Assembly (NCBI RefSeq): GCF_025943985.1
Contig: NZ_JAPCWE010000008.1
Coordinates: 1 to 64,000 of the forward strand
Length of the DNA stretch: 64,000 nt
Direction of reading: 5' to 3'
DNA from: Anaerorudis cellulosivorans
Lineage (GTDB): Bacteria > Bacteroidota > Bacteroidia > Bacteroidales > Dysgonomonadaceae
In this document: piece after piece, positions 1 through 64,000 of the stretch
Layout: each line of letters begins with the position of its first letter
Numbering within the stretch: the stretch's first letter is position 1
The notes under the pieces: model-generated
The model's database searches: none
What the model was told of the DNA's origin: nothing
What the model saw: the letters and a program-made list of their open reading frames with translations, nothing else
Program-made: the position numbers and the translations under genes

Positions 1-344
1 TCACGCGTATTCCCGATGATTCGGTAATTGTACCCGATGAGGTAAAAACCTCGGTACCCGGTTCCGGACGGTATCGTTTTGTAGCCACCCGAGATGAAAA
101 CGGCCGTTATGCCATGGTTTATGTTCCGGTCGGCAGGCGGTTTACGGTAAGGATGGATGTTGTTTCGGGTAAAAAAGTAACCGCATGGTGGTATAATCCA
201 CGGAATGGTAAGGCTCATAAAATCGGGAATTTTTCGAATGAGGGAACCCGTACATTTGTTCCGCCACATTTGGGTGAAAATTCAGACTGGATACTGGTAC
301 TCGACGATTCGGCGGCCGGTTTCAAAGCTCCGGGGAAAATCTAA
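1..344 (+). CDS. C-terminal fragment of a glycoside-hydrolase-like protein (DUF4038/GH140-type, putative collagen-binding domain)
   Basis: The gene is cut by the left edge; the frame is open from base 3 and ends in TAA at 342-344. The 113 visible residues form a beta-rich domain with motifs such as [22 protein letters not shown] and DWILVLDD. These resemble the C-terminal putative collagen-binding domain that follows a DUF4038 (apiosidase-like) catalytic barrel in Bacteroidota secreted glycosidases. The family call rests on motif memory only. The catalytic domain, signal peptide and any polysaccharide-utilisation partners lie outside the window, so substrate and activity cannot be judged. A weak hairpin (TGAG at 356-359, CTCA at 376-379, then a T tract) could end the transcript. 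Confidence 0.6.
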
Positions 345-990
345 AAAAGAGGCATTGAGTTCTTAAAATATGCAGCTCATTTTTTAGTCATTTTTAAAAT
401 TAAGACCGGATAATTTTTTGTCGGCTAAAAATGAAATAAAATATTATGACGATAGCGTTAACTACTTCCCTTTCAGCGTAAATTTCACATTCAGATGTTT
501 TCGCTTCTAACATAAATTGATCCAGTATCCAAGCAATACCAGAACTACCGAAAAGTGTAAATGTCACTGCAATGCAAGCAAAAAGTATACCTGTTGGATC
601 GAAAGAAAACGGTTTGATTAATTGGTTGGAAAGAAGTGTAAAGATAGGTGATCGGAGAGAAGAAGGGATGAGTTTTTTCTTTCTGTAGAACAACGATATA
701 TTTCGAGAAGAGACTTTTAAAGTAACCGCATGAAAAAGTAAGGTTAGACTGTGTTTTGTTGAATTTATAAAATTGAATTTTTTTCGTCGGGAAAATCAGG
801 AAATAAAAAAATACGGAAAGAGGGAAAAAGAAGAAGATAGAAAGAAGATTGAAAACAGTCAAGTGAAAAGGACAAAGAAAAATTGAATGGGGGAATTTTG
901 AATATTTTGGAAATACATCCGAAAATCACTACCTTTGAGCGTTTTTAAGCGGGTAAAATATTACGTAGAAAAGCTTAGAGAGGAATATAA
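345..990. other. Long intergenic region with purine-rich strand
   Basis: This 646-nt gap has no convincing gene. The plus strand is strongly purine-rich from about 789 to 894, with many GAAA and GAAG runs. That bias opens two minus-strand reading frames (97 and 105 residues, overlapping each other in different frames) that are low-complexity Phe/Lys/Ser-rich and not protein-like. The right end holds the promoter for parC. Otherwise I see no RNA gene or repeat. Confidence 0.6.
906..937 (+). promoter_or_regulatory. Bacteroidota-type promoter for parC
   Basis: A -33 box TTTG (906-909) and a -7 box TACCTTTG (930-937) are separated by 20 nt. This matches the TTTG / TAnnTTTG consensus of the primary sigma factor in Bacteroidota. 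The predicted transcript start lies near 944, giving a leader of about 47 nt before the ATG at 991. Confidence 0.75.
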
Positions 991-3618
991 ATGAGTATGT
1001 CTTCTGACGAAATTTTTGATGACAATTTAGATAAAGCTGCTAAAATACCGACGCGATTGGGCGACGATGCACCCATGAATCTTTCGAAAATGTACCAGAC
1101 GTGGTTTCTGGATTACGCTTCGTATGTAATCCTGGAACGTGCCGTACCGCATATCGTAGATGGACTGAAGCCGGTTCAGCGACGCATCCTGCATGCCATG
1201 AAACGCATGGACGACGGCCGATACAACAAGGTGGCCAATATCATTGGTGCCACAATGCAATATCATCCCCACGGCGATGCTTCCATTGGCGATGCTCTTG
1301 TGCAATTGGGGCAGAAAGGGTTGCTCATCGATTGTCAGGGCAATTGGGGAAATATTTTGACGGGCGACGGTGCTGCTGCGCCACGATATATCGAGGCGCG
1401 TCTTTCGAAATTTGCCCTCGAAGTGCTTTTCAATCCTAAAACTACCGAATGGAAACCGTCGTACGACGGGCGCAACAAGGAACCGGTTACGTTGCCGGTG
1501 AAGTTTCCGTTGTTGCTGGCGCAGGGCGTTGAAGGGATTGCGGTGGGCCTTTCGTCAAAAATTCTACCACACAATTTCAACGAAATCTGCGATGCGGCAG
1601 TGGCGTATCTCGAAGGTAGAGAGTTTAAGTTGTACCCCGATTTTCAAACCGGGGGCAGCATCGATGTGGAGCATTATAACGATGGCGAGCGCGGCGGATC
1701 GGTGAAAGTGAGAGCTGCTATTTCGAAGCTCGACAACAAAACGCTCGTCATTAAAGATATTCCTTACGGAAAAACCACATCTACGGTGGTAGATTCTATT
1801 CTTAAGGCCAACGACAAGGGTAAAATCAAAATAAAGAAAGTGGACGATATTACGGCCGAAAACGTGGAGATTCAGGTGCAGCTTGCTCCGGGAGTGTCGT
1901 CAGATAAAACCATCGATGCGCTTTATGCGTTCACCGATTGCGAAGTTACCATTTCTCCCAATTGCTGTGTTATCAAGGATGATAAGCCGCAGTTTCTCAC
2001 GGTTAGCGATTTGCTGCGCGATTCTGTCGATCGTACCAAAGATCTTCTTCGTCAAGAGTTGGAAATCGCAAAAGAAGAAAAACAGGAGGAATTGCTTTTT
2101 GCTTCGCTCGAAAAGATTTTCATTCAAGAGCGAATTTATAAGGATAAGGAATTCGAGAATGCTGAGGACATGGATGCGGCTGTGCTTCACGTTGATAAAC
2201 GACTCGAACCTTTCAAATCGCAGTTTCTTCGCAAAATCACTCGCGAAGATATCCTCCGCCTGATGGAAATAAAAATGGCGCGCATCCTTCGCTTCAACTC
2301 CGACAAGGCCGACGAAGTGATTGCCAAGCTGAATGAAGAAATTGCCGAAATTGACGATCACCTCAATCACCTGGTCGATTATACCATTGCCTGGTATCGA
2401 ATGCTCAAAGAGAAATACGGCAAAAGTTTTCCGCGCAAAACCACCATTCGCAGTTTTGAGAACATTGAGGCGGTGAAAGTGGCCGAAGCTAACGAAAAAC
2501 TGTATATCAACCGCGAAGAAGGGTTCATCGGAACAGGTCTGAAGAAGGATGAGTTTGTTTGCAACTGTTCCGATATCGACGACGTGATCGTTTTCTTCAA
2601 GGACGGGAAATACAAGGTGGTGAAAGTGAGTGAAAAAATGTTCGTAGGGAAAGGAATTCTTTACGCCAATGTGTTTAAGAGAAACGATAAACGAACCATC
2701 TATAATGTGGTATATCGTGACGGAAAAACGTCGCCTTATTATATCAAGCGATTTTCGGTAACAGGCGTTACACGCGATAAGGAGTACGACTTGACGCGCG
2801 GAAAACCGGGATCGCGTATCGTGTATTTCAGTGCTAATCCCAATGGAGAAGCCGAAACCATCAAAGTGATCCTGAAGCCTAAACCCCGGATGCGTATTCT
2901 GCAGTTCGAGAAAGACTTTGGCGATATTGCCATTAAAGGCCGACAGGCAATGGGGAATATGCTTACAAAGGCTGAAGTGCATCGCATTTTGCTCAAGCAA
3001 AAAGGGGTGTCGACGTTGGGCGGACGTAAAGTGTGGTTCGATCCCGATGTGTTGCGCCTCAACTACGATGGTGAAGGTACTTATCTGGGCGAGTTTCAGG
3101 GCGAAGACGAAATATTGGTTGTAACCCGAAACGGCGAGTACTATACCTGCAATTTCGATTTGAGCAACCATTTTCCGACCGATTATCTGAAAATAGAGAA
3201 ATACGACAAAAATAAAGTTTGGACAGCGGCTCTCTTTAATGCCGATCAAGGGTATGCCTATCTGAAAAGGTTTACCTTTGAACCTTCGGAGAAACCGTTG
3301 AATTTCATTGGCGATAATCCGCAATCGAAATTATACTTGCTCACCGACACGGTTTATCCGTATCTGCAGGTTGTTTTTGGCGGAAACGATGCGTTTCGCG
3401 ATCCGATGGAGATAGATGCCGATGAGTTTATTGCCGTGAAAAGTTATAAAGCCAAAGGGAAACGCTTGTCGAACTACGAAGTGGAAACAGTGAATGAGTT
3501 AGAACCCAAACGCTTTCCGGAACCCGTTAACGAGGAACAGCATTCTACAAATGTAGAGATCGATGAAGAGGATGTGTTGGACGAAATTACCGGACAGATG
3601 CGATTGTTTGACAAATAG
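991..3618 (+). CDS. parC: DNA topoisomerase IV subunit A
   Basis: This 875-residue type IIA topoisomerase subunit breaks and rejoins the gate DNA strand; with ParE it unlinks daughter chromosomes. The winged-helix/tower core is clear: the active-site Arg-Tyr pair is in the APRYIEARL motif (Tyr133), preceded by HPHGD (92-96). A long helical region (about 360-470) and a C-terminal beta-pinwheel region follow. I prefer ParC to GyrA because the N-terminus (MYQTWFLDYASYVILERAVPHIVDGLKP) and the HPHGDASIGDALV segment look like the Bacteroidota ParC branch, and no clear GyrA-box (QRRGGKG) is visible in the tail. The residue aligned with the quinolone-contact Ser after HPHGD is Ala97. parE is not adjacent. 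Confidence 0.88.
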   Translation: MSMSSDEIFDDNLDKAAKIPTRLGDDAPMNLSKMYQTWFLDYASYVILERAVPHIVDGLKPVQRRILHAMKRMDDGRYNKVANIIGATMQYHPHGDASIGDALVQLGQKGLLIDCQGNWGNILTGDGAAAPRYIEARLSKFALEVLFNPKTTEWKPSYDGRNKEPVTLPVKFPLLLAQGVEGIAVGLSSKILPHNFNEICDAAVAYLEGREFKLYPDFQTGGSIDVEHYNDGERGGSVKVRAAISKLDNKTLVIKDIPYGKTTSTVVDSILKANDKGKIKIKKVDDITAENVEIQVQLAPGVSSDKTIDALYAFTDCEVTISPNCCVIKDDKPQFLTVSDLLRDSVDRTKDLLRQELEIAKEEKQEELLFASLEKIFIQERIYKDKEFENAEDMDAAVLHVDKRLEPFKSQFLRKITREDILRLMEIKMARILRFNSDKADEVIAKLNEEIAEIDDHLNHLVDYTIAWYRMLKEKYGKSFPRKTTIRSFENIEAVKVAEANEKLYINREEGFIGTGLKKDEFVCNCSDIDDVIVFFKDGKYKVVKVSEKMFVGKGILYANVFKRNDKRTIYNVVYRDGKTSPYYIKRFSVTGVTRDKEYDLTRGKPGSRIVYFSANPNGEAETIKVILKPKPRMRILQFEKDFGDIAIKGRQAMGNMLTKAEVHRILLKQKGVSTLGGRKVWFDPDVLRLNYDGEGTYLGEFQGEDEILVVTRNGEYYTCNFDLSNHFPTDYLKIEKYDKNKVWTAALFNADQGYAYLKRFTFEPSEKPLNFIGDNPQSKLYLLTDTVYPYLQVVFGGNDAFRDPMEIDADEFIAVKSYKAKGKRLSNYEVETVNELEPKRFPEPVNEEQHSTNVEIDEEDVLDEITGQMRLFDK

Positions 3619-3663
3619 GGAGAAAAGGAACGATTTTGTTTACCCCATATCAAAAAAAGGCGT

Positions 3664-4566
3664 ATGATAAAGAAATTATCTCTTACTCTTTTTCTGCTGA
3701 CGGTGATTTCCGCCGGCGGTTTTTCGCAGGAAATACCGATGTTGCAGGAAATGACGGATTCGGTTTCACAGAAAAAGCCCTGTTCGGTATTGTCAGAATT
3801 GAAACCCGTGAATCGAGCAACATTATTAGGCGTCGGAAAAGGGTTCCTCACCGATACGTATCTTTCTCCCTTGGAATATGACGGATTGACTTTTTCTCTC
3901 CTGCATGAACGACTGAAAGGGACTTCTTTTTTTAACGAGAAATTGCTGCTGCAGCATCAGTTCCAGATTCAGATTGCGAGCACCGATAATCCAACCAAAA
4001 CGGGATCGTCGTATTACGGAAATCTTTATTACGAACTAAACGGTTTTTATCCGTTGGTGGAAACCAACCGTTTTAGGTGGTATGGTGGTGCCGGTTGGAA
4101 TGCCGAGTTGGGTGGTATTTACAACGAACGCAATTCCAACAATCCCGGATCATTGAAAGTATCCACCAACCTCAATCTCGCCACAATGGCACTGTTCGAC
4201 TGGCGTATGTTTACTTTCCGTTGGCAGTTGAGTACTCCTATTGCGGGACTGTTTTTTTCTCCCGAATACGGACAATCGTATTACGAAATGTTTACGTTGG
4301 GAAACGACGACGGTACTGCAATTTTCGGTTCGTTACATAATCAACGGGCCATTCGCAACTATTTTACGGTGGATTTTCCTGTTGGAAATGTAACTATTCG
4401 TACCGGTTACCTTGGAAATTATTACTATACCGATGTAAACCATATCGTTACCAAAATCTTATCGCATCAGTTTATGATCGGGTTTGCCGTTGAATCGCTG
4501 AATGTCGGAGGAAAACGCCTAAAGCAAAACCGTTGGCTGCATAGTGTCTATTACAACGAACCCTAA
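3664..4566 (+). CDS. Secreted DUF3316-like protein, probably outer-membrane associated
   Basis: The 300-residue product starts with a clear signal peptide (MIKKLSLTLFLLTVISAGGFSQ, cleavage near residue 22). The rest is rich in alternating aromatic/polar segments (YYGNLYYELNGFYPL, RWYGGAGWNAELGG, VTIRTGYLGNYYY), as in a small outer-membrane beta-barrel. The LGVGKGFLTDTYLSPLEYDG segment recalls the DUF3316 family of Bacteroidales, whose function is unknown. It begins 45 nt after parC and its 3' end overlaps or abuts menA, so it may be co-transcribed with both. The last residues end in a conserved-looking HSVYYNEP. Barrel topology is an inference; family membership is from memory of the motif. 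Confidence 0.6.
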   Translation: MIKKLSLTLFLLTVISAGGFSQEIPMLQEMTDSVSQKKPCSVLSELKPVNRATLLGVGKGFLTDTYLSPLEYDGLTFSLLHERLKGTSFFNEKLLLQHQFQIQIASTDNPTKTGSSYYGNLYYELNGFYPLVETNRFRWYGGAGWNAELGGIYNERNSNNPGSLKVSTNLNLATMALFDWRMFTFRWQLSTPIAGLFFSPEYGQSYYEMFTLGNDDGTAIFGSLHNQRAIRNYFTVDFPVGNVTIRTGYLGNYYYTDVNHIVTKILSHQFMIGFAVESLNVGGKRLKQNRWLHSVYYNEP

Positions 4567-4579
4567 TGTTTTTTCGACA

Positions 4580-5482
4580 ATGGCTTCTGTAAAGGATTGG
4601 ATATTGGCTTTTAGGTTGCGTACGCTTTTTTTGGCAGCATCAACGGTGATATTGGGAAGCGGTTTAGCCCTGCACGAGGGAATGTTTTCCCTAGCAACCT
4701 TTGCTCTTGCACTGGTTTTAGCCCTTTCGGCTCAGATATTGTCCAATCTTGCAAACGACCTCGGGGACTACCAAAAGGGAACGGATATAACGGGAAATCG
4801 TAAAGGTCCCGTTCGTGCCGTACAAAGTGGACGTATTACCGCAGAACAGATGAAGCGGGGCGTAGCGATCGTGGCAGTGTGGGTTGCTGTTGTCGGGTTG
4901 GTCCTTGTTTTAAGTACCGCCACAATGATCGGTTGGAAATCTGTGGCAATTATGCTTGTGGTGGGACTGTCGTGCATTTTGGCGGCTGTGGGTTACACGT
5001 TGGGAAAACATGCTTACGGATACAGAGGGTGGGGCGATTTTTTCGCTTTTTTGTTTTTTGGTCCCGTTCCTGTTATTGGTACTTATTTTTTACACGTACA
5101 TTCATTCGATTTTGAGCCTGTGCTTCCGTCGATCGGTTCAGGATTGATCAGTGCGATGATTTTGAATATAAACAATATGCGCGATATTGACAATGATCGT
5201 GCAGCGGGCAAAGTAACTCTTGCGGCCAAGTTGGGACTGCAAAATGCCAAAATTTACCATACGTTGCTCACGTGTCTGATGTGTGCGTGTTTTTTCACAT
5301 ACAGTCTTTTGTATGCCTCAACGCCGTGGTATAGGTATTTATATGTGCTTGTGTTTGTGTTTCCCCTGAAGATATTGGCAGAAATTTATCAAAAAAGTGG
5401 GAAGGATTTGGATCCCTATTTAAAGCAAACCTCCTTGTTCAGCTTTTTGTTGGCCATCGTTTTTACGCTTTGCATCAATTGA
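4580..5482 (+). CDS. menA: 1,4-dihydroxy-2-naphthoate polyprenyltransferase
   Basis: An integral-membrane UbiA-family prenyltransferase that joins a polyprenyl diphosphate to 1,4-dihydroxy-2-naphthoate in menaquinone synthesis. Both Asp-rich, Mg-diphosphate-binding motifs are present: NDLGDYQKGTD early, followed by GNRKGPVRAVQSG, and NNMRDIDNDRAAGK in the middle. About eight or nine hydrophobic segments are visible. I start at the ATG at 4580, giving MASVKDWILAFRLRTL, the usual MenA beginning. An upstream in-frame ATG at 4544 would overlap the previous gene by 23 nt and add 12 residues with no family match. Other men genes are not nearby. Confidence 0.85.
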   Translation: MASVKDWILAFRLRTLFLAASTVILGSGLALHEGMFSLATFALALVLALSAQILSNLANDLGDYQKGTDITGNRKGPVRAVQSGRITAEQMKRGVAIVAVWVAVVGLVLVLSTATMIGWKSVAIMLVVGLSCILAAVGYTLGKHAYGYRGWGDFFAFLFFGPVPVIGTYFLHVHSFDFEPVLPSIGSGLISAMILNINNMRDIDNDRAAGKVTLAAKLGLQNAKIYHTLLTCLMCACFFTYSLLYASTPWYRYLYVLVFVFPLKILAEIYQKSGKDLDPYLKQTSLFSFLLAIVFTLCIN

Positions 5483-5679
5483 ATTTTGAAAGGCAAATGA
5501 GTGGTTCCCAGCCGCAGAAATAATTAAAAATGGAACCATTCTCAAAATGGATTACGCTAATAATGAAGGAATGAATGGAGCTATTAAAAATAAACCCTAT
5601 ATTTGAGGCGCATTGAAAATCCAAGTTTTCATAAACAACTTTGTGAAATTTGACAATTAGATAAATAATAACACAAAAA

Positions 5680-6369
5680 ATGAAACGGCTTTTAATACAT
5701 CTGCATTATGTATTGATTCTTTTCGGGCTTTCGGGTTCAATGATTGCAAAGGCTGATATTTGGGATAATCCGAGAGTTCAGATCTATTATTCAGAGAATA
5801 AGGAATTCAAATTAATCATCACTCCAAAAAAAATTCCCGACAAATATTATCAATGGAAAAACTATAAGAATAATAAACATCCTCAGACAAAAACAATTTT
5901 ACGAAAAAAGCTGAAATTTATGCAGAGTATTTCACCTAAAGACACGATTTTAATTCCTTGCATGGCGGAATTGTATCAAATAAAAGGAACTGATAGTATT
6001 TTGTTGTGGAAAAATAAATTGCTGAATGATATTTGTCCTGTCTATGCGATAGTATCAAATAATGGCTCTTCGGTTGCAACATTTGATAATTGGTATTCAA
6101 CCGGATATGGTGTCAATGTATTTGTGATATATAATGCGGAAGGAGAGGCGAAAAGGACATATAAACTTGAAGAAATAAGTCCTTTTCCTCTGAATGACTA
6201 TTCTTTGTCAATTTCATCTATATACTGGAGAAAGAATGCTCGATTTATTGACAATGAAAGGATTAGTATTGAATTTGCAACGGAGAATAACGAAATCAAG
6301 AAAAGAATATATAACACAAAAAAATTATCATTTGAAGAATACCTACCTTGTAATCACGACATAATATAG
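5680..6369 (+). CDS. Secreted protein of unknown function
   Basis: 229 residues with a signal peptide (MKRLLIHLHYVLILFGLSG..., cleavage near residue 25 after AKA). The mature part has a conserved-looking core with AIVSNNGSSVATFDNWYSTGYG followed by a short beta-rich stretch ending in SISSIYWRKN. I do not recognise a named domain. The gene is visibly more AT-rich than its neighbours (AAT, AAA and ATA codons dominate) and is preceded by a 197-nt AT-rich gap. The next gene, 79 nt downstream, has the same composition, so the two probably entered or evolved together. A Thr/Asn/Lys-rich periplasmic or surface role is likely; a function should not be inferred. Confidence 0.6.
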   Translation: MKRLLIHLHYVLILFGLSGSMIAKADIWDNPRVQIYYSENKEFKLIITPKKIPDKYYQWKNYKNNKHPQTKTILRKKLKFMQSISPKDTILIPCMAELYQIKGTDSILLWKNKLLNDICPVYAIVSNNGSSVATFDNWYSTGYGVNVFVIYNAEGEAKRTYKLEEISPFPLNDYSLSISSIYWRKNARFIDNERISIEFATENNEIKKRIYNTKKLSFEEYLPCNHDII

Positions 6370-6448
6370 CTTCATGCAATCCCCGAGATTTCGGACCATC
6401 GACCATTAAAGGGAAAACCTAAGAACGGCAAATACAACAGATAAAAAT

Positions 6449-7051
6449 ATGAAAGTTCGATTGATTAGAAAAGAAGAATTTAGGAGTTATTTTTTACCGG
6501 TTATTTTTTATGGACCAATATTAGGATTGATAATTTTCCTTGTGATGCGTGTGGATAATACTATGCAAATTTCTGCGATTAAGGGTTTTTCTTTGGGGAT
6601 AGTCATAGTTTTTGGTCTTCAACTGTTGGGTTTTATTATTATGGAAATATTTGTACGAGGAAATCAAATAAAAAAGCTACAGAAAGAGAACTTCAAAATA
6701 CTTGAACAATGTGGAATTCAGTTGTGTGACGATTTAGTATTTAGAGGAAATTATAAAGGATATCGGATTGATATTTATCCATATGAAGTGATTGTTAAAA
6801 AACGAAAACAACTGCATTTCACAATAAAATCATATTATAATTATCCGGATAGTCTAGTCAATGAGAGCTCAAAATTGAATTATGATCAAATGAATTGTAA
6901 TACGTATGATATAGGAACAATTAATTTCAATAGGAACATTGTTTCAATAGTGCCAACTGATGGGAATAATCCTGATTTTAAATCTTTAATAGACTTCTTG
7001 ATTTATAAATTGCAAGAATTAGAATTGACTCCGTTTGACTTTAAAACATAA
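6449..7051 (+). CDS. Membrane protein of unknown function with two N-terminal transmembrane helices
   Basis: 200 residues. Two hydrophobic segments (about 14-33 and 44-66) are followed by a soluble domain of about 130 residues that starts with a short charged helix (QIKKLQKENFKILEQCG) and a beta-rich part (YKGYRIDIYPYEVIVKKRKQLHFTIKSYY). No known domain is recognised. Codon use is AT-rich like the gene before it, and unlike menA and the lyase gene on either side. The membrane topology suggests that the soluble domain faces the cytoplasm, but that is a guess from charge. Confidence 0.6.
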   Translation: MKVRLIRKEEFRSYFLPVIFYGPILGLIIFLVMRVDNTMQISAIKGFSLGIVIVFGLQLLGFIIMEIFVRGNQIKKLQKENFKILEQCGIQLCDDLVFRGNYKGYRIDIYPYEVIVKKRKQLHFTIKSYYNYPDSLVNESSKLNYDQMNCNTYDIGTINFNRNIVSIVPTDGNNPDFKSLIDFLIYKLQELELTPFDFKT

Positions 7052-7105
7052 AGGGTTTCCATCTCACTTCAATTTTTTCGTGTACCGTGAACAAAATATA
7101 ATCGC

Positions 7106-7113
7106 TATCTTTG
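7106..7113 (+). promoter_or_regulatory. Candidate -7 promoter element for the C-S lyase gene
   Basis: TATCTTTG fits the Bacteroidota -7 box exactly. No good TTTG is found 18-21 nt upstream, so either an activator is needed or the match is fortuitous. The leader to the ATG at 7226 would be about 105 nt. Confidence 0.4.
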
Positions 7114-7225
7114 AAACAAAAAATTTACTTTGGAGCGAACATTTCCATTGTAAAGGATTATTCTAAGATTGTGAACAGTAAAAGAGGAAATTTACAAATT
7201 GGAAATTTTATTAGAAAAGAAAAGA

Positions 7226-8398
7226 ATGAAATACAATTTTGATGAAGTGATCGACAGGAGGAATACCTCTTGTGTGAAATTTGATGCGGTTTCGGAACGT
7301 TTGGGAAGAAACGATTTCATCCCGCTATGGGTTGCCGATATGGATTTTCTTTCTCCTCCTTGCGTTATCGAAGCATTGAAAAAACGGGTCGAACATGGTA
7401 TTTTCGGTTATACTTTTCCGTCGCCGGAGTATTATCGTTCGATTATCGATTGGTTGAAGAAAAGGCATCATTTGACAGTAAAGAAAGAATATCTTACCTT
7501 TGTGCCCGGCATAGTGAAAGGGATTGCTTTTGCCATCGACGAATTCACCGAAAAAGGAGACAAGGTGATTATTCAACCTCCTGTTTACCACCCTTTTCGG
7601 ATTGTAACGGAAGGACTGGAACGACAAGTGGTCAATAATCCGCTCGCTCTTGAAAACGGACGTTACAGAATGGATATAGACGGACTGAAAAAGGCGGTTG
7701 CGGAAAATGATTGTAAGGTGTTGATCTTATGCAATCCCCATAATCCGGGAGGGAGAATATGGTCGTCGGAGGAGCTTGCCATAATAGCCGAAATATGTTA
7801 TGATAAGGACATTTTGGTTATTTCAGATGAAATCCATGCCGATTTGGCTTTACCGGGATACCACCATACTCCGTTTGTTTCCGTATCGGAAAAGGCTGCT
7901 CAAAACAGCATCACGTTTATGGCCCCGAGCAAGACGTTTAACATTGCCGGCATCGTGAGTTCGTTTGCGGTAATTCCGAATATCGACATTCGCAAACGTT
8001 ACGTTGGGTATCTCGAAAAACGTGAACTGAATCAGGGCGATCTTTTTGCTTATACGGCGGCGCAAGCTGCCTATGAAGGTGGGGAAGAATGGCTGGATGA
8101 GCTCCTGAAGTATATTAAGGGGAATATCGATTTTGTATCGGATTTTCTGGCAACGCATATTCCGCAAATTAAACCGATGGTTCCTGAAGCATCGTTTCTG
8201 GTATGGCTCGATTGTCGGGGATTGGAATTATCGCAAAAAGAGTTGGTGAGTCTTTTTAGGGATAAAGCTCATTTGGTGTTGAACGATGGTACGATGTTTG
8301 GGAAGGAAGGTGAAGGATTCATGCGCATGAATGTAGGTTCTCCACGTGCGATAATCGAAAAAGCACTGATCAATTTAAAAAATGCCGTTAATGAATAA
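7226..8398 (+). CDS. PatB/MalY-type PLP-dependent cystathionine beta-lyase / aminotransferase
   Basis: A fold-type I PLP enzyme of 390 residues. It should cleave C-S bonds of cystathionine or cysteine (giving pyruvate, ammonia and homocysteine or sulfide) or act as a class I/II aminotransferase. Visible: PLWVADMDF near the N-terminus, typical of the MalY/PatB branch; CNPHNPGG (about 169-176), DEIHADL with the PLP-ring Asp201, the SKTFNIAG motif with the Schiff-base Lys236, and the phosphate/carboxylate Arg in GEGFMRMNVGSPR. The ATG at 7226 gives the normal N-terminus (MKYNFDEVIDRRNTSCVKFD); a TTG nine codons upstream is unlikely. The gene stands alone. MalY-like regulation cannot be judged. 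Confidence 0.85.
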   Translation: MKYNFDEVIDRRNTSCVKFDAVSERLGRNDFIPLWVADMDFLSPPCVIEALKKRVEHGIFGYTFPSPEYYRSIIDWLKKRHHLTVKKEYLTFVPGIVKGIAFAIDEFTEKGDKVIIQPPVYHPFRIVTEGLERQVVNNPLALENGRYRMDIDGLKKAVAENDCKVLILCNPHNPGGRIWSSEELAIIAEICYDKDILVISDEIHADLALPGYHHTPFVSVSEKAAQNSITFMAPSKTFNIAGIVSSFAVIPNIDIRKRYVGYLEKRELNQGDLFAYTAAQAAYEGGEEWLDELLKYIKGNIDFVSDFLATHIPQIKPMVPEASFLVWLDCRGLELSQKELVSLFRDKAHLVLNDGTMFGKEGEGFMRMNVGSPRAIIEKALINLKNAVNE

Positions 8399-8414
8399 AC
8401 CTGTGGGGTTTATT
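8394..8414 (+). terminator. Possible terminator after the C-S lyase gene
   Basis: AATAAACC (8394-8401) pairs with GGTTTATT (8407-8414) around a 5-nt loop; the stop codon lies in the left arm. The following ATTGTTC is a poor T tract, so termination strength is uncertain. Confidence 0.35.
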
Positions 8415-8482
8415 ATTGTTCTAATTAAAATAGAAACAGAAGAAATAAACTCCCAATTATAAATAATTAAATAACCGTTTCA

Positions 8483-9034
8483 ATGAAAATTTCAACAAAC
8501 AAGTATGTTACATTGACCTACGATTTACATGTAGGCGAAGGCGAAGAACGCGAATTAGTGGAGCAAGCAACCATAAAAAAACCGCTGGAATTTGTTTTTG
8601 GCACCCATGCGATGCTTGAAACATTCGAAAATTATCTTGATGGATTGGAAGAAGGCGATCGTTTTAATTTTTCACTCACTCCCGAAGAAGCTTATGGCGA
8701 ATATGACGAAGATAAAATTATCGATTTACCCAAAACCATCTTTGCAATTGACGGAAAAATTGACGAAGAGGTGTTGTTCGAAGGAAACATGATTCCAATG
8801 ATGGATGCCGACGGAAACCGACTGATGGGTTCCGTGATATCCATTGAGAATGATGTGGTGACCATGGATTTTAATCATCCGTTGGCAGGTGAAACCATGT
8901 TTTTTGAAGGTGAGGTAGTAGGAGTACGTGATGCTACACCTGAGGAAATTGCCGCTTTTTCTACAAATTGCAACTGCGGATCGGACGAGTGTGGCTGTGG
9001 TTCTGAGGGTTGTGGATCGGGATGCAATTGTTGA
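8483..9034 (+). CDS. slyD: FKBP-type peptidyl-prolyl cis-trans isomerase, SlyD-like
   Basis: A 183-residue prolyl isomerase and chaperone with an FKBP domain interrupted by an insert-in-flap domain. Seen: VTLTYDLHVGEGEE at the N-terminus, PLEFVFGTHAMLETFENYLDG, the LTPEEAYGEYDE flap edge, MDFNHPLAGETMFFEGEVVGVRDATPEE closing the FKBP fold. The C-terminal tail (about 161-183) holds seven Cys among Gly, Ser, Asn and acidic residues, with no His. In E. coli SlyD the equivalent tail is His/Cys-rich and binds Ni for hydrogenase maturation. Here a soft-metal preference (Zn, Cu) is possible but unproven. The gene is followed 67 nt later by aroC. Confidence 0.88.
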   Translation: MKISTNKYVTLTYDLHVGEGEERELVEQATIKKPLEFVFGTHAMLETFENYLDGLEEGDRFNFSLTPEEAYGEYDEDKIIDLPKTIFAIDGKIDEEVLFEGNMIPMMDADGNRLMGSVISIENDVVTMDFNHPLAGETMFFEGEVVGVRDATPEEIAAFSTNCNCGSDECGCGSEGCGSGCNC

Positions 9035-9101
9035 GCAAGGGGTGAATGCCTTTGTGTCTCCGGGGAAAAAATTATCTTTTGTTTTCGTTGAAAAGTAAAA
9101 G

Positions 9102-10166
9102 ATGAACACATTTGGAAATATATTCAGGCTGACATCGTTCGGCGAATCACACGGTGAAGCCGTAGGCGGAGTGATCGATGGTTGTCCGCCGGGTATCGAG
9201 ATGGATATGAAGTTCATTCAGAGTGAGCTCGACAGACGTCGTCCGGGCCAATCCCGTATCACCACATCCAGGAAAGAGTCGGATACGGTGAATTTTCTTT
9301 CCGGCATATTTGAAGGAAAAACTACCGGGACGCCCATCGGATTTATTGTAAGAAACGAAAATCCGCATTCATCGGACTACGAAAATCTGAAAGATGTGTT
9401 TCGTCCTTCTCATGCCGATTTCACCTATCAACAAAAATATGGTATTCGCGATTACCGCGGAGGAGGCCGTTCCTCCGCGCGTGAAACCATTACGCGTGTT
9501 GTGGCCGGCGCCATTGCCAAATTGTATCTGAAAAAATTGAATATCGTTTTTACGGCTTATACTTCTCAAGTAGGGGGAATTATGCTGGATAAAGATTATA
9601 CGGAATACGATTTCTCTCTGATAGAATCTACGCCGGTGAGGTGTCCTGATCCCGAAAAAGCGTGGCAGATGATCGATCTTATCCAGGAGGTCCGTGCTAA
9701 AGGCGATACGATTGGAGGTGTGGTGAGCTGTGTAATCAAAGGTGTTCCCGTTGGTTTAGGCGAGCCTGTGTACGGAAAATTGCATGCGGCGTTAGGTGCT
9801 GCCATGCTGAGTATCAATGCCGTGAAGGGTTTTGAGTATGGCGATGGTTTCGATGTGAATCATAGAGGTTCTGAGGTGAACGATGTCTTTTTTAACGATA
9901 ACGGTCGTATCACGACGCGGACCAATCATTCGGGCGGCATTCAGGGAGGAATATCCAACGGACAGGATATTTATTTTCGTGTGGCTTTCAAACCTGTGGC
10001 TACCATTCTTATGGAACAGCAAACGGTGGATATCGAAGGCAACGAAACCATCATAAAAGCTCGTGGAAGGCATGATCCGTGTGTTGTGCCACGTGCCGTT
10101 CCTATTGTGGAGGCCATGGCGGCTATTACTATCATGGATTACTATTTACTTTCGAAAGCCAAGTAG
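9102..10166 (+). CDS. aroC: Chorismate synthase
   Basis: A 354-residue enzyme that converts 5-enolpyruvylshikimate-3-phosphate to chorismate using reduced FMN, the last common step to aromatic amino acids, folate and menaquinone. Family signatures are intact: [18 protein letters not shown] near residue 12, the [14 protein letters not shown] stretch, the [18 protein letters not shown] motif, and [19 protein letters not shown] near the C-terminus. Length is normal. It supplies the precursor used (after several steps) by the MenA product encoded 4 kb upstream. The gene ends before a strong hairpin shared with the opposing rpsP. Confidence 0.96.
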
Positions 10167-10206
10167 GATGGAATCGCGTTGCCGGTTGCCACGTATGATA
10201 TGAAAT

Positions 10207-10240
10207 AAAAAAAGTATCCGTATTTGCGGATACTTTTTTT
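10207..10240. terminator. Bidirectional terminator between aroC and rpsP
   Basis: AAGTATCCG pairs with CGGATACTT around a TATTTG loop. An A run lies on the left and a T run on the right, so it gives a T tract after the stem on both strands. It lies between two convergent genes. Confidence 0.88.
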
Positions 10241-10263
10241 GGATATTGAAAAAAGTGAGAAAA

Positions 10264-10839
10264 TTATTCGGCTGCCGGTTCCTCTTTTTTTTCTTCAGCT
10301 GCCGGTTTTTCGGAAGCAGGCTCTATTGTAGCCGATTCTTCAGCAACAGGAGCGGGTTCAGGAGCATTAGCTGCTTCCATTTCGGCTTTTTTCTTGGCTA
10401 AAGCCTTGGCTTTTTCTTCGTTTATCTTTTTCTCTGCTTCAAAGCGGGCTTTTTCTTCGGCACGTTGTTTTTCTTCATCCTTGTTTTTTAAGGATTCGAA
10501 TGTTTTTTCTTTTTTCGTTTTCCATTCAAGGAATCTTTTTTCTGCCTCTTCCTCCGAAAAAGCACCTTTCGCTACACCACCCAGAAGGTGTTTTTTCATC
10601 AATACGCCTTCTTTCGATAAGATATTGCGAACGGTATCTGTGGGTTGGGCACCTGTTTGCAGCCAATACAAAGCTCTGTCGAAATTCAAAGTGATTGTAG
10701 CAGGATGAGTGTTCGGATCATATGAACCTATCCTTTCTATATACTTTCCATCCCGTGGAGCCCTGCTATCTGCAACGACAATGTGATAGAACGCGTGATG
10801 TTTGCGTCCGTGTCTTTGTAAGCGCAGTTTTGTTGCCAT
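10264..10839 (-). CDS. rpsP: 30S ribosomal protein S16 with long C-terminal extension
   Basis: S16 binds 16S rRNA in the 5' domain and helps assemble the small subunit. The first 80 or so residues are canonical ([31 protein letters not shown], then [10 protein letters not shown]). The remaining 110 residues are an Ala/Glu/Lys-rich tail with a probable helical coiled segment ([24 protein letters not shown]) and an acidic Pro/Ala end. The E. coli protein is only 82 residues; long tails are common in Bacteroidota S16. Unlike in many bacteria, rimM, trmD and rplS are not next to it. Confidence 0.95.
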
Positions 10840-10889
10840 TTAGTAATTTTTTAAATTAAATATGTTAGACATTTTTTGAATTTAGGCTG

Positions 10890-10897
10890 CAAAGTTA
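10890..10897 (-). promoter_or_regulatory. Candidate -7 promoter element for rpsP
   Basis: On the minus strand the sequence reads TAACTTTG, an exact TAnnTTTG match 50 nt upstream of the rpsP start. The -33 position (about 10918-10921) reads CTTC, a weak match. Confidence 0.5.
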
Positions 10898-10952
10898 TGC
10901 AAACTTTTCGGATAAATGAAGTTTTTTGTTGCATTTACGAGTTGAATCTGCG

Positions 10953-10960
10953 TATCTTTG
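10953..10960 (+). promoter_or_regulatory. Candidate -7 promoter element for the LtaS-like gene
   Basis: TATCTTTG is an exact match. TTTG at 10925-10928 is 24 nt upstream, longer than the usual 18-21. The leader to the ATG at 11077 would be about 110 nt. Confidence 0.45.
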
Positions 10961-11076
10961 CATAATTTACAAAAAGAAGAAAGCAAGGCACTGTTTTTTG
11001 AATAGTGAACATTTTAGGAAAAGGGAAGCAGGGTTTGCTGCATTTTTCGACATAAAAATTTTTTAGGAGAATAGTA

Positions 11077-12900
11077 ATGATGAATAGAATTATTCGATTA
11101 ATTAAAATCTACCTTTTATTTATATTGGTTTTTCTTTTGCAGAAGCCGCTTTTTATGTTGTATTATCACAATTTGTATCACGATGTGTCGTTTATCGATT
11201 TTGTTCGTGTACTGGTCAACGGATTAAAGTTGGATGCTTCTATGGCGGGTTATTTAACCCTTTTGCCGGGATTTTTTCTGATTGCCTCGGAATGGGTGCC
11301 GTCTTCTGTCATCGAAAAGATTTTTAAGGGTTACTTTGCTCTTGTGGCATTGCTTATCTCTATCATTTTTGTTGCGGATATTGCTTTGTATGGCTACTGG
11401 GGATTTCGGTTGGATGCTACGGCTCTTTTCTATATGAAATGGCCGAAGGATGCTATGGCTAGCGTAAATGTTTTTACCGTTATTATTGGAATTGCGGTTA
11501 TTGTGGGAATATCGGTTCTGCTGTATTATGTGTTTTCCCGCGCAATATTGCGGAACAAATGCAGTGAAAGGCAAATCGAAAATCGTTTTTTGACGGTTTT
11601 CCCTCTCCTTTTGCTTATCGCAGCACTTTTTATCCCCATTCGTGGAGGATTTGAAGTTTCAACCATGAACACAGGTAAAGTGTATTTTAGCTCGCGAATC
11701 AATTTGAATCATGCGGCTGTCAATCCCATGTTCAGTTTTATGGAATCTCTTTTTAAGGAACAGAATTTCGAAAAACAATATCGTTTCCTGAGCGAAGAAG
11801 AAGCCAGAGAGGAATTTAAAAAATTGGTGGAACAACCTTCCGACAAATCGATTCCTGTTTTATTCGATACAACGCGTCCCAATATCATTATGATTGTTTT
11901 GGAAAGTTTCGGGTCGAAGGTGGTGGAACCTCTTGGAGGAATCCCGGGAATAGCCACCCGTTTGAATCGGTATTGCGAAGAGGGAATTTTGTTTACGAAT
12001 TTTTATGCAAACAGTTTTAGAACTGATCGCGGGTTAGTGTCTATTTTTAGTGGTTATCCTGCGCAACCCACTACTTCCATCATGAAGTATCCCCGTAAAA
12101 GCCAAACCTTGCCTTCCATCACCAAAACATTGAAACAAAACGGCTATTCCACTACCTATTATTATGGAGGGGATGCTGATTTTACCAATATGCGTTCGTA
12201 TTTGGTTTCGCAGGGAATCAGTGATCTCGTTACCGAACAGGATTTTCCTGCCAAAGACCGAACCACCAAATGGGGGGTGCATGATCATATTGTGTTTCAA
12301 CGTTTTTTGGCGGATCTGCAAAAACCGCAACAAGAGCCTTTTATAAAAATTATGCAGACGTTGAGCAGTCATGAGCCATTTGATGTGCCTTTTCACAAAA
12401 GCAATGATCTTTATTTGAATTCCGTACAATATACGGATAGTTGTTTGGGCGAATTTATTGAAGGATTTAAGAAGACGAAATATTGGGCAAATTCGATCAT
12501 TGTGTTGGTGCCCGACCATGCCATGCATTATCCGTCGTCCATCGATATTCGTTCTATCGAACGTTACCGGATACCTTTTCTCATCTTGGGAGGTGCTGTA
12601 AAAGCACCGGGGAAAATTGATGCCTATGCTTCACAAATCGATATTGCTGCTACGCTGCTGCACCAATTTCAAATTCCTCATTCGGAATTTACTTTCAGTA
12701 AAAATATCGTGAATCCCGATTCCCCTCATTTTGCTTTTTATACTTTTCCAAACGGATTTGGGTTTTTAACCTTGGAAAATCATTATGTATATGATTGTGC
12801 TTCACAATCGGTTGTGGTAAATGAAGGGAATGAATCGGAAAACCGAAAAAAAGGAGAAGCCTATCTTCAAATTCTTTATGATGATCTGGCGAGCAGGTAA
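11077..12900 (+). CDS. LtaS-like membrane sulfatase-fold phosphotransferase
   Basis: A 607-residue protein with about five N-terminal membrane helices (to about residue 205) and a large extracytoplasmic domain of the alkaline phosphatase/sulfatase superfamily. Metal-site and nucleophile motifs are seen: IIMIVLESFGSK, NSFRTDRGLVSIFSGYPAQP with the probable nucleophile Thr, and VPDHAMHYP near the C-terminal part. Gram-positive LtaS uses this layout to polymerise glycerol phosphate from phosphatidylglycerol. Bacteroidota make no lipoteichoic acid, so the substrate is more likely a periplasmic glycan or lipid receiving a phospho-alcohol group, as with OpgB or EptA relatives. An AGGAGA stands upstream of the start. 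The gene appears monocistronic. Confidence 0.8.
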   Translation: MMNRIIRLIKIYLLFILVFLLQKPLFMLYYHNLYHDVSFIDFVRVLVNGLKLDASMAGYLTLLPGFFLIASEWVPSSVIEKIFKGYFALVALLISIIFVADIALYGYWGFRLDATALFYMKWPKDAMASVNVFTVIIGIAVIVGISVLLYYVFSRAILRNKCSERQIENRFLTVFPLLLLIAALFIPIRGGFEVSTMNTGKVYFSSRINLNHAAVNPMFSFMESLFKEQNFEKQYRFLSEEEAREEFKKLVEQPSDKSIPVLFDTTRPNIIMIVLESFGSKVVEPLGGIPGIATRLNRYCEEGILFTNFYANSFRTDRGLVSIFSGYPAQPTTSIMKYPRKSQTLPSITKTLKQNGYSTTYYYGGDADFTNMRSYLVSQGISDLVTEQDFPAKDRTTKWGVHDHIVFQRFLADLQKPQQEPFIKIMQTLSSHEPFDVPFHKSNDLYLNSVQYTDSCLGEFIEGFKKTKYWANSIIVLVPDHAMHYPSSIDIRSIERYRIPFLILGGAVKAPGKIDAYASQIDIAATLLHQFQIPHSEFTFSKNIVNPDSPHFAFYTFPNGFGFLTLENHYVYDCASQSVVVNEGNESENRKKGEAYLQILYDDLASR

Positions 12901-12949
12901 AACAACATGCTTTTCTCGAAAGAGGACTTTTATGTTTTAAAACTTAATA

Positions 12950-13004
12950 ATTATGTCATATTTTTGTAACAACTTTGTAACATAAGTGTTATATTTTTGT
13001 AACC
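12950..13004 (+). promoter_or_regulatory. Five tandem 11-bp units, candidate PhoB-binding array before pstS
   Basis: Five exactly phased 11-bp units begin at 12950, 12961, 12972, 12983 and 12994: ATTATGTCATA, TTTTTGTAACA, ACTTTGTAACA, TAAGTGTTATA and TTTTTGTAACC. All carry a TGTnAyA-like core at the same position. Known Pho boxes are 11-bp direct repeats with a TGTCAT-like core. The -7 box of pstS (12992-12999) overlaps units 4 and 5, so units 1-3 occupy the place where a -33 box would be. Assignment to PhoB is inferred from spacing, core and gene context. Confidence 0.75.
12992..12999 (+). promoter_or_regulatory. -7 promoter element of the pst-pho unit, lacking a -33 box
   Basis: TATTTTTG matches TAnnTTTG. 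At the expected -33 position (12968-12971) the sequence is AACA, inside repeat unit 2. A promoter without a -33 box fits activator dependence. The predicted leader before the pstS ATG is about 23 nt. Confidence 0.6.
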
Positions 13005-13028
13005 GAAATAAAACGGATTTTTAAGTGG

Positions 13029-14177
13029 ATGAAGAAAAAATTGCTGTTGTTTTCTGTGGTTTGTTTGGCGTTATTTTCTTGCAGCGGGAGCAAGGACAAG
13101 AGCAAAAGGTCGATAGGGGTTACGCTTTCGGGAGCAGGTGCTACTTTTCCTTATCCTTTTTATAGTATAGTTTTTAGGGATTACATGCGTAAGCATCCCG
13201 GGGTAACAATCAATTACGGAGCTATTGGCAGCGGAGGAGGAATTCGCAGTTTGCGCGATAAATCGGTAGATTTTGGTGCCAGCGATGCGTTTTTAAACGA
13301 AAAAGAAATTGCCTCCATGGGTGCCGAAGTTGTTCATATTCCCACTTGCATGGGTGGTGTGGCGTTGTCTTACACGCTTAGAGGAGTGGATAGCCTGCGA
13401 CTCACAGGTGAATTGGTTGCCGATATTTTTATGGGAGAAATTACCCGATGGAGTGATCCGCGGATTGCCGCCGAAAATCCGGGCATTTCTCTTCCCGATG
13501 TAGAGATAACGCCGGTGTACCGTTCGGATGGAAGTGGAACCACATTTGTTTTTTCGGATTATCTGAGTAAAGTAAGTCCGAAATGGAATAAGATAATGGG
13601 CAAAGGAAAAGCATTGAAGTGGAACGCCGGACTCGCAGCGAAAGGAAATCCCGGAGTGGCAAGTGTGGTGCAACTGACGGAAGGAGCCATCGGGTATATC
13701 GGATCGGAATATGCCTTTACGCTGCAAATGCCGTCGGCCATTATTAAAAACAAAGCCGGCAATTACGTGAAGGCTTCATTGAAAACCATTGCGGCTGCAG
13801 CAGAAACCGATTTGCCCGACGATATGAAACTTACGCTTACCGATATGCCGCACCCCGATGCATATCCCATCAGCCTGATGACGTGGTTGCTGGTTTACCG
13901 GGATCAGGCTTATGGCGGGCATTCAAGGCAAGAGGCCGAAGTGCTGGTCGATTTACTGAATTATATTATCGGACCGGAAGGACAGCAATTGGCGGAACAG
14001 GTGAATTTTGTGCCTCTGCCTTTTCAGGCCGTGCAAAAGACACAACGCCTTATTAACCATATTCATTTTGCAGGAGAGCGAATATCGACGGTTCCCGATC
14101 CGGAAATAGCTGTAGTTAAATTTTTATCGACAGATACCGTAACCGATCATCAAAGAACGGTACGCTATGAAAAATGA
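13029..14177 (+). CDS. pstS: Phosphate ABC transporter substrate-binding lipoprotein
   Basis: Periplasmic phosphate-binding component of the high-affinity Pst transporter, 382 residues. It has a lipoprotein signal peptide with lipobox LFSC (Cys18). Phosphate-site motifs are conserved: LSGAGATFPYPFY, GAIGSGGGIRSLRDKSVDFGASDAFL, and YRSDGSGTTFVFSDYLSKVSP. It is the first gene of the unit, directly behind the 11-bp repeat array, and is followed 6 nt later by pstC. The C-terminus (about 350-382) extends beyond the usual PstS end with ISTVPDPEIAVVKFL, not recognised. Confidence 0.95.
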   Translation: MKKKLLLFSVVCLALFSCSGSKDKSKRSIGVTLSGAGATFPYPFYSIVFRDYMRKHPGVTINYGAIGSGGGIRSLRDKSVDFGASDAFLNEKEIASMGAEVVHIPTCMGGVALSYTLRGVDSLRLTGELVADIFMGEITRWSDPRIAAENPGISLPDVEITPVYRSDGSGTTFVFSDYLSKVSPKWNKIMGKGKALKWNAGLAAKGNPGVASVVQLTEGAIGYIGSEYAFTLQMPSAIIKNKAGNYVKASLKTIAAAAETDLPDDMKLTLTDMPHPDAYPISLMTWLLVYRDQAYGGHSRQEAEVLVDLLNYIIGPEGQQLAEQVNFVPLPFQAVQKTQRLINHIHFAGERISTVPDPEIAVVKFLSTDTVTDHQRTVRYEK

Positions 14178-14183
14178 TTACGA

Positions 14184-15041
14184 ATGAAAGATAGGGTTTT
14201 TAAAGGATTGCTTTTTGCTGCTGCCTTGATCATTTTGATGTTGACGGCAGGGATTATTTATGTTTTGATAAAGAATTCGTTAGATGTTTTTCAAACGTAT
14301 GGTTTTTTTGGCTTTATATTTAATGCAGAATGGGATCCTCGCTCCGATTCAGAAGAATATGGTGCGTGGTCTTTTATAATCGGAACCCTTTTCACGGCTT
14401 TTTTTGCGCTATTGCTTTGTATCCCTTTTTCTTTGCCGGTAGCGTTGTTCAACGGTGAATACTTCAAAGGTCGGAAGATATCGTCTGTTGTAGGTTCGGT
14501 AGTCGACTTGCTTGCCGGTATTCCTTCTATTGTATACGGCTTATGGGGATTTTATACGTTACGTCCGGTTGTTATTCAGTTGGGCGTCAATGCATCGGGT
14601 TTCGGAATTTTTCTTGCTTCGGTAGTATTGGCCATCATGATTATTCCGTATGCTTCATCGTTGAGTGCCGAATTTTTGTCGATGATTCCCGATACGGTGA
14701 AAGAGGGGGCATACAGTTTAGGGGCCACGCGGGCAGAAACGATTTGGCATGTAAGCCTGCCAATGGCAAGTTCGGGCATTGTTGCTGCGTATATCCTTGC
14801 CTTAGGAAGAGCTTTAGGCGAAACAATGGCTGTGACCATGCTTATCGGTAACACCACTAATGTGCCCTCTTCGTTGCGTGATACCGGAAACACGATGGCA
14901 AGCGTTATCGCCAATCAGTTTGGCGAAGCCGACGGGTTAAAGTTGAGTGCTCTTATCGGGATTGGCTTGTTGTTGTTTGTTATAACGGCAATAATTAATC
15001 TGATAGCCAAATTTATCATGAAAAAATTAGCAGCCGGATGA
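14184..15041 (+). CDS. pstC: Phosphate ABC transporter permease PstC
   Basis: One of two inner-membrane permease subunits that form the phosphate channel. At 285 residues it has about six membrane helices. The cytoplasmic coupling (EAA) loop reads EGAYSLGATRAETIWHVSLP, and the ALGRALGETMAVTMLIGN stretch is typical of PstC. It overlaps pstA by 4 nt (ATGA), indicating translational coupling. Confidence 0.93.
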   Translation: MKDRVFKGLLFAAALIILMLTAGIIYVLIKNSLDVFQTYGFFGFIFNAEWDPRSDSEEYGAWSFIIGTLFTAFFALLLCIPFSLPVALFNGEYFKGRKISSVVGSVVDLLAGIPSIVYGLWGFYTLRPVVIQLGVNASGFGIFLASVVLAIMIIPYASSLSAEFLSMIPDTVKEGAYSLGATRAETIWHVSLPMASSGIVAAYILALGRALGETMAVTMLIGNTTNVPSSLRDTGNTMASVIANQFGEADGLKLSALIGIGLLLFVITAIINLIAKFIMKKLAAG

Positions 15042-15928
15042 AAGATAAGGATAGGGATAAGATGATGTGGTCGAACATAAAGAAACGGTCAGCCAAAGAT
15101 AAAATCGTTTTTGGAGCCATTTGTTTCTTTTCGTTCCTTTCTATGATTCCGTTGTTTCTCATTATTTGGGAAGTGGTATCGAAAGGATATAAAAATTTCA
15201 ATTGGCGTTTGTTTACACAGGTTGCACCTTCTTCAATGGACGCTTTGATTGCGAAAATGAGCGGCGAACCCATTCCGGGAGGTATTCTCAATGGCATCAC
15301 CGGAACTTTTCTTATTGTGGGGCTGGCAGTTTTATTTACGGTTCCGTTGGGATTGTTCGTCGGCATTTATCTTTCGGAGCATCGCGACAACAAGTTTGCA
15401 CAAACCGTGAGTTACCTCACCGATTTGCTGCAGGGTATGCCCTCCATCGTTATCGGTATCATTGCATACATATGGGTGGTGAAACCACTGGGAAGTTATT
15501 CGGCATTAGCCGGGAGTGTGGCTCTTACCATTATGATGTTGCCCATGGTAGTGCGCTCGACAGAAGAGACCCTGAAAATGCTTCCTCATTCGTTGAAAGA
15601 AGCCGGATTGGCATTAGGTGCATCTTATACTGATGTGATTTTTAAAGTTATGGTACCATCCGGATTCGGGGGAATTTTTACGGGGATTTTGCTGGCTGTT
15701 TCGCGTGTCATGGGCGAAACGGCGCCTCTTATGCTGACGGCACTGGGCGCTTCGGTGGTCAACTGGAATATTTTGGAACCTACCGCCGCCATTCCTCTGT
15801 TGATTTGGGATTTTTATAATGATCCCAATTTGGTCGATATCATTTGGTCTGCTTCGTTGTTGCTCTTAATCGTGATATTTTTGCTAAACTGGCTCGCTAA
15901 AATTGTTGCACGCAAATGGAAAATATAA
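15038..15928 (+). CDS. pstA: Phosphate ABC transporter permease PstA
   Basis: The second permease subunit, 296 residues and six predicted helices. Seen: [17 protein letters not shown], the coupling loop [23 protein letters not shown], and [17 protein letters not shown], which separates PstA from PstC. Its 3' end overlaps pstB by 13 nt. The N-terminus is polar and Lys/Asp-rich before the first helix; a start at the second Met cluster ([10 protein letters not shown]) is possible. Confidence 0.93.
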
Positions 15929-16725
15929 CGGAAAATCGATTGAACAATCAAGAAGATAATTCGGGTAATGAACCCATATTGGTGTTGAAGGAGGTATCCG
16001 TATCGTACGCACCCGGGAAAAAGGCAGTCGATAATGTTTCTGCCGATATTTATCCCAATACCATTACGGCCATCATGGGACCTTCGGGTTGTGGCAAAAG
16101 TACTCTCTTGAGGGCTATCAACCGAATGCATGATCTTTATCCCAATATCGTGACCAGCGGCGATATTTATCTGAAAGGGAAAAATATTATGAAAATGAAC
16201 CCGATGGAGGTACGTCGAATGGCCGGTATGGTTTTTCAAACTCCCAACCCTTTCCCAACCATGAGTATTTACGACAATGTGTTGGCGGGTTATCGACTTA
16301 ACGGCATCAAACTGAAGAAGAATGAAAAAGATGAAATTGTACGTAAAAGTCTTACGGCTGTAGCCTTGTGGGATGAAGTGAAGGATGTGATGAACCGGCG
16401 CGGATCGTTTCTTTCCGGGGGGCAGCAACAGCGACTATGCATTGCTCGTGCATTGGCACTGAAACCTGAAGTCTTGCTTATGGATGAACCTACCTCCGCA
16501 CTTGACCCGGTTTCTACCAATAAAATTGAAGAATTGCTGTTGGAACTCAAAAAGAATTTTACTATTCTTATTGTTACACACAACATGTCGCAGGCGGCCC
16601 GTATATCGGACAACTCCATGTTTATGTATCTTGGCGATTTGGTTGAATACGCTCCTACAAAGCAGATGTTTACCAAACCTAAAAACAAGAAAACCGAAGA
16701 ATATCTTACCGGCATTTTCGGATAA
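15916..16725 (+). CDS. pstB: Phosphate ABC transporter ATP-binding protein
   Basis: The 269-residue ATPase drives phosphate import. Walker [10 protein letters not shown] (about 55-63), Q-loop [15 protein letters not shown] typical of PstB, signature LSGGQQQRL, Walker [13 protein letters not shown] and the switch His in [13 protein letters not shown] are all present. A polar N-terminal stretch of about 20 residues precedes the ABC fold. It begins inside the 3' end of pstA. Confidence 0.96.
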
Positions 16726-16803
16726 AAATATGGAGAGTATACCTGTTTTCTGAATTATTCTATTAATTTTACGTTTTGAGACTGAATACGATAAAATCTA
16801 ACT

Positions 16804-17544
16804 ATGTCAATGGATGCTTTTAACGATAACTTTGGCCTATCCAATTCTTCGATTAAAGAAAAATATTTGGAGGAGTTGCAAAGCGATTTCCGGATTCTTT
16901 CGGAGATTGTGCTCAATCAGATTGCGCTAACGCAAAAATTGCTGGAAAATAATCTCGACGAGGAGACATTGGTGGAAATATCGAGAAACGAAAAATTAAT
17001 CGATTCGCTGGATCTTACCATCAGGGAAAAAGTAATTAATGCCATTATTCTTTTTACGCCACGTGCCACTGATCTCAGAAAAATCATGGCTTATCACGAT
17101 ATCACCATTTCCATGGAAAGGGTGGGCGACCAGATTCTGAATGTTGCGGGATTTTTGAAGAAAACCGATCTTACCATTGATGGATTTGAAAATTATCGGG
17201 AACATTTGGACAAAATGCTGATATATGCAGTCAATATGTTGAAAAATGCCATTTTTTCTTTTACCGGCTTAAGTCACGAATTAGCATATGAAACTATTCA
17301 GATGGACGACAAAGTGGATAAGTGGGATAAAAAAATGGAAAAACGTCTTGCTGATGAATTCAAGGACAGGGTGCTCAGCCATCAAGCACTGATGAATATC
17401 ATGAGTATTACTGCCATTTCGTATAACATCGAGCGGATAGCCGATATGGCAGTTAATATGGCCGAAGCTGCTATCTATCTCGTGGAGGGTAAGGATATAC
17501 GGCATAAAAAAATGGAAGAAAAAAAACCCCCCATGCATTCTTAA
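16804..17544 (+). CDS. phoU: Phosphate signalling protein PhoU
   Basis: PhoU couples the Pst transporter to the PhoR kinase and turns signalling off when phosphate is plentiful. The 246-residue protein is all helical, with two PhoU repeats each ending in a metal-binding E/D-rich helix: DITISMERVGDQILNVA (about 99-115) and ITAISYNIERIADMAVNMAEA (about 200-220). The Lys/His/Glu-rich C-terminus is extra. A 78-nt gap separates it from pstB; I see no clear promoter in it, so it is likely part of the same transcript. Confidence 0.9.
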   Translation: MSMDAFNDNFGLSNSSIKEKYLEELQSDFRILSEIVLNQIALTQKLLENNLDEETLVEISRNEKLIDSLDLTIREKVINAIILFTPRATDLRKIMAYHDITISMERVGDQILNVAGFLKKTDLTIDGFENYREHLDKMLIYAVNMLKNAIFSFTGLSHELAYETIQMDDKVDKWDKKMEKRLADEFKDRVLSHQALMNIMSITAISYNIERIADMAVNMAEAAIYLVEGKDIRHKKMEEKKPPMHS

Positions 17545-17574
17545 AATAACGAATACCCTTCAATTTGACGGATT

Positions 17575-18276
17575 ATGGAGGCAATGCAAGGAAAAATTTT
17601 AGTCGTTGATGACGAAAAAGATATTTGCGATATTCTGCAATTTAATCTCGAGAACGAAGGATTCGAGGTCGATGTGGCATATTCGGGTGAGGAAGCCCTT
17701 CAGAAGTTAGCCGACAGTAGCCACAGCCTGGTTATATTGGATGTGATGATGGAAGGTATGTCGGGTTTTAAAATGGCAGAAAAGGTGCGAAAAGAGGGTA
17801 ATCCGGTTCCCATCATTTTTTTAACGGCAAAAAATGCTGAAAACGACATGCTTAAAGGGTTTTCGTTGGGAGGAGACGATTATATTACCAAACCCTTTTC
17901 GGTGAAAGAGGTGCTTGCAAGAGTTGGGGCCGTCTTAAAGCGAACGAAAATGATTCAGCCATCATTCCGAAAATGGGTATATGGAGACTTGGTTATCGAT
18001 ATGATTTCCAATCGGGTAACTATCAGAGACGAAGAAGTGCCCTTTACGAAAAAGGAATTTGAGATCTTGGTGTTATTGGCTCAATCGGCGCCACATATTC
18101 TCACGCGCGCCGAAATTCTCAATAAGGTTTGGAGTGATAACGAATTTGTGTTGGATAGAACAGTGGATGTGCACATTACCCGTTTGCGTAAAAAATTGGG
18201 CGATTATGCTTCGCTTATTCAGAACCGGTCGGGATTTGGTTATTATTTGAATACGGATTTAAAAGTCGAAAAATGA
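17575..18276 (+). CDS. phoB: Response regulator, PhoB-like (OmpR family)
   Basis: A 233-residue regulator with an N-terminal receiver domain (VVDDEKD acidic pocket near residues 10-14, phospho-acceptor Asp56 in LVILDVMM, Lys in FLTAKNAEND) and a C-terminal winged-helix domain (FTKKEFEILVLLAQ, LTRAEILNKVW, VDVHITRLRKKLG). Its place directly between phoU and phoR makes it the phosphate-starvation regulator and the probable ligand of the 11-bp array upstream of pstS. The start could also be Met4. It overlaps phoR by 4 nt. Confidence 0.85.
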   Translation: MEAMQGKILVVDDEKDICDILQFNLENEGFEVDVAYSGEEALQKLADSSHSLVILDVMMEGMSGFKMAEKVRKEGNPVPIIFLTAKNAENDMLKGFSLGGDDYITKPFSVKEVLARVGAVLKRTKMIQPSFRKWVYGDLVIDMISNRVTIRDEEVPFTKKEFEILVLLAQSAPHILTRAEILNKVWSDNEFVLDRTVDVHITRLRKKLGDYASLIQNRSGFGYYLNTDLKVEK

Positions 18277-20048
18277 AATTTACACTTTCGTACCGAAAAA
18301 AAATTTTTATCTATTTTTCCGTCATCATTGCCGTTTTTACGGTAGGGATTATCGCTTTTGAGCAAAACCGACTTAGACGCGAGAGAACGGCAAATCTGGA
18401 AAATATTATGGATGTTTATGCCGAAACGGTTCATCGCTATATTTCCGAAAATCGCCTGTACGAAAAAGATAGCCTTTCGGCTCTAAGTGAGTTGCTTTCT
18501 TATTTGCCGGATGATGGGGTCAGATTAACCGTTATCGATTGGCAGGGAAATGTATTGTATGATAACACCTTGCTTGCCGACACGATGGAAAATCACCTGC
18601 AGAGGCCGGAAATTCAAAAGGCAATTCTGCGACAGAGTGGTACGCATGTGCGTGTTTCGTCGACCAACAACGTGAAATATATGTATTATGCCAAAAAATA
18701 CGAAGAAGGGTATTTCGTACGCGTGGCTTTGCCTTACGATATAAAAGTAAAACCTGTTCTCAGTGCCAAAGACAGTTTTGTGTATTATGTTTTGCTCTTT
18801 TTTATAGTGTGTGTGTTGATGATGAACTATTTTGCCAATCGGTTTTCAAAATCGATTAAGGAGTTGAGGGAATTTTCATTACAGCTGAAGAGCGGACAAC
18901 CGATAAGTCGGCCCATGAATTATATGGACGATGAAATTGGGGAGATCAGTGCCGATATTATCGAAAATTATAACCTTTTACAGCAGAATCGGAAGCAATT
19001 GGCCTTGGAACGCGAAAAATTGCTGCAACATTTTCAATATTCTGAAGAAGGGATTGCAATTTTTTCAAGCGATCGTAAAAAAATATATGCTAATCCGCAT
19101 TTTTTACAATACCTCAACGTGATTGCCGATACAACAGTATTGGATGCTGAAAAAGTGTTTACGGATCCTCATTTTAGCGATGTTGTGCGTTTTTTGGAAA
19201 TCAAACCGCGAAAAGAAAATATTTATACCAAACGTATCGAAAAAAGCGGCAAACAGTTTAATGTCCGGGTAATTGTTTTTGATGACGAAAGTTTCGAAAT
19301 CTATATTGCTGACGTAACCAAACAGGAAAAAACCCGTCTGTTGAAGCAGGAAATGACCAATAATATTGCACATGAACTGCGTACCCCTGTTACAGCTATC
19401 AGAGGCTATATCGAAACGTTGCTTACCTTAGACGATACCGATGTGGAGCGAAGACGAAATTTTTTGGAGCGTGCTTATGCACAAACCATGCGTTTGTCGG
19501 AACTGATTCAGGATATTACCCTATTGACGAAAATAGAAGAAGCGCCTGATCGTTTCGAATGGGAACCGGTGAACATTAAACAACTGCTGGAAGAGCTTGC
19601 TTCAGATTTGAAAGAACGGTTTAAAGAGAAAAACGATCCTTTCGTTATCGATGTGGGTGATGAGGTAACCGTAAACGGAAACCGTACCTTGCTTTATTCC
19701 ATTTTTCGCAATTTGGCGGAAAATTCATTAATTCATGGCGGAGAGAATATCGAAATAGGTGTACGTTGTTATGCTATAACCGAGGATGCCTTGTACTTTG
19801 AGTTTTATGACACCGGTGTCGGAGTAGATGAACACCACCTGAGGCGTATTTTTGAACGATTTTATCGGGTTAATGAGGGGCGTACACGTAATACAGGAGG
19901 TTCAGGTTTAGGTTTGTCTATTGTAAAAAATGCCGTGTTGTTTCATCATGGTAGCATTGTAGCAAAAAATCGTCCGGGAGGAGGTTTAATGTTTCTCATC
20001 ACTTTCCCCCGCTTCAACCAAAAGAACAGTAGATCAGAAGAAATATGA
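18273..20048 (+). CDS. phoR: Sensor histidine kinase, PhoR-like
   Basis: A 591-residue membrane kinase. It has a first helix (about 11-28), an extracytoplasmic sensor region (about 30-165), a second helix (about 168-187), a HAMP-like linker, a PAS-like domain (about 250-350), and a HisKA domain with phospho-acceptor His367 in [16 protein letters not shown]. The HATPase domain follows with [16 protein letters not shown] and [10 protein letters not shown]. The periplasmic domain is larger than that of E. coli PhoR, as is usual for PhoR/WalK-type kinases outside the Proteobacteria. Start overlaps phoB and end overlaps nfo by 4 nt, so all three are translationally coupled. Confidence 0.87.
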
Positions 20049-20887
20049 AATACGTAGGAGCACATGTCAGTGCAGCAGGAGGAGTAGAAAATGTCCCTTT
20101 CAATGCTCATGCAATCGGAGCGAAGGCCTTTGCCTTTTTCACAAAAAATCAGCGACAATGGTTTGCTGCTCCCTATACCGAACAAAATATCGAGCTTTTT
20201 AAGACGCGTTGTGAAGAATTCGGATATTCTCCCGATTGCATTCTTCCGCATGACAGTTACCTGATAAACTTGGGTCATCCTCAAGAAGAGGGGTTAAACA
20301 AATCGCGTACGGCTTTTTTCGATGAAATGAAACGTTGCGAACAACTTGGATTGAATCGCTTTAATTTTCATCCCGGCAGTCATCTCAATCTGATATCGGA
20401 GGAAGCTTGTTTGAACCGAATTGCCGAATCTGTCAATCTGGCGCTGGAAAAAACCTCCGGCGTTACGGCGGTCATCGAAAATACGGCAGGACAAGGAACC
20501 AATGTGGGTTATCGGTTCGAACACTTGGCATATATCATTGACAAGGTGGAGGATAAAACCCGGGTAGGGGTTTGTATCGACACAGCTCATACGTTGGCAG
20601 CCGGTTACGAGATTCGCAACAAAGAAGATTACGAAGCTACGTTTCAAAAGTTCGATGCAATTGTCGGTTTTCACTATCTTCGTGGAATGCACATCAACGA
20701 TTCCAAAAAGGAGGTTGCTTCGCGTGTCGATCGGCACGACAATATCGGGGAAGGAATCATGGGTATGGACCTTTTTCGGTTTATCATGAATGATCCGCGT
20801 TTCGAGAATATGCCGCTCATCCTCGAAACACCGGACGAAACGTTGTGGCCTCAAGAAATACAATTGCTCTATTCACTCATACACTGA
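20045..20887 (+). CDS. nfo: Endonuclease IV (AP endonuclease)
   Basis: A 280-residue TIM-barrel, tri-zinc enzyme that cuts DNA 5' of abasic sites in base-excision repair. Family motifs are complete: GAHVSAAGG at the start, [41 protein letters not shown] and the metal-ligand block [22 protein letters not shown]. It starts inside the last codons of phoR (ATGA) and is followed 19 nt later by nhaD, so it is probably expressed with the phosphate unit. That placement is not explained by its known role. Confidence 0.95.
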
Positions 20888-20906
20888 TTGATAATTTCGA
20901 AGAGTT

Positions 20907-22313
20907 ATGTATTATGTCATGCCTGTTGTTTTTTTGCTGGGCATCGTAGCCATTGCTTTAGAAGACATCATCAAGATAAATAAATCGGCTACGGCTCTTT
21001 TCATGTGCGTTGTCCTTTGGCTGATGCTTATGTTTGATGGGCAAAATATTTTGGTAGAAAGGCATAATCCGCTTTTTTATCAATTTGTTCAGCAAATGGG
21101 TATATCCAATCTTCCTCTTAGAGATCAGATCAACACGTATTTAACGGAGAGTGCTTTTGTTCCTCATTTGGGTGATGTGGCAGAGACGTTATTTTTTGTC
21201 ATGTGCTCCATGTTGATTGTCAGCATAGTAGATAAACATGGAGGATTTGCGGCGGTTGCTACTTATCTGAAAACATCGGACAAACGCCGTTTGCTTTGGT
21301 CCATTGGTTTGTCTTCTTTTTTCTTTTCCGCATTACTGGATAATTTGGCTGCGGCTATTGTATTGATTGCCGTGTTGCGAAAGCTGGTACCTGATCGCAC
21401 CGATCGAATGAAATATGCCTCCATTATTGTGATTGCGGCAAATGCCGGTGGTTCGTGGTCACCTATTGGAGATGTTACCACACTGTTATTGTGGACAGGC
21501 GGAAACATTAGCGCAGGGCATCAGATAACTCATGTATTTTTACCTGCCTTTGTAAATTTGCTTGTTCCTTTGACAATTGCCCATTTTTGGTTATTCAAAA
21601 AAGGTAAAACACTGAGGATAGAAAGTGCATTGACAAAAGAAGACGAATATGTGCGATTGATACCGATGAAGTCGAGGGTGATTATTTTTCTAATCGGTTT
21701 TTTGTCGTTGGCATTGGTTCCCGTTTTTCAGATGTTGACCCATCTTCCTGCTTTTATGTGTGTGTTGTTAGGTTTGGTATTTCTATGGATTTATACGGAT
21801 TCGATGTATGGTGAAATAAATTACATTGAAGATTCGGACAAGTTGAGGATTTCAAAACTTTTTCAGACGGTTGATCTTCCTACCATTTTCTTTTTTCTCG
21901 GCATACTGATGTCTGTGGCAGCTTTGCAAACGGGAGGGCAATTGAGTATGTTTGCCGATGTTCTTTCTTCGACTTTCAAACAACCCTATCTCATCAGTTT
22001 TCTTATAGGAGCAGTTTCTTCGGTAGTTGATAATGTGGCACTTGTGGCTGCAACCATGGGAATGTATCCCGTTGTGGAGGCTTCTGCTTCGATAACTCCA
22101 TATCTGCAGGCTTTCGTGGCTGATGGCGGATTTTGGACGTTTCTTGCTTATTGTGCTGTTACAGGAGGCAGTATTTTTATTATTGGTTCGGCTACCGGCG
22201 TTACGGTGATGGGACTCGAAAAAATAAGTTTCGGATATTATTTCAAGAGATTTACGCCATTGGCTTTGCTTGGGTATATTGCCGGTGCAGCGGTGTTTAT
22301 CTTGCTTGGGTGA
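20907..22313 (+). CDS. nhaD: Na+/H+ antiporter, NhaD type
   Basis: A 468-residue membrane antiporter of the ion-transporter superfamily that exports Na+ in exchange for protons. About 12 hydrophobic segments are seen. The paired half-site motifs typical of the group are SSFFFSALLDNLAAAIVLIAVLRKL and GAVSSVVDNVALVAATMG, each with a conserved D-N in the membrane. NAGGSWSPIGDVTTLLLW and GSIFIIGSATGVTVMG are also typical. It is the last gene of the pst-pho run; a terminator follows at once. Confidence 0.9.
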   Translation: MYYVMPVVFLLGIVAIALEDIIKINKSATALFMCVVLWLMLMFDGQNILVERHNPLFYQFVQQMGISNLPLRDQINTYLTESAFVPHLGDVAETLFFVMCSMLIVSIVDKHGGFAAVATYLKTSDKRRLLWSIGLSSFFFSALLDNLAAAIVLIAVLRKLVPDRTDRMKYASIIVIAANAGGSWSPIGDVTTLLLWTGGNISAGHQITHVFLPAFVNLLVPLTIAHFWLFKKGKTLRIESALTKEDEYVRLIPMKSRVIIFLIGFLSLALVPVFQMLTHLPAFMCVLLGLVFLWIYTDSMYGEINYIEDSDKLRISKLFQTVDLPTIFFFLGILMSVAALQTGGQLSMFADVLSSTFKQPYLISFLIGAVSSVVDNVALVAATMGMYPVVEASASITPYLQAFVADGGFWTFLAYCAVTGGSIFIIGSATGVTVMGLEKISFGYYFKRFTPLALLGYIAGAAVFILLG

Positions 22314-22320
22314 TAATAAA

Positions 22321-22357
22321 AAACGCATCGGAATTTCCCCCGATGCGTTTTTTTATT
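22321..22357. terminator. Bidirectional terminator between nhaD and the GH20 gene
   Basis: AAACGCATCGG (22321-22331) pairs with CCGATGCGTTT (22340-22350, G-C closing pair at 22331/22340) around a loop of about eight nt. T-rich flanks follow on the plus strand and an A run precedes it. It ends both convergent units. Confidence 0.9.
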
Positions 22358-22371
22358 ATCGTTTGTTACGA

Positions 22372-24705
22372 TTAATCCAATACAATTTCATCGACAAAAA
22401 TAAAAGCCCTGTTTCCTTTTCCCGGATGCCATGCCGGAATGATGGAAGGTTTAACCGTAACTTTGAAATATCGGGCAGTCACCGGATCAAAGGTCAGTGT
22501 GTGTGTTACTACATCTGACCAGTTTTCCATCTTGGCATCGATATATTTTTCACTTTTTACGGTAGTGAAAACAGAATCGTTGTTCGATGAAGCAATCGTT
22601 ATTTCTGATGCGTCGAATACCCAGTCGCCGGTCACAACGGCATTTCTGATTTCTGCCTTGGATATGCCGGTGGGTTCAAGCATATCGATAACGGCAATCA
22701 GATCTTCGTTCTGAAATCCCATCCATCTGCCGGTTTTGTAGTTTGAACTTTTTCCGAACAAGCCGTCCACCAACATGCCCGGACCGCTGAAAGCATAATT
22801 GGGTGCCGGTTGGGTAAGCAACACAATGGGTTTGAAAGTGGATTTGCTTACCTTTACTTTTTCATGAAATATTTTACTGTTTTTCCCATTTTCGCGAATG
22901 GCTACCGCTTTAATTTCGGCATCTCCCTTTATCGTAAAACTACCTTCGTACAGGGTAGATGAAGTGGTCGGTTCTTCTCCGTTCAAGGTATAATAGATGG
23001 GAGCATCGTCAATGGTCGATAATTCCACATTGAGTGCATTGGTTTCGAAATTGGGCATTAATTTGGCTTGAATGTCAAAAACGTGAGTTGCATAATGGTA
23101 TCCCAATTTGTCGTACAAAGCGAGCAGACGTGGTAATCTTTTCAAAAATTCTTCGTAGTTTTTCTTTTCGGGCTGCAGCCACTGCACTTCGCAAAGTGCA
23201 GCAATGCGTGGCATGACCATGTACTCTACATGTTCGGGCGTTTTGATATATTCCGTCCACAGATTGGCTTGTGGTCCCAAAATATGTTTTTTCTGTTCAG
23301 GTGTCAATACTTCCGGAACGGGTTCGAAACTATACACTTTTTCAATGGGAACGTATCCGCCAATGGAAAGCGGTTCGTTTTCGATATCTTGCGTTTGATA
23401 ATAGTCGAAATAGCAATATGAGGTGGGTGTCATAATGACATCATGATTCATCTGAGCAGCAAGAATACCTCCTTCCATCCCGCGCCAAGACATCACAGTG
23501 GCATTGGGCGCAAGTTCGCCTTCCAAAATTTCATCCCAGCCAATGATGTTTCTTCCGTGATCGTTGAGAAACTTCTCAATACGGGCAGTTACATAGCTTT
23601 GGAGGTAATGTTCGGCTGTGTGCTTGCTGTCGTCTTTCAGCCCCAGTTCTTTGATGCGTCGTTGACAATCCGGACATTTTTCCCAGCGGACTTTAGGACA
23701 TTCATCACCTCCGATATGAATGTATTTCGAAGGGAAAAGTTCCATTACTTCACTGAGAACACCTTCCAAAAATTCAAAGGTAGCCTCTTTTCCCGGGCAA
23801 AGCACATCTTCGAAAACACCCCATTCCTTTGCCACTTCGTATGGTCCACCCGTGCATCCGAGTTCGGGATAGGCAGCTAGGGCAGATAGCATATGTCCCG
23901 GCAGATCAATTTCGGGAATAATGGTGATGTAGCGTTCTTCGGCATATTTTACGATATCGCTGATTTCATCTTGTGTATAAAATCCGCCGTGTGGCTTGCC
24001 GTCATATTTTCCCGTATTTTTCCCGATAACGGTTTCTTTTCTGAATGCACCGATTTCGGTGAGTTTGGGGAATTTTTTGATTTCTATTCTCCATCCCTGA
24101 TCATCGGTGAGATGCCAATGAAATCGGTTGATGTTGTGCAAAGCCAGCATGTCGATGTATTTTTTTACGAAATCGGCCGGTTCGAAATGACGCGCAACAT
24201 CGAGCATCATTCCCCGGTAGCCAAATCTCGGCTGATCGTTGATGATGACTTGCGGATACATCACCGATATATTTTCGCCCACAGGCGTTGCTTTTCGCAA
24301 CGTTTGGATGCCGTAGAAGACCCCTGCTTCACTCGATCCCGTGATAGTGATGGTATTCTCGTTCACCTCAATTCGATAAGCTTCGGGATTTTCGTTTACC
24401 GCATCTAATGCCAGGATTACGGCATTTTTTTGCGGAGCTGTGGTGGTTATTTCCGGTTTGATGCCGGTAGAAATTTCCAAATACGCTGCCAGAAATTGCG
24501 CATTGCGCTGCATTTTTTCGTTTTCTTGCGGAAAAACGATTTTTGTGGCTTTCGATAACGTAAAAGGCGTCCCATTTTCTGTGGTTATTTCAGCGGGCAG
24601 AGGCACGACCTGATAATTGGCCTCTCGCATTTCTTTTTTTCCGGAACAGGAGAATAAAAGTCCTGCCGTTGCTAATGAAATAATGAAACAGCTGATTTTT
24701 TTCAT
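22372..24705 (-). CDS. Beta-N-acetylhexosaminidase, GH20 family lipoprotein
   Basis: A 777-residue exported exo-enzyme that removes terminal GlcNAc/GalNAc from glycans (host glycoproteins, chitin or peptidoglycan fragments). A lipoprotein signal ends in LLFSC (Cys20). It has a GH20b N-terminal domain (about 30-155) and a catalytic TIM barrel from FGYRGMMLDVARHF. The catalytic Asp-Glu pair is Asp334-Glu335 in HIGGDECPK; the substrate-assisted mechanism uses this pair. About residues 555-625 form an Fn3-associated (chitobiase C-terminal) domain (IYYTLNGEEPTTSS). The end (about 630-777) is a discoidin-like beta-sandwich. It is 57 nt downstream of cutC and may be co-transcribed. Confidence 0.93.
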   Translation of the reverse strand: MKKISCFIISLATAGLLFSCSGKKEMREANYQVVPLPAEITTENGTPFTLSKATKIVFPQENEKMQRNAQFLAAYLEISTGIKPEITTTAPQKNAVILALDAVNENPEAYRIEVNENTITITGSSEAGVFYGIQTLRKATPVGENISVMYPQVIINDQPRFGYRGMMLDVARHFEPADFVKKYIDMLALHNINRFHWHLTDDQGWRIEIKKFPKLTEIGAFRKETVIGKNTGKYDGKPHGGFYTQDEISDIVKYAEERYITIIPEIDLPGHMLSALAAYPELGCTGGPYEVAKEWGVFEDVLCPGKEATFEFLEGVLSEVMELFPSKYIHIGGDECPKVRWEKCPDCQRRIKELGLKDDSKHTAEHYLQSYVTARIEKFLNDHGRNIIGWDEILEGELAPNATVMSWRGMEGGILAAQMNHDVIMTPTSYCYFDYYQTQDIENEPLSIGGYVPIEKVYSFEPVPEVLTPEQKKHILGPQANLWTEYIKTPEHVEYMVMPRIAALCEVQWLQPEKKNYEEFLKRLPRLLALYDKLGYHYATHVFDIQAKLMPNFETNALNVELSTIDDAPIYYTLNGEEPTTSSTLYEGSFTIKGDAEIKAVAIRENGKNSKIFHEKVKVSKSTFKPIVLLTQPAPNYAFSGPGMLVDGLFGKSSNYKTGRWMGFQNEDLIAVIDMLEPTGISKAEIRNAVVTGDWVFDASEITIASSNNDSVFTTVKSEKYIDAKMENWSDVVTHTLTFDPVTARYFKVTVKPSIIPAWHPGKGNRAFIFVDEIVLD

Positions 24706-24762
24706 GTCATTTAAATATTTAGTTATTTTAGCAAATATCGTTTCGATGTCGGTTTCTATTGT

Positions 24763-25515
24763 TTATCCTTCCTGCAATAAACTTTTTAAGGCTTTTTCTA
24801 CACGCAATGCGCTCGTGATTTCCTGGGCATATTCGTCTATCGCGCTTGTTGTGCTTCCCATAGAGAGCGAGGGGTTACGATAGATCATGTTGCTTTCAAC
24901 CTTTTCGCGTACCGATAAATGAAATTCTTTCGCTCCCGTTTCACGGGCAATTTTTGCGATATTATATTCATTGATGCCGCTGCCCGGCATAATGATGATT
25001 CGCTCGCCGGCCTGTCGAACCAATTGCTTTATCAGGGTAATACCCTGTTCGGCTTTTGGTTGCTGTCCCGAAGTAAGCAATCTGTCGCACCCCAAAGATA
25101 TAATATTTTCCAGACTTTCAAAAGGATCTCGGCTCATATCGAAAGCCCTGTGAAAGGTAACGCTCATCCCTTCTGCTGCATCGATCAGTTCACGATTTCG
25201 TTGCATGTCGATGTCGCCTTGGGGGGTAAGGCAGCCAATCACCACACCGTCGGCATGCAGTTTTTTGGCCGCTTCGATATCGTTGAGCATGATTTTGTGT
25301 TCCAAAGGGGAATAAAGAAAATCGCCACCCCGGGGGCGAATGATCACGTGGAGTTTGATGTTCAGTAATTCACGCGCCAAGGCAATGGTTGCATAAGAGG
25401 GAGTAGTTCCGCCTTCGGGAATGGAAGCACAGAGTTCAACCCGATACGCTCCGCCTTTTTGGGCTTGCAGACAACTGGCAACGGAATTGGCACATATTTC
25501 CAGTTTATAATTCAT
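24763..25515 (-). CDS. cutC: CutC family protein
   Basis: A 250-residue TIM-barrel protein of the CutC family. The name comes from an E. coli copper-tolerance phenotype that is disputed; the biochemical function is not settled. Seen: LEICANSVASCLQAQKGGAYRVELCASIPEGGTTPSY, HVIIRPRGGDFLYS, VTFHRAFDMSRDPFESLE, LTSGQQPKAEQG and IIIMPGSGINEYNI. I place the start at 25515 (MNYKLEICANS). A longer frame to 25593 would start inside the promoter and adds a segment with no family match. Confidence 0.9.
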   Translation of the reverse strand: MNYKLEICANSVASCLQAQKGGAYRVELCASIPEGGTTPSYATIALARELLNIKLHVIIRPRGGDFLYSPLEHKIMLNDIEAAKKLHADGVVIGCLTPQGDIDMQRNRELIDAAEGMSVTFHRAFDMSRDPFESLENIISLGCDRLLTSGQQPKAEQGITLIKQLVRQAGERIIIMPGSGINEYNIAKIARETGAKEFHLSVREKVESNMIYRNPSLSMGSTTSAIDEYAQEITSALRVEKALKSLLQEG

Positions 25516-25562
25516 CTTTTGCAGGCATTTCTTATTGATATACGGGATATCAAAAGATAATG

Positions 25563-25594
25563 CAAAGATAATTTTTGTGTACCGATAAACCAAA
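25563..25594 (-). promoter_or_regulatory. Promoter for cutC
   Basis: Minus strand: -33 TTTG (25591-25594) and -7 TATCTTTG (25563-25570) with a 20-nt spacer, an exact match to the Bacteroidota consensus. The transcript should start near 25556, about 40 nt before the ATG at 25515. Confidence 0.75.
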
Positions 25595-25613
25595 ACGAAC
25601 CGATGGTTCTTTT

Positions 25614-26831
25614 TTAGTGTGTTGCTGTATACCAGCTTGTTTTTGTCTTATCGATGCTTACCCGTGGGTTATCACTTGGGTCGGAGGTTGTGATTCCGGA
25701 ATAGACGTTGATTGGCAAAACTCCTTTACTTTTCGTGTAAAATTCGGTTGTATGTTTTTTGTAGGGAATCATGCGATTTAGCTGTTCTTCGAATTCCATC
25801 AACAATTGCTCATCTGTACACAAATGCGCAACATAATCGCCAAAATCGTAAAATAAGGGTGGTTCATAGCCATCCATCCGTTGTAACGAATTGAGTTGAG
25901 CAGCATCAAAGGTATAACGACTGTTTATTTCTTTCATGAGGGATGCAGTAAAATCTAGTTCGGAGCAATCGGTTACGGCTAATGTTCCATAGGGTGCTTC
26001 ATCATTGGTAGAATAGAATGAATAAAAGCCGTCGCAGACCGCTTCATAATCGGTTTTCCCCAACAGGTATTCTCCTACAACAGCATAAGGCATGCCATAC
26101 GCCATTATTTCGGTAGGGGAAGCGATCAGATAGTTGGTCACATTTCGCAGTTCATAAGCGACCTCTACCGATGACATGTAGCAATTATCAAAAAGAATGT
26201 ATTCCATTTTTTTTATTCCCGCCATTGTGATGCCGTTTGCCAATGAGGTAATATCGGTTTGATAATTGGTGGTTGTTCCCCCAAAGTAACGGGTGTGAAA
26301 TGCTCCTTCATATTCCCAGTAATTTTTAAAGGATGATACGGATGTGGATAATGCTCTTATTCCTATTGTTGGGTAAGTCGGGTAAACAGGAAGCCAGCCC
26401 ATGCCATGACCTCCGATAATCATAGCGTAGGTGAGTGCCGGTGCAACACTTTTCATGTCACTCAAAATGGAGGCAATACCTTCAACGGTAGTAAAAGAAG
26501 GATTAACATAATTTTTCAGGGTATCATGTTTGCATATGCCATTTTTACAGGTTATTTCATACAACGTAGCTTGAGTTGAACTAGTCGACATAAATACGAC
26601 TACTTTTTCGTTGTTCAATCCGTTTTTGCTGATTGCTTTTTCCAGATCCGCTATGTTTGTCTTGAAAGCTTTTGTTAAAGTCATATCGGCCGGCCAAGGC
26701 AGATACATCAATAACGTCTTTTGGTTTGGCAGTTCCACTTCTTCCTTCACGCAGGACATCAGAAAGAAAGAAAGGACTATTAAACAGATGAAAAACCTTG
26801 TCGGCTTTCCGAATGAATTTATTTTGCTCAT
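25614..26831 (-). CDS. Clostripain-family (C11) cysteine peptidase, lipoprotein
   Basis: A 405-residue predicted lipoprotein with lipobox LMSC (Cys27) after the helix FFICLIVLSFFL. The C11 catalytic dyad is present: His142 in MIIGGHGMGWLP and Cys217 in YILFDNCYMSSVEVAYEL. Such peptidases cleave after Arg or Lys and often need auto-processing. SPTEIMAYGMPY is also family-typical. I start at 26831 because a promoter lies just upstream (26850-26879). The longer frame to 26960 would begin before that promoter and puts 43 residues ahead of the signal peptide. Substrate unknown. Confidence 0.85.
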   Translation of the reverse strand: MSKINSFGKPTRFFICLIVLSFFLMSCVKEEVELPNQKTLLMYLPWPADMTLTKAFKTNIADLEKAISKNGLNNEKVVVFMSTSSTQATLYEITCKNGICKHDTLKNYVNPSFTTVEGIASILSDMKSVAPALTYAMIIGGHGMGWLPVYPTYPTIGIRALSTSVSSFKNYWEYEGAFHTRYFGGTTTNYQTDITSLANGITMAGIKKMEYILFDNCYMSSVEVAYELRNVTNYLIASPTEIMAYGMPYAVVGEYLLGKTDYEAVCDGFYSFYSTNDEAPYGTLAVTDCSELDFTASLMKEINSRYTFDAAQLNSLQRMDGYEPPLFYDFGDYVAHLCTDEQLLMEFEEQLNRMIPYKKHTTEFYTKSKGVLPINVYSGITTSDPSDNPRVSIDKTKTSWYTATH

Positions 26832-26849
26832 CCTCCTTATAATTATCCG

Positions 26850-26879
26850 CAAATTTACAATAAAATTCCTAATGGGAAA
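26850..26879 (-). promoter_or_regulatory. Promoter for the C11 peptidase gene
   Basis: Minus strand: -7 TAAATTTG (26850-26857) and -33 TTTC (26876-26879, three of four bases), spacer 18 nt. The transcript start would fall near 26843, about 12 nt upstream of the chosen ATG, where an AGGAGG touches the start codon. Confidence 0.55.
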
Positions 26880-27014
26880 GGGTGTTTCGTTTGGCTTATG
26901 ATGCGTTTTCGATATATTGGTCGAAATTTTTCCGAATAAATTGCCAAATTCCTTTGGCACTCAATATATAACTAAAATATACGGGGTTTTAAAACGATAA
27001 TGTTCGATAATTTA

Positions 27015-27022
27015 TACCTTTG
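27015..27022 (+). promoter_or_regulatory. Candidate -7 promoter element for the MFS gene
   Basis: TACCTTTG is an exact match 81 nt upstream of the ATG at 27103. No TTTG stands at the -33 position, so the promoter may be weak or activator-dependent. Confidence 0.5.
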
Positions 27023-27102
27023 CAGTTTCAGCATGAAGTAAACAAGATAAAGAACAGGATAGATAGCACAAAATATAAATTAACACATTAAAGAAAATTC
27101 AA

Positions 27103-28485
27103 ATGACAGAAAAAATCAGGGAAACGCTTCGTGATTCGAAGAAAGCGCGATGGACTGCTCTTGCACTCGCATCTTTTACGATGATGTGCGGTTATTTTTT
27201 TGCAGATGTGATGTCCCCTTTAAAAGGACTTCTTGAAGGACAGATCGGGTGGACGAGTAGCGACTATGGAACATTTACGAGTGCTTACGGGTGGTTCAAT
27301 GTTTTTCTTTTGATGTTGATTTTCGGTGGGATTATTCTCGACAAGGTAGGTGTTCGGATAACCGGTTTTGGTGCGGCGTTGATTATGGTAATCGGTACGG
27401 CAATACAATATTGGGCAATATCGTCAACCACGCTTCAAGGCAGCAGTATATGGGGAATAAAATCACAAGTTTTTTTTGCAAGTATCGGATATGCCACTTT
27501 TGCTGTTGGTGTTGAAGTTGCCGGCATTACCGTCACCAAAGTGATCTATAAATGGTTTCAAGGCAAAGAATTGGCATTGGCTATGGGCTTGCAGGTTGCG
27601 TTGGCTCGTGTGGGTACAGCCTTTGCACTGGCCTTCTCTGTTCCAATAGCTAAAATAACGGGGGTGGCCGATGTTTCGCGATCGGTACTTGTGGGGTTAA
27701 TAGCTCTTTGTATAGGGTTACTGGCATTTGTAGTTTACATTTTTATTGACAAGAAGCTCGATCAGTCGATTGCGGATGCCAAACCGGATAATTTGGAAGA
27801 AGAAGAATTCAAAATATCGGATATCCGAAAAATTGTGACCAACAAGGGGTGGTGGTTCATCGCTATTCTTTGCGTGTTGTTTTATTCGGCTGTCTTCCCT
27901 TTTTTGAAATACGCTACCGATCTTATGGTGAACAAGTTTGGCGTAGAAATGGATTTAGCCGGCCTCATACCCTCTCTTTTGCCTTTCGGCACCATATTGC
28001 TAACGCCTTTGTTTGGCAACATATACGACCGAATGGGCAAAGGAGCTTCCATCATGATTTGGGGTTCAGTGTTGCTGATCGTTGTTCATTTGCTGTTTGC
28101 CGTTCCGTTTTTGAATAATTGGGCAATTGCTATTTTGCTGGTGATTATGTTAGGTATTGCTTTTTCGCTGGTTCCCTCTGCCATGTGGCCTTCGGTTACG
28201 AAAATTGTTCCCGAGAGACAGTTGGGAACAGCTATGGCATTGATTTTTTGGGTACAAAACTGGGGATTAATGGGTGTTCCTCTGCTGATCGGATGGGTAT
28301 TGGATAAATATTGCATTACCGGGCAGACTGTTCGCGACGGATTAATGGTCAATACCTACGATTATACTCTCCCGATGCTTATTTTCGCCGGATTTGGTTT
28401 TTTGGCCGTCCTTTTTGCTTTTCTGTTAAAAATAGAAGACAGAAAAAAAGGATATGGTTTGGAAAAACCGAATTATATACGTTAA
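27103..28485 (+). CDS. Major facilitator superfamily transporter
   Basis: A 460-residue permease with about 12 membrane helices and a central cytoplasmic loop (about 215-245, KKLDQSIADAKPDNLEEEEF). The cytoplasmic loop after helix 2 (ILDKVGVRITG) and the matching second-half loop (GNIYDRMGKGASI) are the MFS signature positions. Transport substrate cannot be read from sequence. Relatives in Bacteroidota are annotated only as MFS transporters. It appears monocistronic, with clpB downstream after 156 nt. Confidence 0.85.
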   Translation: MTEKIRETLRDSKKARWTALALASFTMMCGYFFADVMSPLKGLLEGQIGWTSSDYGTFTSAYGWFNVFLLMLIFGGIILDKVGVRITGFGAALIMVIGTAIQYWAISSTTLQGSSIWGIKSQVFFASIGYATFAVGVEVAGITVTKVIYKWFQGKELALAMGLQVALARVGTAFALAFSVPIAKITGVADVSRSVLVGLIALCIGLLAFVVYIFIDKKLDQSIADAKPDNLEEEEFKISDIRKIVTNKGWWFIAILCVLFYSAVFPFLKYATDLMVNKFGVEMDLAGLIPSLLPFGTILLTPLFGNIYDRMGKGASIMIWGSVLLIVVHLLFAVPFLNNWAIAILLVIMLGIAFSLVPSAMWPSVTKIVPERQLGTAMALIFWVQNWGLMGVPLLIGWVLDKYCITGQTVRDGLMVNTYDYTLPMLIFAGFGFLAVLFAFLLKIEDRKKGYGLEKPNYIR

Positions 28486-28641
28486 TAGAGTAAATTAATA
28501 ATAGGATAATACGCTGAATTCGTTTCCATTATATTTATTCCGAGGAATGAAAACTGTCAAAACGTCATAAAAATTCCGTTGGCAAGAATTTTGACTCTCT
28601 TAATTAAGAAAGAAGGAATTAATATAATAAAAAAATTAATT

Positions 28642-31233
28642 ATGAATTTTAACAATTTTACCATTAAAGCACAAGAGGCTGTACAAAAAGCAATTGATTT
28701 GGTACAGGCAAATAGTCAGCAAATGATTGAACCGGCACATGTGCTGAAAGGAGTGATGCTGGTAGGAGAGAATGTGACCAATTTTCTGTTTCAGAAGTTG
28801 GGGGTAAATATGCGATCGTTAGAAGCAGCGGTCGATAGAGAAATTGAATCTTATCCACGTGTGTCAGGTGGTGAACCGATGTTGAGTCGCGACTCTAATG
28901 CGGTATTTCAGAAGGCATCGGATTATGCTGCCAAAATGGGCGATCAGTTTGTTTCTCTTGAACATCTTTTGCTGGCGTTGGTAAGTGAGAAAAGTCCCGC
29001 TTCGCAGATTTTGAAGGCTCAGGGTGTTTCTGAAAATCAACTTGAATTGGCAATAAAGGAGCTGAGAAAGGGCGATAAGGTAACCAGCCAGACAGCAGAA
29101 GAAACCTATCAGGCATTGAGCAAATATTCGATCAATCTTACCGAGAGAGCCCGAAAAGGCCAGCTCGATCCTGTAATTGGGCGTGATGAAGAGATTCGTC
29201 GGGTGTTGCAGATATTGAGTCGCCGTACCAAAAACAATCCTATCCTGATCGGGGAACCGGGAACCGGTAAAACGGCTATTGTAGAGGGATTGGCACATCG
29301 TATTGTTCGTGGCGATGTTCCCGAAAACCTGAAAAGCAAACAAATCTTCTCGCTGGATATGGGAGCGTTGATTGCCGGGGCAAAGTATCAGGGCGAATTT
29401 GAAGAACGGCTGAAGGCGGTAATTAATGAAGTGGTGAAATCGGAAGGTGAGATCATTTTGTTCATCGATGAAATCCATACGCTGGTGGGAGCAGGAAAAA
29501 CTTCAGGAGCTATGGATGCTGCCAATATTTTGAAGCCGGCACTGGCTCGTGGTGAATTGCGTGCAATTGGTGCTACCACCCTTGACGAGTATCAAAAGTA
29601 TTTCGAAAAAGATAAAGCGTTGGAGCGCCGTTTCCAAATTGTGATGGTGGATGAACCGAGCGAGGCCGATGCCATTTCTATCCTGAGGGGTTTGAAAGAA
29701 AGGTATGAAAATCATCATAAGGTACGTATTAAAGACGAAGCTATTATCGCTGCCGTACAATTGTCGCACCGGTATATTACCGATCGTTTTTTGCCCGATA
29801 AAGCAATCGATTTGATGGATGAAGCAGCAGCCAAACTGAGGATGGAAATGGATTCTGTTCCGGAAGAACTCGATGAAATACAGCGGAAAAGAAAACAACT
29901 TGAAATTGAACGCGAAGCAATCAGGCGCGAGAACGATAAAGCGAAAGAAGAACTGCTGACCCGCCAGATTGAAGAGTTGAAGCAGCAAGAAGCTGAGTAT
30001 AAAGCCAGATGGTTGGCCGAAAAGGAAATCATCGATAAAATTCAGCAAAACAAAGCCGAAATAGAAGAGGCAAAAATTCAGGCCGATATAGCCGAGCGTG
30101 AGGGCGATTATGGTAAAGTTGCCGAGTTGCGTTACGGAAAGATAAAGGAAAAAGAAAGGGAAATTGAAGAATTGCAAAAGAAACTTCGAGAGGTTCAAGG
30201 AGATCGGCCATTGATTAAAGAGGAAGTAGATGCCGAGGATATTGCCGAAATCGTATCGAAGTGGACGGGGATTCCCGTATCGAAAATGTTGCAAAGCGAA
30301 CGCGAAAAGTTGCTCTCACTTGAGGATGAGCTCCACAAAAGGGTTATTGGGCAAGATGAGGCAATTAGAGCTGTTGCAGACGCCATTCGTCGAAATCGTG
30401 CGGGATTGAGCGATCCCAAACGTCCGATCGGTTCGTTCATCTTTCTTGGAACAACCGGTGTTGGTAAAACCGAATTGGCAAAAGCGCTTGCCGAGTGTCT
30501 GTTTGACGATGAGAGCATGATGACGCGTATCGATATGAGCGAATATCAGGAGAAATTCAGTGTTACCCGATTGATCGGCGCACCTCCGGGATATGTGGGT
30601 TACGAAGAAGGTGGACAATTGACAGAAGCTATTCGGCGTAAGCCCTATTCGGTAGTACTTTTCGATGAAATCGAAAAAGCGCATCCCGATGTGTTCAATG
30701 TATTGCTTCAGGTGCTCGATGACGGACGGTTGACCGATAATAAGGGGAGGGTTGTGAATTTTAAAAACACGATTATTATTATGACCTCCAATATGGGATC
30801 TGACTTGATTCGGTCGAATTTTGAACGACTCACCGATTCCAATCGTGAAGAAATCATCGAGCAAACGAAAAATGAGGTGATGGAGTTGTTGAAAACCCGA
30901 ATTCGTCCCGAGTTTCTGAATCGTGTGGATGAAATCATCATGTTTTCACCGTTAACCCAGAACGAAATCAAACAAATCGTTCGTTTGCAACTCGATAATG
31001 TGAAGAAAATGCTCGCCGAAAACAGCAATATCCAATTGGAATATACCGATGAGGCAGTGGAAAGCCTTGCAAAAGAAGGGTACGATCCGCAGTTCGGTGC
31101 ACGTCCTGTTAAGCGGGTTATTCAACGCAAAATACTCAATCAATTGTCGAAAGATCTCATTGCAGGAACGGTAGATAAAACAAAACCCATCATTATTGAT
31201 GCAATCGACGATGTGATATTCTTCAAGAACTAG
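28642..31233 (+). CDS. clpB: ATP-dependent disaggregase ClpB
   Basis: An 863-residue AAA+ hexamer that pulls proteins from aggregates with DnaK. N-terminal Clp repeats ([17 protein letters not shown]...) lead into NBD1 (Walker [10 protein letters not shown], near residue 205) and the coiled-coil middle domain (about 400-530, very rich in Glu/Lys/Arg). NBD2 follows (Walker [10 protein letters not shown], near residue 605). [22 protein letters not shown] is typical of ClpB pore and linker sequences. I start at the ATG ([14 protein letters not shown]); the upstream TTG at 28579 adds a non-homologous 21-residue stretch. No CIRCE element is seen upstream. Confidence 0.97.
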
Positions 31234-31272
31234 CAAATTTTATCACCCCATTTTGTGTAGTGATTAATACAA

Positions 31273-31306
31273 AAAAGCCTCGGGAAGTTTATTTCTCGAG
31301 GCTTAT
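31273..31306. terminator. Terminator between clpB and trkA
   Basis: AAGCCTCG (31275-31282) pairs with CGAGGCTT (31297-31304); GGAA/TTTC-type pairs extend the stem inward. The A run at 31271-31276 gives a T tract for the minus-strand trkA transcript; on the plus side the T tract is weak (ATTGTTTATTTT). Confidence 0.75.
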
Positions 31307-31360
31307 TGTTTATTTTCCTTTTTTACATCAAAAAAAAGCGATTATCGTTGAAAATGAAAA

Positions 31361-32698
31361 TCAATTGAATAGATTTTCGATACTTTTCAGCGATTTGCTG
31401 AGGAAAAATACCACTACCTGATCATACGGTTCGATAAGGGTTTCGCCATCTACCAAAATGGGCTCGCCGTTACGTATGAGTGCTCCGAAAGTAATATCGG
31501 GAGGAAGGTTGAGATTCTTAATCAATTTTTTGGTAACTTTTGAATTGGGTTTGGCAATAATTTCGCCAACATTTGCGTTTGCAAAGGTGAGGCACTTAAT
31601 ATTGGAAACATCGGCCTTTAACAGCAGTTCGTATATTTTACTGGCAGCAATCACTTTTTTGTTGATAACCGTTCCGATATCGAAACGCTCGGCCATATTG
31701 ATATAATCCAGGTTCTCAACTTCGGCAACGGTTTTTCTTACCCCGTATTGTTTTGCCATAAGGCAGGCCAGGATGTTGGCTTCGGAGTTTCCTGTGAGCG
31801 AAAGAAAAGCATCGCATTCTGTAATTCCTTCATTTTGAAGCAATTCGGCGTCTCGTCCATCACCCAAAAAGATGCTCACGTTTGACGGCACTTTTTCAAG
31901 GAGCATTTCGGCTCGTTCCCTGTCCCGCTCAATAATTTTAATATTCATATGCGAAGGAAGATATTGCACCGTTCGCATAGTGATTCGGCTGCCACCCATA
32001 ATCATTACATTTTTAACTTCAAACAATCTTTTCCCCAAGAGATCGGGCATTTCATCGAGGTATTTTCGCAAAGTGGTGAAGTATAGAATATCGTTGGGCA
32101 GTATCTGATCATTTCCTTTTGGTATGATGGTCATATTGTTCCGTTTAATGGCTACAATATGAAATTTTTTGTTTTCTTGAGCCAATTCGTACAGGTATTT
32201 GTTGACTATTGGAGCATTTTCTCTGATTTTGGCTCCTGCAAGGATAACCGACCCGTTTGAAAGTTCCCACCAGAAGCGTGTCCAGGGAGTTTTCAGTGCC
32301 TGCACAATTTCGCGGGCAGCCATCATTTCGGGATAGATCATGGAATTGATACCTCTTTCTTCAAAAAAAACGGCATTTTTAGGTAAAAGGTATTCGTAGT
32401 TATCGATGCGTGCCAGGGTTTTTTTAGCTCCCAGGTTAGATGCCAACATGCAGCTTAGGATATTGCTCGATTCTTCGGGGGTAACACCGATAAACAAATC
32501 GGCATCTTTTACCCCGGCTGTGTTTAAATCGTTTAGCGAGGTGCATTTTCCCACAAGGGAAGTCAATTCTGCATTATCTTTGAAAGTTTGAATGCGATCT
32601 TTATTTTCATCCATTACGGTGATATCGTGATTTTCTTCCCCTAATAATCGCGCAAGATGAGTCCCAACTTCACCAGCACCGGCTATGATAATTTTCAT
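31361..32698 (-). CDS. trkA: Potassium uptake regulatory subunit TrkA
   Basis: A 445-residue cytoplasmic gating subunit for Trk potassium channels. It contains two RCK units: an N-terminal Rossmann fold with NAD-binding GAGEVG (about 7-12) followed by a TrkA-C domain (about 140-220), then a second Rossmann fold (about 230-350, MIMGGSRI) and a second TrkA-C domain. It is the last gene of a minus-strand run after dxs. The channel subunit TrkH, which often follows trkA in Bacteroidales, is not here. Confidence 0.93.
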   Translation of the reverse strand: MKIIIAGAGEVGTHLARLLGEENHDITVMDENKDRIQTFKDNAELTSLVGKCTSLNDLNTAGVKDADLFIGVTPEESSNILSCMLASNLGAKKTLARIDNYEYLLPKNAVFFEERGINSMIYPEMMAAREIVQALKTPWTRFWWELSNGSVILAGAKIRENAPIVNKYLYELAQENKKFHIVAIKRNNMTIIPKGNDQILPNDILYFTTLRKYLDEMPDLLGKRLFEVKNVMIMGGSRITMRTVQYLPSHMNIKIIERDRERAEMLLEKVPSNVSIFLGDGRDAELLQNEGITECDAFLSLTGNSEANILACLMAKQYGVRKTVAEVENLDYINMAERFDIGTVINKKVIAASKIYELLLKADVSNIKCLTFANANVGEIIAKPNSKVTKKLIKNLNLPPDITFGALIRNGEPILVDGETLIEPYDQVVVFFLSKSLKSIENLFN

Positions 32699-32768
32699 TG
32701 ATTTTTTGTATTAAATAATGTTCGTTTTGTTTTTTCTCTTTGTTGGAGCGGTTTATTTTGCAACATAT

Positions 32769-34706
32769 TCAGTGGCCCGAAAGTTTCTTTATCGTGTTGA
32801 CTTTGTTGGTGTTTTTGATGACTTCGTTTGCTTCCATAATAGCTTCAAAAATGCTGTCTTCATCAATTCCACACAAATGTTTCAGTTCATCTATGCTGCC
32901 TTGCGTAACAAATTCGTCTTTAATGCCGAGTTTGCGAACACGAATGTCATTGTAATGATGAACAGTTAAAAAATCGGTGACGGCATCGCCCATACCTCCG
33001 GCAATTACCCCGTTTTCAACGGTAATGAGGTAGGCGTAGTTTTGTGCGATTTCAGTCAGCAGTTCCTTGTCAATGGGTTTCAGGAAGAGCAAATCGTAAT
33101 GAGCCGCAAAAATCCCTATTTCGGCAGCTTTTTCGATGGCTTTCGCCGCATCATTCCCGATTTTCCCAATGGACAGTACGGCAATTCTCTCGCCATCCCT
33201 TAGCTTTCTTCCTTTGCCGATAGGAATAATTTGCATCGTATTCTGCCAATTCTTTAATTCGCCTTGCCCTTTCGGATATCGAATAACGAAGGGTCCTTCG
33301 TTGCCATATACTGCAGTGTACATGAGGTTTCGCAGATCGTGTTCGTTTAAAGGAGCCGCAATGGTAAGGTTGGGGATTGGACGTAAGTATGCGAGATCGA
33401 ATACGCCGTGATGAGTAGGACCGTCTTCACCCACGAGACCGGCTCTGTCGAGGCAGAGTATAACCTTCAATTTTTGGAGCGCAACATCGTGAATAACCTG
33501 GTCGTATGCCCGTTGCATAAAAGAAGAGTAGATGTTGCAAAACGGAATAAACCCTTCTTTTGCCAGTCCGGCCGAGAATGTTACGGCATGTTCTTCGGCA
33601 ATACCGACATCGAATGTACGTTCAGGAAATTTTTCCATCAAATAATTCATGGAACATCCGGTAGGCATTGCCGGCGTTACGCCGACTATCTTTTCGTTTT
33701 TTTCGGCCAGCTCCACAAGGGTATGTCCGAAAACATCCTGATAAAGCTGAGGCTGGTCTTTGCTTCTTTTTATGATGCGTTCCCCGGTTTCCTTATCGAA
33801 AAGTCCCGGAGCATGCCAAATGGTTGCCGATTTTTCCGCCGGAGCATATCCCTTTCCTTTGATGGTTTTGATGTGTAGCAGCTTAGGCCCTTTCATGTCT
33901 TTGATATTGCGGAGCACGCGGATGAGCTCCGGCAAATCATGCCCGTCAATTGGACCGAAATAGCGAATATTGAACCCTTCAAACATATTCTGTTGACGAG
34001 TGAGCAACGATTTGATACTGTTGTTGAAACGAATAATGAAGTTTTTTTTGTCCTCGTCAATGAGTTTTTTTTGTTTGAACGCCTGATAAATTCCGTATCT
34101 TATTTTATTGTATTTGGCTGAAGTGGTTAATTTAATCAGATACTCACGTAACCCACCCACGTTGTGGTCGATGGACATGTCGTTGTCATTGAGGATGATG
34201 AGCAGATTGTTCGGCTGTGAACATGCATTGTTTAAGCCTTCGTAGGCCAATCCGCCGGTCATAGCTCCATCGCCGATAATGGCAACCACATGACGGTCTT
34301 CTTCATGATTGAGATGAGCTGCAACAGCCATTCCCAACGCAGCCGAAATAGAAGTGGAAGCGTGTCCCGACACAAAAGTATCGTATTCGCTTTCTTTGGG
34401 ATTAGGAAATCCGGAGATCCCTCCCAGTTTGCGGTTGGATGGAAACATGTCGCGCCTTCCTGTCAGTATTTTATGGCTATAGGCTTGATGACCCACATCC
34501 CAAACCAACCGGTCGTAAGGTGTATTGTAAATATAGTGCAGTGCCACCGTCAGTTCTACCGTTCCCAGACTCGAAGCAAAATGTCCGGGATTGTGCGACA
34601 GCTGATCGATGATATATTCCCTTAATTCGCAACAAACCTGCTGGAGTTGTTCGATGTTGAGTTTTTTTAAATCATCGGGGCTATTGATTTGTGTCAATAA
34701 TTTCAT
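32769..34706 (-). CDS. dxs: 1-deoxy-D-xylulose-5-phosphate synthase
   Basis: A 645-residue thiamine-diphosphate enzyme that condenses pyruvate with glyceraldehyde 3-phosphate, the first step of the MEP isoprenoid pathway (it also feeds thiamine and PLP synthesis). Seen: the TPP/Mg motif [17 protein letters not shown]...NDNDMSI, the His of [40 protein letters not shown], and the transketolase segment [16 protein letters not shown]. Its product chain ultimately provides the prenyl group used by MenA. It starts 13 nt after recQ. Confidence 0.96.
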
Positions 34707-34719
34707 TTCTTGTTAGGAA

Positions 34720-36963
34720 TCAGTTTGCCATATCCGAGAAGAATTTGATGCGAACCAATCGGATTTCGGTTTCCGTATAATCCGGCAAATTTTCAACAGC
34801 CATTTCCAAATCGTCGGTTTCGGTTTGCTTGAAATAGCTGTATATTTCGTCAATGGAATCCCGATCCATGATTTCGTTCAGAAAATAATCGATATTGATC
34901 TTTGTTCCGGCATAAACGATTGCTTCAACTTCGGAGAGCATTTCTTCAAAATCCATTCCTTTGGATTCTGCCAGATCGTCCAACGCCACTTTTCTATCGA
35001 TTGCCTGAACAATAGATACTTTGAGTTTTGATTTATTGGCTACCGTTTTTACGCGCAGATCTTCGGGGCGTTCAATCTCGTTTTCTTCAACGTGTTTTTT
35101 GATGAGGTCGATAAATTCTTTACCGTATCGTTTGGCTTTCCCCGGCCCTACTCCGGGCATATTTTGAAGTTCTTCGAGCGTAATAGGGTAGGTAGTAGCC
35201 ATTGCCTCGAGGGTAGCCGGTTGAAAGATGACGTAGGGAGGCACATTCAGCTTCTTCGCCATTTTTTTTCTCAAATCTTTCATCATGGCAAACAACACCG
35301 GATCTACCGCACCGAAGCTGCCACCGCCCGAAGCCATCATATCGGCATTGTCGGGATACAGCTCTTCTTCGTTTTCTTCCTCTTCATCGTCTTTTGTAAT
35401 TTTAAAGGAGACGGGTTTTTTCAGGAAGTCTTTTCCTTTCTTCGTTATTTTGAGTATGCCATAGTTTTCGATATCTTTTTTTAAATAATTATCCAGAAGA
35501 GCTTGGCGAATAACGCTTTGCCATGTACTTTCTTCTTCATCGGCCCCCGATCCAAATTCATCGAGTTCGTTATGGCCGTAAGTTTCTATCTCGGAAGTCT
35601 CTTTACCGAGTAGAAAGTTAATTACGTATTCGGTCTTCTGCTTTTCTTTTAATGCTTCGATAGCTTCTAAAACCGTAATCAATAATTCTTTTGCTTCCAC
35701 TTTTATTTTCGGATTTAAACAATTGTCACAATTTCCACAATTCGGTTCGTTATATTCTTCGCCGAAGTAATGCAACAGCATCTTTCTTCGGCATACAGAT
35801 GTTTCTGCATAAGCTGCCGTTTCCAACAAAAGTTGTTTACCGATTTCCTGTTCGGCTACCGGTTTCCCTTGCATGAAACGTTCCAATTTTTGAAGGTCTT
35901 TCCTTGAATAGAAGGCAATACAGTTGCCTTCGCCACCGTCACGTCCGGCTCTCCCTGTTTCCTGATAGTATCCTTCCAAACTTTTTGGAATATCGTAGTG
36001 GATGACATAGCGTACATCGGGTTTGTCAATTCCCATTCCGAATGCAATGGTTGCCACAATCACTTGTGCTTCCTCCATCAAAAAAGCATCCTGATTGGCG
36101 CTTCGTGCGGCAGCATCCATCCCCGCATGATAGGGCAGAGCCTTTATTCCGTTGGCTTGAAGAATTTCGGAGAAATCGTCCACTTTTTTGCGGCTCAGGC
36201 AATATACGATTCCCGATTTGTTTGCTTGAGACAAAATGTATTTGATGATTTCACTATCCACTTTATCGGTTTTGGGACGAATTTCGTAATATAAATTTGG
36301 TCGATTGAATGACGACTTAAATATGGCGGCATTCATCATGCCCAGTGTTTTCTGAATGTCGTGTTGAACTTTCGGAGTGGCTGTTGCCGTAAGAGCAATT
36401 ACCGGTCTTACACCTATTTCGTTGATGATGGGACGTATTCGTCGGTACTCGGGGCGGAAATCATGCCCCCATTCCGAAATGCAATGTGCTTCGTCGACAG
36501 CGTAAAACGATATTTTTACACTTCGCAGAAAGTCAATATTTTCTTGTTTGGTAAGCGATTCGGGTGCAACATACAACAGTTTTGTTTTGCCATTTACGAT
36601 GTCGTTTTTCACCTCTTCGATTTCTGTTTTAGTAAGCGAAGAGTTCAAAAAATGGGCTATACCGTCTTCTTCGTGGTAATTGCGAAGAAGATCGACTTGG
36701 TTTTTCATTAAAGCTATGAGAGGTGAGATTACAATGGCCGTACCCTCAGACAATAAAGCCGGCAGTTGATAGCAGAGCGATTTTCCTCCTCCGGTGGGCA
36801 TCAGTACAAAGGTATCCGTTCCCGATAAGATACTTTTCATGATGGCTTCCTGATTGCCTTTGAAAGTATCAAATCCAAAATATTTTTTAAGACCTTCGTA
36901 AAGAATATCCTCTTTTCCCATGGATTCTGTACTCGTTGTTCTGAAGCTTTGTAATGTATTCAT
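34720..36963 (-). CDS. recQ: ATP-dependent DNA helicase RecQ
   Basis: A 747-residue 3'-5' SF2 helicase for recombination repair. Motif 0 Gln and Walker A TGGGKSLCYQ (Lys61), DEAH box VDEAHCISEWGHDFRPEYRR, motif VI YYQETGRAGRDG, and the zinc-binding CGNCDNC cluster are visible. They are followed by the winged-helix domain and an HRDC domain near 595-665 (PPYVIFQPATLEAMATTYP). The C-terminal 80 residues extend past HRDC. It starts its own likely promoter and leads into dxs and trkA. The family has multiple paralogs in Bacteroidota; this is a full-length one. Confidence 0.95.
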   Translation of the reverse strand: MNTLQSFRTTSTESMGKEDILYEGLKKYFGFDTFKGNQEAIMKSILSGTDTFVLMPTGGGKSLCYQLPALLSEGTAIVISPLIALMKNQVDLLRNYHEEDGIAHFLNSSLTKTEIEEVKNDIVNGKTKLLYVAPESLTKQENIDFLRSVKISFYAVDEAHCISEWGHDFRPEYRRIRPIINEIGVRPVIALTATATPKVQHDIQKTLGMMNAAIFKSSFNRPNLYYEIRPKTDKVDSEIIKYILSQANKSGIVYCLSRKKVDDFSEILQANGIKALPYHAGMDAAARSANQDAFLMEEAQVIVATIAFGMGIDKPDVRYVIHYDIPKSLEGYYQETGRAGRDGGEGNCIAFYSRKDLQKLERFMQGKPVAEQEIGKQLLLETAAYAETSVCRRKMLLHYFGEEYNEPNCGNCDNCLNPKIKVEAKELLITVLEAIEALKEKQKTEYVINFLLGKETSEIETYGHNELDEFGSGADEEESTWQSVIRQALLDNYLKKDIENYGILKITKKGKDFLKKPVSFKITKDDEEEENEEELYPDNADMMASGGGSFGAVDPVLFAMMKDLRKKMAKKLNVPPYVIFQPATLEAMATTYPITLEELQNMPGVGPGKAKRYGKEFIDLIKKHVEENEIERPEDLRVKTVANKSKLKVSIVQAIDRKVALDDLAESKGMDFEEMLSEVEAIVYAGTKINIDYFLNEIMDRDSIDEIYSYFKQTETDDLEMAVENLPDYTETEIRLVRIKFFSDMAN

Positions 36964-36983
36964 TTTTTTCTGAAATAGGAATG

Positions 36984-37013
36984 CAAAAATATAAAAAGTA
37001 TTTTTCGTTCAAT
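36984..37013 (-). promoter_or_regulatory. Candidate promoter for recQ-dxs-trkA
   Basis: Minus strand: -7 TATTTTTG (36984-36991) and -33 ATTG (37010-37013, three of four), spacer 18 nt. It gives a 5' leader of only about 15 nt before the recQ ATG. Confidence 0.5.
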
Positions 37014-37156
37014 AATTAATCCTTATCATATGACTAAAATAAATGATAATATTTGAATTCAGAAAAAATATGATGTTAAAATTGGTTTTTTCTTTTAAAT
37101 CGCTTCATTAAAAAAATCCCTGAAAAAAATTTCACGGATTTTTCTGATTTTCAGAG

Positions 37157-37182
37157 AAAGAGGAGGATGCTCCCTCCTCTTT
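37157..37182 (-). terminator. Possible terminator after clpX
   Basis: On the minus strand AAGAGGAGG pairs with CCTCCTCTT around a 6-nt loop, about 40 nt downstream of the clpX stop. The following TTTCTCTG is a weak T tract, so it may only partly stop transcription into recQ. Confidence 0.5.
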
Positions 37183-37219
37183 TCCTATTCATTTGTATCG
37201 AGCTCATTGTTCAACGGCA

Positions 37220-38464
37220 TCAGGCAACTTTCAGTTTCCCGAATTCCGATTTTTCGAAATGTGCTTTTGCATAGTCCGTCGTAATATGCAATTTCTTTTT
37301 GTTGCCTTCTGACGGAAGCATAAACATGGCATCCATCATAATGACTTCCATGATGGATCGCAGACCACGTGCACCTACTTTATATTCGATGGCTTTGTCT
37401 ACCACATATTCGAAAACGCCTTTTTCGAAAGTAAGCGTGATTCCGTCTATCTCAAACAGCTTTTCGTATTGTTTGACAATCGAATTTTTGGGTTCGGTCA
37501 GGATGCGCATTAAGGCATTTCGGTCCAGCGGATCGAGGTAGGTGAGTATGGGAAGACGTCCGATGAGTTCGGGTATAAGTCCGTATGCTTTGAGATCCAT
37601 CGGCGTGATATATTTTAACAGATTAGTACGGTCAATCTGTACAGAGTTGTTGCTTGCTGTGTAACCCACCACATGAGCGTTGAGCCGCTGGGCAATCTTT
37701 TTTTCGATGCCGTCGAAAGCGCCGCCGCAAATAAACAGAATGTTTTTGGTGTTCACGGCAATCATGCGTTGTTCGGGATGTTTCCTCCCTCCTTGAGGCG
37801 GGACGTTAACTACCGAACCTTCCAATAGCTTCAACAATCCCTGTTGAACTCCTTCGCCACTTACATCACGGGTTATGGAGGGATTATCGTTTTTGCGGGC
37901 TATTTTGTCGATTTCGTCAATAAAAACGATTCCTCTTTCGGCTGCAGCAACGTCGTAATCGGCTACTTGCAACAGACGGGTAAGGATGCTTTCCACATCT
38001 TCGCCCACGTAACCGGCTTCGGTGAAAACGGTAGCATCCACAATCGTAAAAGGAACCTGCAGCATTTTTGCGATGGTTTGCGCAAGTAATGTTTTACCTG
38101 TTCCGGTGGGTCCCACAAGAATGATGTTCGATTTCTCGATTTCCACATCTTCCTTGACGTTTTTTTGCATGATACGTTTATAGTGGTTGTATACCGATAC
38201 CGACAAGAAACGTTTTGCCATATCCTGTCCGATAACGTATTGATCGAGAAATTCTTTTATTTGTTTTGGTTTGGGAAGATTAGTAATTGCAAAGTTGGTT
38301 GGCTGCTTCTTCAAGCCTTTGCATGATTCGTTTATTATTTCGTGTGCTTGTTCGGCACACATGTCGCAGATATATCCCGAAATTCCCGAAAGGAGAATCG
38401 TTACTTCGTTTTCGCTTCTCCCGCAGAAACTGCAATGATTACTGCTGTTGGATTTTTTTGCCAT
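37220..38464 (-). CDS. clpX: ATP-dependent protease ATP-binding subunit ClpX
   Basis: A 414-residue AAA+ unfoldase that feeds substrates to ClpP. An N-terminal zinc-binding domain has Cys11, Cys14, Cys33 and Cys36. The AAA+ core has Walker [10 protein letters not shown], Walker [12 protein letters not shown], and the pore-loop region [25 protein letters not shown]-like IGF-type ClpP-contact loops are not checked. It is 46 nt downstream of clpP in the same operon. Confidence 0.97.
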
Positions 38465-38510
38465 TTCTAAATGTTTTATTTTTCGAAATTGGTTTATTAC
38501 TTAAAAATTT

Positions 38511-39221
38511 TTATTCCTTTTCTTTATTTTCCGTGTTGCTTTTTGCTTTATTTTCCAATACTTCGTCGATCATGCCGTAATCTTTGGCTTCGGGTGCCGT
38601 CATCCAAAAATCACGGTCTGAATCGCGAGCTACCACCTCATATGGCTGCCCCGAATGATTGGAAATAATAGTGAAAAGTTCCTGTTTAACTCTGGCTATT
38701 TCACGAGCAGTGATTTCGATATCCGAAGCAGGGCCTTGTGCACCTCCCAACGGTTGGTGTATCATAATGCGTGAATGCGGCAGAGCAAAACGTTTTTTTG
38801 GTGTTCCGGCTACCAGCAATACGGCAGCCATTGATGCTGCGATGCCTGTACAAATGGTGGATACATCGCTCGAAATGAACTGCATGGTGTCGTATATGCC
38901 GTAGCCTGCATATACCGATCCACCGGGAGAGTTGATGTAGAGCGAGATATCTTTCCCGGGATCTGAAGAATCCAAATAAAGCAACTGAGCCTGAACAACA
39001 TTGGCAGCATATTCGTCAATTTGGGTTCCCAGGAAAATTATCCGGTCCATCATCAAACGCGAGAAAACGTCCATCTGCGCAACATTCAGTTGACGTTCTT
39101 CTATAATGGTTGGTGAAATATAACCATAATCGCTGGTTATATTCATGTAACTATCTAATCGTGAGCCGCTCATTCCTAAATGTTTAACGGCATATTTTCT
39201 AAAATCGTTTTCGTTTCTCAT
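38511..39221 (-). CDS. clpP: ATP-dependent Clp protease proteolytic subunit
   Basis: A 236-residue serine protease; the tetradecameric chamber degrades proteins delivered by ClpX. The catalytic triad is complete: Ser130 (GIAASMAA), His155 (IMIHQPLGG) and Asp204 (SDRD). The N-terminus runs about 20 residues longer than in E. coli ([15 protein letters not shown]...), and a Lys/Glu/Asn-rich tail ends the protein. The usual oxyanion Gly-Gln-Ala-Ala-Ser motif reads Gly-Ile-Ala-Ala-Ser here. Confidence 0.95.
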
Positions 39222-39359
39222 ATCTTTTGTTTTGTTCGGCGGAAGTAATCCGCTGACGTTCTTTTTATACTTCGTATTATTATAATTACGGATGTTGCAA
39301 ATTAAATGCCAACTAATTTAGAAAGCGAAAGGTTTTTTACCTCCTTATCGAACTTTAAA

Positions 39360-39367
39360 CAAAGTTA
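39360..39367 (-). promoter_or_regulatory. Candidate -7 promoter element for clpP-clpX
   Basis: Minus strand TAACTTTG, an exact TAnnTTTG match about 138 nt upstream of the clpP ATG. No TTTG is found at the expected -33 site. tig transcription may also read through the 235-nt gap. Confidence 0.4.
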
Positions 39368-39456
39368 TAACGAATATTCGAAATATATAGTTAAACTTTG
39401 CAAAACACCGTATCGGGCAGGTAAAAAACCTTCAGGATTTAACGGAATAACATATC

Positions 39457-40887
39457 TCATTCCCGGTTTTCGCCGGTACTTGCTTCTTCTTTTCCCTTTT
39501 CTTCCTCTTTTTCCTTTTCCTTTTCCTTTTCCTTTTCGAGCATATCGGACAATTCCTTCGATGTGATTTCTTTTTCTTCCACATCGACAGTCTGTTTCAT
39601 TCCTTCGATGATTTTTCTGTTAAGGGTCTGCTGGTAGAGGTCGTTGACCGTTTTTTCATTGGATAACATGTTTTTTACATAATCTCCCAAAAATTCTTCC
39701 CGGATATTCAGGATGCCGTATTGGATAAATTGGGCTTTGGCCTTTTCGTTGCCCAATGCTTCCACATCTTCGTGGCTAACTTCAATGTTATGTTCTTTAA
39801 TGATCTTGTCTTTTGCCAACGAAAATTTCAGATCGTCGATAATTTTCGGGAACTCATTTTCGATGCTTTCCGCTGTGCTTTCTTTGTTCGACTCCAATAG
39901 CCAGCGCTTGAGAAATTCTTCGGGAAGCTGCACATCCTTCATCTTGTCGAGAATCAGGTTGCGAAGATCGCGAATGAACAGGTAGTCGCTTGGAGATGCG
40001 AATTGCGTGTTTAGCAGATCGCGGACTTTCAATTTGAATTCCTCCTCCGAAGAAACAACGCCTTCGCCCAGTATTTTGTCGAAAAATTCCTGATTCATTT
40101 CGGGTTTTTTATAGCGCGTAATCTCTTTTATTTCGTAGCTGAAATCCGAATCGATATCTTGTATCTTGTCCTTAGTGGTTTGCAGTAACGATGCAATTTC
40201 GGCTTCGTTGTTGTCGTAGGCTTTTTTAGGATTAAGCACGATTTTGTCGCCCACCTTTGCGCCAATCAATTGCTTCCGGGTCTCTTCATCTTTCACGTAT
40301 AATGGCATGATAACGGCATTTTCGATCACCATTCCGTTTTCTTTGGGTTCGCCATTTTCCAATTCGGTGAGGGTGCCTTTCAGCAAATCGTCTTCCAATG
40401 CCGGTTCGTCCACCGCTTCATATGTGCCGTAGTTGTTCAGGTAGGCATTTATTTGATCTTGGAGCGATTCCTCGTCAAGCGTTATATGATAATAAGTGAG
40501 CTTGTCTTCGTGAGTGAGTGACAGTTCGAACTCGGGCGAAAGGGCGATATCGAACGAGAACGTGAAATTTTCGTCTTTTTCGAAATCGATTTTATTTTCC
40601 TCATTCTCCACTGCCAAGGGCTCTCCCAATACAGGCAGATTGTTTTCTCGGATGTATTTAAACAGCTCGTCATTGAGTATTTTTGACAATTCGTCGGCAA
40701 GAACGGTTTTCCCGTACATTTTTTCGATGATACCTTTGGGAACTTTTCCCTGTCTGAAACCGGGGATATTCACCTGATGGCGAAGCCGATTTAAGGCTTC
40801 TTCTACTTTTTCCTGATAATCTGCTTTTTCGATCTCAATGGTGATCACACCATTTACATCATCTGTTTTGTTTAGCGATATGTTCAT
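39457..40887 (-). CDS. tig: Trigger factor (ribosome-associated chaperone and prolyl isomerase)
   Basis: A 476-residue chaperone that receives nascent chains at the ribosome exit. The ribosome-docking loop PGFRQGKVPKGIIEK is present near residue 40, and the N-terminal domain begins MNISLNKTDDVNGVITIEIEKADYQEKVE. The central FKBP-like PPIase domain looks weak or degenerate, as in many Bacteroidota. The C-terminal arm domain (about 260-430) is all helical. The last 25 residues form a Lys/Glu repeat encoded by a TTTTCC hexamer array (minus sense GGAAAA). It is the first gene of the tig-clpP-clpX run, coupling folding and proteolysis. Confidence 0.93.
   Translation of the reverse strand: MNISLNKTDDVNGVITIEIEKADYQEKVEEALNRLRHQVNIPGFRQGKVPKGIIEKMYGKTVLADELSKILNDELFKYIRENNLPVLGEPLAVENEENKIDFEKDENFTFSFDIALSPEFELSLTHEDKLTYYHITLDEESLQDQINAYLNNYGTYEAVDEPALEDDLLKGTLTELENGEPKENGMVIENAVIMPLYVKDEETRKQLIGAKVGDKIVLNPKKAYDNNEAEIASLLQTTKDKIQDIDSDFSYEIKEITRYKKPEMNQEFFDKILGEGVVSSEEEFKLKVRDLLNTQFASPSDYLFIRDLRNLILDKMKDVQLPEEFLKRWLLESNKESTAESIENEFPKIIDDLKFSLAKDKIIKEHNIEVSHEDVEALGNEKAKAQFIQYGILNIREEFLGDYVKNMLSNEKTVNDLYQQTLNRKIIEGMKQTVDVEEKEITSKELSDMLEKEKEKEKEKEEEKGKEEASTGENRE
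39509..39538. repeat. Hexanucleotide tandem repeat inside tig
   Basis: TTTTCC is repeated four times from 39509 to 39532, followed by a one-base variant TTTTCG (39533-39538). Read on the minus strand it encodes alternating Lys and Glu near the C-terminus. Because the unit is six bases, slippage changes length without a frameshift. Confidence 0.85.
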
Positions 40888-40982
40888 TACAGCTTTTTTA
40901 GTTGTTTTTTATGAAACTATCTACAGTATAGATAGTTTGAAGATCAATCCTTTTTGCAATCTTTATTCGGATTTTGGAGGTG

Positions 40983-41013
40983 CAAAATTACGTTTATTCT
41001 TCTAATTTACAAA
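40983..41013 (-). promoter_or_regulatory. Promoter for tig
   Basis: Minus strand: -33 TTTG (41010-41013) and -7 TAATTTTG (40983-40990) with a 19-nt spacer, an exact consensus match. The leader before the tig ATG is about 90 nt. Confidence 0.75.
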
Positions 41014-41050
41014 ATTATTGTTTTGTAGAGTCAACCTACAAGTGCGAACT

Positions 41051-41117
41051 TACCCCGCACCTTCTCCGCACCAAGTCCGTACCAAGGCTGCACCATCCTC
41101 GCTCCATGCTTGCTCCC
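41051..41117. repeat. Six-unit, 11-bp-phased degenerate GC-rich tandem repeat
   Basis: The hexamer CGCACC or a close variant recurs exactly every 11 bp: starts at 41056 (CGCACC), 41067 (CGCACC), 41078 (CGTACC), 41089 (TGCACC), 41100 (CGCTCC) and 41111 (TGCTCC). The five intervening bases vary (for example TTCTC, AAGTC, AAGGC). The array is upstream of the tig promoter. Function unknown. Confidence 0.7.
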
Positions 41118-41302
41118 GTTTTTTGCCGTTTTTACTGCAAATACGCAGGTGGTTTTTACCCTGAATCTGCAAAATCCGACGTTTTTGTCCCTGCCTTGAA
41201 GCAAGCAAGAAGCGGACATGAAACAGTCGTTTTACCTTTATGCTGCGGTTATTGAGGCATCTTTTCCAACTTTTTATATCTTTATGCCGAAAATATAACG
41301 GA

Positions 41303-42184
41303 ATGAAACCAATTATCACAACTGAGTCAGGGAAAGCACGGATTTTTTATCTGTTTCTTTTTTCTTTTGTCGGAATGTTTGTAGCCGGTGGTATAATGCA
41401 GTTTCTTACTCTTGTTTTTGGTTTCGGCGATTCTTCCAATGCGTGGTTTATCCGTCTGAATACCTTTTTGCAAAGCCTGCTTATGTTTTTCTTTCCGGCA
41501 TATGGTGTTGCAGGGATGAGCGAATCCGGCCCTTCACGTTTTTTGTGTTTGCAAAAGTCGGCCAAACTGACTTCCGCAATAGGCTTCTCTGTTTTGATTT
41601 TTGTAGCGGCTATGCCAATGGTTTCGTTTTTGATGCAGTGGAACCAACAGATGCATTTGCCTGAATCGCTCAAATCCATCGAGCAGTGGATGCGGCAGAT
41701 GGAAGATGCTGCGGCAGCTACTACCGAAATATTGCTGGAAGAGAAAAGCGTGTGGGTTTTGATGGTGAATCTTTTGCTGATCGGCGTTTTTGCTGCATTT
41801 TCGGAAGAGTTTTTCTTTCGAGGCGTACTGCAACAGTCTCTTTCAGAAATGGTAAAAAACAAGCATGCAGCCGTATGGATTACTGCTTTCCTTTTCAGTG
41901 TTATGCATCTTCAATTCTATGGCTTTTTCCCACGGTTGGTATTGGGTGTTTTGCTGGGATATCTTTTTTTATATGGACGAAATTTGTGGATACCTATTGC
42001 GGCTCATTTTTTCAATAATGCCTTGTCTATCCTGACTGTTTTCTTTTTTAGCGAAACCGATTTCGTGCAGCGGTTGGAGAATCAGCCGTTGACTTTTGAG
42101 TTTGGATGTGGGGCAGCCCTTAGTTTGATCGTTACGTTATTTTTATTTCTATTATACAAAAAACGGATGGAGGACGGTTGTTGA
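41303..42184 (+). CDS. CPBP-family intramembrane metalloprotease (CAAX-like)
   Basis: A 293-residue membrane protein with about eight helices. The abortive-infection/CAAX (ABI) domain motifs are in order: EEFFFRGVLQQ, FSVMHLQFYGFFPRLVLGVLLGYLF and AHFFNNALS, supplying the Glu and His zinc ligands. Prokaryotic members cleave or modify membrane substrates, some process bacteriocins; the target here is unknown. I start at the ATG at 41303 (MKPIITTESGKARIF). A longer frame from 41240 would begin upstream of the probable -7 box (TATCTTTA, 41277-41284). It shares a one-base stop/start overlap with the next gene. Confidence 0.82.
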   Translation: MKPIITTESGKARIFYLFLFSFVGMFVAGGIMQFLTLVFGFGDSSNAWFIRLNTFLQSLLMFFFPAYGVAGMSESGPSRFLCLQKSAKLTSAIGFSVLIFVAAMPMVSFLMQWNQQMHLPESLKSIEQWMRQMEDAAAATTEILLEEKSVWVLMVNLLLIGVFAAFSEEFFFRGVLQQSLSEMVKNKHAAVWITAFLFSVMHLQFYGFFPRLVLGVLLGYLFLYGRNLWIPIAAHFFNNALSILTVFFFSETDFVQRLENQPLTFEFGCGAALSLIVTLFLFLLYKKRMEDGC

Positions 42185-42750
42185 TGATACAAATCGGGGA
42201 TACGTTGATTTCGGAAGATATATTAAAGACCTGTTTTGCGTGCGATCTTAGCAAATGTAAGGGGATGTGTTGTGTGGAAGGCGATGCCGGTGCACCGTTG
42301 GCGCAAGAGGAATATGAGGCGATACAGGAAGCATTGCCTGAGATTTGGGACGATCTTTCTCAAGAAGCCCGTGAGCTGATCGAAAAACAGGGGATAGCCT
42401 ACATCGATGATGACGGCGAACTGGTAACTTCGATTATAGAAGGGCGTGAATGTGTATTCACCTATTTCGATGCCGAAGGTATTTGCCGATGTGCTATCGA
42501 CCATGCTTTTAGGGAGGGAAGGATATCGGTACAAAAACCGGTCTCGTGCCACCTTTATCCCATTCGTTTGCACCAATACAACGGGTTCACGGCTTTGAAT
42601 TACGACCGTTGGTCGGTATGCAGTCCGGCGCTCAAATCGGGCAAAAAAACCGGCATAAAATTATACCAATTCTTAAAAGAACCCTTAATCCGCAAATTCG
42701 GCGAAGAATGGTATGAAGAACTCTGCCTGGCGGCTGAACAGTTAGCCTAA
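42184..42750 (+). CDS. DUF3109 family protein, Cys-rich
   Basis: 188 residues from the ATG at 42184, which overlaps the stop codon of the CPBP gene (TGATG), so it is probably translationally coupled. The protein has a Cys-rich cluster CFACDLSKCKGMCC near the N-terminus plus further Cys in GRECVF, GICRCAID, SCHLYPIR and WSVCSPA. This arrangement suggests a bound metal or Fe-S cluster and matches the DUF3109 (YkgJ-like) pattern. Function is unknown. The conserved SCHLYPIRL stretch is the best hallmark. Confidence 0.82.
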   Translation: MIQIGDTLISEDILKTCFACDLSKCKGMCCVEGDAGAPLAQEEYEAIQEALPEIWDDLSQEARELIEKQGIAYIDDDGELVTSIIEGRECVFTYFDAEGICRCAIDHAFREGRISVQKPVSCHLYPIRLHQYNGFTALNYDRWSVCSPALKSGKKTGIKLYQFLKEPLIRKFGEEWYEELCLAAEQLA

Positions 42751-42790
42751 TTGGGGTATTTCTTTTGCTCACCTCGAAAAGGCCTTTATA

Positions 42791-42829
42791 AAAAACCATA
42801 GACGGCTAAACTCGCGTTCGGCCGTCTAT
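42791..42829 (-). terminator. Terminator for the DUF4252/ECF unit
   Basis: ATAGACGGC (42798-42806) pairs with GCCGTCTAT (42821-42829), 14-nt loop. The AAAAA at 42791-42795 gives a T tract on the minus strand, so it works for the minus-strand operon and less for the plus-strand gene upstream. Confidence 0.75.
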
Positions 42830-42905
42830 CCATCGTTTAAATATAAAAAAGAAAAAAGTTATTTGCTGCTGTTGTGCTTTCTTTATTTTTGTTTATTGCT
42901 CTTTG

Positions 42906-43448
42906 TTATTCTTGTTGGTTGTTTATGGCAGGTTTGTCTTCTGTTGATGAGTTTTCACCTGCTTCGATTTCTTTATTCAACGAGTCAGACAATTTGGCAA
43001 TAGCATTAAAATCTATTTTTCCGGTAATATTAATGATGGTCAATTTGTCGTCTTCGTCTAATCCGATAAAAATAATATCCTGATTTTTGGTCCCTTTATT
43101 TTTCATCCGAATATTTATTTTCGTATTTCTGTCGTTTACCGAAACTACTTCTTGATAGTCTGGAAACTTGTTTGCGATCAGTTCGTTGGCCTTTTTAAAA
43201 TAATGGTGTGCATCTTTTTTATTTTCGGTTGTGATGATGCGGAGGCTGTTTAAGTTTTGAAATATTTTTTTCAATTCTTCGTCGGTGGTATTCGAAGCCA
43301 TTTTTTCGAGCATTGGTTTTCCGATGTTTACATTATTTACAGGCATTTTGGCTTCGACACACGTATTCAGAAATTCCGTAATGAAATCTCCACCTGCAAA
43401 TGATGCTGTTGTAAATGCGAATAGAAATAGAAATACTAAATTTTTCAT
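42906..43448 (-). CDS. DUF4252-family exported protein
   Basis: 180 residues with a signal peptide (MKNLVFLFLFAFTTASFA|GG). The body has a conserved-looking LRIITTENKKDAHHYFKKANELI and a VNDRNTKINIRMKN strand pair, as in DUF4252 proteins. Its tail is acidic and low-complexity (GENSSTEDKPAINNQQ). DUF4252 proteins are commonly encoded with an ECF sigma factor and anti-sigma factor in Bacteroidota, as here; the role is unknown. It may be the main target or a sensor partner of the sigma system. Confidence 0.78.
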   Translation of the reverse strand: MKNLVFLFLFAFTTASFAGGDFITEFLNTCVEAKMPVNNVNIGKPMLEKMASNTTDEELKKIFQNLNSLRIITTENKKDAHHYFKKANELIANKFPDYQEVVSVNDRNTKINIRMKNKGTKNQDIIFIGLDEDDKLTIINITGKIDFNAIAKLSDSLNKEIEAGENSSTEDKPAINNQQE

Positions 43449-43502
43449 TCGTTTTTTTGCTCTTTCCTTTTTAATTTGAAATTATTGTTTGGGAAACGGT
43501 TC

Positions 43503-44072
43503 TCATAAATTTTCTTTTTCGATGGGTTCCGTCTCAGCTACCGGTTCCATTTCCACATTCATCGAATCCAAAACGGTCCAGTCAATATTCAGATTTTTCA
43601 ATTCGTTGAGTGTTTCTTGGGATGCTTCTTCTCCTCTTTGTAATGCTTCGGAGAGTTTTTCCAATGCATATGTAGCATCCTTGAGCGCAGCTTTCGGATC
43701 GTTGTAGGTTTCGGCGAAATAGGGTTTCTTGCTTTCGTTGGAAAGAAAATAAATGCCGATTCCCACGGTGATTAGGATAAGAATGGAGGCTGCAATTTTT
43801 AAGACGGGAGCAAATATGCGGATGGTAATGTATTGTTTCTCTTTTTCTTTTTGATGAATGGCGGCTTCCAGTCTTTTATCGAAATCGTCGTCCAATCGGA
43901 TGGAGAGCTGGCTCTCTTTGTAATCCCTGAAGAGAGCAGCGTATTTTTGCAAATCTTCCGGAATATCGTTACCCGAAAAAAAGTTTTGCAATTGCTTTTC
44001 TTCTTCGAGTGATGTTTCGCAATTCCAATAGTTGTTCAACAAAAAGCGAATATGTTCATATTCTTTCATCAT
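43503..44072 (-). CDS. Putative membrane anti-sigma factor
   Basis: A 189-residue protein with an N-terminal soluble domain of about 85 residues (helical, acidic), one transmembrane helix (about 90-108, ILILITVGIGIYFL), and an extracytoplasmic helical domain. It lies directly after the ECF sigma gene and overlaps it by 17 nt, the usual place for its inhibitor. It lacks a zinc-type HxxxCxxC motif in the N-terminal part, so it is not a classic ZAS anti-sigma factor. The identification comes from position and topology only. Confidence 0.6.
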   Translation of the reverse strand: MMKEYEHIRFLLNNYWNCETSLEEEKQLQNFFSGNDIPEDLQKYAALFRDYKESQLSIRLDDDFDKRLEAAIHQKEKEKQYITIRIFAPVLKIAASILILITVGIGIYFLSNESKKPYFAETYNDPKAALKDATYALEKLSEALQRGEEASQETLNELKNLNIDWTVLDSMNVEMEPVAETEPIEKENL

Positions 44073-44574
44073 TGTTCTTTTCCAGTAATTCTTTCATTTT
44101 TTTTCGTGCCCTGAAAAGGGTTATCTTCACTAAATCTTCGCTAATACCCATTACGTTGGCTATATCGCCATAACTGAGTCCGTCGATCTCCCTGAGTTGA
44201 AAAACCAATTGCTGATTTTGGGAGAGTTCATCGATACACCTATATATAATAGAACGCTCTTCTTTTCTAATAAATTGCATATGTGGCGTTTCGTTATCGA
44301 TAAAAGCGTAACTCTCTTGTTGAGGATCAATACTTTCTGTCTTTCGTATTGCCCGTGACGAAAGTCGGTCAAGCGCTAAATTTTTAGTCGAACGATAGCA
44401 ATATGCCTCTGCATTATCGATGTTGTTCCATTCATCTTTTTTGCTCCAAAGTTTCAAAAAAACATCTTGCACAATGTCTTCCGCTTCTTCTTTATCTTGC
44501 ACGATGCTCAGTGCTAGTCGATAGAGATTGTCACTCAGGGACAAAATAATATGATGAAATTTTTCGTTATTCAT
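44056..44574 (-). CDS. ECF RNA polymerase sigma factor
   Basis: A 172-residue sigma-70-family factor. Region 2 is visible (LYRLALSIVQDKEEAEDIVQDVFLKLW, then YCYRSTKNLALDRL) and region 4 has the helix-turn-helix LSYGDIANVMGISEDLVKITLFRARKKM. Such factors redirect RNA polymerase to a few target promoters upon an envelope signal. The operon continues into the anti-sigma candidate and the DUF4252 gene. It may regulate itself; a -7-like TATTTTTG (44617-44624, minus) flanked by a 7-bp inverted repeat is just upstream. Confidence 0.9.
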   Translation of the reverse strand: MNNEKFHHIILSLSDNLYRLALSIVQDKEEAEDIVQDVFLKLWSKKDEWNNIDNAEAYCYRSTKNLALDRLSSRAIRKTESIDPQQESYAFIDNETPHMQFIRKEERSIIYRCIDELSQNQQLVFQLREIDGLSYGDIANVMGISEDLVKITLFRARKKMKELLEKNNDERI

Positions 44575-44610
44575 TATATAATGACGGTTGAAAAGCCGAA
44601 AAGTTACATG

Positions 44611-44661
44611 TCGCTACAAAAATATCTCTTTTTTGTTTTTATTGTTGTTCCTATGTAGCGA
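44611..44661 (-). promoter_or_regulatory. Candidate regulatory region of the ECF sigma unit
   Basis: The 7-bp inverted repeat TCGCTAC / GTAGCGA (37-nt spacer) flanks a -7-like TATTTTTG on the minus strand 43-50 nt upstream of the sigma gene. No -33 TTTG is at the expected distance, so it may be autoregulated by the ECF factor itself. This is an inference. Confidence 0.35.
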
Positions 44662-44775
44662 TAATTATAATTTATGTTCCTTACACAACAGATAAATTGT
44701 TTCTCCCTAACTTGTTGATTATTTTCGCTATTTGGGAATCGGAAAGAAAAATATTTTTAAAAACAGCGTGATTTA

Positions 44776-44807
44776 CTTGTATATCTTCTTGATAATTTGT
44801 ATTTTTG
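44776..44807 (+). promoter_or_regulatory. Promoter for the str/S10 ribosomal operon
   Basis: -33 CTTG (44776-44779) and -7 TATTTTTG (44800-44807), spacer 20 nt. It heads an 18.5-kb run with no other equally good promoter visible. The predicted leader to rpsL is about 125 nt. Confidence 0.7.
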
Positions 44808-44937
44808 TGCCGTTTTTATCCCCAAAAATCTGAGGCATGCCATATAATTGTTTGATTATGCGTTGCTTAGATTGTTGGTTATGAGCGAATAACAGGAAGA
44901 AAATTAAGATAAATTAGTTTAAAAAGAAAGTATAAAA

Positions 44938-45348
44938 ATGCCTACAATTCAACAACTAGTAAGAAAAGGGCGTACAGAGTTAACGGAAAAAAGCAAATCA
45001 CCGGCTTTGGACGGTTGTCCTCAGCGTAGAGGTGTGTGTATAAGAGTTTATACCACAACTCCCAAGAAGCCGAATTCGGCGATGAGAAAGGTTGCTCGTG
45101 TGCGTTTAACCAACTCGAAAGAAGTGAATGCGTATATTCCGGGCGAAGGTCACAATTTGCAGGAACACTCCATTGTTTTGGTGCGTGGTGGTCGTGTAAA
45201 GGATTTGCCGGGTGTTCGGTATCACATTGTGCGGGGTACGTTGGATACGGCCGGTGTCAGTGGCCGTACGCAAAGACGTTCCAAGTATGGAGCAAAACGT
45301 CCCAAAGCAAATGCTGCAGGAGCTAAATCGGCACCAAAAAAGAAATAA
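44938..45348 (+). CDS. rpsL: 30S ribosomal protein S12
   Basis: S12 sits at the decoding centre and controls accuracy. The 136-residue protein carries the invariant [18 protein letters not shown] with the streptomycin-contact Lys (Lys43 in E. coli numbering), and [14 protein letters not shown] with the second resistance-site Lys (Lys88). Both are wild-type Lys. The C-terminus has an extra Lys/Ala-rich tail. It is the first gene of the str operon, but a 157-nt gap lies before rpsG. Confidence 0.97.
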
Positions 45349-45505
45349 TCGGCCGATAAAAACTAACAAAGTAAAATTAAAGTTAATGTTTAATTAGTGT
45401 TGAAATTTTTGGTATTCGCATTTTATAGGGTTGAGTAAATGATTCGGAGGAATCGTTGAAGACAAGTAAAAAGGCAACCAAACAACAGTAAATTTTTTTA
45501 AGACA

Positions 45506-45982
45506 ATGAGAAAAACTAAACCTAAAAAGAGACAGGTATTACCTGATCCGGTTTTTGGTGATGTAAGGGTAACAAGATTTGTTAACCATCTTATGCGCGA
45601 CGGAAAGAAAAGTATTTCCTATGATATTTTCTATTCTGCGTTAGAAATTGTGAAGGCTAAATTGCCTAATGAAGAAAAGTCGGCTCTCGAGATTTGGAAA
45701 GCTGCTTTAGATAATGTTACGCCACAAGTTGAGGTAAAGTCACGCCGTGTTGGCGGAGCTACTTTTCAGGTTCCTACCGAAATTTATCCCGGAAGAAAAG
45801 AATCCATTTCGATGAAAAATATCATTTCTTTTGCTCGCAAAAGAGGTGGAAAAAATATGGCGGAAAAATTGGCTGCCGAAATAGTTGATGCTTATAATAG
45901 TCAAGGTGGAGCATACAAACGAAAAGAAGATATGCATAGAATGGCAGAAGCCAACCGTGCTTTTGCTCATTTCAGATTTTAA
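45506..45982 (+). CDS. rpsG: 30S ribosomal protein S7
   Basis: S7 nucleates assembly of the head of the small subunit and contacts tRNA at the E site. The 158-residue product starts [30 protein letters not shown] and has the family core [11 protein letters not shown]. It is the second str gene, preceded by a 157-nt gap that contains a small GATTC/GAATC hairpin. In E. coli the S12-S7 gap is the S7 feedback site; whether this one acts likewise is unknown. Confidence 0.97.
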
Positions 45983-46004
45983 ATAGAGGAAGATATAACG
46001 TAAA

Positions 46005-48134
46005 ATGGCAAAAAGTTCAAAAGAAGCATTAAAATATACACGCAACATCGGCATCATGGCGCATATCGATGCAGGAAAAACCACTACATCGGAGCGTATT
46101 CTGTATTATACGGGTCTTACCCATAAGATTGGGGAGGTGCATGATGGGACAGCGACTATGGACTGGATGGAGCAAGAACAGGAACGGGGTATTACGATCT
46201 CGTCTGCTGCAACAACAACAAGCTGGAAATATAAAGATCAGACATTCAAAATAAATTTGATTGACACTCCGGGACACGTCGATTTTACTGTTGAAGTGGA
46301 ACGTTCGTTGAGGGTACTGGATGGTGCAATTGCTACTTTTTGTGCTGTAGGAGGTGTAGAGCCGCAGTCGGAAACCGTATGGCATCAAGCCGATAAATAT
46401 AAAGTTCCCCGCATTTGTTATGTTAACAAAATGGACCGTTCGGGGGCAAATTTTTTCGAAGTTGCCCGACAAATAAAGGAAATGTTGGGTGCACGCCCGT
46501 GTCTTATTCAGATACCGATTGGTGCAGAAGACAACTTTAAAGGGATTGTCGATTTAATTCGCATGAAAGCCCTTTATTGGCACGACGAAACGTTGGGAGC
46601 CGATTATGATGTAGATGAGATCCCGGCTGAATTGAAGGCAGAAGCTGCCGAATGGCGTGAAAAAATGTTGGAAACCATAGCCGAATTTGATGATGCGATA
46701 ATGGAAAAGTTTTTCGATGATCCGTCAACGATCACCGAAGACGAAATCCATCGGGCATTGAGAAAAGGAACACTGGCTATGCAAATCAATCCGATGGTTT
46801 GTGGGTCGTCCTTCAAAAATAAAGGCGTTCAGCCCTTACTCGATGCGGTGTGTGCCTATTTGCCCAGCCCGCTGGATACGGATGCAATTGTGGGTGTAGA
46901 TCCCCGAGATCCCGAGAAAAAACTTGTTCGCCATCCCGATCCCGATGAACCGTTCTGTGCGTTGGTTTTTAAAATAGCAACCGATCCCTATGTGGGTCGT
47001 TTGAGCTTTTTCAGGGTGTATTCGGGAGAACTGCAGTCAGGTTCTTATGTTTATAATTCGCGATCGGGTAAAAAGGAACGTGTTTCGCGTTTGTTTCAAA
47101 TGCACTCCAATAAACAAAATCCGAAAGATTTTATCGGATGTGGCGATATTGGTGCAGCTGTCGGATTTAAGGATATACGCACAGGAGATACTCTTTGCGA
47201 CGAAGAACATCCTATTTTGCTGGAATCGATGGATTTTCCCGATCCTGTAATCAGCATCGCAGTTGAACCCAAAAGTCAGAAAGATCTGGATAAGCTGTCG
47301 AATGGTTTGTCGAAATTGGCTGAGGAAGATCCCACCTTTACGGTTAAAACCGATGAAGAAACCGGCCAAACCATTATCTCGGGCATGGGTGAGCTTCACC
47401 TCGATATCATCATCGACCGTTTGAAACGCGAATTTAAAGTGGAATGTAATCAGGGTCGTCCTCAAGTGGCCTACAAGGAGGCGATTACAAGACCGGTTGA
47501 ATTGCGTGAAGTATATAAGAAACAAACCGGTGGCCGCGGTAAATTTGCCGATATCATTGTACGGATAGAACCTGCCGATAAAGATTTTGAAGGCGAACTT
47601 CAATTTATCGATGAAGTGAAAGGTGGAAATATTCCCAGAGAATTTATTCCGGCTGTTCAAAAAGGTTTCTTGCAAGCAATGAAGAACGGCGTGCTTGCCG
47701 GTTACCCGTTGAACAACCTCAAAGTGACCGTTATCGATGGTTCGTATCACCCGGTCGACTCGGATCAGTTGTCGTTTGAAATTTGTGCCATCCAGGCATT
47801 CAGACACGCTGCCGAAAAGGCCGGACCGGTATTGCTCGAGCCGATAATGAAAGTAGAAGTGGTTACCCCGGAAGAAAGTATGGGGGATGTAATTTCTGAC
47901 CTCAACAAACGTCGCGGTCAGATTGAAGGTATGGAGTCGAACCGCTCGGGAGCACGCATTGTGAAAGCAAAAGCTCCGCTTGCCGAAATGTTTGGTTATG
48001 TGACTTCGTTGCGTACCATCACTTCAGGACGTGCAACGTCTACCATGAGTTTTTCGCATTATGAGGAAGTATCTCCTTCTATCGCAAGGCAGGTATTGAC
48101 AGAAGTAAAAGGTCGTGTTGAATTGATTAAATAA
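46005..48134 (+). CDS. fusA: Translation elongation factor G
   Basis: A 709-residue GTPase that moves tRNAs and mRNA through the ribosome. All G motifs are intact: [10 protein letters not shown] with Lys25 (G1), RGITI switch (G2), DTPGHVDF (G3) and NKMDR (G4). Domains II-V follow, ending in [19 protein letters not shown]. Bacteroides encode a second EF-G paralog reported to lack GTPase activity; the complete motifs here identify this copy as the canonical enzyme. tuf does not follow; rpsJ comes next after 12 nt, linking the str and S10 operons. Confidence 0.98.
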
Positions 48135-48146
48135 CACTATAAATTT

Positions 48147-48452
48147 ATGAGCCAAAAAATCAGAATAAAACTGAAATCATACGATTATTCCCTTGTCGAT
48201 AAGTCGGCAGAAAAAATCGTAAAAACGGTAAAGGCTACCGGAGCTGTCGTAAGCGGTCCTATTCCGTTGCCAACCCATAAACGGATATTTACGGTAAACC
48301 GTTCAACATTCGTGAACAAGAAGTCGCGCGAACAATTCGAACTGTCTTCATTTAAGCGTCTCATCGATATTTACAATTCGACGGCAAAAACCATCGATGC
48401 GCTGATGAAGCTTGAGTTGCCAAGCGGGGTGGAGGTTGAGATTAAAGTGTGA
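48147..48452 (+). CDS. rpsJ: 30S ribosomal protein S10
   Basis: S10 (101 residues) is a head protein of the small subunit and NusE in antitermination. The family core [44 protein letters not shown] is intact, including the loop used to bind NusB. The gene closely follows fusA but is separated from rplC by 191 nt. Confidence 0.97.
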
Positions 48453-48587
48453 TTTCCTTCGATTCGAAAGCTGACTTGTTCCAGAAACAAGAAAAAGTTG
48501 ATGAATCTCATGAATATCGGTTTTACATGGGAAGGAAAGTTGCAAATTTTTTTAAGTACACTGAAATTAGATAAACATTATTAACGA

Positions 48588-48627
48588 TGCCTCTTAACAT
48601 ATCCATACGGAAATGAGTGGAGAGGCA
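48588..48627 (+). promoter_or_regulatory. Hairpin in the rpsJ-rplC gap, candidate ribosomal protein leader
   Basis: TGCCTCT (48588-48594) pairs with AGAGGCA (48621-48627); inside are TCCA (48602-48605) and TGGA (48618-48621) that can pair. It ends 16 nt before the rplC start. No matching family is recognised. A regulatory role (for example an L4 or L3 feedback site) is only a possibility. Confidence 0.35.
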
Positions 48628-48643
48628 ATAAAACAACAGAGAA

Positions 48644-49261
48644 ATGCCGGGATTAATAGGAAAAAAAATCGGAATGACATCCGTTTTCAGTGCCGAGGGA
48701 AAAAGTATTCCATGCACTGTTATCGAAGCTGGTCCTTGCGTAGTTACACAGATAAAAACCGTCGAGAAAGACGGATATGACTCGTTACAGTTGGGTTTTA
48801 TGGAAAAAAAAGACAAACATACAACCAAAGCTGAAAAAGGTCATTTCAATAAAGCCGGGGTAACTCCGAAGCGATACTTGGCCGAGTTCAAAGGATTCGG
48901 GAATGCCTATACGTTGGGCTCCGAAATCACTGTTGATCTTTTTAAAGACACCGTCTTTGTAGACGTGGTTGGTACCTCAAAAGGTAAAGGTTTTCAAGGC
49001 GTTGTTAAACGTCACGGTTTTGGCGGAGTAGGTGAATCTACTCACGGTCAACACAACAGGTTGCGTGCTCCGGGATCTATTGGTGCATCGTCTTTTCCTT
49101 CAAAAGTATTTAAAGGAACCCGTATGGCAGGCCAAATGGGGAATGAGCGGGTAACTGTTCAAAATCTTCAGGTTGTAAAAATAATCCCCGAACACAATCT
49201 TCTAGTAGTAAAAGGTTCAGTACCGGGATATAAAGGTTCAATCGTATTAATAGAGAAATAA
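48644..49261 (+). CDS. rplC: 50S ribosomal protein L3
   Basis: L3 (205 residues) is an early-assembly protein near the peptidyl transferase centre. Signature [39 protein letters not shown] at the N-terminus and the [42 protein letters not shown] loop are intact. Its stop is one base before the rplD start. Confidence 0.97.
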
Positions 49262-49262
49262 G

Positions 49263-49895
49263 ATGGAATTGAATGTATATAATATAAAAGGTGAAGTAAC
49301 GGATAAGAAAGTGACGCTTGATGATTCCATTTACGGAATTGAACCTAACGAGCATGTTATGTGGTTAGCCGTAAAACAATACCTGGCTAATCAGCGTCGA
49401 GGTACTCACAAAGCGAAAGAGAGAAGCGAAGTTTCGGGAAGTACCCGTAAACTTATTCGTCAGAAAGGTAGCGGGGGGGCCCGCAGAGGCGATATCAATT
49501 CACCCGTATTGGTGGGGGGAGGACGTGTTTTTGGTCCCCGTCCCAGAGATTACGGGTTCAAGCTCAATAAGAAAGAAAAAACATTGGCTCGTAAATCGGC
49601 TCTTTCTTTAAAAGCAATGTATAATGCTATTGTCGTGGTTGAAGATTTTAATTTCGACGAACCCAAAACAAAACAGTTTGTAGAGTTGACTAAAAATCTG
49701 CAACTCGCTGATAAAAAGCTGCTTTTCGTTTTGCCAAGTCAAAATAAAAACGTATATTTGTCGGCTCGAAATTTAAGCAACGTTAATATTATATCGGCTT
49801 CAGACATAAATACTTACAAGATAATGGATTGCGTGAGTTTGGTACTTACTGAATCTGCTGTTGCCGTAATCAATAATTTATTATTAAAAGCATAA
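49263..49895 (+). CDS. rplD: 50S ribosomal protein L4
   Basis: L4 (210 residues) lines the nascent-chain exit tunnel and represses the S10 operon in E. coli. The tunnel-loop region is present as [38 protein letters not shown]. Macrolide contacts map to this loop; no unusual insertion is seen. The start is immediately after rplC. Confidence 0.97.
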
Positions 49896-49906
49896 GGAAT
49901 AAGACA

Positions 49907-50200
49907 ATGGGTATAATTATTAAACCAATTTTTACGGAAAAGCAGAGCGCGATAACGGAAAAATTCGAAAACCGTTATGGTTTCATTGTTGTTCCAAGTG
50001 CCAACAAAGTTGAAATCAAAAACGCGATCGAAGAGCTTTATGATGTACACGTAGAAAGTGTAAATACAATGAGATACGACGGAAAAGCCAGAAGCCGTTA
50101 TACCAAATCTGGAGTGGTTGAAGGTCGTACCCCATCGTATAAAAAAGCCATTGTAACGCTGAGAAAAGGAGAAAAGATTGATTTATTCAGCAATATCTAA
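49907..50200 (+). CDS. rplW: 50S ribosomal protein L23
   Basis: L23 (97 residues) surrounds the exit port and docks trigger factor and SRP. It begins [19 protein letters not shown] and contains [22 protein letters not shown], the typical ferredoxin-like strand-helix pattern. The acidic docking Glu-equivalent residues near the N-terminus are plausible but not verified. Twelve nt separate it from rplD. Confidence 0.95.
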
Positions 50201-50208
50201 ATAGAGAA

Positions 50209-51036
50209 ATGGGACTACGAAAATTCAAGCCCACAACACCGGGGCAAAGAAACAAAATTATCGGTACATTTGATAATATCACTGCAATTGTACCGGAAAA
50301 ATCCCTTGTAGTAGGTAAAAAAAGTACCGGTGGCCGCAACAATCAAGGAAAAATGACCGTAGGTTATATTGGCGGCGGACACAAAAGACGTTACCGGTTT
50401 ATCGACTTCAAGAGAACGAAAGATGGGATTCCTGCAGTAGTGAAGAGTATAGAATACGATCCAAATCGTTCGGCACGTATCGCATTGTTGTATTATGTCG
50501 ATGGAGAAAAATCGTATATTCTGGCTCCTGAAGGACTGCGAGTAGGATCAACAGTGATGTCGGGAGCTCAAGCAGCGCCCGAAGTAGGGAATACATTGCC
50601 CTTGTCGAATATTCCGTTAGGAACGGTGATTCACAATATTGAGTTACGTCCTGGACAAGGGGCAAAATTGGTACGTTCGGCAGGAACATTTGCACAGTTG
50701 GTTTCGCGCGAAGACAACTATGCCATTATTAAAATGCCTTCCGGCGAAATTCGCAAAATTCTGTCTACCTGTAAAGCCACTATTGGCAGTGTTAGTAATC
50801 CGGATCATGCTCTCGAAAAATCGGGTAAAGCCGGTAGATCAAGATGGCTGGGTCGTCGTCCGCATACTCGCGGGGTTGCTAAAAACCCGGTTGATCACCC
50901 GATGGGTGGTGGCGAAGGACGTGCTTCAGGAGGCCATCCAAGATCTCCGAAGGGTTTATATTCAAAGGGATTGAAAACACGATCTCCGAAAAAACATTCT
51001 TCGAAATATATTATCGAAAAGCGAAAGAAGAAGTAA
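50209..51036 (+). CDS. rplB: 50S ribosomal protein L2
   Basis: L2 (275 residues) is needed for subunit joining and peptidyl transferase. Landmarks are [31 protein letters not shown], and the C-terminal [28 protein letters not shown] with the essential His of NPVDHP. Full length and contiguous. Confidence 0.98.
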
Positions 51037-51058
51037 TCCGATCAATTAATTGACAACT

Positions 51059-51328
51059 ATGAGTAGATCATTAAAAAAAGGCCCGTATATCGATTTAAAA
51101 TTGGAACAAAAAGTGCTCGCCATGAATGAGAGCGGAAAAAAATCCGTAATAAAAACATGGGCGCGCGCTTCTATGATTTCTCCTGATTTTGTTGGACATA
51201 CCATCGCCGTTCATAATGGGAACAAGTTTATTCCTGTTTATATTACGGAAAATATGGTTGGTCATAAACTCGGAGAGTTTGCACCGACACGTACATTCCG
51301 TGGGCATGCCGGCAGCAGAAAGAAATAG
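51059..51328 (+). CDS. rpsS: 30S ribosomal protein S19
   Basis: S19 (89 residues) is a head protein bound to S13. The start at 51059 gives [20 protein letters not shown], the standard N-terminus; an upstream TTG at 51050 would only add three residues. [41 protein letters not shown] is intact. Confidence 0.96.
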
Positions 51329-51365
51329 AATCAGGGCTTAGAACCAACTAAAACAGAAAAGAGAC

Positions 51366-51785
51366 ATGAGTGTTAGAAAAAGAATATCAGCCGAAAAAAG
51401 AAAAGAAAGCCGCAAAGATATTGCGTTGGCTACATTGAAAAATGTTCCGAGCTCACCTCGTAAAATGCGTTATGTAGCCGATATGATTCGTGGAATGGAA
51501 GTCTTTAAGGCATTAGGTGTGCTAAAATTTTCCAATAAGGAAGCATCGCGAAAAATGGAGAAATTGTTGCTGTCTGCCATTTCGAATTGGGAACAAAAAA
51601 ACGAGAGAAAAGCCGAAACAGGCGAGTTATACATTAAAACGGTTTTTGTAAACGAAGGTCCTACGTTAAAAAGACTTCGTCCGGCTCCGCAAGGTCGTGC
51701 CTACAGAATCCGGAAACGTTCAAATCATGTAACGTTGATAGTGGATGCTTATAACAAAGAACAAGAACAACAAACTAATAATTAA
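51366..51785 (+). CDS. rplV: 50S ribosomal protein L22
   Basis: L22 (139 residues) extends a loop into the exit tunnel beside L4. The tunnel-hairpin end reads [25 protein letters not shown]-like, with [19 protein letters not shown] Gln/Glu-rich tail ends the protein. The gene sits between rpsS and rpsC. Confidence 0.95.
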
Positions 51786-51790
51786 GGCAG

Positions 51791-52543
51791 ATGGGACAAA
51801 AAGTAAATCCGATAGCAAATCGTTTGGGAATCATCAGAGGATGGGATTCTAATTGGTACGGTGGAGATACTTATGGAGATAATTTGCTTGAAGATAGCAA
51901 AATACGGAAGTATTTAAATGCTCGTCTGTCAAAAGCAAGTGTTTCGCGTATCATCATCGAGAGAACACTGAAACTGATAACCATTACTATCTGTACTGCC
52001 CGTCCGGGAATCATTATCGGTAAAGGCGGACAGGAAGTAGATAAACTGAAAGAAGAATTAAAGAAAATTACCGATAAAGACGTCCAGATCAATATTTTCG
52101 AAATAAAAAAGCCCGAATTGGATGCTGTTATTGTGGCAAACAATGTGGCTCGCCAGATCGAGGGTAAAATTGCTTATCGCCGTGCCGTTAAAATGGCGAT
52201 AGCTTCTACCATGCGAATGGGAGCCGAAGGTATCAAGATTCAAGTATCCGGTCGTTTAAACGGTGCCGAAATGGCTCGTTCGGAAATATATAAGGAAGGA
52301 AGGATTCCGTTACATACCTTCCGTTCCGATATCGATTACTTCCAGGCTGAAGCTTTAACAAAAGTCGGGTTGATCGGCGTTAAAGTATGGATCTGCCGTG
52401 GCGAAGTATATGGTAAGAAAGACCTTGCTCCTTCCTTTACTTCTCAAAAAGAAAGTCGTTTCCACAATGGTGGCTCACGTGGAAATCGGCCCGAAGGAAG
52501 ACAAGGTGGAAGAAGAAACAGGAAAAATAAGAAAAACGCTTGA
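51791..52543 (+). CDS. rpsC: 30S ribosomal protein S3
   Basis: S3 (250 residues) forms part of the mRNA entry channel. It starts [25 protein letters not shown]; the KH motif [16 protein letters not shown] and the S3 C-terminal block [30 protein letters not shown] are intact. A Lys/Gly/Arg-rich tail (about 225-250) is extra. The next gene begins 12 nt later. Confidence 0.97.
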
Positions 52544-52555
52544 AATTAAACTAAA

Positions 52556-52987
52556 ATGTTACAGCCGAAAAAAACAAAGTTCAGAAGACAGCAGAAAGGC
52601 CGTATGAAGGGTAATGCTTCTCGCGGCAATCAGTTGGCTTTCGGTTCTTTCGGAATAAAATCATTGCAATCGAAATGGATCACCAGCCGCCAAATAGAGG
52701 CTGCACGTGTTGCCGTAACACGTTATATGCAGCGTGAGGGACAGGTGTGGGTGCGAATATTCCCCGATAAGCCGATTACCAAAAAACCTGCTGAAGTACG
52801 TATGGGTAAGGGAAAAGGAAATCCGGAAGGATTTGTTGCTCCGGTTACTCCGGGAAGAATTCTGTTTGAAGTGGAGGGCGTTCCTTACGAAGTAGCGAAA
52901 GAAGCATTGCGTTTGGCTGCTCAAAAGCTGCCTGTTACCACTAAATTTGTGGTGAGAAGAGATTATGTAAACTCCCAAAACTTGTAA
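52556..52987 (+). CDS. rplP: 50S ribosomal protein L16
   Basis: L16 (143 residues) supports the A site of the large subunit. Family markers: [78 protein letters not shown]. The Arg targeted by YcfD hydroxylation in E. coli is within the MGKGKGNPE neighbourhood, though Bacteroidota may lack the enzyme. Confidence 0.97.
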
Positions 52988-52993
52988 TGATAT

Positions 52994-53203
52994 ATGAAGA
53001 CAAGAAGAGAGGAATTGAAAGAGCTATCCGAAAAGGATTTGAAAGAGAAGTTGGATGCAGAACGAATCGCATTGATGCGATTGCGCATCAATCACGCGAT
53101 TACTCCGTTGGATAATCCAAGTTCGATAAAGTACAAACGCAGAGAAATTGCTCGTATCAATACGGAATTGCGTGCAAGAGAATTGAAAAAAGAAAAAGAA
53201 TAA
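52994..53203 (+). CDS. rpmC: 50S ribosomal protein L29
   Basis: L29 (69 residues) lies beside L23 at the exit tunnel. Two-helix hairpin: LKELSEKDLKEKLDAERIALMRLRINHA and IKYKRREIARINTELRAREL. It abuts rpsQ with no gap. Confidence 0.95.
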   Translation: MKTRREELKELSEKDLKEKLDAERIALMRLRINHAITPLDNPSSIKYKRREIARINTELRARELKKEKE

Positions 53204-53461
53204 ATGGGAACGAGAAATTTAAGAAAAGAAAGAGTCGGGGTCGTTTTCAGTAATAAAATGGATAAAACCGTCACTGTTGTCGTGAAATGGAAAGAAAAAC
53301 ATCCTATTTATGGAAAGTTCGTTAGTAAAACGAAAAAATTTCATGTTCACGATGAAAAAAACGACTGTAATATAGGCGATACAGTAAGAATAATGGAAAC
53401 TCGTCCGTTGAGCAAAACCAAGCGATGGAGAGTGGTAGAAATAATAGAAAGGGCTAAATAA
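53204..53461 (+). CDS. rpsQ: 30S ribosomal protein S17
   Basis: S17 (85 residues), an OB-fold protein binding the 5' domain of 16S rRNA. Core: [34 protein letters not shown] and [25 protein letters not shown]. It starts directly after the rpmC stop. Confidence 0.96.
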
Positions 53462-53463
53462 TT

Positions 53464-53829
53464 ATGATACAACAGGAATCAAGATTGACGGTAGCCGATA
53501 ACAGTGGCGCAAAAGAAGCATTGTGTATCCGTATATTGGGCGCAAGCAAAAAACGTTATGCCTCTGTGGGAGATATCATTGTTGTCGCCATTAAAAATGT
53601 GATCCCTTCGAGTGATATCAAAAAAGGGGCTGTATCGAAAGCGGTTATTGTTCGTACAAAAAAAGAGATTCGTCGTCAGGATGGTTCTTACATCCGATTT
53701 GACGACAATGCCTGTGTGTTATTGAATAATGCCGGCGAGTTGAGGGGAAGCCGAATTTTCGGCCCGGTTGCTCGCGAACTTCGTGCCACCAACATGAAGA
53801 TCGTTTCATTAGCACCGGAAGTACTGTAA
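53464..53829 (+). CDS. rplN: 50S ribosomal protein L14
   Basis: L14 (121 residues) contributes to an intersubunit bridge. [26 protein letters not shown] at the start, [27 protein letters not shown]-like strands, and GPVARELR near the end are conserved. Confidence 0.97.
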
Positions 53830-53848
53830 TTCATTAAATCGAAAAGTG

Positions 53849-54169
53849 ATGAGTAAGTTACATATTAAAAAAGGCGATATTGTTTACGTGAATGCCGGTG
53901 AAGACAAAGGAAAGACCGGCCGTGTTCTCAAGGTAGATGTTGCGAAACAACGTGCTATTGTTGAAGGCGTAAATATTGTATCAAAACATACAAAACCCAA
54001 TGCAAAAAGTCCACAGGGCGGAATCGAAAAAATCGAAGCTCCGGTACATATTTCAAATTTGAATCCGATAGATCCGAAATCCGGAAAGCCTACACGCATT
54101 GGGAGAAGATTGAACAGTGAAGGTAAATTGGTACGTTATGCTAAAAGGTCAGGGGAGGAAATCAAATGA
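53849..54169 (+). CDS. rplX: 50S ribosomal protein L24
   Basis: L24 (106 residues) is an early-assembly protein with a KOW motif ([23 protein letters not shown]). [31 protein letters not shown] is typical. The start is the ATG at 53849 ([10 protein letters not shown]); a GTG three bases earlier is unlikely. It overlaps rplE by 4 nt. Confidence 0.96.
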
Positions 54170-54723
54170 ATTATACGGTTAATTTAAAAGAAGAATATAA
54201 AGAACGTATTGTTCCTGCTTTGATGAAAGAGTTCGGGTATAAGTCGGTAATGCAGGTCCCCCGATTGGAGAAAATCGTAATCAATCAAGGATTGGGAATA
54301 GCCGTTTCCGATAAAAAAATTATCGATACAGCAATCAACGAATTGACGCTTATTACCGGACAAAAAGCAGTGCCAACCTATTCGCGCAAGGATATTTCGA
54401 ATTTCAAAGTGCGCAAAAAAATGCCTATCGGTGCTCGTGTGACATTGCGAAAAGACCGAATGTATGAATTCCTGGAACGATTGATCCGTGTGGCATTGCC
54501 CCGTATCCGCGACTTTAAAGGAATTGACAGCAAACTCGACGGAAAAGGTAATTATACCTTGGGTATCGAAGAACAGATCATCTTTCCTGAGATCAATATC
54601 GATTCTATTTCGCGTTTGCTGGGTATGAATATTACGTTCGTTACCACCGCTTCTACCGATGAAGAAGGGTATGCGTTGTTGAAAGAATTTGGATTACCAT
54701 TTAAAAACGTAAAAAAACAGTAA
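54166..54723 (+). CDS. rplE: 50S ribosomal protein L5
   Basis: L5 (185 residues) binds 5S rRNA and contacts P-site tRNA. Core [59 protein letters not shown], and [39 protein letters not shown] overlap with rplX couples translation. Confidence 0.97.
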
Positions 54724-54726
54724 GAG

Positions 54727-54996
54727 ATGGCAAAAGAATCAATGAAAGCCCGCGAGGTTAAAAGAGCCAAAATGGTTGCCAAATATGCTGAAAAAAGAGC
54801 AAAGTATTTGGCAGAAGGCGATTATGAAGCACTTCAAACCATTCCCAAAAATGCGTCTCCCGTACGTTTACACAATCGGTGTAAAATAACCGGGCGACCC
54901 AGAGGATATATGCGTCAGTTTGGACTCTCTCGTATTCAATTCAGAGAAATGGCTTCAGCAGGCTTAATTCCGGGTGTGAAGAAAACGAGTTGGTGA
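54727..54996 (+). CDS. rpsN: 30S ribosomal protein S14 (zinc-free type)
   Basis: S14 (89 residues) is a late-assembly head protein. This is the long form that lacks the CxxC...CxxC zinc cluster; only one Cys ([21 protein letters not shown]) is seen. The C-terminus reads [17 protein letters not shown]. It is followed by a 65-nt gap with a hairpin. Confidence 0.96.
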
Positions 54997-55016
54997 AAAG
55001 AGCAATTGCATTTTAG

Positions 55017-55050
55017 TTAAATATTGTCCCGACAGGCGGGATCAATTTAA
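55017..55050 (+). promoter_or_regulatory. Hairpin between rpsN and rpsH
   Basis: TCCCG and CGGGA close a stem around ACAGG; the flanks TTAAATATTG and TCAATTTAA extend it with few mismatches. It ends about 12-30 nt upstream of the rpsH ATG and has no T tract, so termination is unlikely. It could be an RNA site for S8 or a processing site (inference). Confidence 0.4.
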
Positions 55051-55061
55051 ATTATTTATAT

Positions 55062-55457
55062 ATGACAGATCCAATAGCAGATTATTTGACGCGGTTGAGA
55101 AATGCTATCCAAGCTAATCATAGGGTGGTAGAAATTCCGGCATCAAATTTAAAAAAAGACATTACAAAGATCCTTTTTGAACAAGGCTACATTCTTAATT
55201 ATAAGTTTGTAGATGACGGTCCTCAGGGCACAATTATGATTGCTCTGAAATACGATCCGGTAAATAAAGTAAACGCAATCAAGAAACTGATTCGCGTATC
55301 TACTCCCGGTTTACGTAAGTATGTAGGTTATCGCAATATGCCGCGTGTATTGAATGGGTTAGGTATAGCCATATTATCTACTTCCAATGGAGTAATGACG
55401 GATAAACAAGCACGCCAACAGAAAGTTGGAGGCGAAGTATTGTGTTATGTATATTGA
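55062..55457 (+). CDS. rpsH: 30S ribosomal protein S8
   Basis: S8 (131 residues) binds the central domain of 16S rRNA and, in E. coli, represses the spc operon by binding its mRNA. Core: DPIADYLTRLRNAIQANHRVVEIPAS, RVSTPGLRKYVGYRNMPRVLNGLGIAILSTSNGVMTDKQAR. The 65-nt gap in front is longer than the other spc gaps. Confidence 0.97.
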   Translation: MTDPIADYLTRLRNAIQANHRVVEIPASNLKKDITKILFEQGYILNYKFVDDGPQGTIMIALKYDPVNKVNAIKKLIRVSTPGLRKYVGYRNMPRVLNGLGIAILSTSNGVMTDKQARQQKVGGEVLCYVY

Positions 55458-55474
55458 TTTGAGGAGAAAAAACG

Positions 55475-56029
55475 ATGTCAAGAATAGGAAAATTACCCAT
55501 ATCAGTGCCTAATGGCGTAACGGTTGCCGTTGAGGCAAACAATACCGTTGTGGTTAAAGGCCCGAAAGGCGAATTGACTCAACGGATTAATCCCTGCATC
55601 AAGGTGGAAGTAGATAAGAATTTGATCACCGTAAAAAGAAGTACAGACGATAAAGAACAACGCGCCTTGCACGGACTTTATCGAGCCCTGATCAATAACA
55701 TGGTGGAAGGAGTAGCGCATGGTTTCCGTAAAGAAATGGAACTAGTCGGTGTTGGTTACCGTGTTTCTAATACAGGACAGCTGCTTGAGTTGTCGCTGGG
55801 TTACACCCATAATATTGTGATGCAGTTGCCGAATGAAATTAAGGTTGAAACCAAAATGGAAAGGAACAAAAATCCACTCATTATTTTGGAATCTTGCGAC
55901 AAACAACTCCTCGGACAGGTATGTGCCAAAATTCGTTCCTTCCGTAAACCTGAACCCTATAAAGGAAAAGGTATTCGTTTTGTTGGAGAACAAATTCGTC
56001 GTAAATCCGGTAAAACAGCAGGTAAATAA
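55475..56029 (+). CDS. rplF: 50S ribosomal protein L6
   Basis: L6 (184 residues), two repeat domains near the GTPase-factor site. Landmarks: MSRIGKLPISVPNGVTVAVEANNTVVVKGPKGEL, LGYTHNIVMQLPNEIKVE and RSFRKPEPYKGKGIRFVGEQIRRKSGKTAGK. It lies directly after rpsH. Confidence 0.97.
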   Translation: MSRIGKLPISVPNGVTVAVEANNTVVVKGPKGELTQRINPCIKVEVDKNLITVKRSTDDKEQRALHGLYRALINNMVEGVAHGFRKEMELVGVGYRVSNTGQLLELSLGYTHNIVMQLPNEIKVETKMERNKNPLIILESCDKQLLGQVCAKIRSFRKPEPYKGKGIRFVGEQIRRKSGKTAGK

Positions 56030-56050
56030 CGCACGTAAACTGAAATTACT

Positions 56051-56395
56051 ATGTTAGAGAAAGAAAAAAGAAGACTAAAAATAAAAGCCCATATCCGCAG
56101 AAAGATTCATGGAACGGCCGAACGCCCCCGCCTTTCTGTATTCAGAAGTAACAAACAAATATATGCCCAGGTAATAGACGACCAATGTGGCAAAACATTG
56201 GCATCAGCCTCTTCATTAAAAATCGAAGAAAAACTTCCTAAAAAAGAACTTGCGGCAAAAGTGGGTGAACTAATCGCCAAAAATGCCAAGGAAGCCGGTA
56301 TCGAAAAAGTCGTTTTCGACAGAAACGGGTATTTATATCATGGGCGAGTAAAAGAATTGGCAGATGCTGCACGTAAAGGAGGACTTAAATTTTAA
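56051..56395 (+). CDS. rplR: 50S ribosomal protein L18
   Basis: L18 (114 residues) packs on 5S rRNA beside L5. [29 protein letters not shown] and [27 protein letters not shown]-like ([10 protein letters not shown]) are conserved. It is five bases upstream of rpsE. Confidence 0.96.
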
Positions 56396-56400
56396 CCATC

Positions 56401-56919
56401 ATGGCAAGAGTAAATAACAGAGTAAAAGCAACAAGCGATATTGAATTAAAAGACAGATTGGTAGCTATCAATCGTACGACAAAAGTTACCAAAGGAGGTC
56501 GTACGTTTACCTTTGCTGCCGTGGTAGTTGTTGGCAATGAAGATGGCATTGTAGGCTGGGGATTAGGAAAAGCAGGTGAAGTTACTTCCGCCATTGCCAA
56601 AGGAGTGGAAGCAGCCAAAAAGAACCTGATACGTGTTCCTGTTTATAAAGGGACCATTCCACATGAACAATCGGCTCATTACGGAGGTGCAAAAATATTC
56701 ATCAAACCGGCAGTTCCGGGAACGGGTGTAAAAGCCGGAGGTGCAATGCGTGCTGTTCTCGAGAGTGTGGGCATTACCGATGTGTTGGCAAAGTCGAAAG
56801 GTTCGTCCAATCCTCACAACCTGGTAAAAGCTACTATCGCTGCATTAACCGAATTGAGAGATCCCCTAACGGTTGCTCAAAATAGAGGTATTAATTTGGA
56901 AAAAGTGTTCAACGGATAA
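56401..56919 (+). CDS. rpsE: 30S ribosomal protein S5
   Basis: S5 (172 residues), near the mRNA entry and decoding side. The double-stranded-RNA-binding-like N-terminal fold [46 protein letters not shown] and the C-terminal [37 protein letters not shown] are intact. No ribosomal-ambiguity-type deletion is seen. Confidence 0.97.
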
Positions 56920-56937
56920 AAATCGGAGGAATCGAAA

Positions 56938-57114
56938 ATGGCAACTATCAAAGTAAAACAGGTAAGAAGCAGAATCGGCTGTCCAAAGGTACAGAGAAGA
57001 ACGTTGGATACACTGGGATTGCGTAAGATGAATCAGGTTGTGGAACTTGAAGACAATGAATCCGTAAGAGGGTTGATTAGACAAGTACATCATTTGGTGA
57101 CCATTGTTGAATAA
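56938..57114 (+). CDS. rpmD: 50S ribosomal protein L30
   Basis: A 58-residue ORF (MATIKVKQVRSRIGCP at its start) between rpsE and rplO, ending TAA at 57112-57114. The L30 pattern is clear: KVQRRTLDTLGLRKMNQVV near the middle and the C-terminal IRQVHHLVTIVE. L30 is a small peripheral large-subunit protein near L15. Its position in spc is the standard one. A GGAGGA precedes the start by about 9 nt, one of the few strong Shine-Dalgarno matches in the run. Confidence 0.95.
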   Translation: MATIKVKQVRSRIGCPKVQRRTLDTLGLRKMNQVVELEDNESVRGLIRQVHHLVTIVE

Positions 57115-57145
57115 TTAGTTTATAACGATATAATTAAGATAAGAA

Positions 57146-57595
57146 ATGGATTTATCGAATTTAAAACCGGCACAAGGAGCAACAAAAAAACGTAAACGAA
57201 TCGGTCGAGGAGAAGGATCTGGCAAGGGAGGTACTTCCACCAGAGGTCACAAAGGAGCAAAATCGAGATCGGGTTACTCTCGCCAAATCGGATTTGAAGG
57301 AGGACAGATGCCTTTGCAACGTCGTGTGCCCAAGTTCGGATTCAAGCCTTTGAAGAGAGTAGAATATAAAACTGTCAATATCGAAAAACTTCAGGAAATT
57401 GCCGATACTCAGCAAGTATCGAAAATTGACCTCGACGTATTGATAAAGACCGGAATTGTCTCCTCAAAACAGTTAGTAAAAATTCTTGGCAAAGGTTCTT
57501 TAACTGCAAAGCTCGAAGTTGAAGCGCATGCTTTTTCCAAATCAGCCGAAGAAGCGATTAAATCGGCAGGCGGAACCGTTGTAAAACTTCAATGA
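57146..57595 (+). CDS. rplO: 50S ribosomal protein L15
   Basis: L15 (149 residues) is an assembly protein with a long extension. MDLSNLKPAQGATKKRKRIGRGEGSGKGGTSTRGHKGAKSRSG and FEGGQMPLQRRVPKFGF are typical. Its stop is one base before secY, hinting at coupling of ribosome and export genes. Confidence 0.97.
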   Translation: MDLSNLKPAQGATKKRKRIGRGEGSGKGGTSTRGHKGAKSRSGYSRQIGFEGGQMPLQRRVPKFGFKPLKRVEYKTVNIEKLQEIADTQQVSKIDLDVLIKTGIVSSKQLVKILGKGSLTAKLEVEAHAFSKSAEEAIKSAGGTVVKLQ

Positions 57596-57596
57596 A

Positions 57597-58919
57597 ATGA
57601 AATTTATAGAGACACTTAAAAATATCTGGAAAATAGAAGATCTCCGAAAAAGGCTCTTGATCACTGTGTTGTTTGTAGCGGTTTACCGATTTGGTTCTTT
57701 TGTAGTGTTGCCGGGAATTAATCCGGCTCAACTGCAAGCGTTGCGAACGAGTGCAAGTTCAGGCCTTTTGGGATTATTGGATATGTTCTCCGGTGGTGCT
57801 TTTGCCAATGCTTCAATTTTTGCCTTAGGAATTATGCCCTATATTTCGGCTTCCATTGTAATGCAGTTGTTGGGAATCGCTGTTCCTTATTTTCAGAAAT
57901 TGCAACACGAAGGCGAAAGTGGGTATACTAAAATGAATCAATATACCCGTTATTTAACGGTTTTTATTTTAGTGCTTCAAGGTCCTGCATATATATACGG
58001 AGCATTGCGTGGAGCTATACCCGGCGGATTCTTCGATTGGGTATTGCCCTCTACCATTATTCTGGCGGCAGGCAGTATGTTTGTGCTTTGGCTGGGTGAA
58101 CGCATCACCGATAAAGGTGTGGGCAACGGAGTATCGTTCATCATTCTAATCGGTATCATTGCCCGCTTGCCTCACGCATTGGTTGCAGAATGGGATCGAT
58201 TGATCAACGCTCCGGGCGGATTGTTGGTTTTTCTTATCGAAATCCTCTTCCTGTTGTTGGTAACCGCTTTGGCCATTATGTTGGTGCAGGGTACCCGCAA
58301 AGTTCCCGTTCAGTATGCCAAACGCATTGTAGGTAACAGACAATACGGCGGGGTGCGTCAGTATATCCCGTTGAAGGTGAATGCAGCAAATGTGATGCCC
58401 ATTATTTTTGCACAGGCAATCATGTTTATTCCCATTACCATCGTTCAGTTTTCCGCTAAGGAGGGTGGAGGTTTTTGGTCTGCACTGATGAATTCCAATA
58501 GTTTTTGGTATAATTTCATTTTTGCGTTGCTCATCATTGCCTTTACCTATTTTTATACGGCAATTACAGTCAATCCGACACAGATGGCTGAAGATATGAA
58601 ACGTAATAACGGATTTATTCCCGGTGTGAAACCCGGCAAAAAGACGGCTGAATATATCGATACCATTATGTCGCGCATTACGTTGCCGGGATCTATTTTT
58701 TTGGCTATCGTAGCTATATTGCCGGCTTTTGCGAATATGTTGGGTGTAAATGGCCAATTTGCCCATTTCTTCGGAGGTACCTCACTGCTGATTCTTGTCG
58801 GCGTTGTATTGGATACCTTGCAGCAGATTGAAAGTCATTTGTTGATGCATCACTATGATGGTTTTTTGAAATCAGGCCAAAAAATTAAAGGTAGATCAGG
58901 TTCTATTGCGGCGTATTAA
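57597..58919 (+). CDS. secY: Protein translocase subunit SecY
   Basis: A 440-residue core channel of the Sec translocon with ten membrane helices. The plug region and the conserved LGIMPYISASIVMQLL motif (helix 2), GITDKGVGNGVSFIILIGI-like RITDKGVGNGVSFIILIG and the C-terminal loop with ERQYGGVRQYIPLKVNAANVMPIIFA (for ribosome and SecA contact) are present. adk, which often follows secY in other phyla, is absent; map comes next. Confidence 0.98.
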   Translation: MKFIETLKNIWKIEDLRKRLLITVLFVAVYRFGSFVVLPGINPAQLQALRTSASSGLLGLLDMFSGGAFANASIFALGIMPYISASIVMQLLGIAVPYFQKLQHEGESGYTKMNQYTRYLTVFILVLQGPAYIYGALRGAIPGGFFDWVLPSTIILAAGSMFVLWLGERITDKGVGNGVSFIILIGIIARLPHALVAEWDRLINAPGGLLVFLIEILFLLLVTALAIMLVQGTRKVPVQYAKRIVGNRQYGGVRQYIPLKVNAANVMPIIFAQAIMFIPITIVQFSAKEGGGFWSALMNSNSFWYNFIFALLIIAFTYFYTAITVNPTQMAEDMKRNNGFIPGVKPGKKTAEYIDTIMSRITLPGSIFLAIVAILPAFANMLGVNGQFAHFFGGTSLLILVGVVLDTLQQIESHLLMHHYDGFLKSGQKIKGRSGSIAAY

Positions 58920-58943
58920 ATTAAGGAAGGATTTTTCGGATAA

Positions 58944-59732
58944 ATGAAGAATAACAGAATGATCATATTGAAAACCGAGGAAGAGATTGAGCTTATGCGC
59001 GAAAGTAATCGCCTGGTAGGAATGACTCTTGGAGAACTTTCAAAACACATTAAACCGGGAGTTACCACATTGCAGCTCGATAAAATTGCCGAGGAGTTCA
59101 TAAGAGATCATGGAGCTGTCCCAACTTTTTTGGGATATGGAGGTTTTCCGAATTCCATTTGTACTTCGGTAAATGAAAATGTGGTGCACGGCATACCCAA
59201 TAATAAACCTTTAAAAGAAGGAGACATCATATCGGTAGATTGTGGTGTAACAAAAAATGGTTACTGCGGAGATTCGGCCTATACTTTTTGCGTAGGTGAA
59301 GTTGACGAAAAAATAAAAGCATTACTCAATGTAACCAAAGAATCACTTTATAAAGGAATTGAGCGAGCACGTGAAGATAACCGAATCGGAGATATCGCAA
59401 ATGCTATACAAAGCTATTGCGAATCGCATGGCTATTCGGTAGTACGCGAGTTAGTGGGACATGGTATCGGTCGTGAAATGCACGAACCCCCCGAAGTGCC
59501 CAATTATGGCAGACGGGGCACGGGTCCATTACTTAAAAACGGCATGTGTATTGCTATTGAACCCATGATTAATATGGGAAGCAAAAATGTGGTATTCGAG
59601 AATGACGGTTGGACGGTTCGAACCAAAGATCGCAAACCTTCTGCTCATTTCGAACACACCATAGCTATCCATAATGGTAAAGCCGATATTTTATCCACTT
59701 TTGAATTTATTGAAGAAACAACTCATATTTAA
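58944..59732 (+). CDS. map: Methionine aminopeptidase, type I
   Basis: A 262-residue di-metal enzyme that removes initiator Met. Metal ligands: Asp in [16 protein letters not shown] (two Asp), His in [21 protein letters not shown], Glu in [12 protein letters not shown], and Glu in [12 protein letters not shown]. No N-terminal zinc-finger extension is visible, so it is the short bacterial type. It sits between secY and infA. Confidence 0.97.
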
Positions 59733-59749
59733 AACCAAAACGATCTTTA

Positions 59750-59968
59750 ATGGCTAAACAACCACCAATAGAACAAGACGGCGTAATAGTTGAAGCATTA
59801 TCCAACGCAATGTTTCGCGTTGAATTGGAAAATGGGCACGAAATTACCGCACATATTTCCGGCAAAATGCGAATGAATTATATTCGAATTTTACCGGGAG
59901 ACAGAGTGCGTGTAGAAATGTCGCCTTATGACCTCACGAAGGGTAGAATTTCATTTAGATATAAATAA
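59750..59968 (+). CDS. infA: Translation initiation factor IF-1
   Basis: A 72-residue OB-fold protein that binds the A site during initiation. It reads [67 protein letters not shown]. Length is exactly typical. It is followed 14 nt later by rpmJ. Confidence 0.97.
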
Positions 59969-59982
59969 AGAAGCACAAAAAT

Positions 59983-60099
59983 ATGAAAGTAAAAGCATCG
60001 ATAAAGAAACGTTCGGCCGATTGCCAAATTGTTAGAAGAAAAGGCCGTTTATATGTAATCTGTAAAAAGAATCCCCGATTTAAACAACGTCAGGGTTAA
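59983..60099 (+). CDS. rpmJ: 50S ribosomal protein L36, with reduced zinc site
   Basis: A 38-residue ORF ([20 protein letters not shown] at its start) ending TAA at 60097-60099. The L36 core [23 protein letters not shown] is clear. The classic zinc ligands are C-x2-C-x12-C-x4-H; here the first Cys is Ser/Ala and the final His is Phe/Arg-shifted, leaving two Cys. It is thus probably a zinc-independent (C-minus-like) form, common in Bacteroidota. Confidence 0.93.
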
Positions 60100-60140
60100 A
60101 AACAATTGGTATTATTATAATCAAATAATAAGGAAAATAT

Positions 60141-60521
60141 ATGGCTATAAGAATTGTAGGAGTCGATTTACCGCAAAATAAGCGAGGCGAAATAGCGCTC
60201 ACTTATATCTATGGTATCGGACGAAGCTCGGCTAATCGTATTTTGTCAAAAGCAGGGATTGATCGAGATATTAAAGTTAAAGACTGGACAGATGATCAAG
60301 TTGCCCGGGTTCGCGAAATTATATCTGCCGAGTACAAAGTAGAGGGAGATCTTCGTTCCGAAGTGCAGACGAATATTAAGCGACTAATGGATATTGGTTG
60401 TTATCGGGGTATTCGTCATCGGTTGGGATTACCGGTACGTGGTCAAAAAACCAAAAATAATGCCCGTACCCGGAAAGGGAAAAAGAAAACAGTTGCTAAC
60501 AAGAAGAAAGCTACTAAATAA
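60141..60521 (+). CDS. rpsM: 30S ribosomal protein S13
   Basis: S13 (126 residues) links the head to the large subunit and t[38 protein letters not shown] and the basic tail [31 protein letters not shown] are typical. First gene of the alpha segment. Confidence 0.97.
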
Positions 60522-60533
60522 CGCATAAAAAAT

Positions 60534-60923
60534 ATGGCAAAAAAATCAACTGCAACAAAAAAGAAAAATGTCAAGGTAAGTGCTGAAGGTCAAGCACATA
60601 TTTCTTCTTCTTTTAATAATATTATTGTATCGTTGACCAACGAAAACGGTGATGTAATTAGTTGGTCGTCTGCAGGTAAAATGGGATTCAGAAGTTCCAA
60701 AAAGAATACTCCGTATGCAGCACAAATGGTAGCACAGGATTGCGCAAAAGTTGCGTATGATTTGGGGCTTCGCAAGGTAAAGGTTTTTGTAAAAGGCCCG
60801 GGGAATGGTCGTGAAGCAGCTATCAGAACTATTCACGGTTTAGGAATCGAGGTAGCCGAAATTGTTGATGTTACCCCCATACCACACAATGGTTGCCGTC
60901 CTCCGAAAGCAAGAAGAGTATAA
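60534..60923 (+). CDS. rpsK: 30S ribosomal protein S11
   Basis: S11 (129 residues) lies on the platform near the E-site mRNA. Core: [44 protein letters not shown] and [14 protein letters not shown] at the C-terminus. Confidence 0.97.
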
Positions 60924-60969
60924 CGCACAGTTCAGATTTCAAATATAAAGTTTAATTCGTTAAAAAGAA

Positions 60970-61575
60970 ATGGCAAGATATACAGGTCCAAAATCAAAAA
61001 TCGCCCGCAAATTTGGCGAACCTATTTTCGGTCCCGATAAAGTTCTTTCCAAAAAGAACTATCCACCGGGACAACATGGTAATTCCCGCCGTAGGAAGAC
61101 GTCGGAATACGGCATTCAGCTACGCGAAAAGCAGCGCGCAAAATATACCTATGGCCTTTTGGAGAAACAATTCCGTCTCACTTTCGAAAGGGCAGAACGC
61201 AGTCGTGGCATTACGGGTGAAGTATTGCTTCAATTGCTCGAATCGCGTCTCGACAATATTGTTTATCGTTTAGGAATTGCACCTACACGAGCATCAGCAC
61301 GTCAGTTGGTAAATCATCGTCACATTACCGTCAACGGACAGGTGGTAAATATTCCTTCGTATTCCGTCAAGCCGGGCGAAATTGTAGGTGTGAGAGAAAA
61401 ATCAAAATCATTGGAAGTGATTTCAAATGCCCTCGCAGGGTTTAATCACAGTAAATATCCATGGTTGGAATGGGATAAAGCATCATTCAGCGGCAAATTA
61501 TTGCATCTGCCCGACAGAGCCGATATCCCCGAAAACATCAAAGAACAATTGATCGTAGAATTATATTCTAAATAA
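60970..61575 (+). CDS. rpsD: 30S ribosomal protein S4
   Basis: S4 (201 residues) starts assembly of the 5' domain. It has an S4 RNA-binding domain ([40 protein letters not shown]). The N-terminus has no CxxC zinc cluster ([21 protein letters not shown]), so it is the zinc-free form. It follows rpsK after 46 nt. Confidence 0.97.
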
Positions 61576-61585
61576 TAAAAATTAC

Positions 61586-62587
61586 ATGGCAATATTAGCA
61601 TTTCAGAAACCCGATAAAGTAATCATGTTGCAGGAGGATGCTTTCCACGGAAAGTTCGAATTCCGACCGCTTGAACCGGGCTACGGCATTACCATCGGTA
61701 ATGCATTACGTCGAATTTTGCTTTCTTCGCTCGAAGGATTCGCAATTACATCGTTAAAAATTGAAGGAATTGAGCATGAGTTTGCTACCATTCCGGGCGT
61801 TATCGAAGATGTAACAGGAATCATTCTCAATCTGAAGAAAGTGCGGTTTAAACGGTTGGTCGAAGAATTCGAATCTGAGAAAGTCAGCCTTCACATTTCG
61901 GGAACAGAAGTGTTCAAAGCCGGGGATATTGGTAAGATATTGACAGGTTTCGAGGTATTGAATCCCGACTTGGAGATATGCCATATGGAAAAAAAGGCAG
62001 AGATTCGTTTAGAACTCTCCATCAATAAAGGTCGTGGCTATGTGCCTGCCGATGAAAATCGCACCCTGCTACCTCCTGATGATGTGCATACAATTGCCAT
62101 TGACTCTATTTTCACCCCGATCCGAAATGTAAAATACGATATCGAAAATTACCGTATCGAACAGAAAACGGATTATGAAAAATTGGTTATTGAGGTTTCT
62201 ACCGATGCTTCTATTCGGCCAAAGGAGGCATTAAAAGAAGCAGCAAAAATACTTATTCAGCATTTTGTATTGTTTTCTGATGATAACAAAATCATGATCG
62301 AAGCTACCGATGCCGATAATATCGAAGAATTCGATGAGGAGGTACTTCATATGCGCCAGCTTCTCAAGCGCAAGTTATCCGATCTTAATCTTTCGGTACG
62401 GGCACTCAACTGCCTTAAGGCAGCCGATGTAGAAACACTTGGCCAATTGGTTTCCTATACCAGGAACGATCTTCTCAAATTCCGAAATTTCGGTAAAAAA
62501 TCGCTCATCGAGTTGGAAGAACTGCTCGGTGGAATGAATCTGACTTTCGGTATGGATATTTCGAAATATAAATTAGATAAAGATTAA
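61586..62587 (+). CDS. rpoA: DNA-directed RNA polymerase subunit alpha
   Basis: A 333-residue subunit that dimerises to nucleate RNA polymerase; the C-terminal domain contacts UP elements and activators. N-terminal domain: [36 protein letters not shown]-like segment; C-terminal domain: [23 protein letters not shown] and [17 protein letters not shown], with the helix-hairpin-helix. Alpha-CTD being present means activator contact by this route is possible in this organism. Confidence 0.98.
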
Positions 62588-62592
62588 CAGTA

Positions 62593-63324
62593 ATGAGACA
62601 TAATTATAAAAACAATCATTTAGGACGTAAAAAGGCGCATCGCGGTGCCATGCTTTCCAACATGGCCACATCGCTCATTATGCATAAACGTATTTTTACC
62701 ACTGTTCCTAAAGCCAAGGCATTGCGACAATTTGTGGAACCTCTCATCACCAAATCGAAGGAAGATACAACCCATTCCCGACGAGTAGTTTTTAGTGTTT
62801 TAAAAAACAAATATGCAGTAACCGAACTTTTTCAAACGGTGTCGCAAAAGGTGGGTGATCGTCCGGGAGGTTATACCCGAATCATCAAAACCGGATATCG
62901 CTTGGGTGACAATGCCCCCATGTGCTTTATCGAGCTGGTCGATTTCGATGAAAACATGCTTAAAGAAGTCGGGCCTAAGAAAGCAAGAACGCGCCGTTCG
63001 CGTAGAAAATCTTCCGATAAGGCTGTCGGTGCCGAAAACCTCTCTGCTGCTTCTGATGTAAAAGGAGAAGTAAAGGCCGAAAAAACCGAAAAGGCAAAAG
63101 GCAAAACAGCCGGGAAAAGTACGAAGGAGGCTAAAAGCAAAAGCGAAGAATCGAAGGCCGAGACTATAGCTGAAGCCAAAAGCGAAGCTCCTGAAGGGAA
63201 TGCTGCCGCTGAAACTTTGGTTGAAGAAGCTTCCCGGAACGAACCTGTTTTGTCGGGAGAAGAACAGGTAGAAAAGGAAGAGAATAAATTGCAAGCTCAA
63301 GCTGACAAAGATACAGAAAGTTGA
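62593..63324 (+). CDS. rplQ: 50S ribosomal protein L17 with long C-terminal extension
   Basis: L17 contacts the exit-tunnel rim. The first ~125 residues are typical ([53 protein letters not shown]). About 115 further residues form a Lys/Glu/Ala/Ser-rich tail ([26 protein letters not shown]..., then [19 protein letters not shown]). E. coli L17 is 127 residues, so the tail nearly doubles the protein. It ends the ribosomal run before a terminator. Confidence 0.95.
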
Positions 63325-63369
63325 TGAAACTTCCAGGACAGGAAAAGGAGCTAAGCCTCATAGGCAGTG

Positions 63370-63398
63370 AGCGCTGCGAGTGATTCGTAGCGCTTTTT
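63370..63398 (+). terminator. Terminator of the str-S10-spc-alpha run
   Basis: AGCGCT (63370-63375) and CGA (63377-63379) pair with TCG (63385-63387) and AGCGCT (63389-63394), a near-perfect hairpin, followed by TTTTT. It stands 45 nt after the rplQ stop. Confidence 0.85.
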
Positions 63399-63427
63399 CA
63401 TTTTTTGAAAATTATCATGTACATTTG
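63396..63427 (+). promoter_or_regulatory. Candidate promoter for the Nif3-family gene
   Basis: -33 TTTC (63396-63399, three of four) and -7 TACATTTG (63420-63427), spacer 20 nt. The -33 box shares bases with the T tract of the preceding terminator. The leader to the ATG at 63455 is about 20 nt. Confidence 0.5.
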
Positions 63428-63454
63428 CAATACCAACCCTAAAAAACGAAGGTT

Positions 63455-64000
63455 ATGCGCATAAAAGATATTCTTCAGGTAATCGAACAACTTGCGCCGC
63501 CGGCCTTACAGGAAGATTTCGATAATGCCGGTCTGCAAGCGGGCGATGTCAATCGCGAAGCAACAGGCGCACTTCTGTGTATCGATGTAACGGAAAACGT
63601 AATCGATGAAGCCCTTTCGCTGGGATGCAACCTCGTCATTTCGCACCATCCCCTGCTTTTTCGTCCGGTAAAGTCGCTCACCGGTCAAACCTACATCGAG
63701 CGATGCCTAATCAAAGCCATCAAAAACGATGTTGTCCTTTACGCAGCACACACCAATCTCGATAACGCACAAGGCGGCGTAAATTACAAACTGGCCGATA
63801 TGCTGGGGTTGCAACAAGTGCGCATCCTGAGTCCCAAGAAGAGCGCCTTGCTCAAGCTTGTTACCTTTGTTCCCGAATCCCACGCCGAGTCGCTTCGCTG
63901 CGCACTTTTCAACGCCGGTGCCGGTACCATTGGCAACTACGATTCGTGCAGCTACAACCTCACCGGCGAAGGTACGTTCAGGGCACGCGAAGGAGCTAAT
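63455..64000 (+). CDS. Nif3-like dinuclear metal-centre protein (partial, N-terminal part)
   Basis: The gene starts at 63455 and runs open to the right edge with 182 codons seen. Nif3/YbgI-family motifs: MRIKDILQVIEQLAPPALQEDFDNAGLQ with the first ligand region, LVISHHPLLFRPVKSL with the double-His metal site, and AAHTNLDNAQGGVNYKLADMLGL with another His/Asp. Family members form hexameric toroids with two bound metals; one is GTP cyclohydrolase-like, and the cellular role is unsettled. The rest, probably an inserted PII-like domain and the last ligands, lies outside. Confidence 0.9.
   Translation, partial: MRIKDILQVIEQLAPPALQEDFDNAGLQAGDVNREATGALLCIDVTENVIDEALSLGCNLVISHHPLLFRPVKSLTGQTYIERCLIKAIKNDVVLYAAHTNLDNAQGGVNYKLADMLGLQQVRILSPKKSALLKLVTFVPESHAESLRCALFNAGAGTIGNYDSCSYNLTGEGTFRAREGAN

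Follow-up and report, generated by a model that had tools for sequence, protein, structure and literature searches.

A Pho box is described, in the portion of the source available, as a series of tandem 11-nt direct repeats, each with 7 conserved and 4 less conserved nucleotides; its letters vary by species, and the PhoP boxes of Bacillus subtilis are presented there as comparable 11-nt direct repeats (PMC4415409). Structural models of PhoB with polymerase, as far as the available text describes them, support strict spacing between box and promoter (PMC10294691). Within the Bacteroidota, excerpts of two reports describe PhoB regulons known from expression data (PMC3547664, PMC8115612). Bacteroides fragilis PhoB, from the order to which our locus belongs, binds a 512-bp pstC promoter fragment and is required for pstC expression (excerpts of PMC3547664); no box sequence was found in those excerpts. 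In Flavobacterium johnsoniae, the available text ties the PhoBR operon to low-phosphate-induced Tbdt and FII lipoprotein genes (PMC8115612). For Riemerella anatipestifer PhoP, of the same phylum, the accessible text gives TTTAACA as the most conserved motif letters, reports binding to its own operon, calls the motif ArcA-like and states neither a number of units nor a period or promoter spacing (PMC9603813). Putative Pho boxes have also been marked before plcP genes of marine bacteria, with flavobacteria among the organisms studied, according to the portion of PMC4796936 available, which gives no sequence for them. A search of the open-licence PMC literature found no published Bacteroidota PhoB operator with four units or a promoter spacing.

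Here we describe an 11-bp repeat array ahead of the pst-phoU-phoBR operon in the window, a 64,000-nt stretch of the Anaerorudis cellulosivorans genome, and compare it with two Escherichia coli promoters, pstS and phoB (MG1655, NC_000913.3). Inspection of E. coli pstS reveals TGTCATAAAAC TGTCATATTCC TTACATATAAC TGTCACCTGTT, then TGTCC, then TATTTTGC, a layout shared with the window: four 11-bp units, 5 nt and a -10-type box ahead of the same operon product. We take TATTTT to be the E. coli pstS -10. The third unit of E. coli pstS is weak, as it is in the 39 related arrays described below. The letters differ, the core being TGTCAT in E. coli and [C/T][G/T]TAA[C/T]A here, and the -10 box is replaced by a TAnnTTTG -7 box. 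E. coli phoB (TTTCATAAATC TGTCATAAATC, then TGACG, then CATAAT) has its Pho box in the same register as the window, with two units instead of four. The Riemerella letters TTTAACA fit the unit core, a likeness of motif letters reported by DAP-seq in the text available. The B. subtilis PhoP boxes, whose core is similar to TTAACA, belong to a different phylum and a different promoter and are likened by description.

A phased repeat array precedes pst-phoU-phoBR

The array lies in a 128-nt intergenic region of 25% G+C, between a PF00884-type gene (11077-12900) and pstS (13029). The PF00884 protein weakly resembles phosphoglycerol transferases and lipoteichoic acid synthases, below cut-offs. Positions 12954-13004 hold five cores in one phase (TGTCATA, TGTAACA, TGTAACA, TGTTATA and TGTAACC), joined by TTTT, ACTT, TAAG and TTTT. 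The best five units agree with TGTNAYA at 34/35 positions when read at period 11 versus 22-25 at periods 8-10 and 12-14, so that 11 is the sole fitting period among the 8-14 tested. None of 2000 dinucleotide shuffles of the intergenic region reaches 34/35 (shuffle maximum, 27), and the best unrelated site elsewhere on the window's + strand reaches 25. When no mismatches are permitted, a two-unit pattern has four matches in the 2.8-Mb genome, all within 12954-13004. The array has the repeat form of a Pho box, with tandem 11-nt direct repeats of seven conserved and four less conserved nucleotides. Because the units are almost symmetric, a profile of the array also matches the opposite strand of the window weakly (E = 0.008). 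An inverted repeat, AACATAAGTGTT (12979-12990), was considered as a possible CRP/FNR-type site; it requires the non-conserved spacer and is probably a chance occurrence.

All genes downstream lie on the + strand, and NCBIfam and Pfam models bear out the pst, phoU, phoB and phoR assignments of a preliminary description of this DNA. Cut-offs are exceeded by pstS (13029-14177; TIGR00975, 326.8 bits), pstC (14184-15041; TIGR02138), pstA (15038-15928; TIGR00974) and pstB (15916-16725; TIGR00972). The phoU gene (16804-17544) carries the Pfam PhoU domain and scores 117.6 bits with the full-length NCBIfam model, below its cut-off of 130.25. The presumed array binder, phoB (17575-18276; NF053854, 319.3 bits), and the sensor kinase gene phoR (18273-20048; NF053855, 605.8 bits) each exceed the cut-offs of Bacteroidota-specific NCBIfam models. 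The array therefore sits, as a Pho box does, ahead of phosphate-starvation genes. PhoB from the window is 37% identical to E. coli PhoB, and 13/15 letters are equal between DRTVDVHITRLRKKL in the former and DRTVDVHIRRLRKAL in the latter, a segment that we take to be the recognition helix.

A conserved layout of four units, a 5-nt spacer and a -7 box

Comparison with relatives shifts the limits of the array. When 15 upstream regions from nine genera are aligned with the window as seed, four units emerge, followed by 5 nt of spacer and a box of the TAnnTTTG type. The first unit, CTTAATAATTA (12943-12953), is in phase, is shared without change by the window and three congeners, and heads the family alignment, where CTTAAY starts 11/15 rows; it had been overlooked because it lacks TGT. 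The second, TGTCATATTTT (12954-12964), and third, TGTAACAACTT (12965-12975), are seen in the window reading, the family alignment and the congeners, and the promoter-proximal fourth, TGTAACATAAG (12976-12986), in the window reading and the family alignment. The spacer, TGTTA (12987-12991), has a fixed length in relatives, and TATTTTTG (12992-12999) follows at a fixed distance from the array. The latter is read as a -7 promoter box of the type TAnnTTTG. The window and three congeners share an unbroken identical block from AAACTTAATAATTATGTCATA through TAAGTGTTATA, while the flanks have drifted.

These features were followed through 39 arrays, which were picked with a window-seeded model and whose internal agreement is therefore partly selected. 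Across them the unit core [C/T][G/T]TAA[C/T]A is conserved and the 4-nt linkers are variable; at core position 4, 28-35 rows have A and 2-4 have C. The promoter-proximal unit has T, G and T at positions 1-3 in 38, 37 and 36 rows, respectively, the third unit is weak, and CTTAAY and CGTAACA units are used as well. The -7 box ends in TTG in 39/39 of these selected arrays. TTTG, the -33 consensus of the phylum, occurs 18-22 nt away in 2/39 arrays, with 1.4 expected, which confirms for the window and extends to the arrays generally the earlier observation that a -33 TTTG is missing. Like a Pho box, the array thus appears to replace the upstream promoter element.

The preliminary description had counted five phased 11-bp TGTnAyA units; their phase is real, as the 34/35 agreement and the 0/2000 shuffles indicate, and their number and limits give way to a conserved array of four units at 12943-12986. 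Its last two units, at 12987 and 12998, overlap the spacer, the -7 box and the sequence beyond, and are not retained as Pho units. A reading in which all five units of 12954-13004 function, with PhoB also on the -7 box and, for example, limiting its own promoter, would account for the 34/35 match to TGTNAYA and for the TGTTA letters of the fourth of these units, kept in three congeners. We nevertheless judge it very improbable. The core at 12987 agrees on average at 4.2/7 positions over the 39 arrays vs 5.3-6.5 for the four conserved units, no better than the best off-phase position (4.3; off-phase mean 2.8), and even this value is raised because the -7 box itself supplies TA. The 5-nt spacer columns show no strong base preference, and of the four rows formed by the window and three congeners, two have TGTAACC as the fifth unit and the other two TGTAGTC, so that this unit is lost in 2/3 congeners. 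The five-unit count also omits the conserved unit at 12943. An array larger than the usual two-unit box, as had been proposed, holds relative to E. coli phoB but not relative to E. coli pstS, which has four units, as does the conserved array here.

A second octamer identical to TATTTTTG lies at 12959-12966, within units 2-3. It was rejected as a regulated start, having no unit array upstream at the conserved distance, and is probably not the regulated promoter. The claim that 12992-12999 is the only good -7 box accordingly stands as to the right box, given its conserved distance, and falls as to its uniqueness. Taken together, the conserved operator is strongly supported as four predicted units (12943, 12954, 12965 and 12976), 5 nt and the -7 box at 12992-12999.

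The layout recurs before pstS in the family and in other lineages

In a model-free lag test that took one pstS upstream region from each of 9 genera, self-matches number 67 at lag 11 and 40 at lag 22, compared with 3-13 at the other lags between 7 and 24. With leave-one-genus-out models, 0/1000 shuffles reach the score in 8/9 genera, and 6/1000 do so for the one genus that fits poorly (L012). The same layout thus stands ahead of pstS in 8/9 genera of the family. The search for conserved phasing before pstS and other phosphate genes, suggested with the preliminary description, was positive in relatives (lag 11, 8/9 genera, and sites at phoB, pit and phoX described below).

Named pstS loci from other lineages were then scanned. 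We collected 80, of which 75 were usable; L074, L075, L091, L144 and L151 were dropped for want of an ATG by the rule applied, and L149 fell below the length needed for the upstream test (74 loci) but was included in the full scan (75). We set the score thresholds (14, 15, 17 and 20 bits) ourselves. A family-only model applied to the 200 nt before pstS finds 17/74 loci at 15 bits or more, and 0/74 in either the reversed or the reverse-complemented sequences. Across all 75 loci (585,333 bases), forward matches of at least 17 bits number 48 when neighbouring phases count separately; the other strand has 2 and the reversed controls have 0. A forward match is present in 37/75 loci and none in 38/75; matching records include Butyricimonas, Dysgonomonas, Mariniphaga, Marinifilum, Tannerellaceae, Porphyromonas and Phocaeicola.

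These sites fall within 225 nt of pstS in 14 loci and 1030-1170 nt upstream in 21, both positions being occupied in one locus, and a few sites lie elsewhere. In the 21 loci, the site is 14-146 nt ahead of an ORF encoding 323-350 residues, whose end lies 12-109 nt short of pstS. Six of these ORFs were scanned, and we term the group porin-like because 3/6 show weak beta-barrel or porin matches, the other 3 having none.

Spacing to the promoter was addressed with array-only matches. A TAnnTTTG-like box follows at exactly 5 nt in 9/12 loci, and other gaps of 0-14 nt account for 0/12, a strict spacing to the core promoter such as a Pho box has. L012 was left out of the model for both this gap test and the 75-locus scan.

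Simpler detectors performed poorly. Three perfect TGTNAYA units are found in 15/294 genomes of the order vs 3/294 for the backward pattern, and the window's own genome is the only family genome matching in that draw; the three-unit key was rejected, and it misses true arrays because those also use CTTAAY and CGTAACA units. A degenerate two-unit pattern with -7 box and at most 3 mismatches gives 22 matches in the window's own genome vs 32 in the reversed control, which makes the count unusable; its best matches pointed to two sites, on contigs C15 and C13, that were refound by the profile described next.

Profile search and the candidate regulon

A profile, R1, was built from sequence alone with 31 of the 39 arrays. 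In the family it matches 33/41 genomes, 10 of which gave training rows, and 23/31 when training genomes are excluded. Inspection of these counts bears on whether any specific regulator is needed, for the phased T-rich linkers might instead form curved or easily opened DNA that aids transcription without one, and the 25% G+C of the intergenic region would suit such a role. The conservation runs the other way, however, with the core [C/T][G/T]TAA[C/T]A kept while linkers vary and with strand and distance to the -7 box fixed. A column-permuted model of the same composition, itself without a positive control, matches 0/41 family genomes vs 33/41. We regard a purely structural role as extremely improbable, and a protein-binding operator remains the preferred reading.

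In the window's own genome, R1 returns only three sites below E = 0.003: the window array (E = 2e-9, in training), C15:23562 (E = 1.2e-5), which precedes a TonB receptor gene and then a 403-residue lipoprotein gene, and C13:77711 (E = 2.5e-4), which precedes a SusC/SusD pair. A match near a Pit-like gene, C20:24123, was rejected; the site faces away from the gene, with E = 1.2 over a partial match. Across the family, 53 distinct sites were read in 49 loci, 22 of them before PstS or PstS-like genes, 14 before TonB receptors, 7 before small CarbopepD-type proteins, 3 before PhoB, 2 before Pit-like proteins, 2 before a 56-residue membrane peptide, 1 before glutamate dehydrogenase and 2 before others. 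Gene classes were assigned by sequence motifs, with PhoB, one PstS-like protein and glutamate dehydrogenase further checked.

Beyond the family the yield declines. R1 matches 7/40 genomes of the order (5/38 outside the family) and, under a strict filter with 28 candidates scored per genome, 5/198 genomes of the phylum, one being the window's own (4/197 others). Genes beside the sites outside the family include those for PstS-type binding proteins, PhoX, a PHO4-type transporter, a phosphate porin, a TonB receptor and a calcineurin-like phosphoesterase. Among these 11 sites, L238 (not recovered by the scan) and L241 gave no clear gene, and the gene beside the L237 site had no Pfam match. With further sites ahead of pstS, phoB, pit, phosphate-porin, phoX and TonB-receptor genes, the gene context is that of a Pho box.

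Several of these loci are of interest in themselves. At the C15 locus (L155, G000:C15:21500-36000), positions 2063-6102 hold a candidate four-unit Pho box (CTTAACG TGTAATT CTTAATG TGTAACA, then GAGCTTTG), a TonB receptor with PF00593, PF13715 and PF07715, and the 403-residue lipoprotein, which has no Pfam match. This order resembles that of the Tbdt and FII lipoprotein genes induced by low phosphate in F. johnsoniae, as the accessible text describes them, the likeness being one of layout and not a sequence comparison. A second candidate Pho box lies ~4.6-4.7 kb beyond the first (L155 6727-7172), before a secreted CarbopepD_reg_2 protein of 111-129 residues; the site is weak (E = 0.23), and PF13715 is found in the protein encoded in the window's own genome. 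Seven sites of this CarbopepD_reg_2 type occur in other family genomes (L210-L215, L221). Weaker third sites in two genomes (L211 7323, 20.7 bits; L212 7390, 23.6 bits) precede a 56-residue membrane-like peptide, MAKRxFSxTQFGFIAI..., with no Pfam match. At L210 4617, a 31.5-bit site is followed after 282 nt by a gene for an NADP-specific glutamate dehydrogenase. The SusC/SusD pair of the window's own genome (L154, G000:C13:76000-88000, 1711-7178) lies behind a four-unit site and is possibly a phosphate-type PusCD system.

Co-occurrence points to PhoB as the probable binding protein

PhoB exceeds the NCBIfam cut-off in 35/41 family genomes, and those lacking it span four genera. The array is found in 32/35 genomes with PhoB vs 1/6 without (Fisher p = 0.0004, with relatedness ignored). 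Exceptions occur in both directions, as three PhoB genomes have no array match (G013, G015 and G016; 3/35) and one genome, G004, has weak array matches though without PhoB (1/6). This co-occurrence backs PhoB as the likely binder and is support, not proof; joint loss of array and PhoB does not single out PhoB because pst may vanish with it, as in G010 and G022, where there are no PstS matches.

The array might instead be bound by a paralogue of the OmpR/PhoB family, a different winged-helix response regulator with phosphate genes also under its control. The window's own genome has 15 PhoB-model matches at E of 0.001 or less, and the available text on Riemerella PhoP reports a motif similar to that of ArcA (PMC9603813). 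Among the matches listed, however, the 14 others fall below the PhoB cut-off and one exceeds it (G000:C8:17596). The target genes are phosphate genes, phoB itself carries the array in three genomes, and array and PhoB co-occur. A paralogue is thus a very improbable binder, and we retain PhoB, which has a DNA-binding domain like that of E. coli PhoB and, as expected for a Pho box, is encoded alongside the array.

Discussion

The features that would identify a Pho box from sequence are all present in this element, as far as they were assessed, with the exception in letters that TGTCAT itself occurs in 1/4 window units (12954). We therefore describe an element that would work like an E. coli Pho operator and is not of the TGTCAT sequence type. 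The evidence strongly supports the array as the predicted Bacteroidota Pho box of the pst-phoBR operon, and the four-unit array is very probably a PhoB landing site. The Pho box is a kind of element already known, and the four-unit Bacteroidota layout is a lineage form of that kind.

Sequence, phase, spacing, conservation, target genes and PhoB co-occurrence form the basis of the explanation that we consider best. It is highly likely on these grounds that 12943-12999 would be a PhoB-activated promoter, with four half-sites for two PhoB dimers replacing the -33 element. Occupancy of the array by PhoB would occur at low phosphate, when two tandem phosphorylated dimers would fill the four head-to-tail 11-bp half-sites (12943, 12954, 12965 and 12976). 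In the half-site nearest the promoter, the 7-nt core ends 9 nt short of the -7 box TATTTTTG, and PhoB placed there could substitute for the missing -33 element and recruit RNA polymerase. Transcription would begin ~5-8 nt past the -7 box and switch on pstSCAB-phoU-phoBR, phoB itself included. PhoB binding, its arrangement as two dimers, phosphorylation, activation and the transcription start are each inferred.

A broader proposal, to which we give slightly better than even chances, is that a four-unit PhoB operator is standard in the Bacteroidales and that its proximal unit keeps exactly the E. coli register to the -7/-10 box, such that the PhoB-polymerase contact is kept across two phyla. If true, that contact would have outlived the divergence of promoter elements and of half-site letters, and PhoB would simply stand in for the -33 element native to the phylum. 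An operator model defined to the nucleotide (four units, 5 nt, TAnnTTTG) would make it easier to separate direct from indirect PhoB targets, for example at the B. fragilis capsule loci discussed in the available text of PMC3547664. The model also points to low-phosphate genes of unknown function, and it would make PhoB-polymerase geometry testable outside the Proteobacteria.
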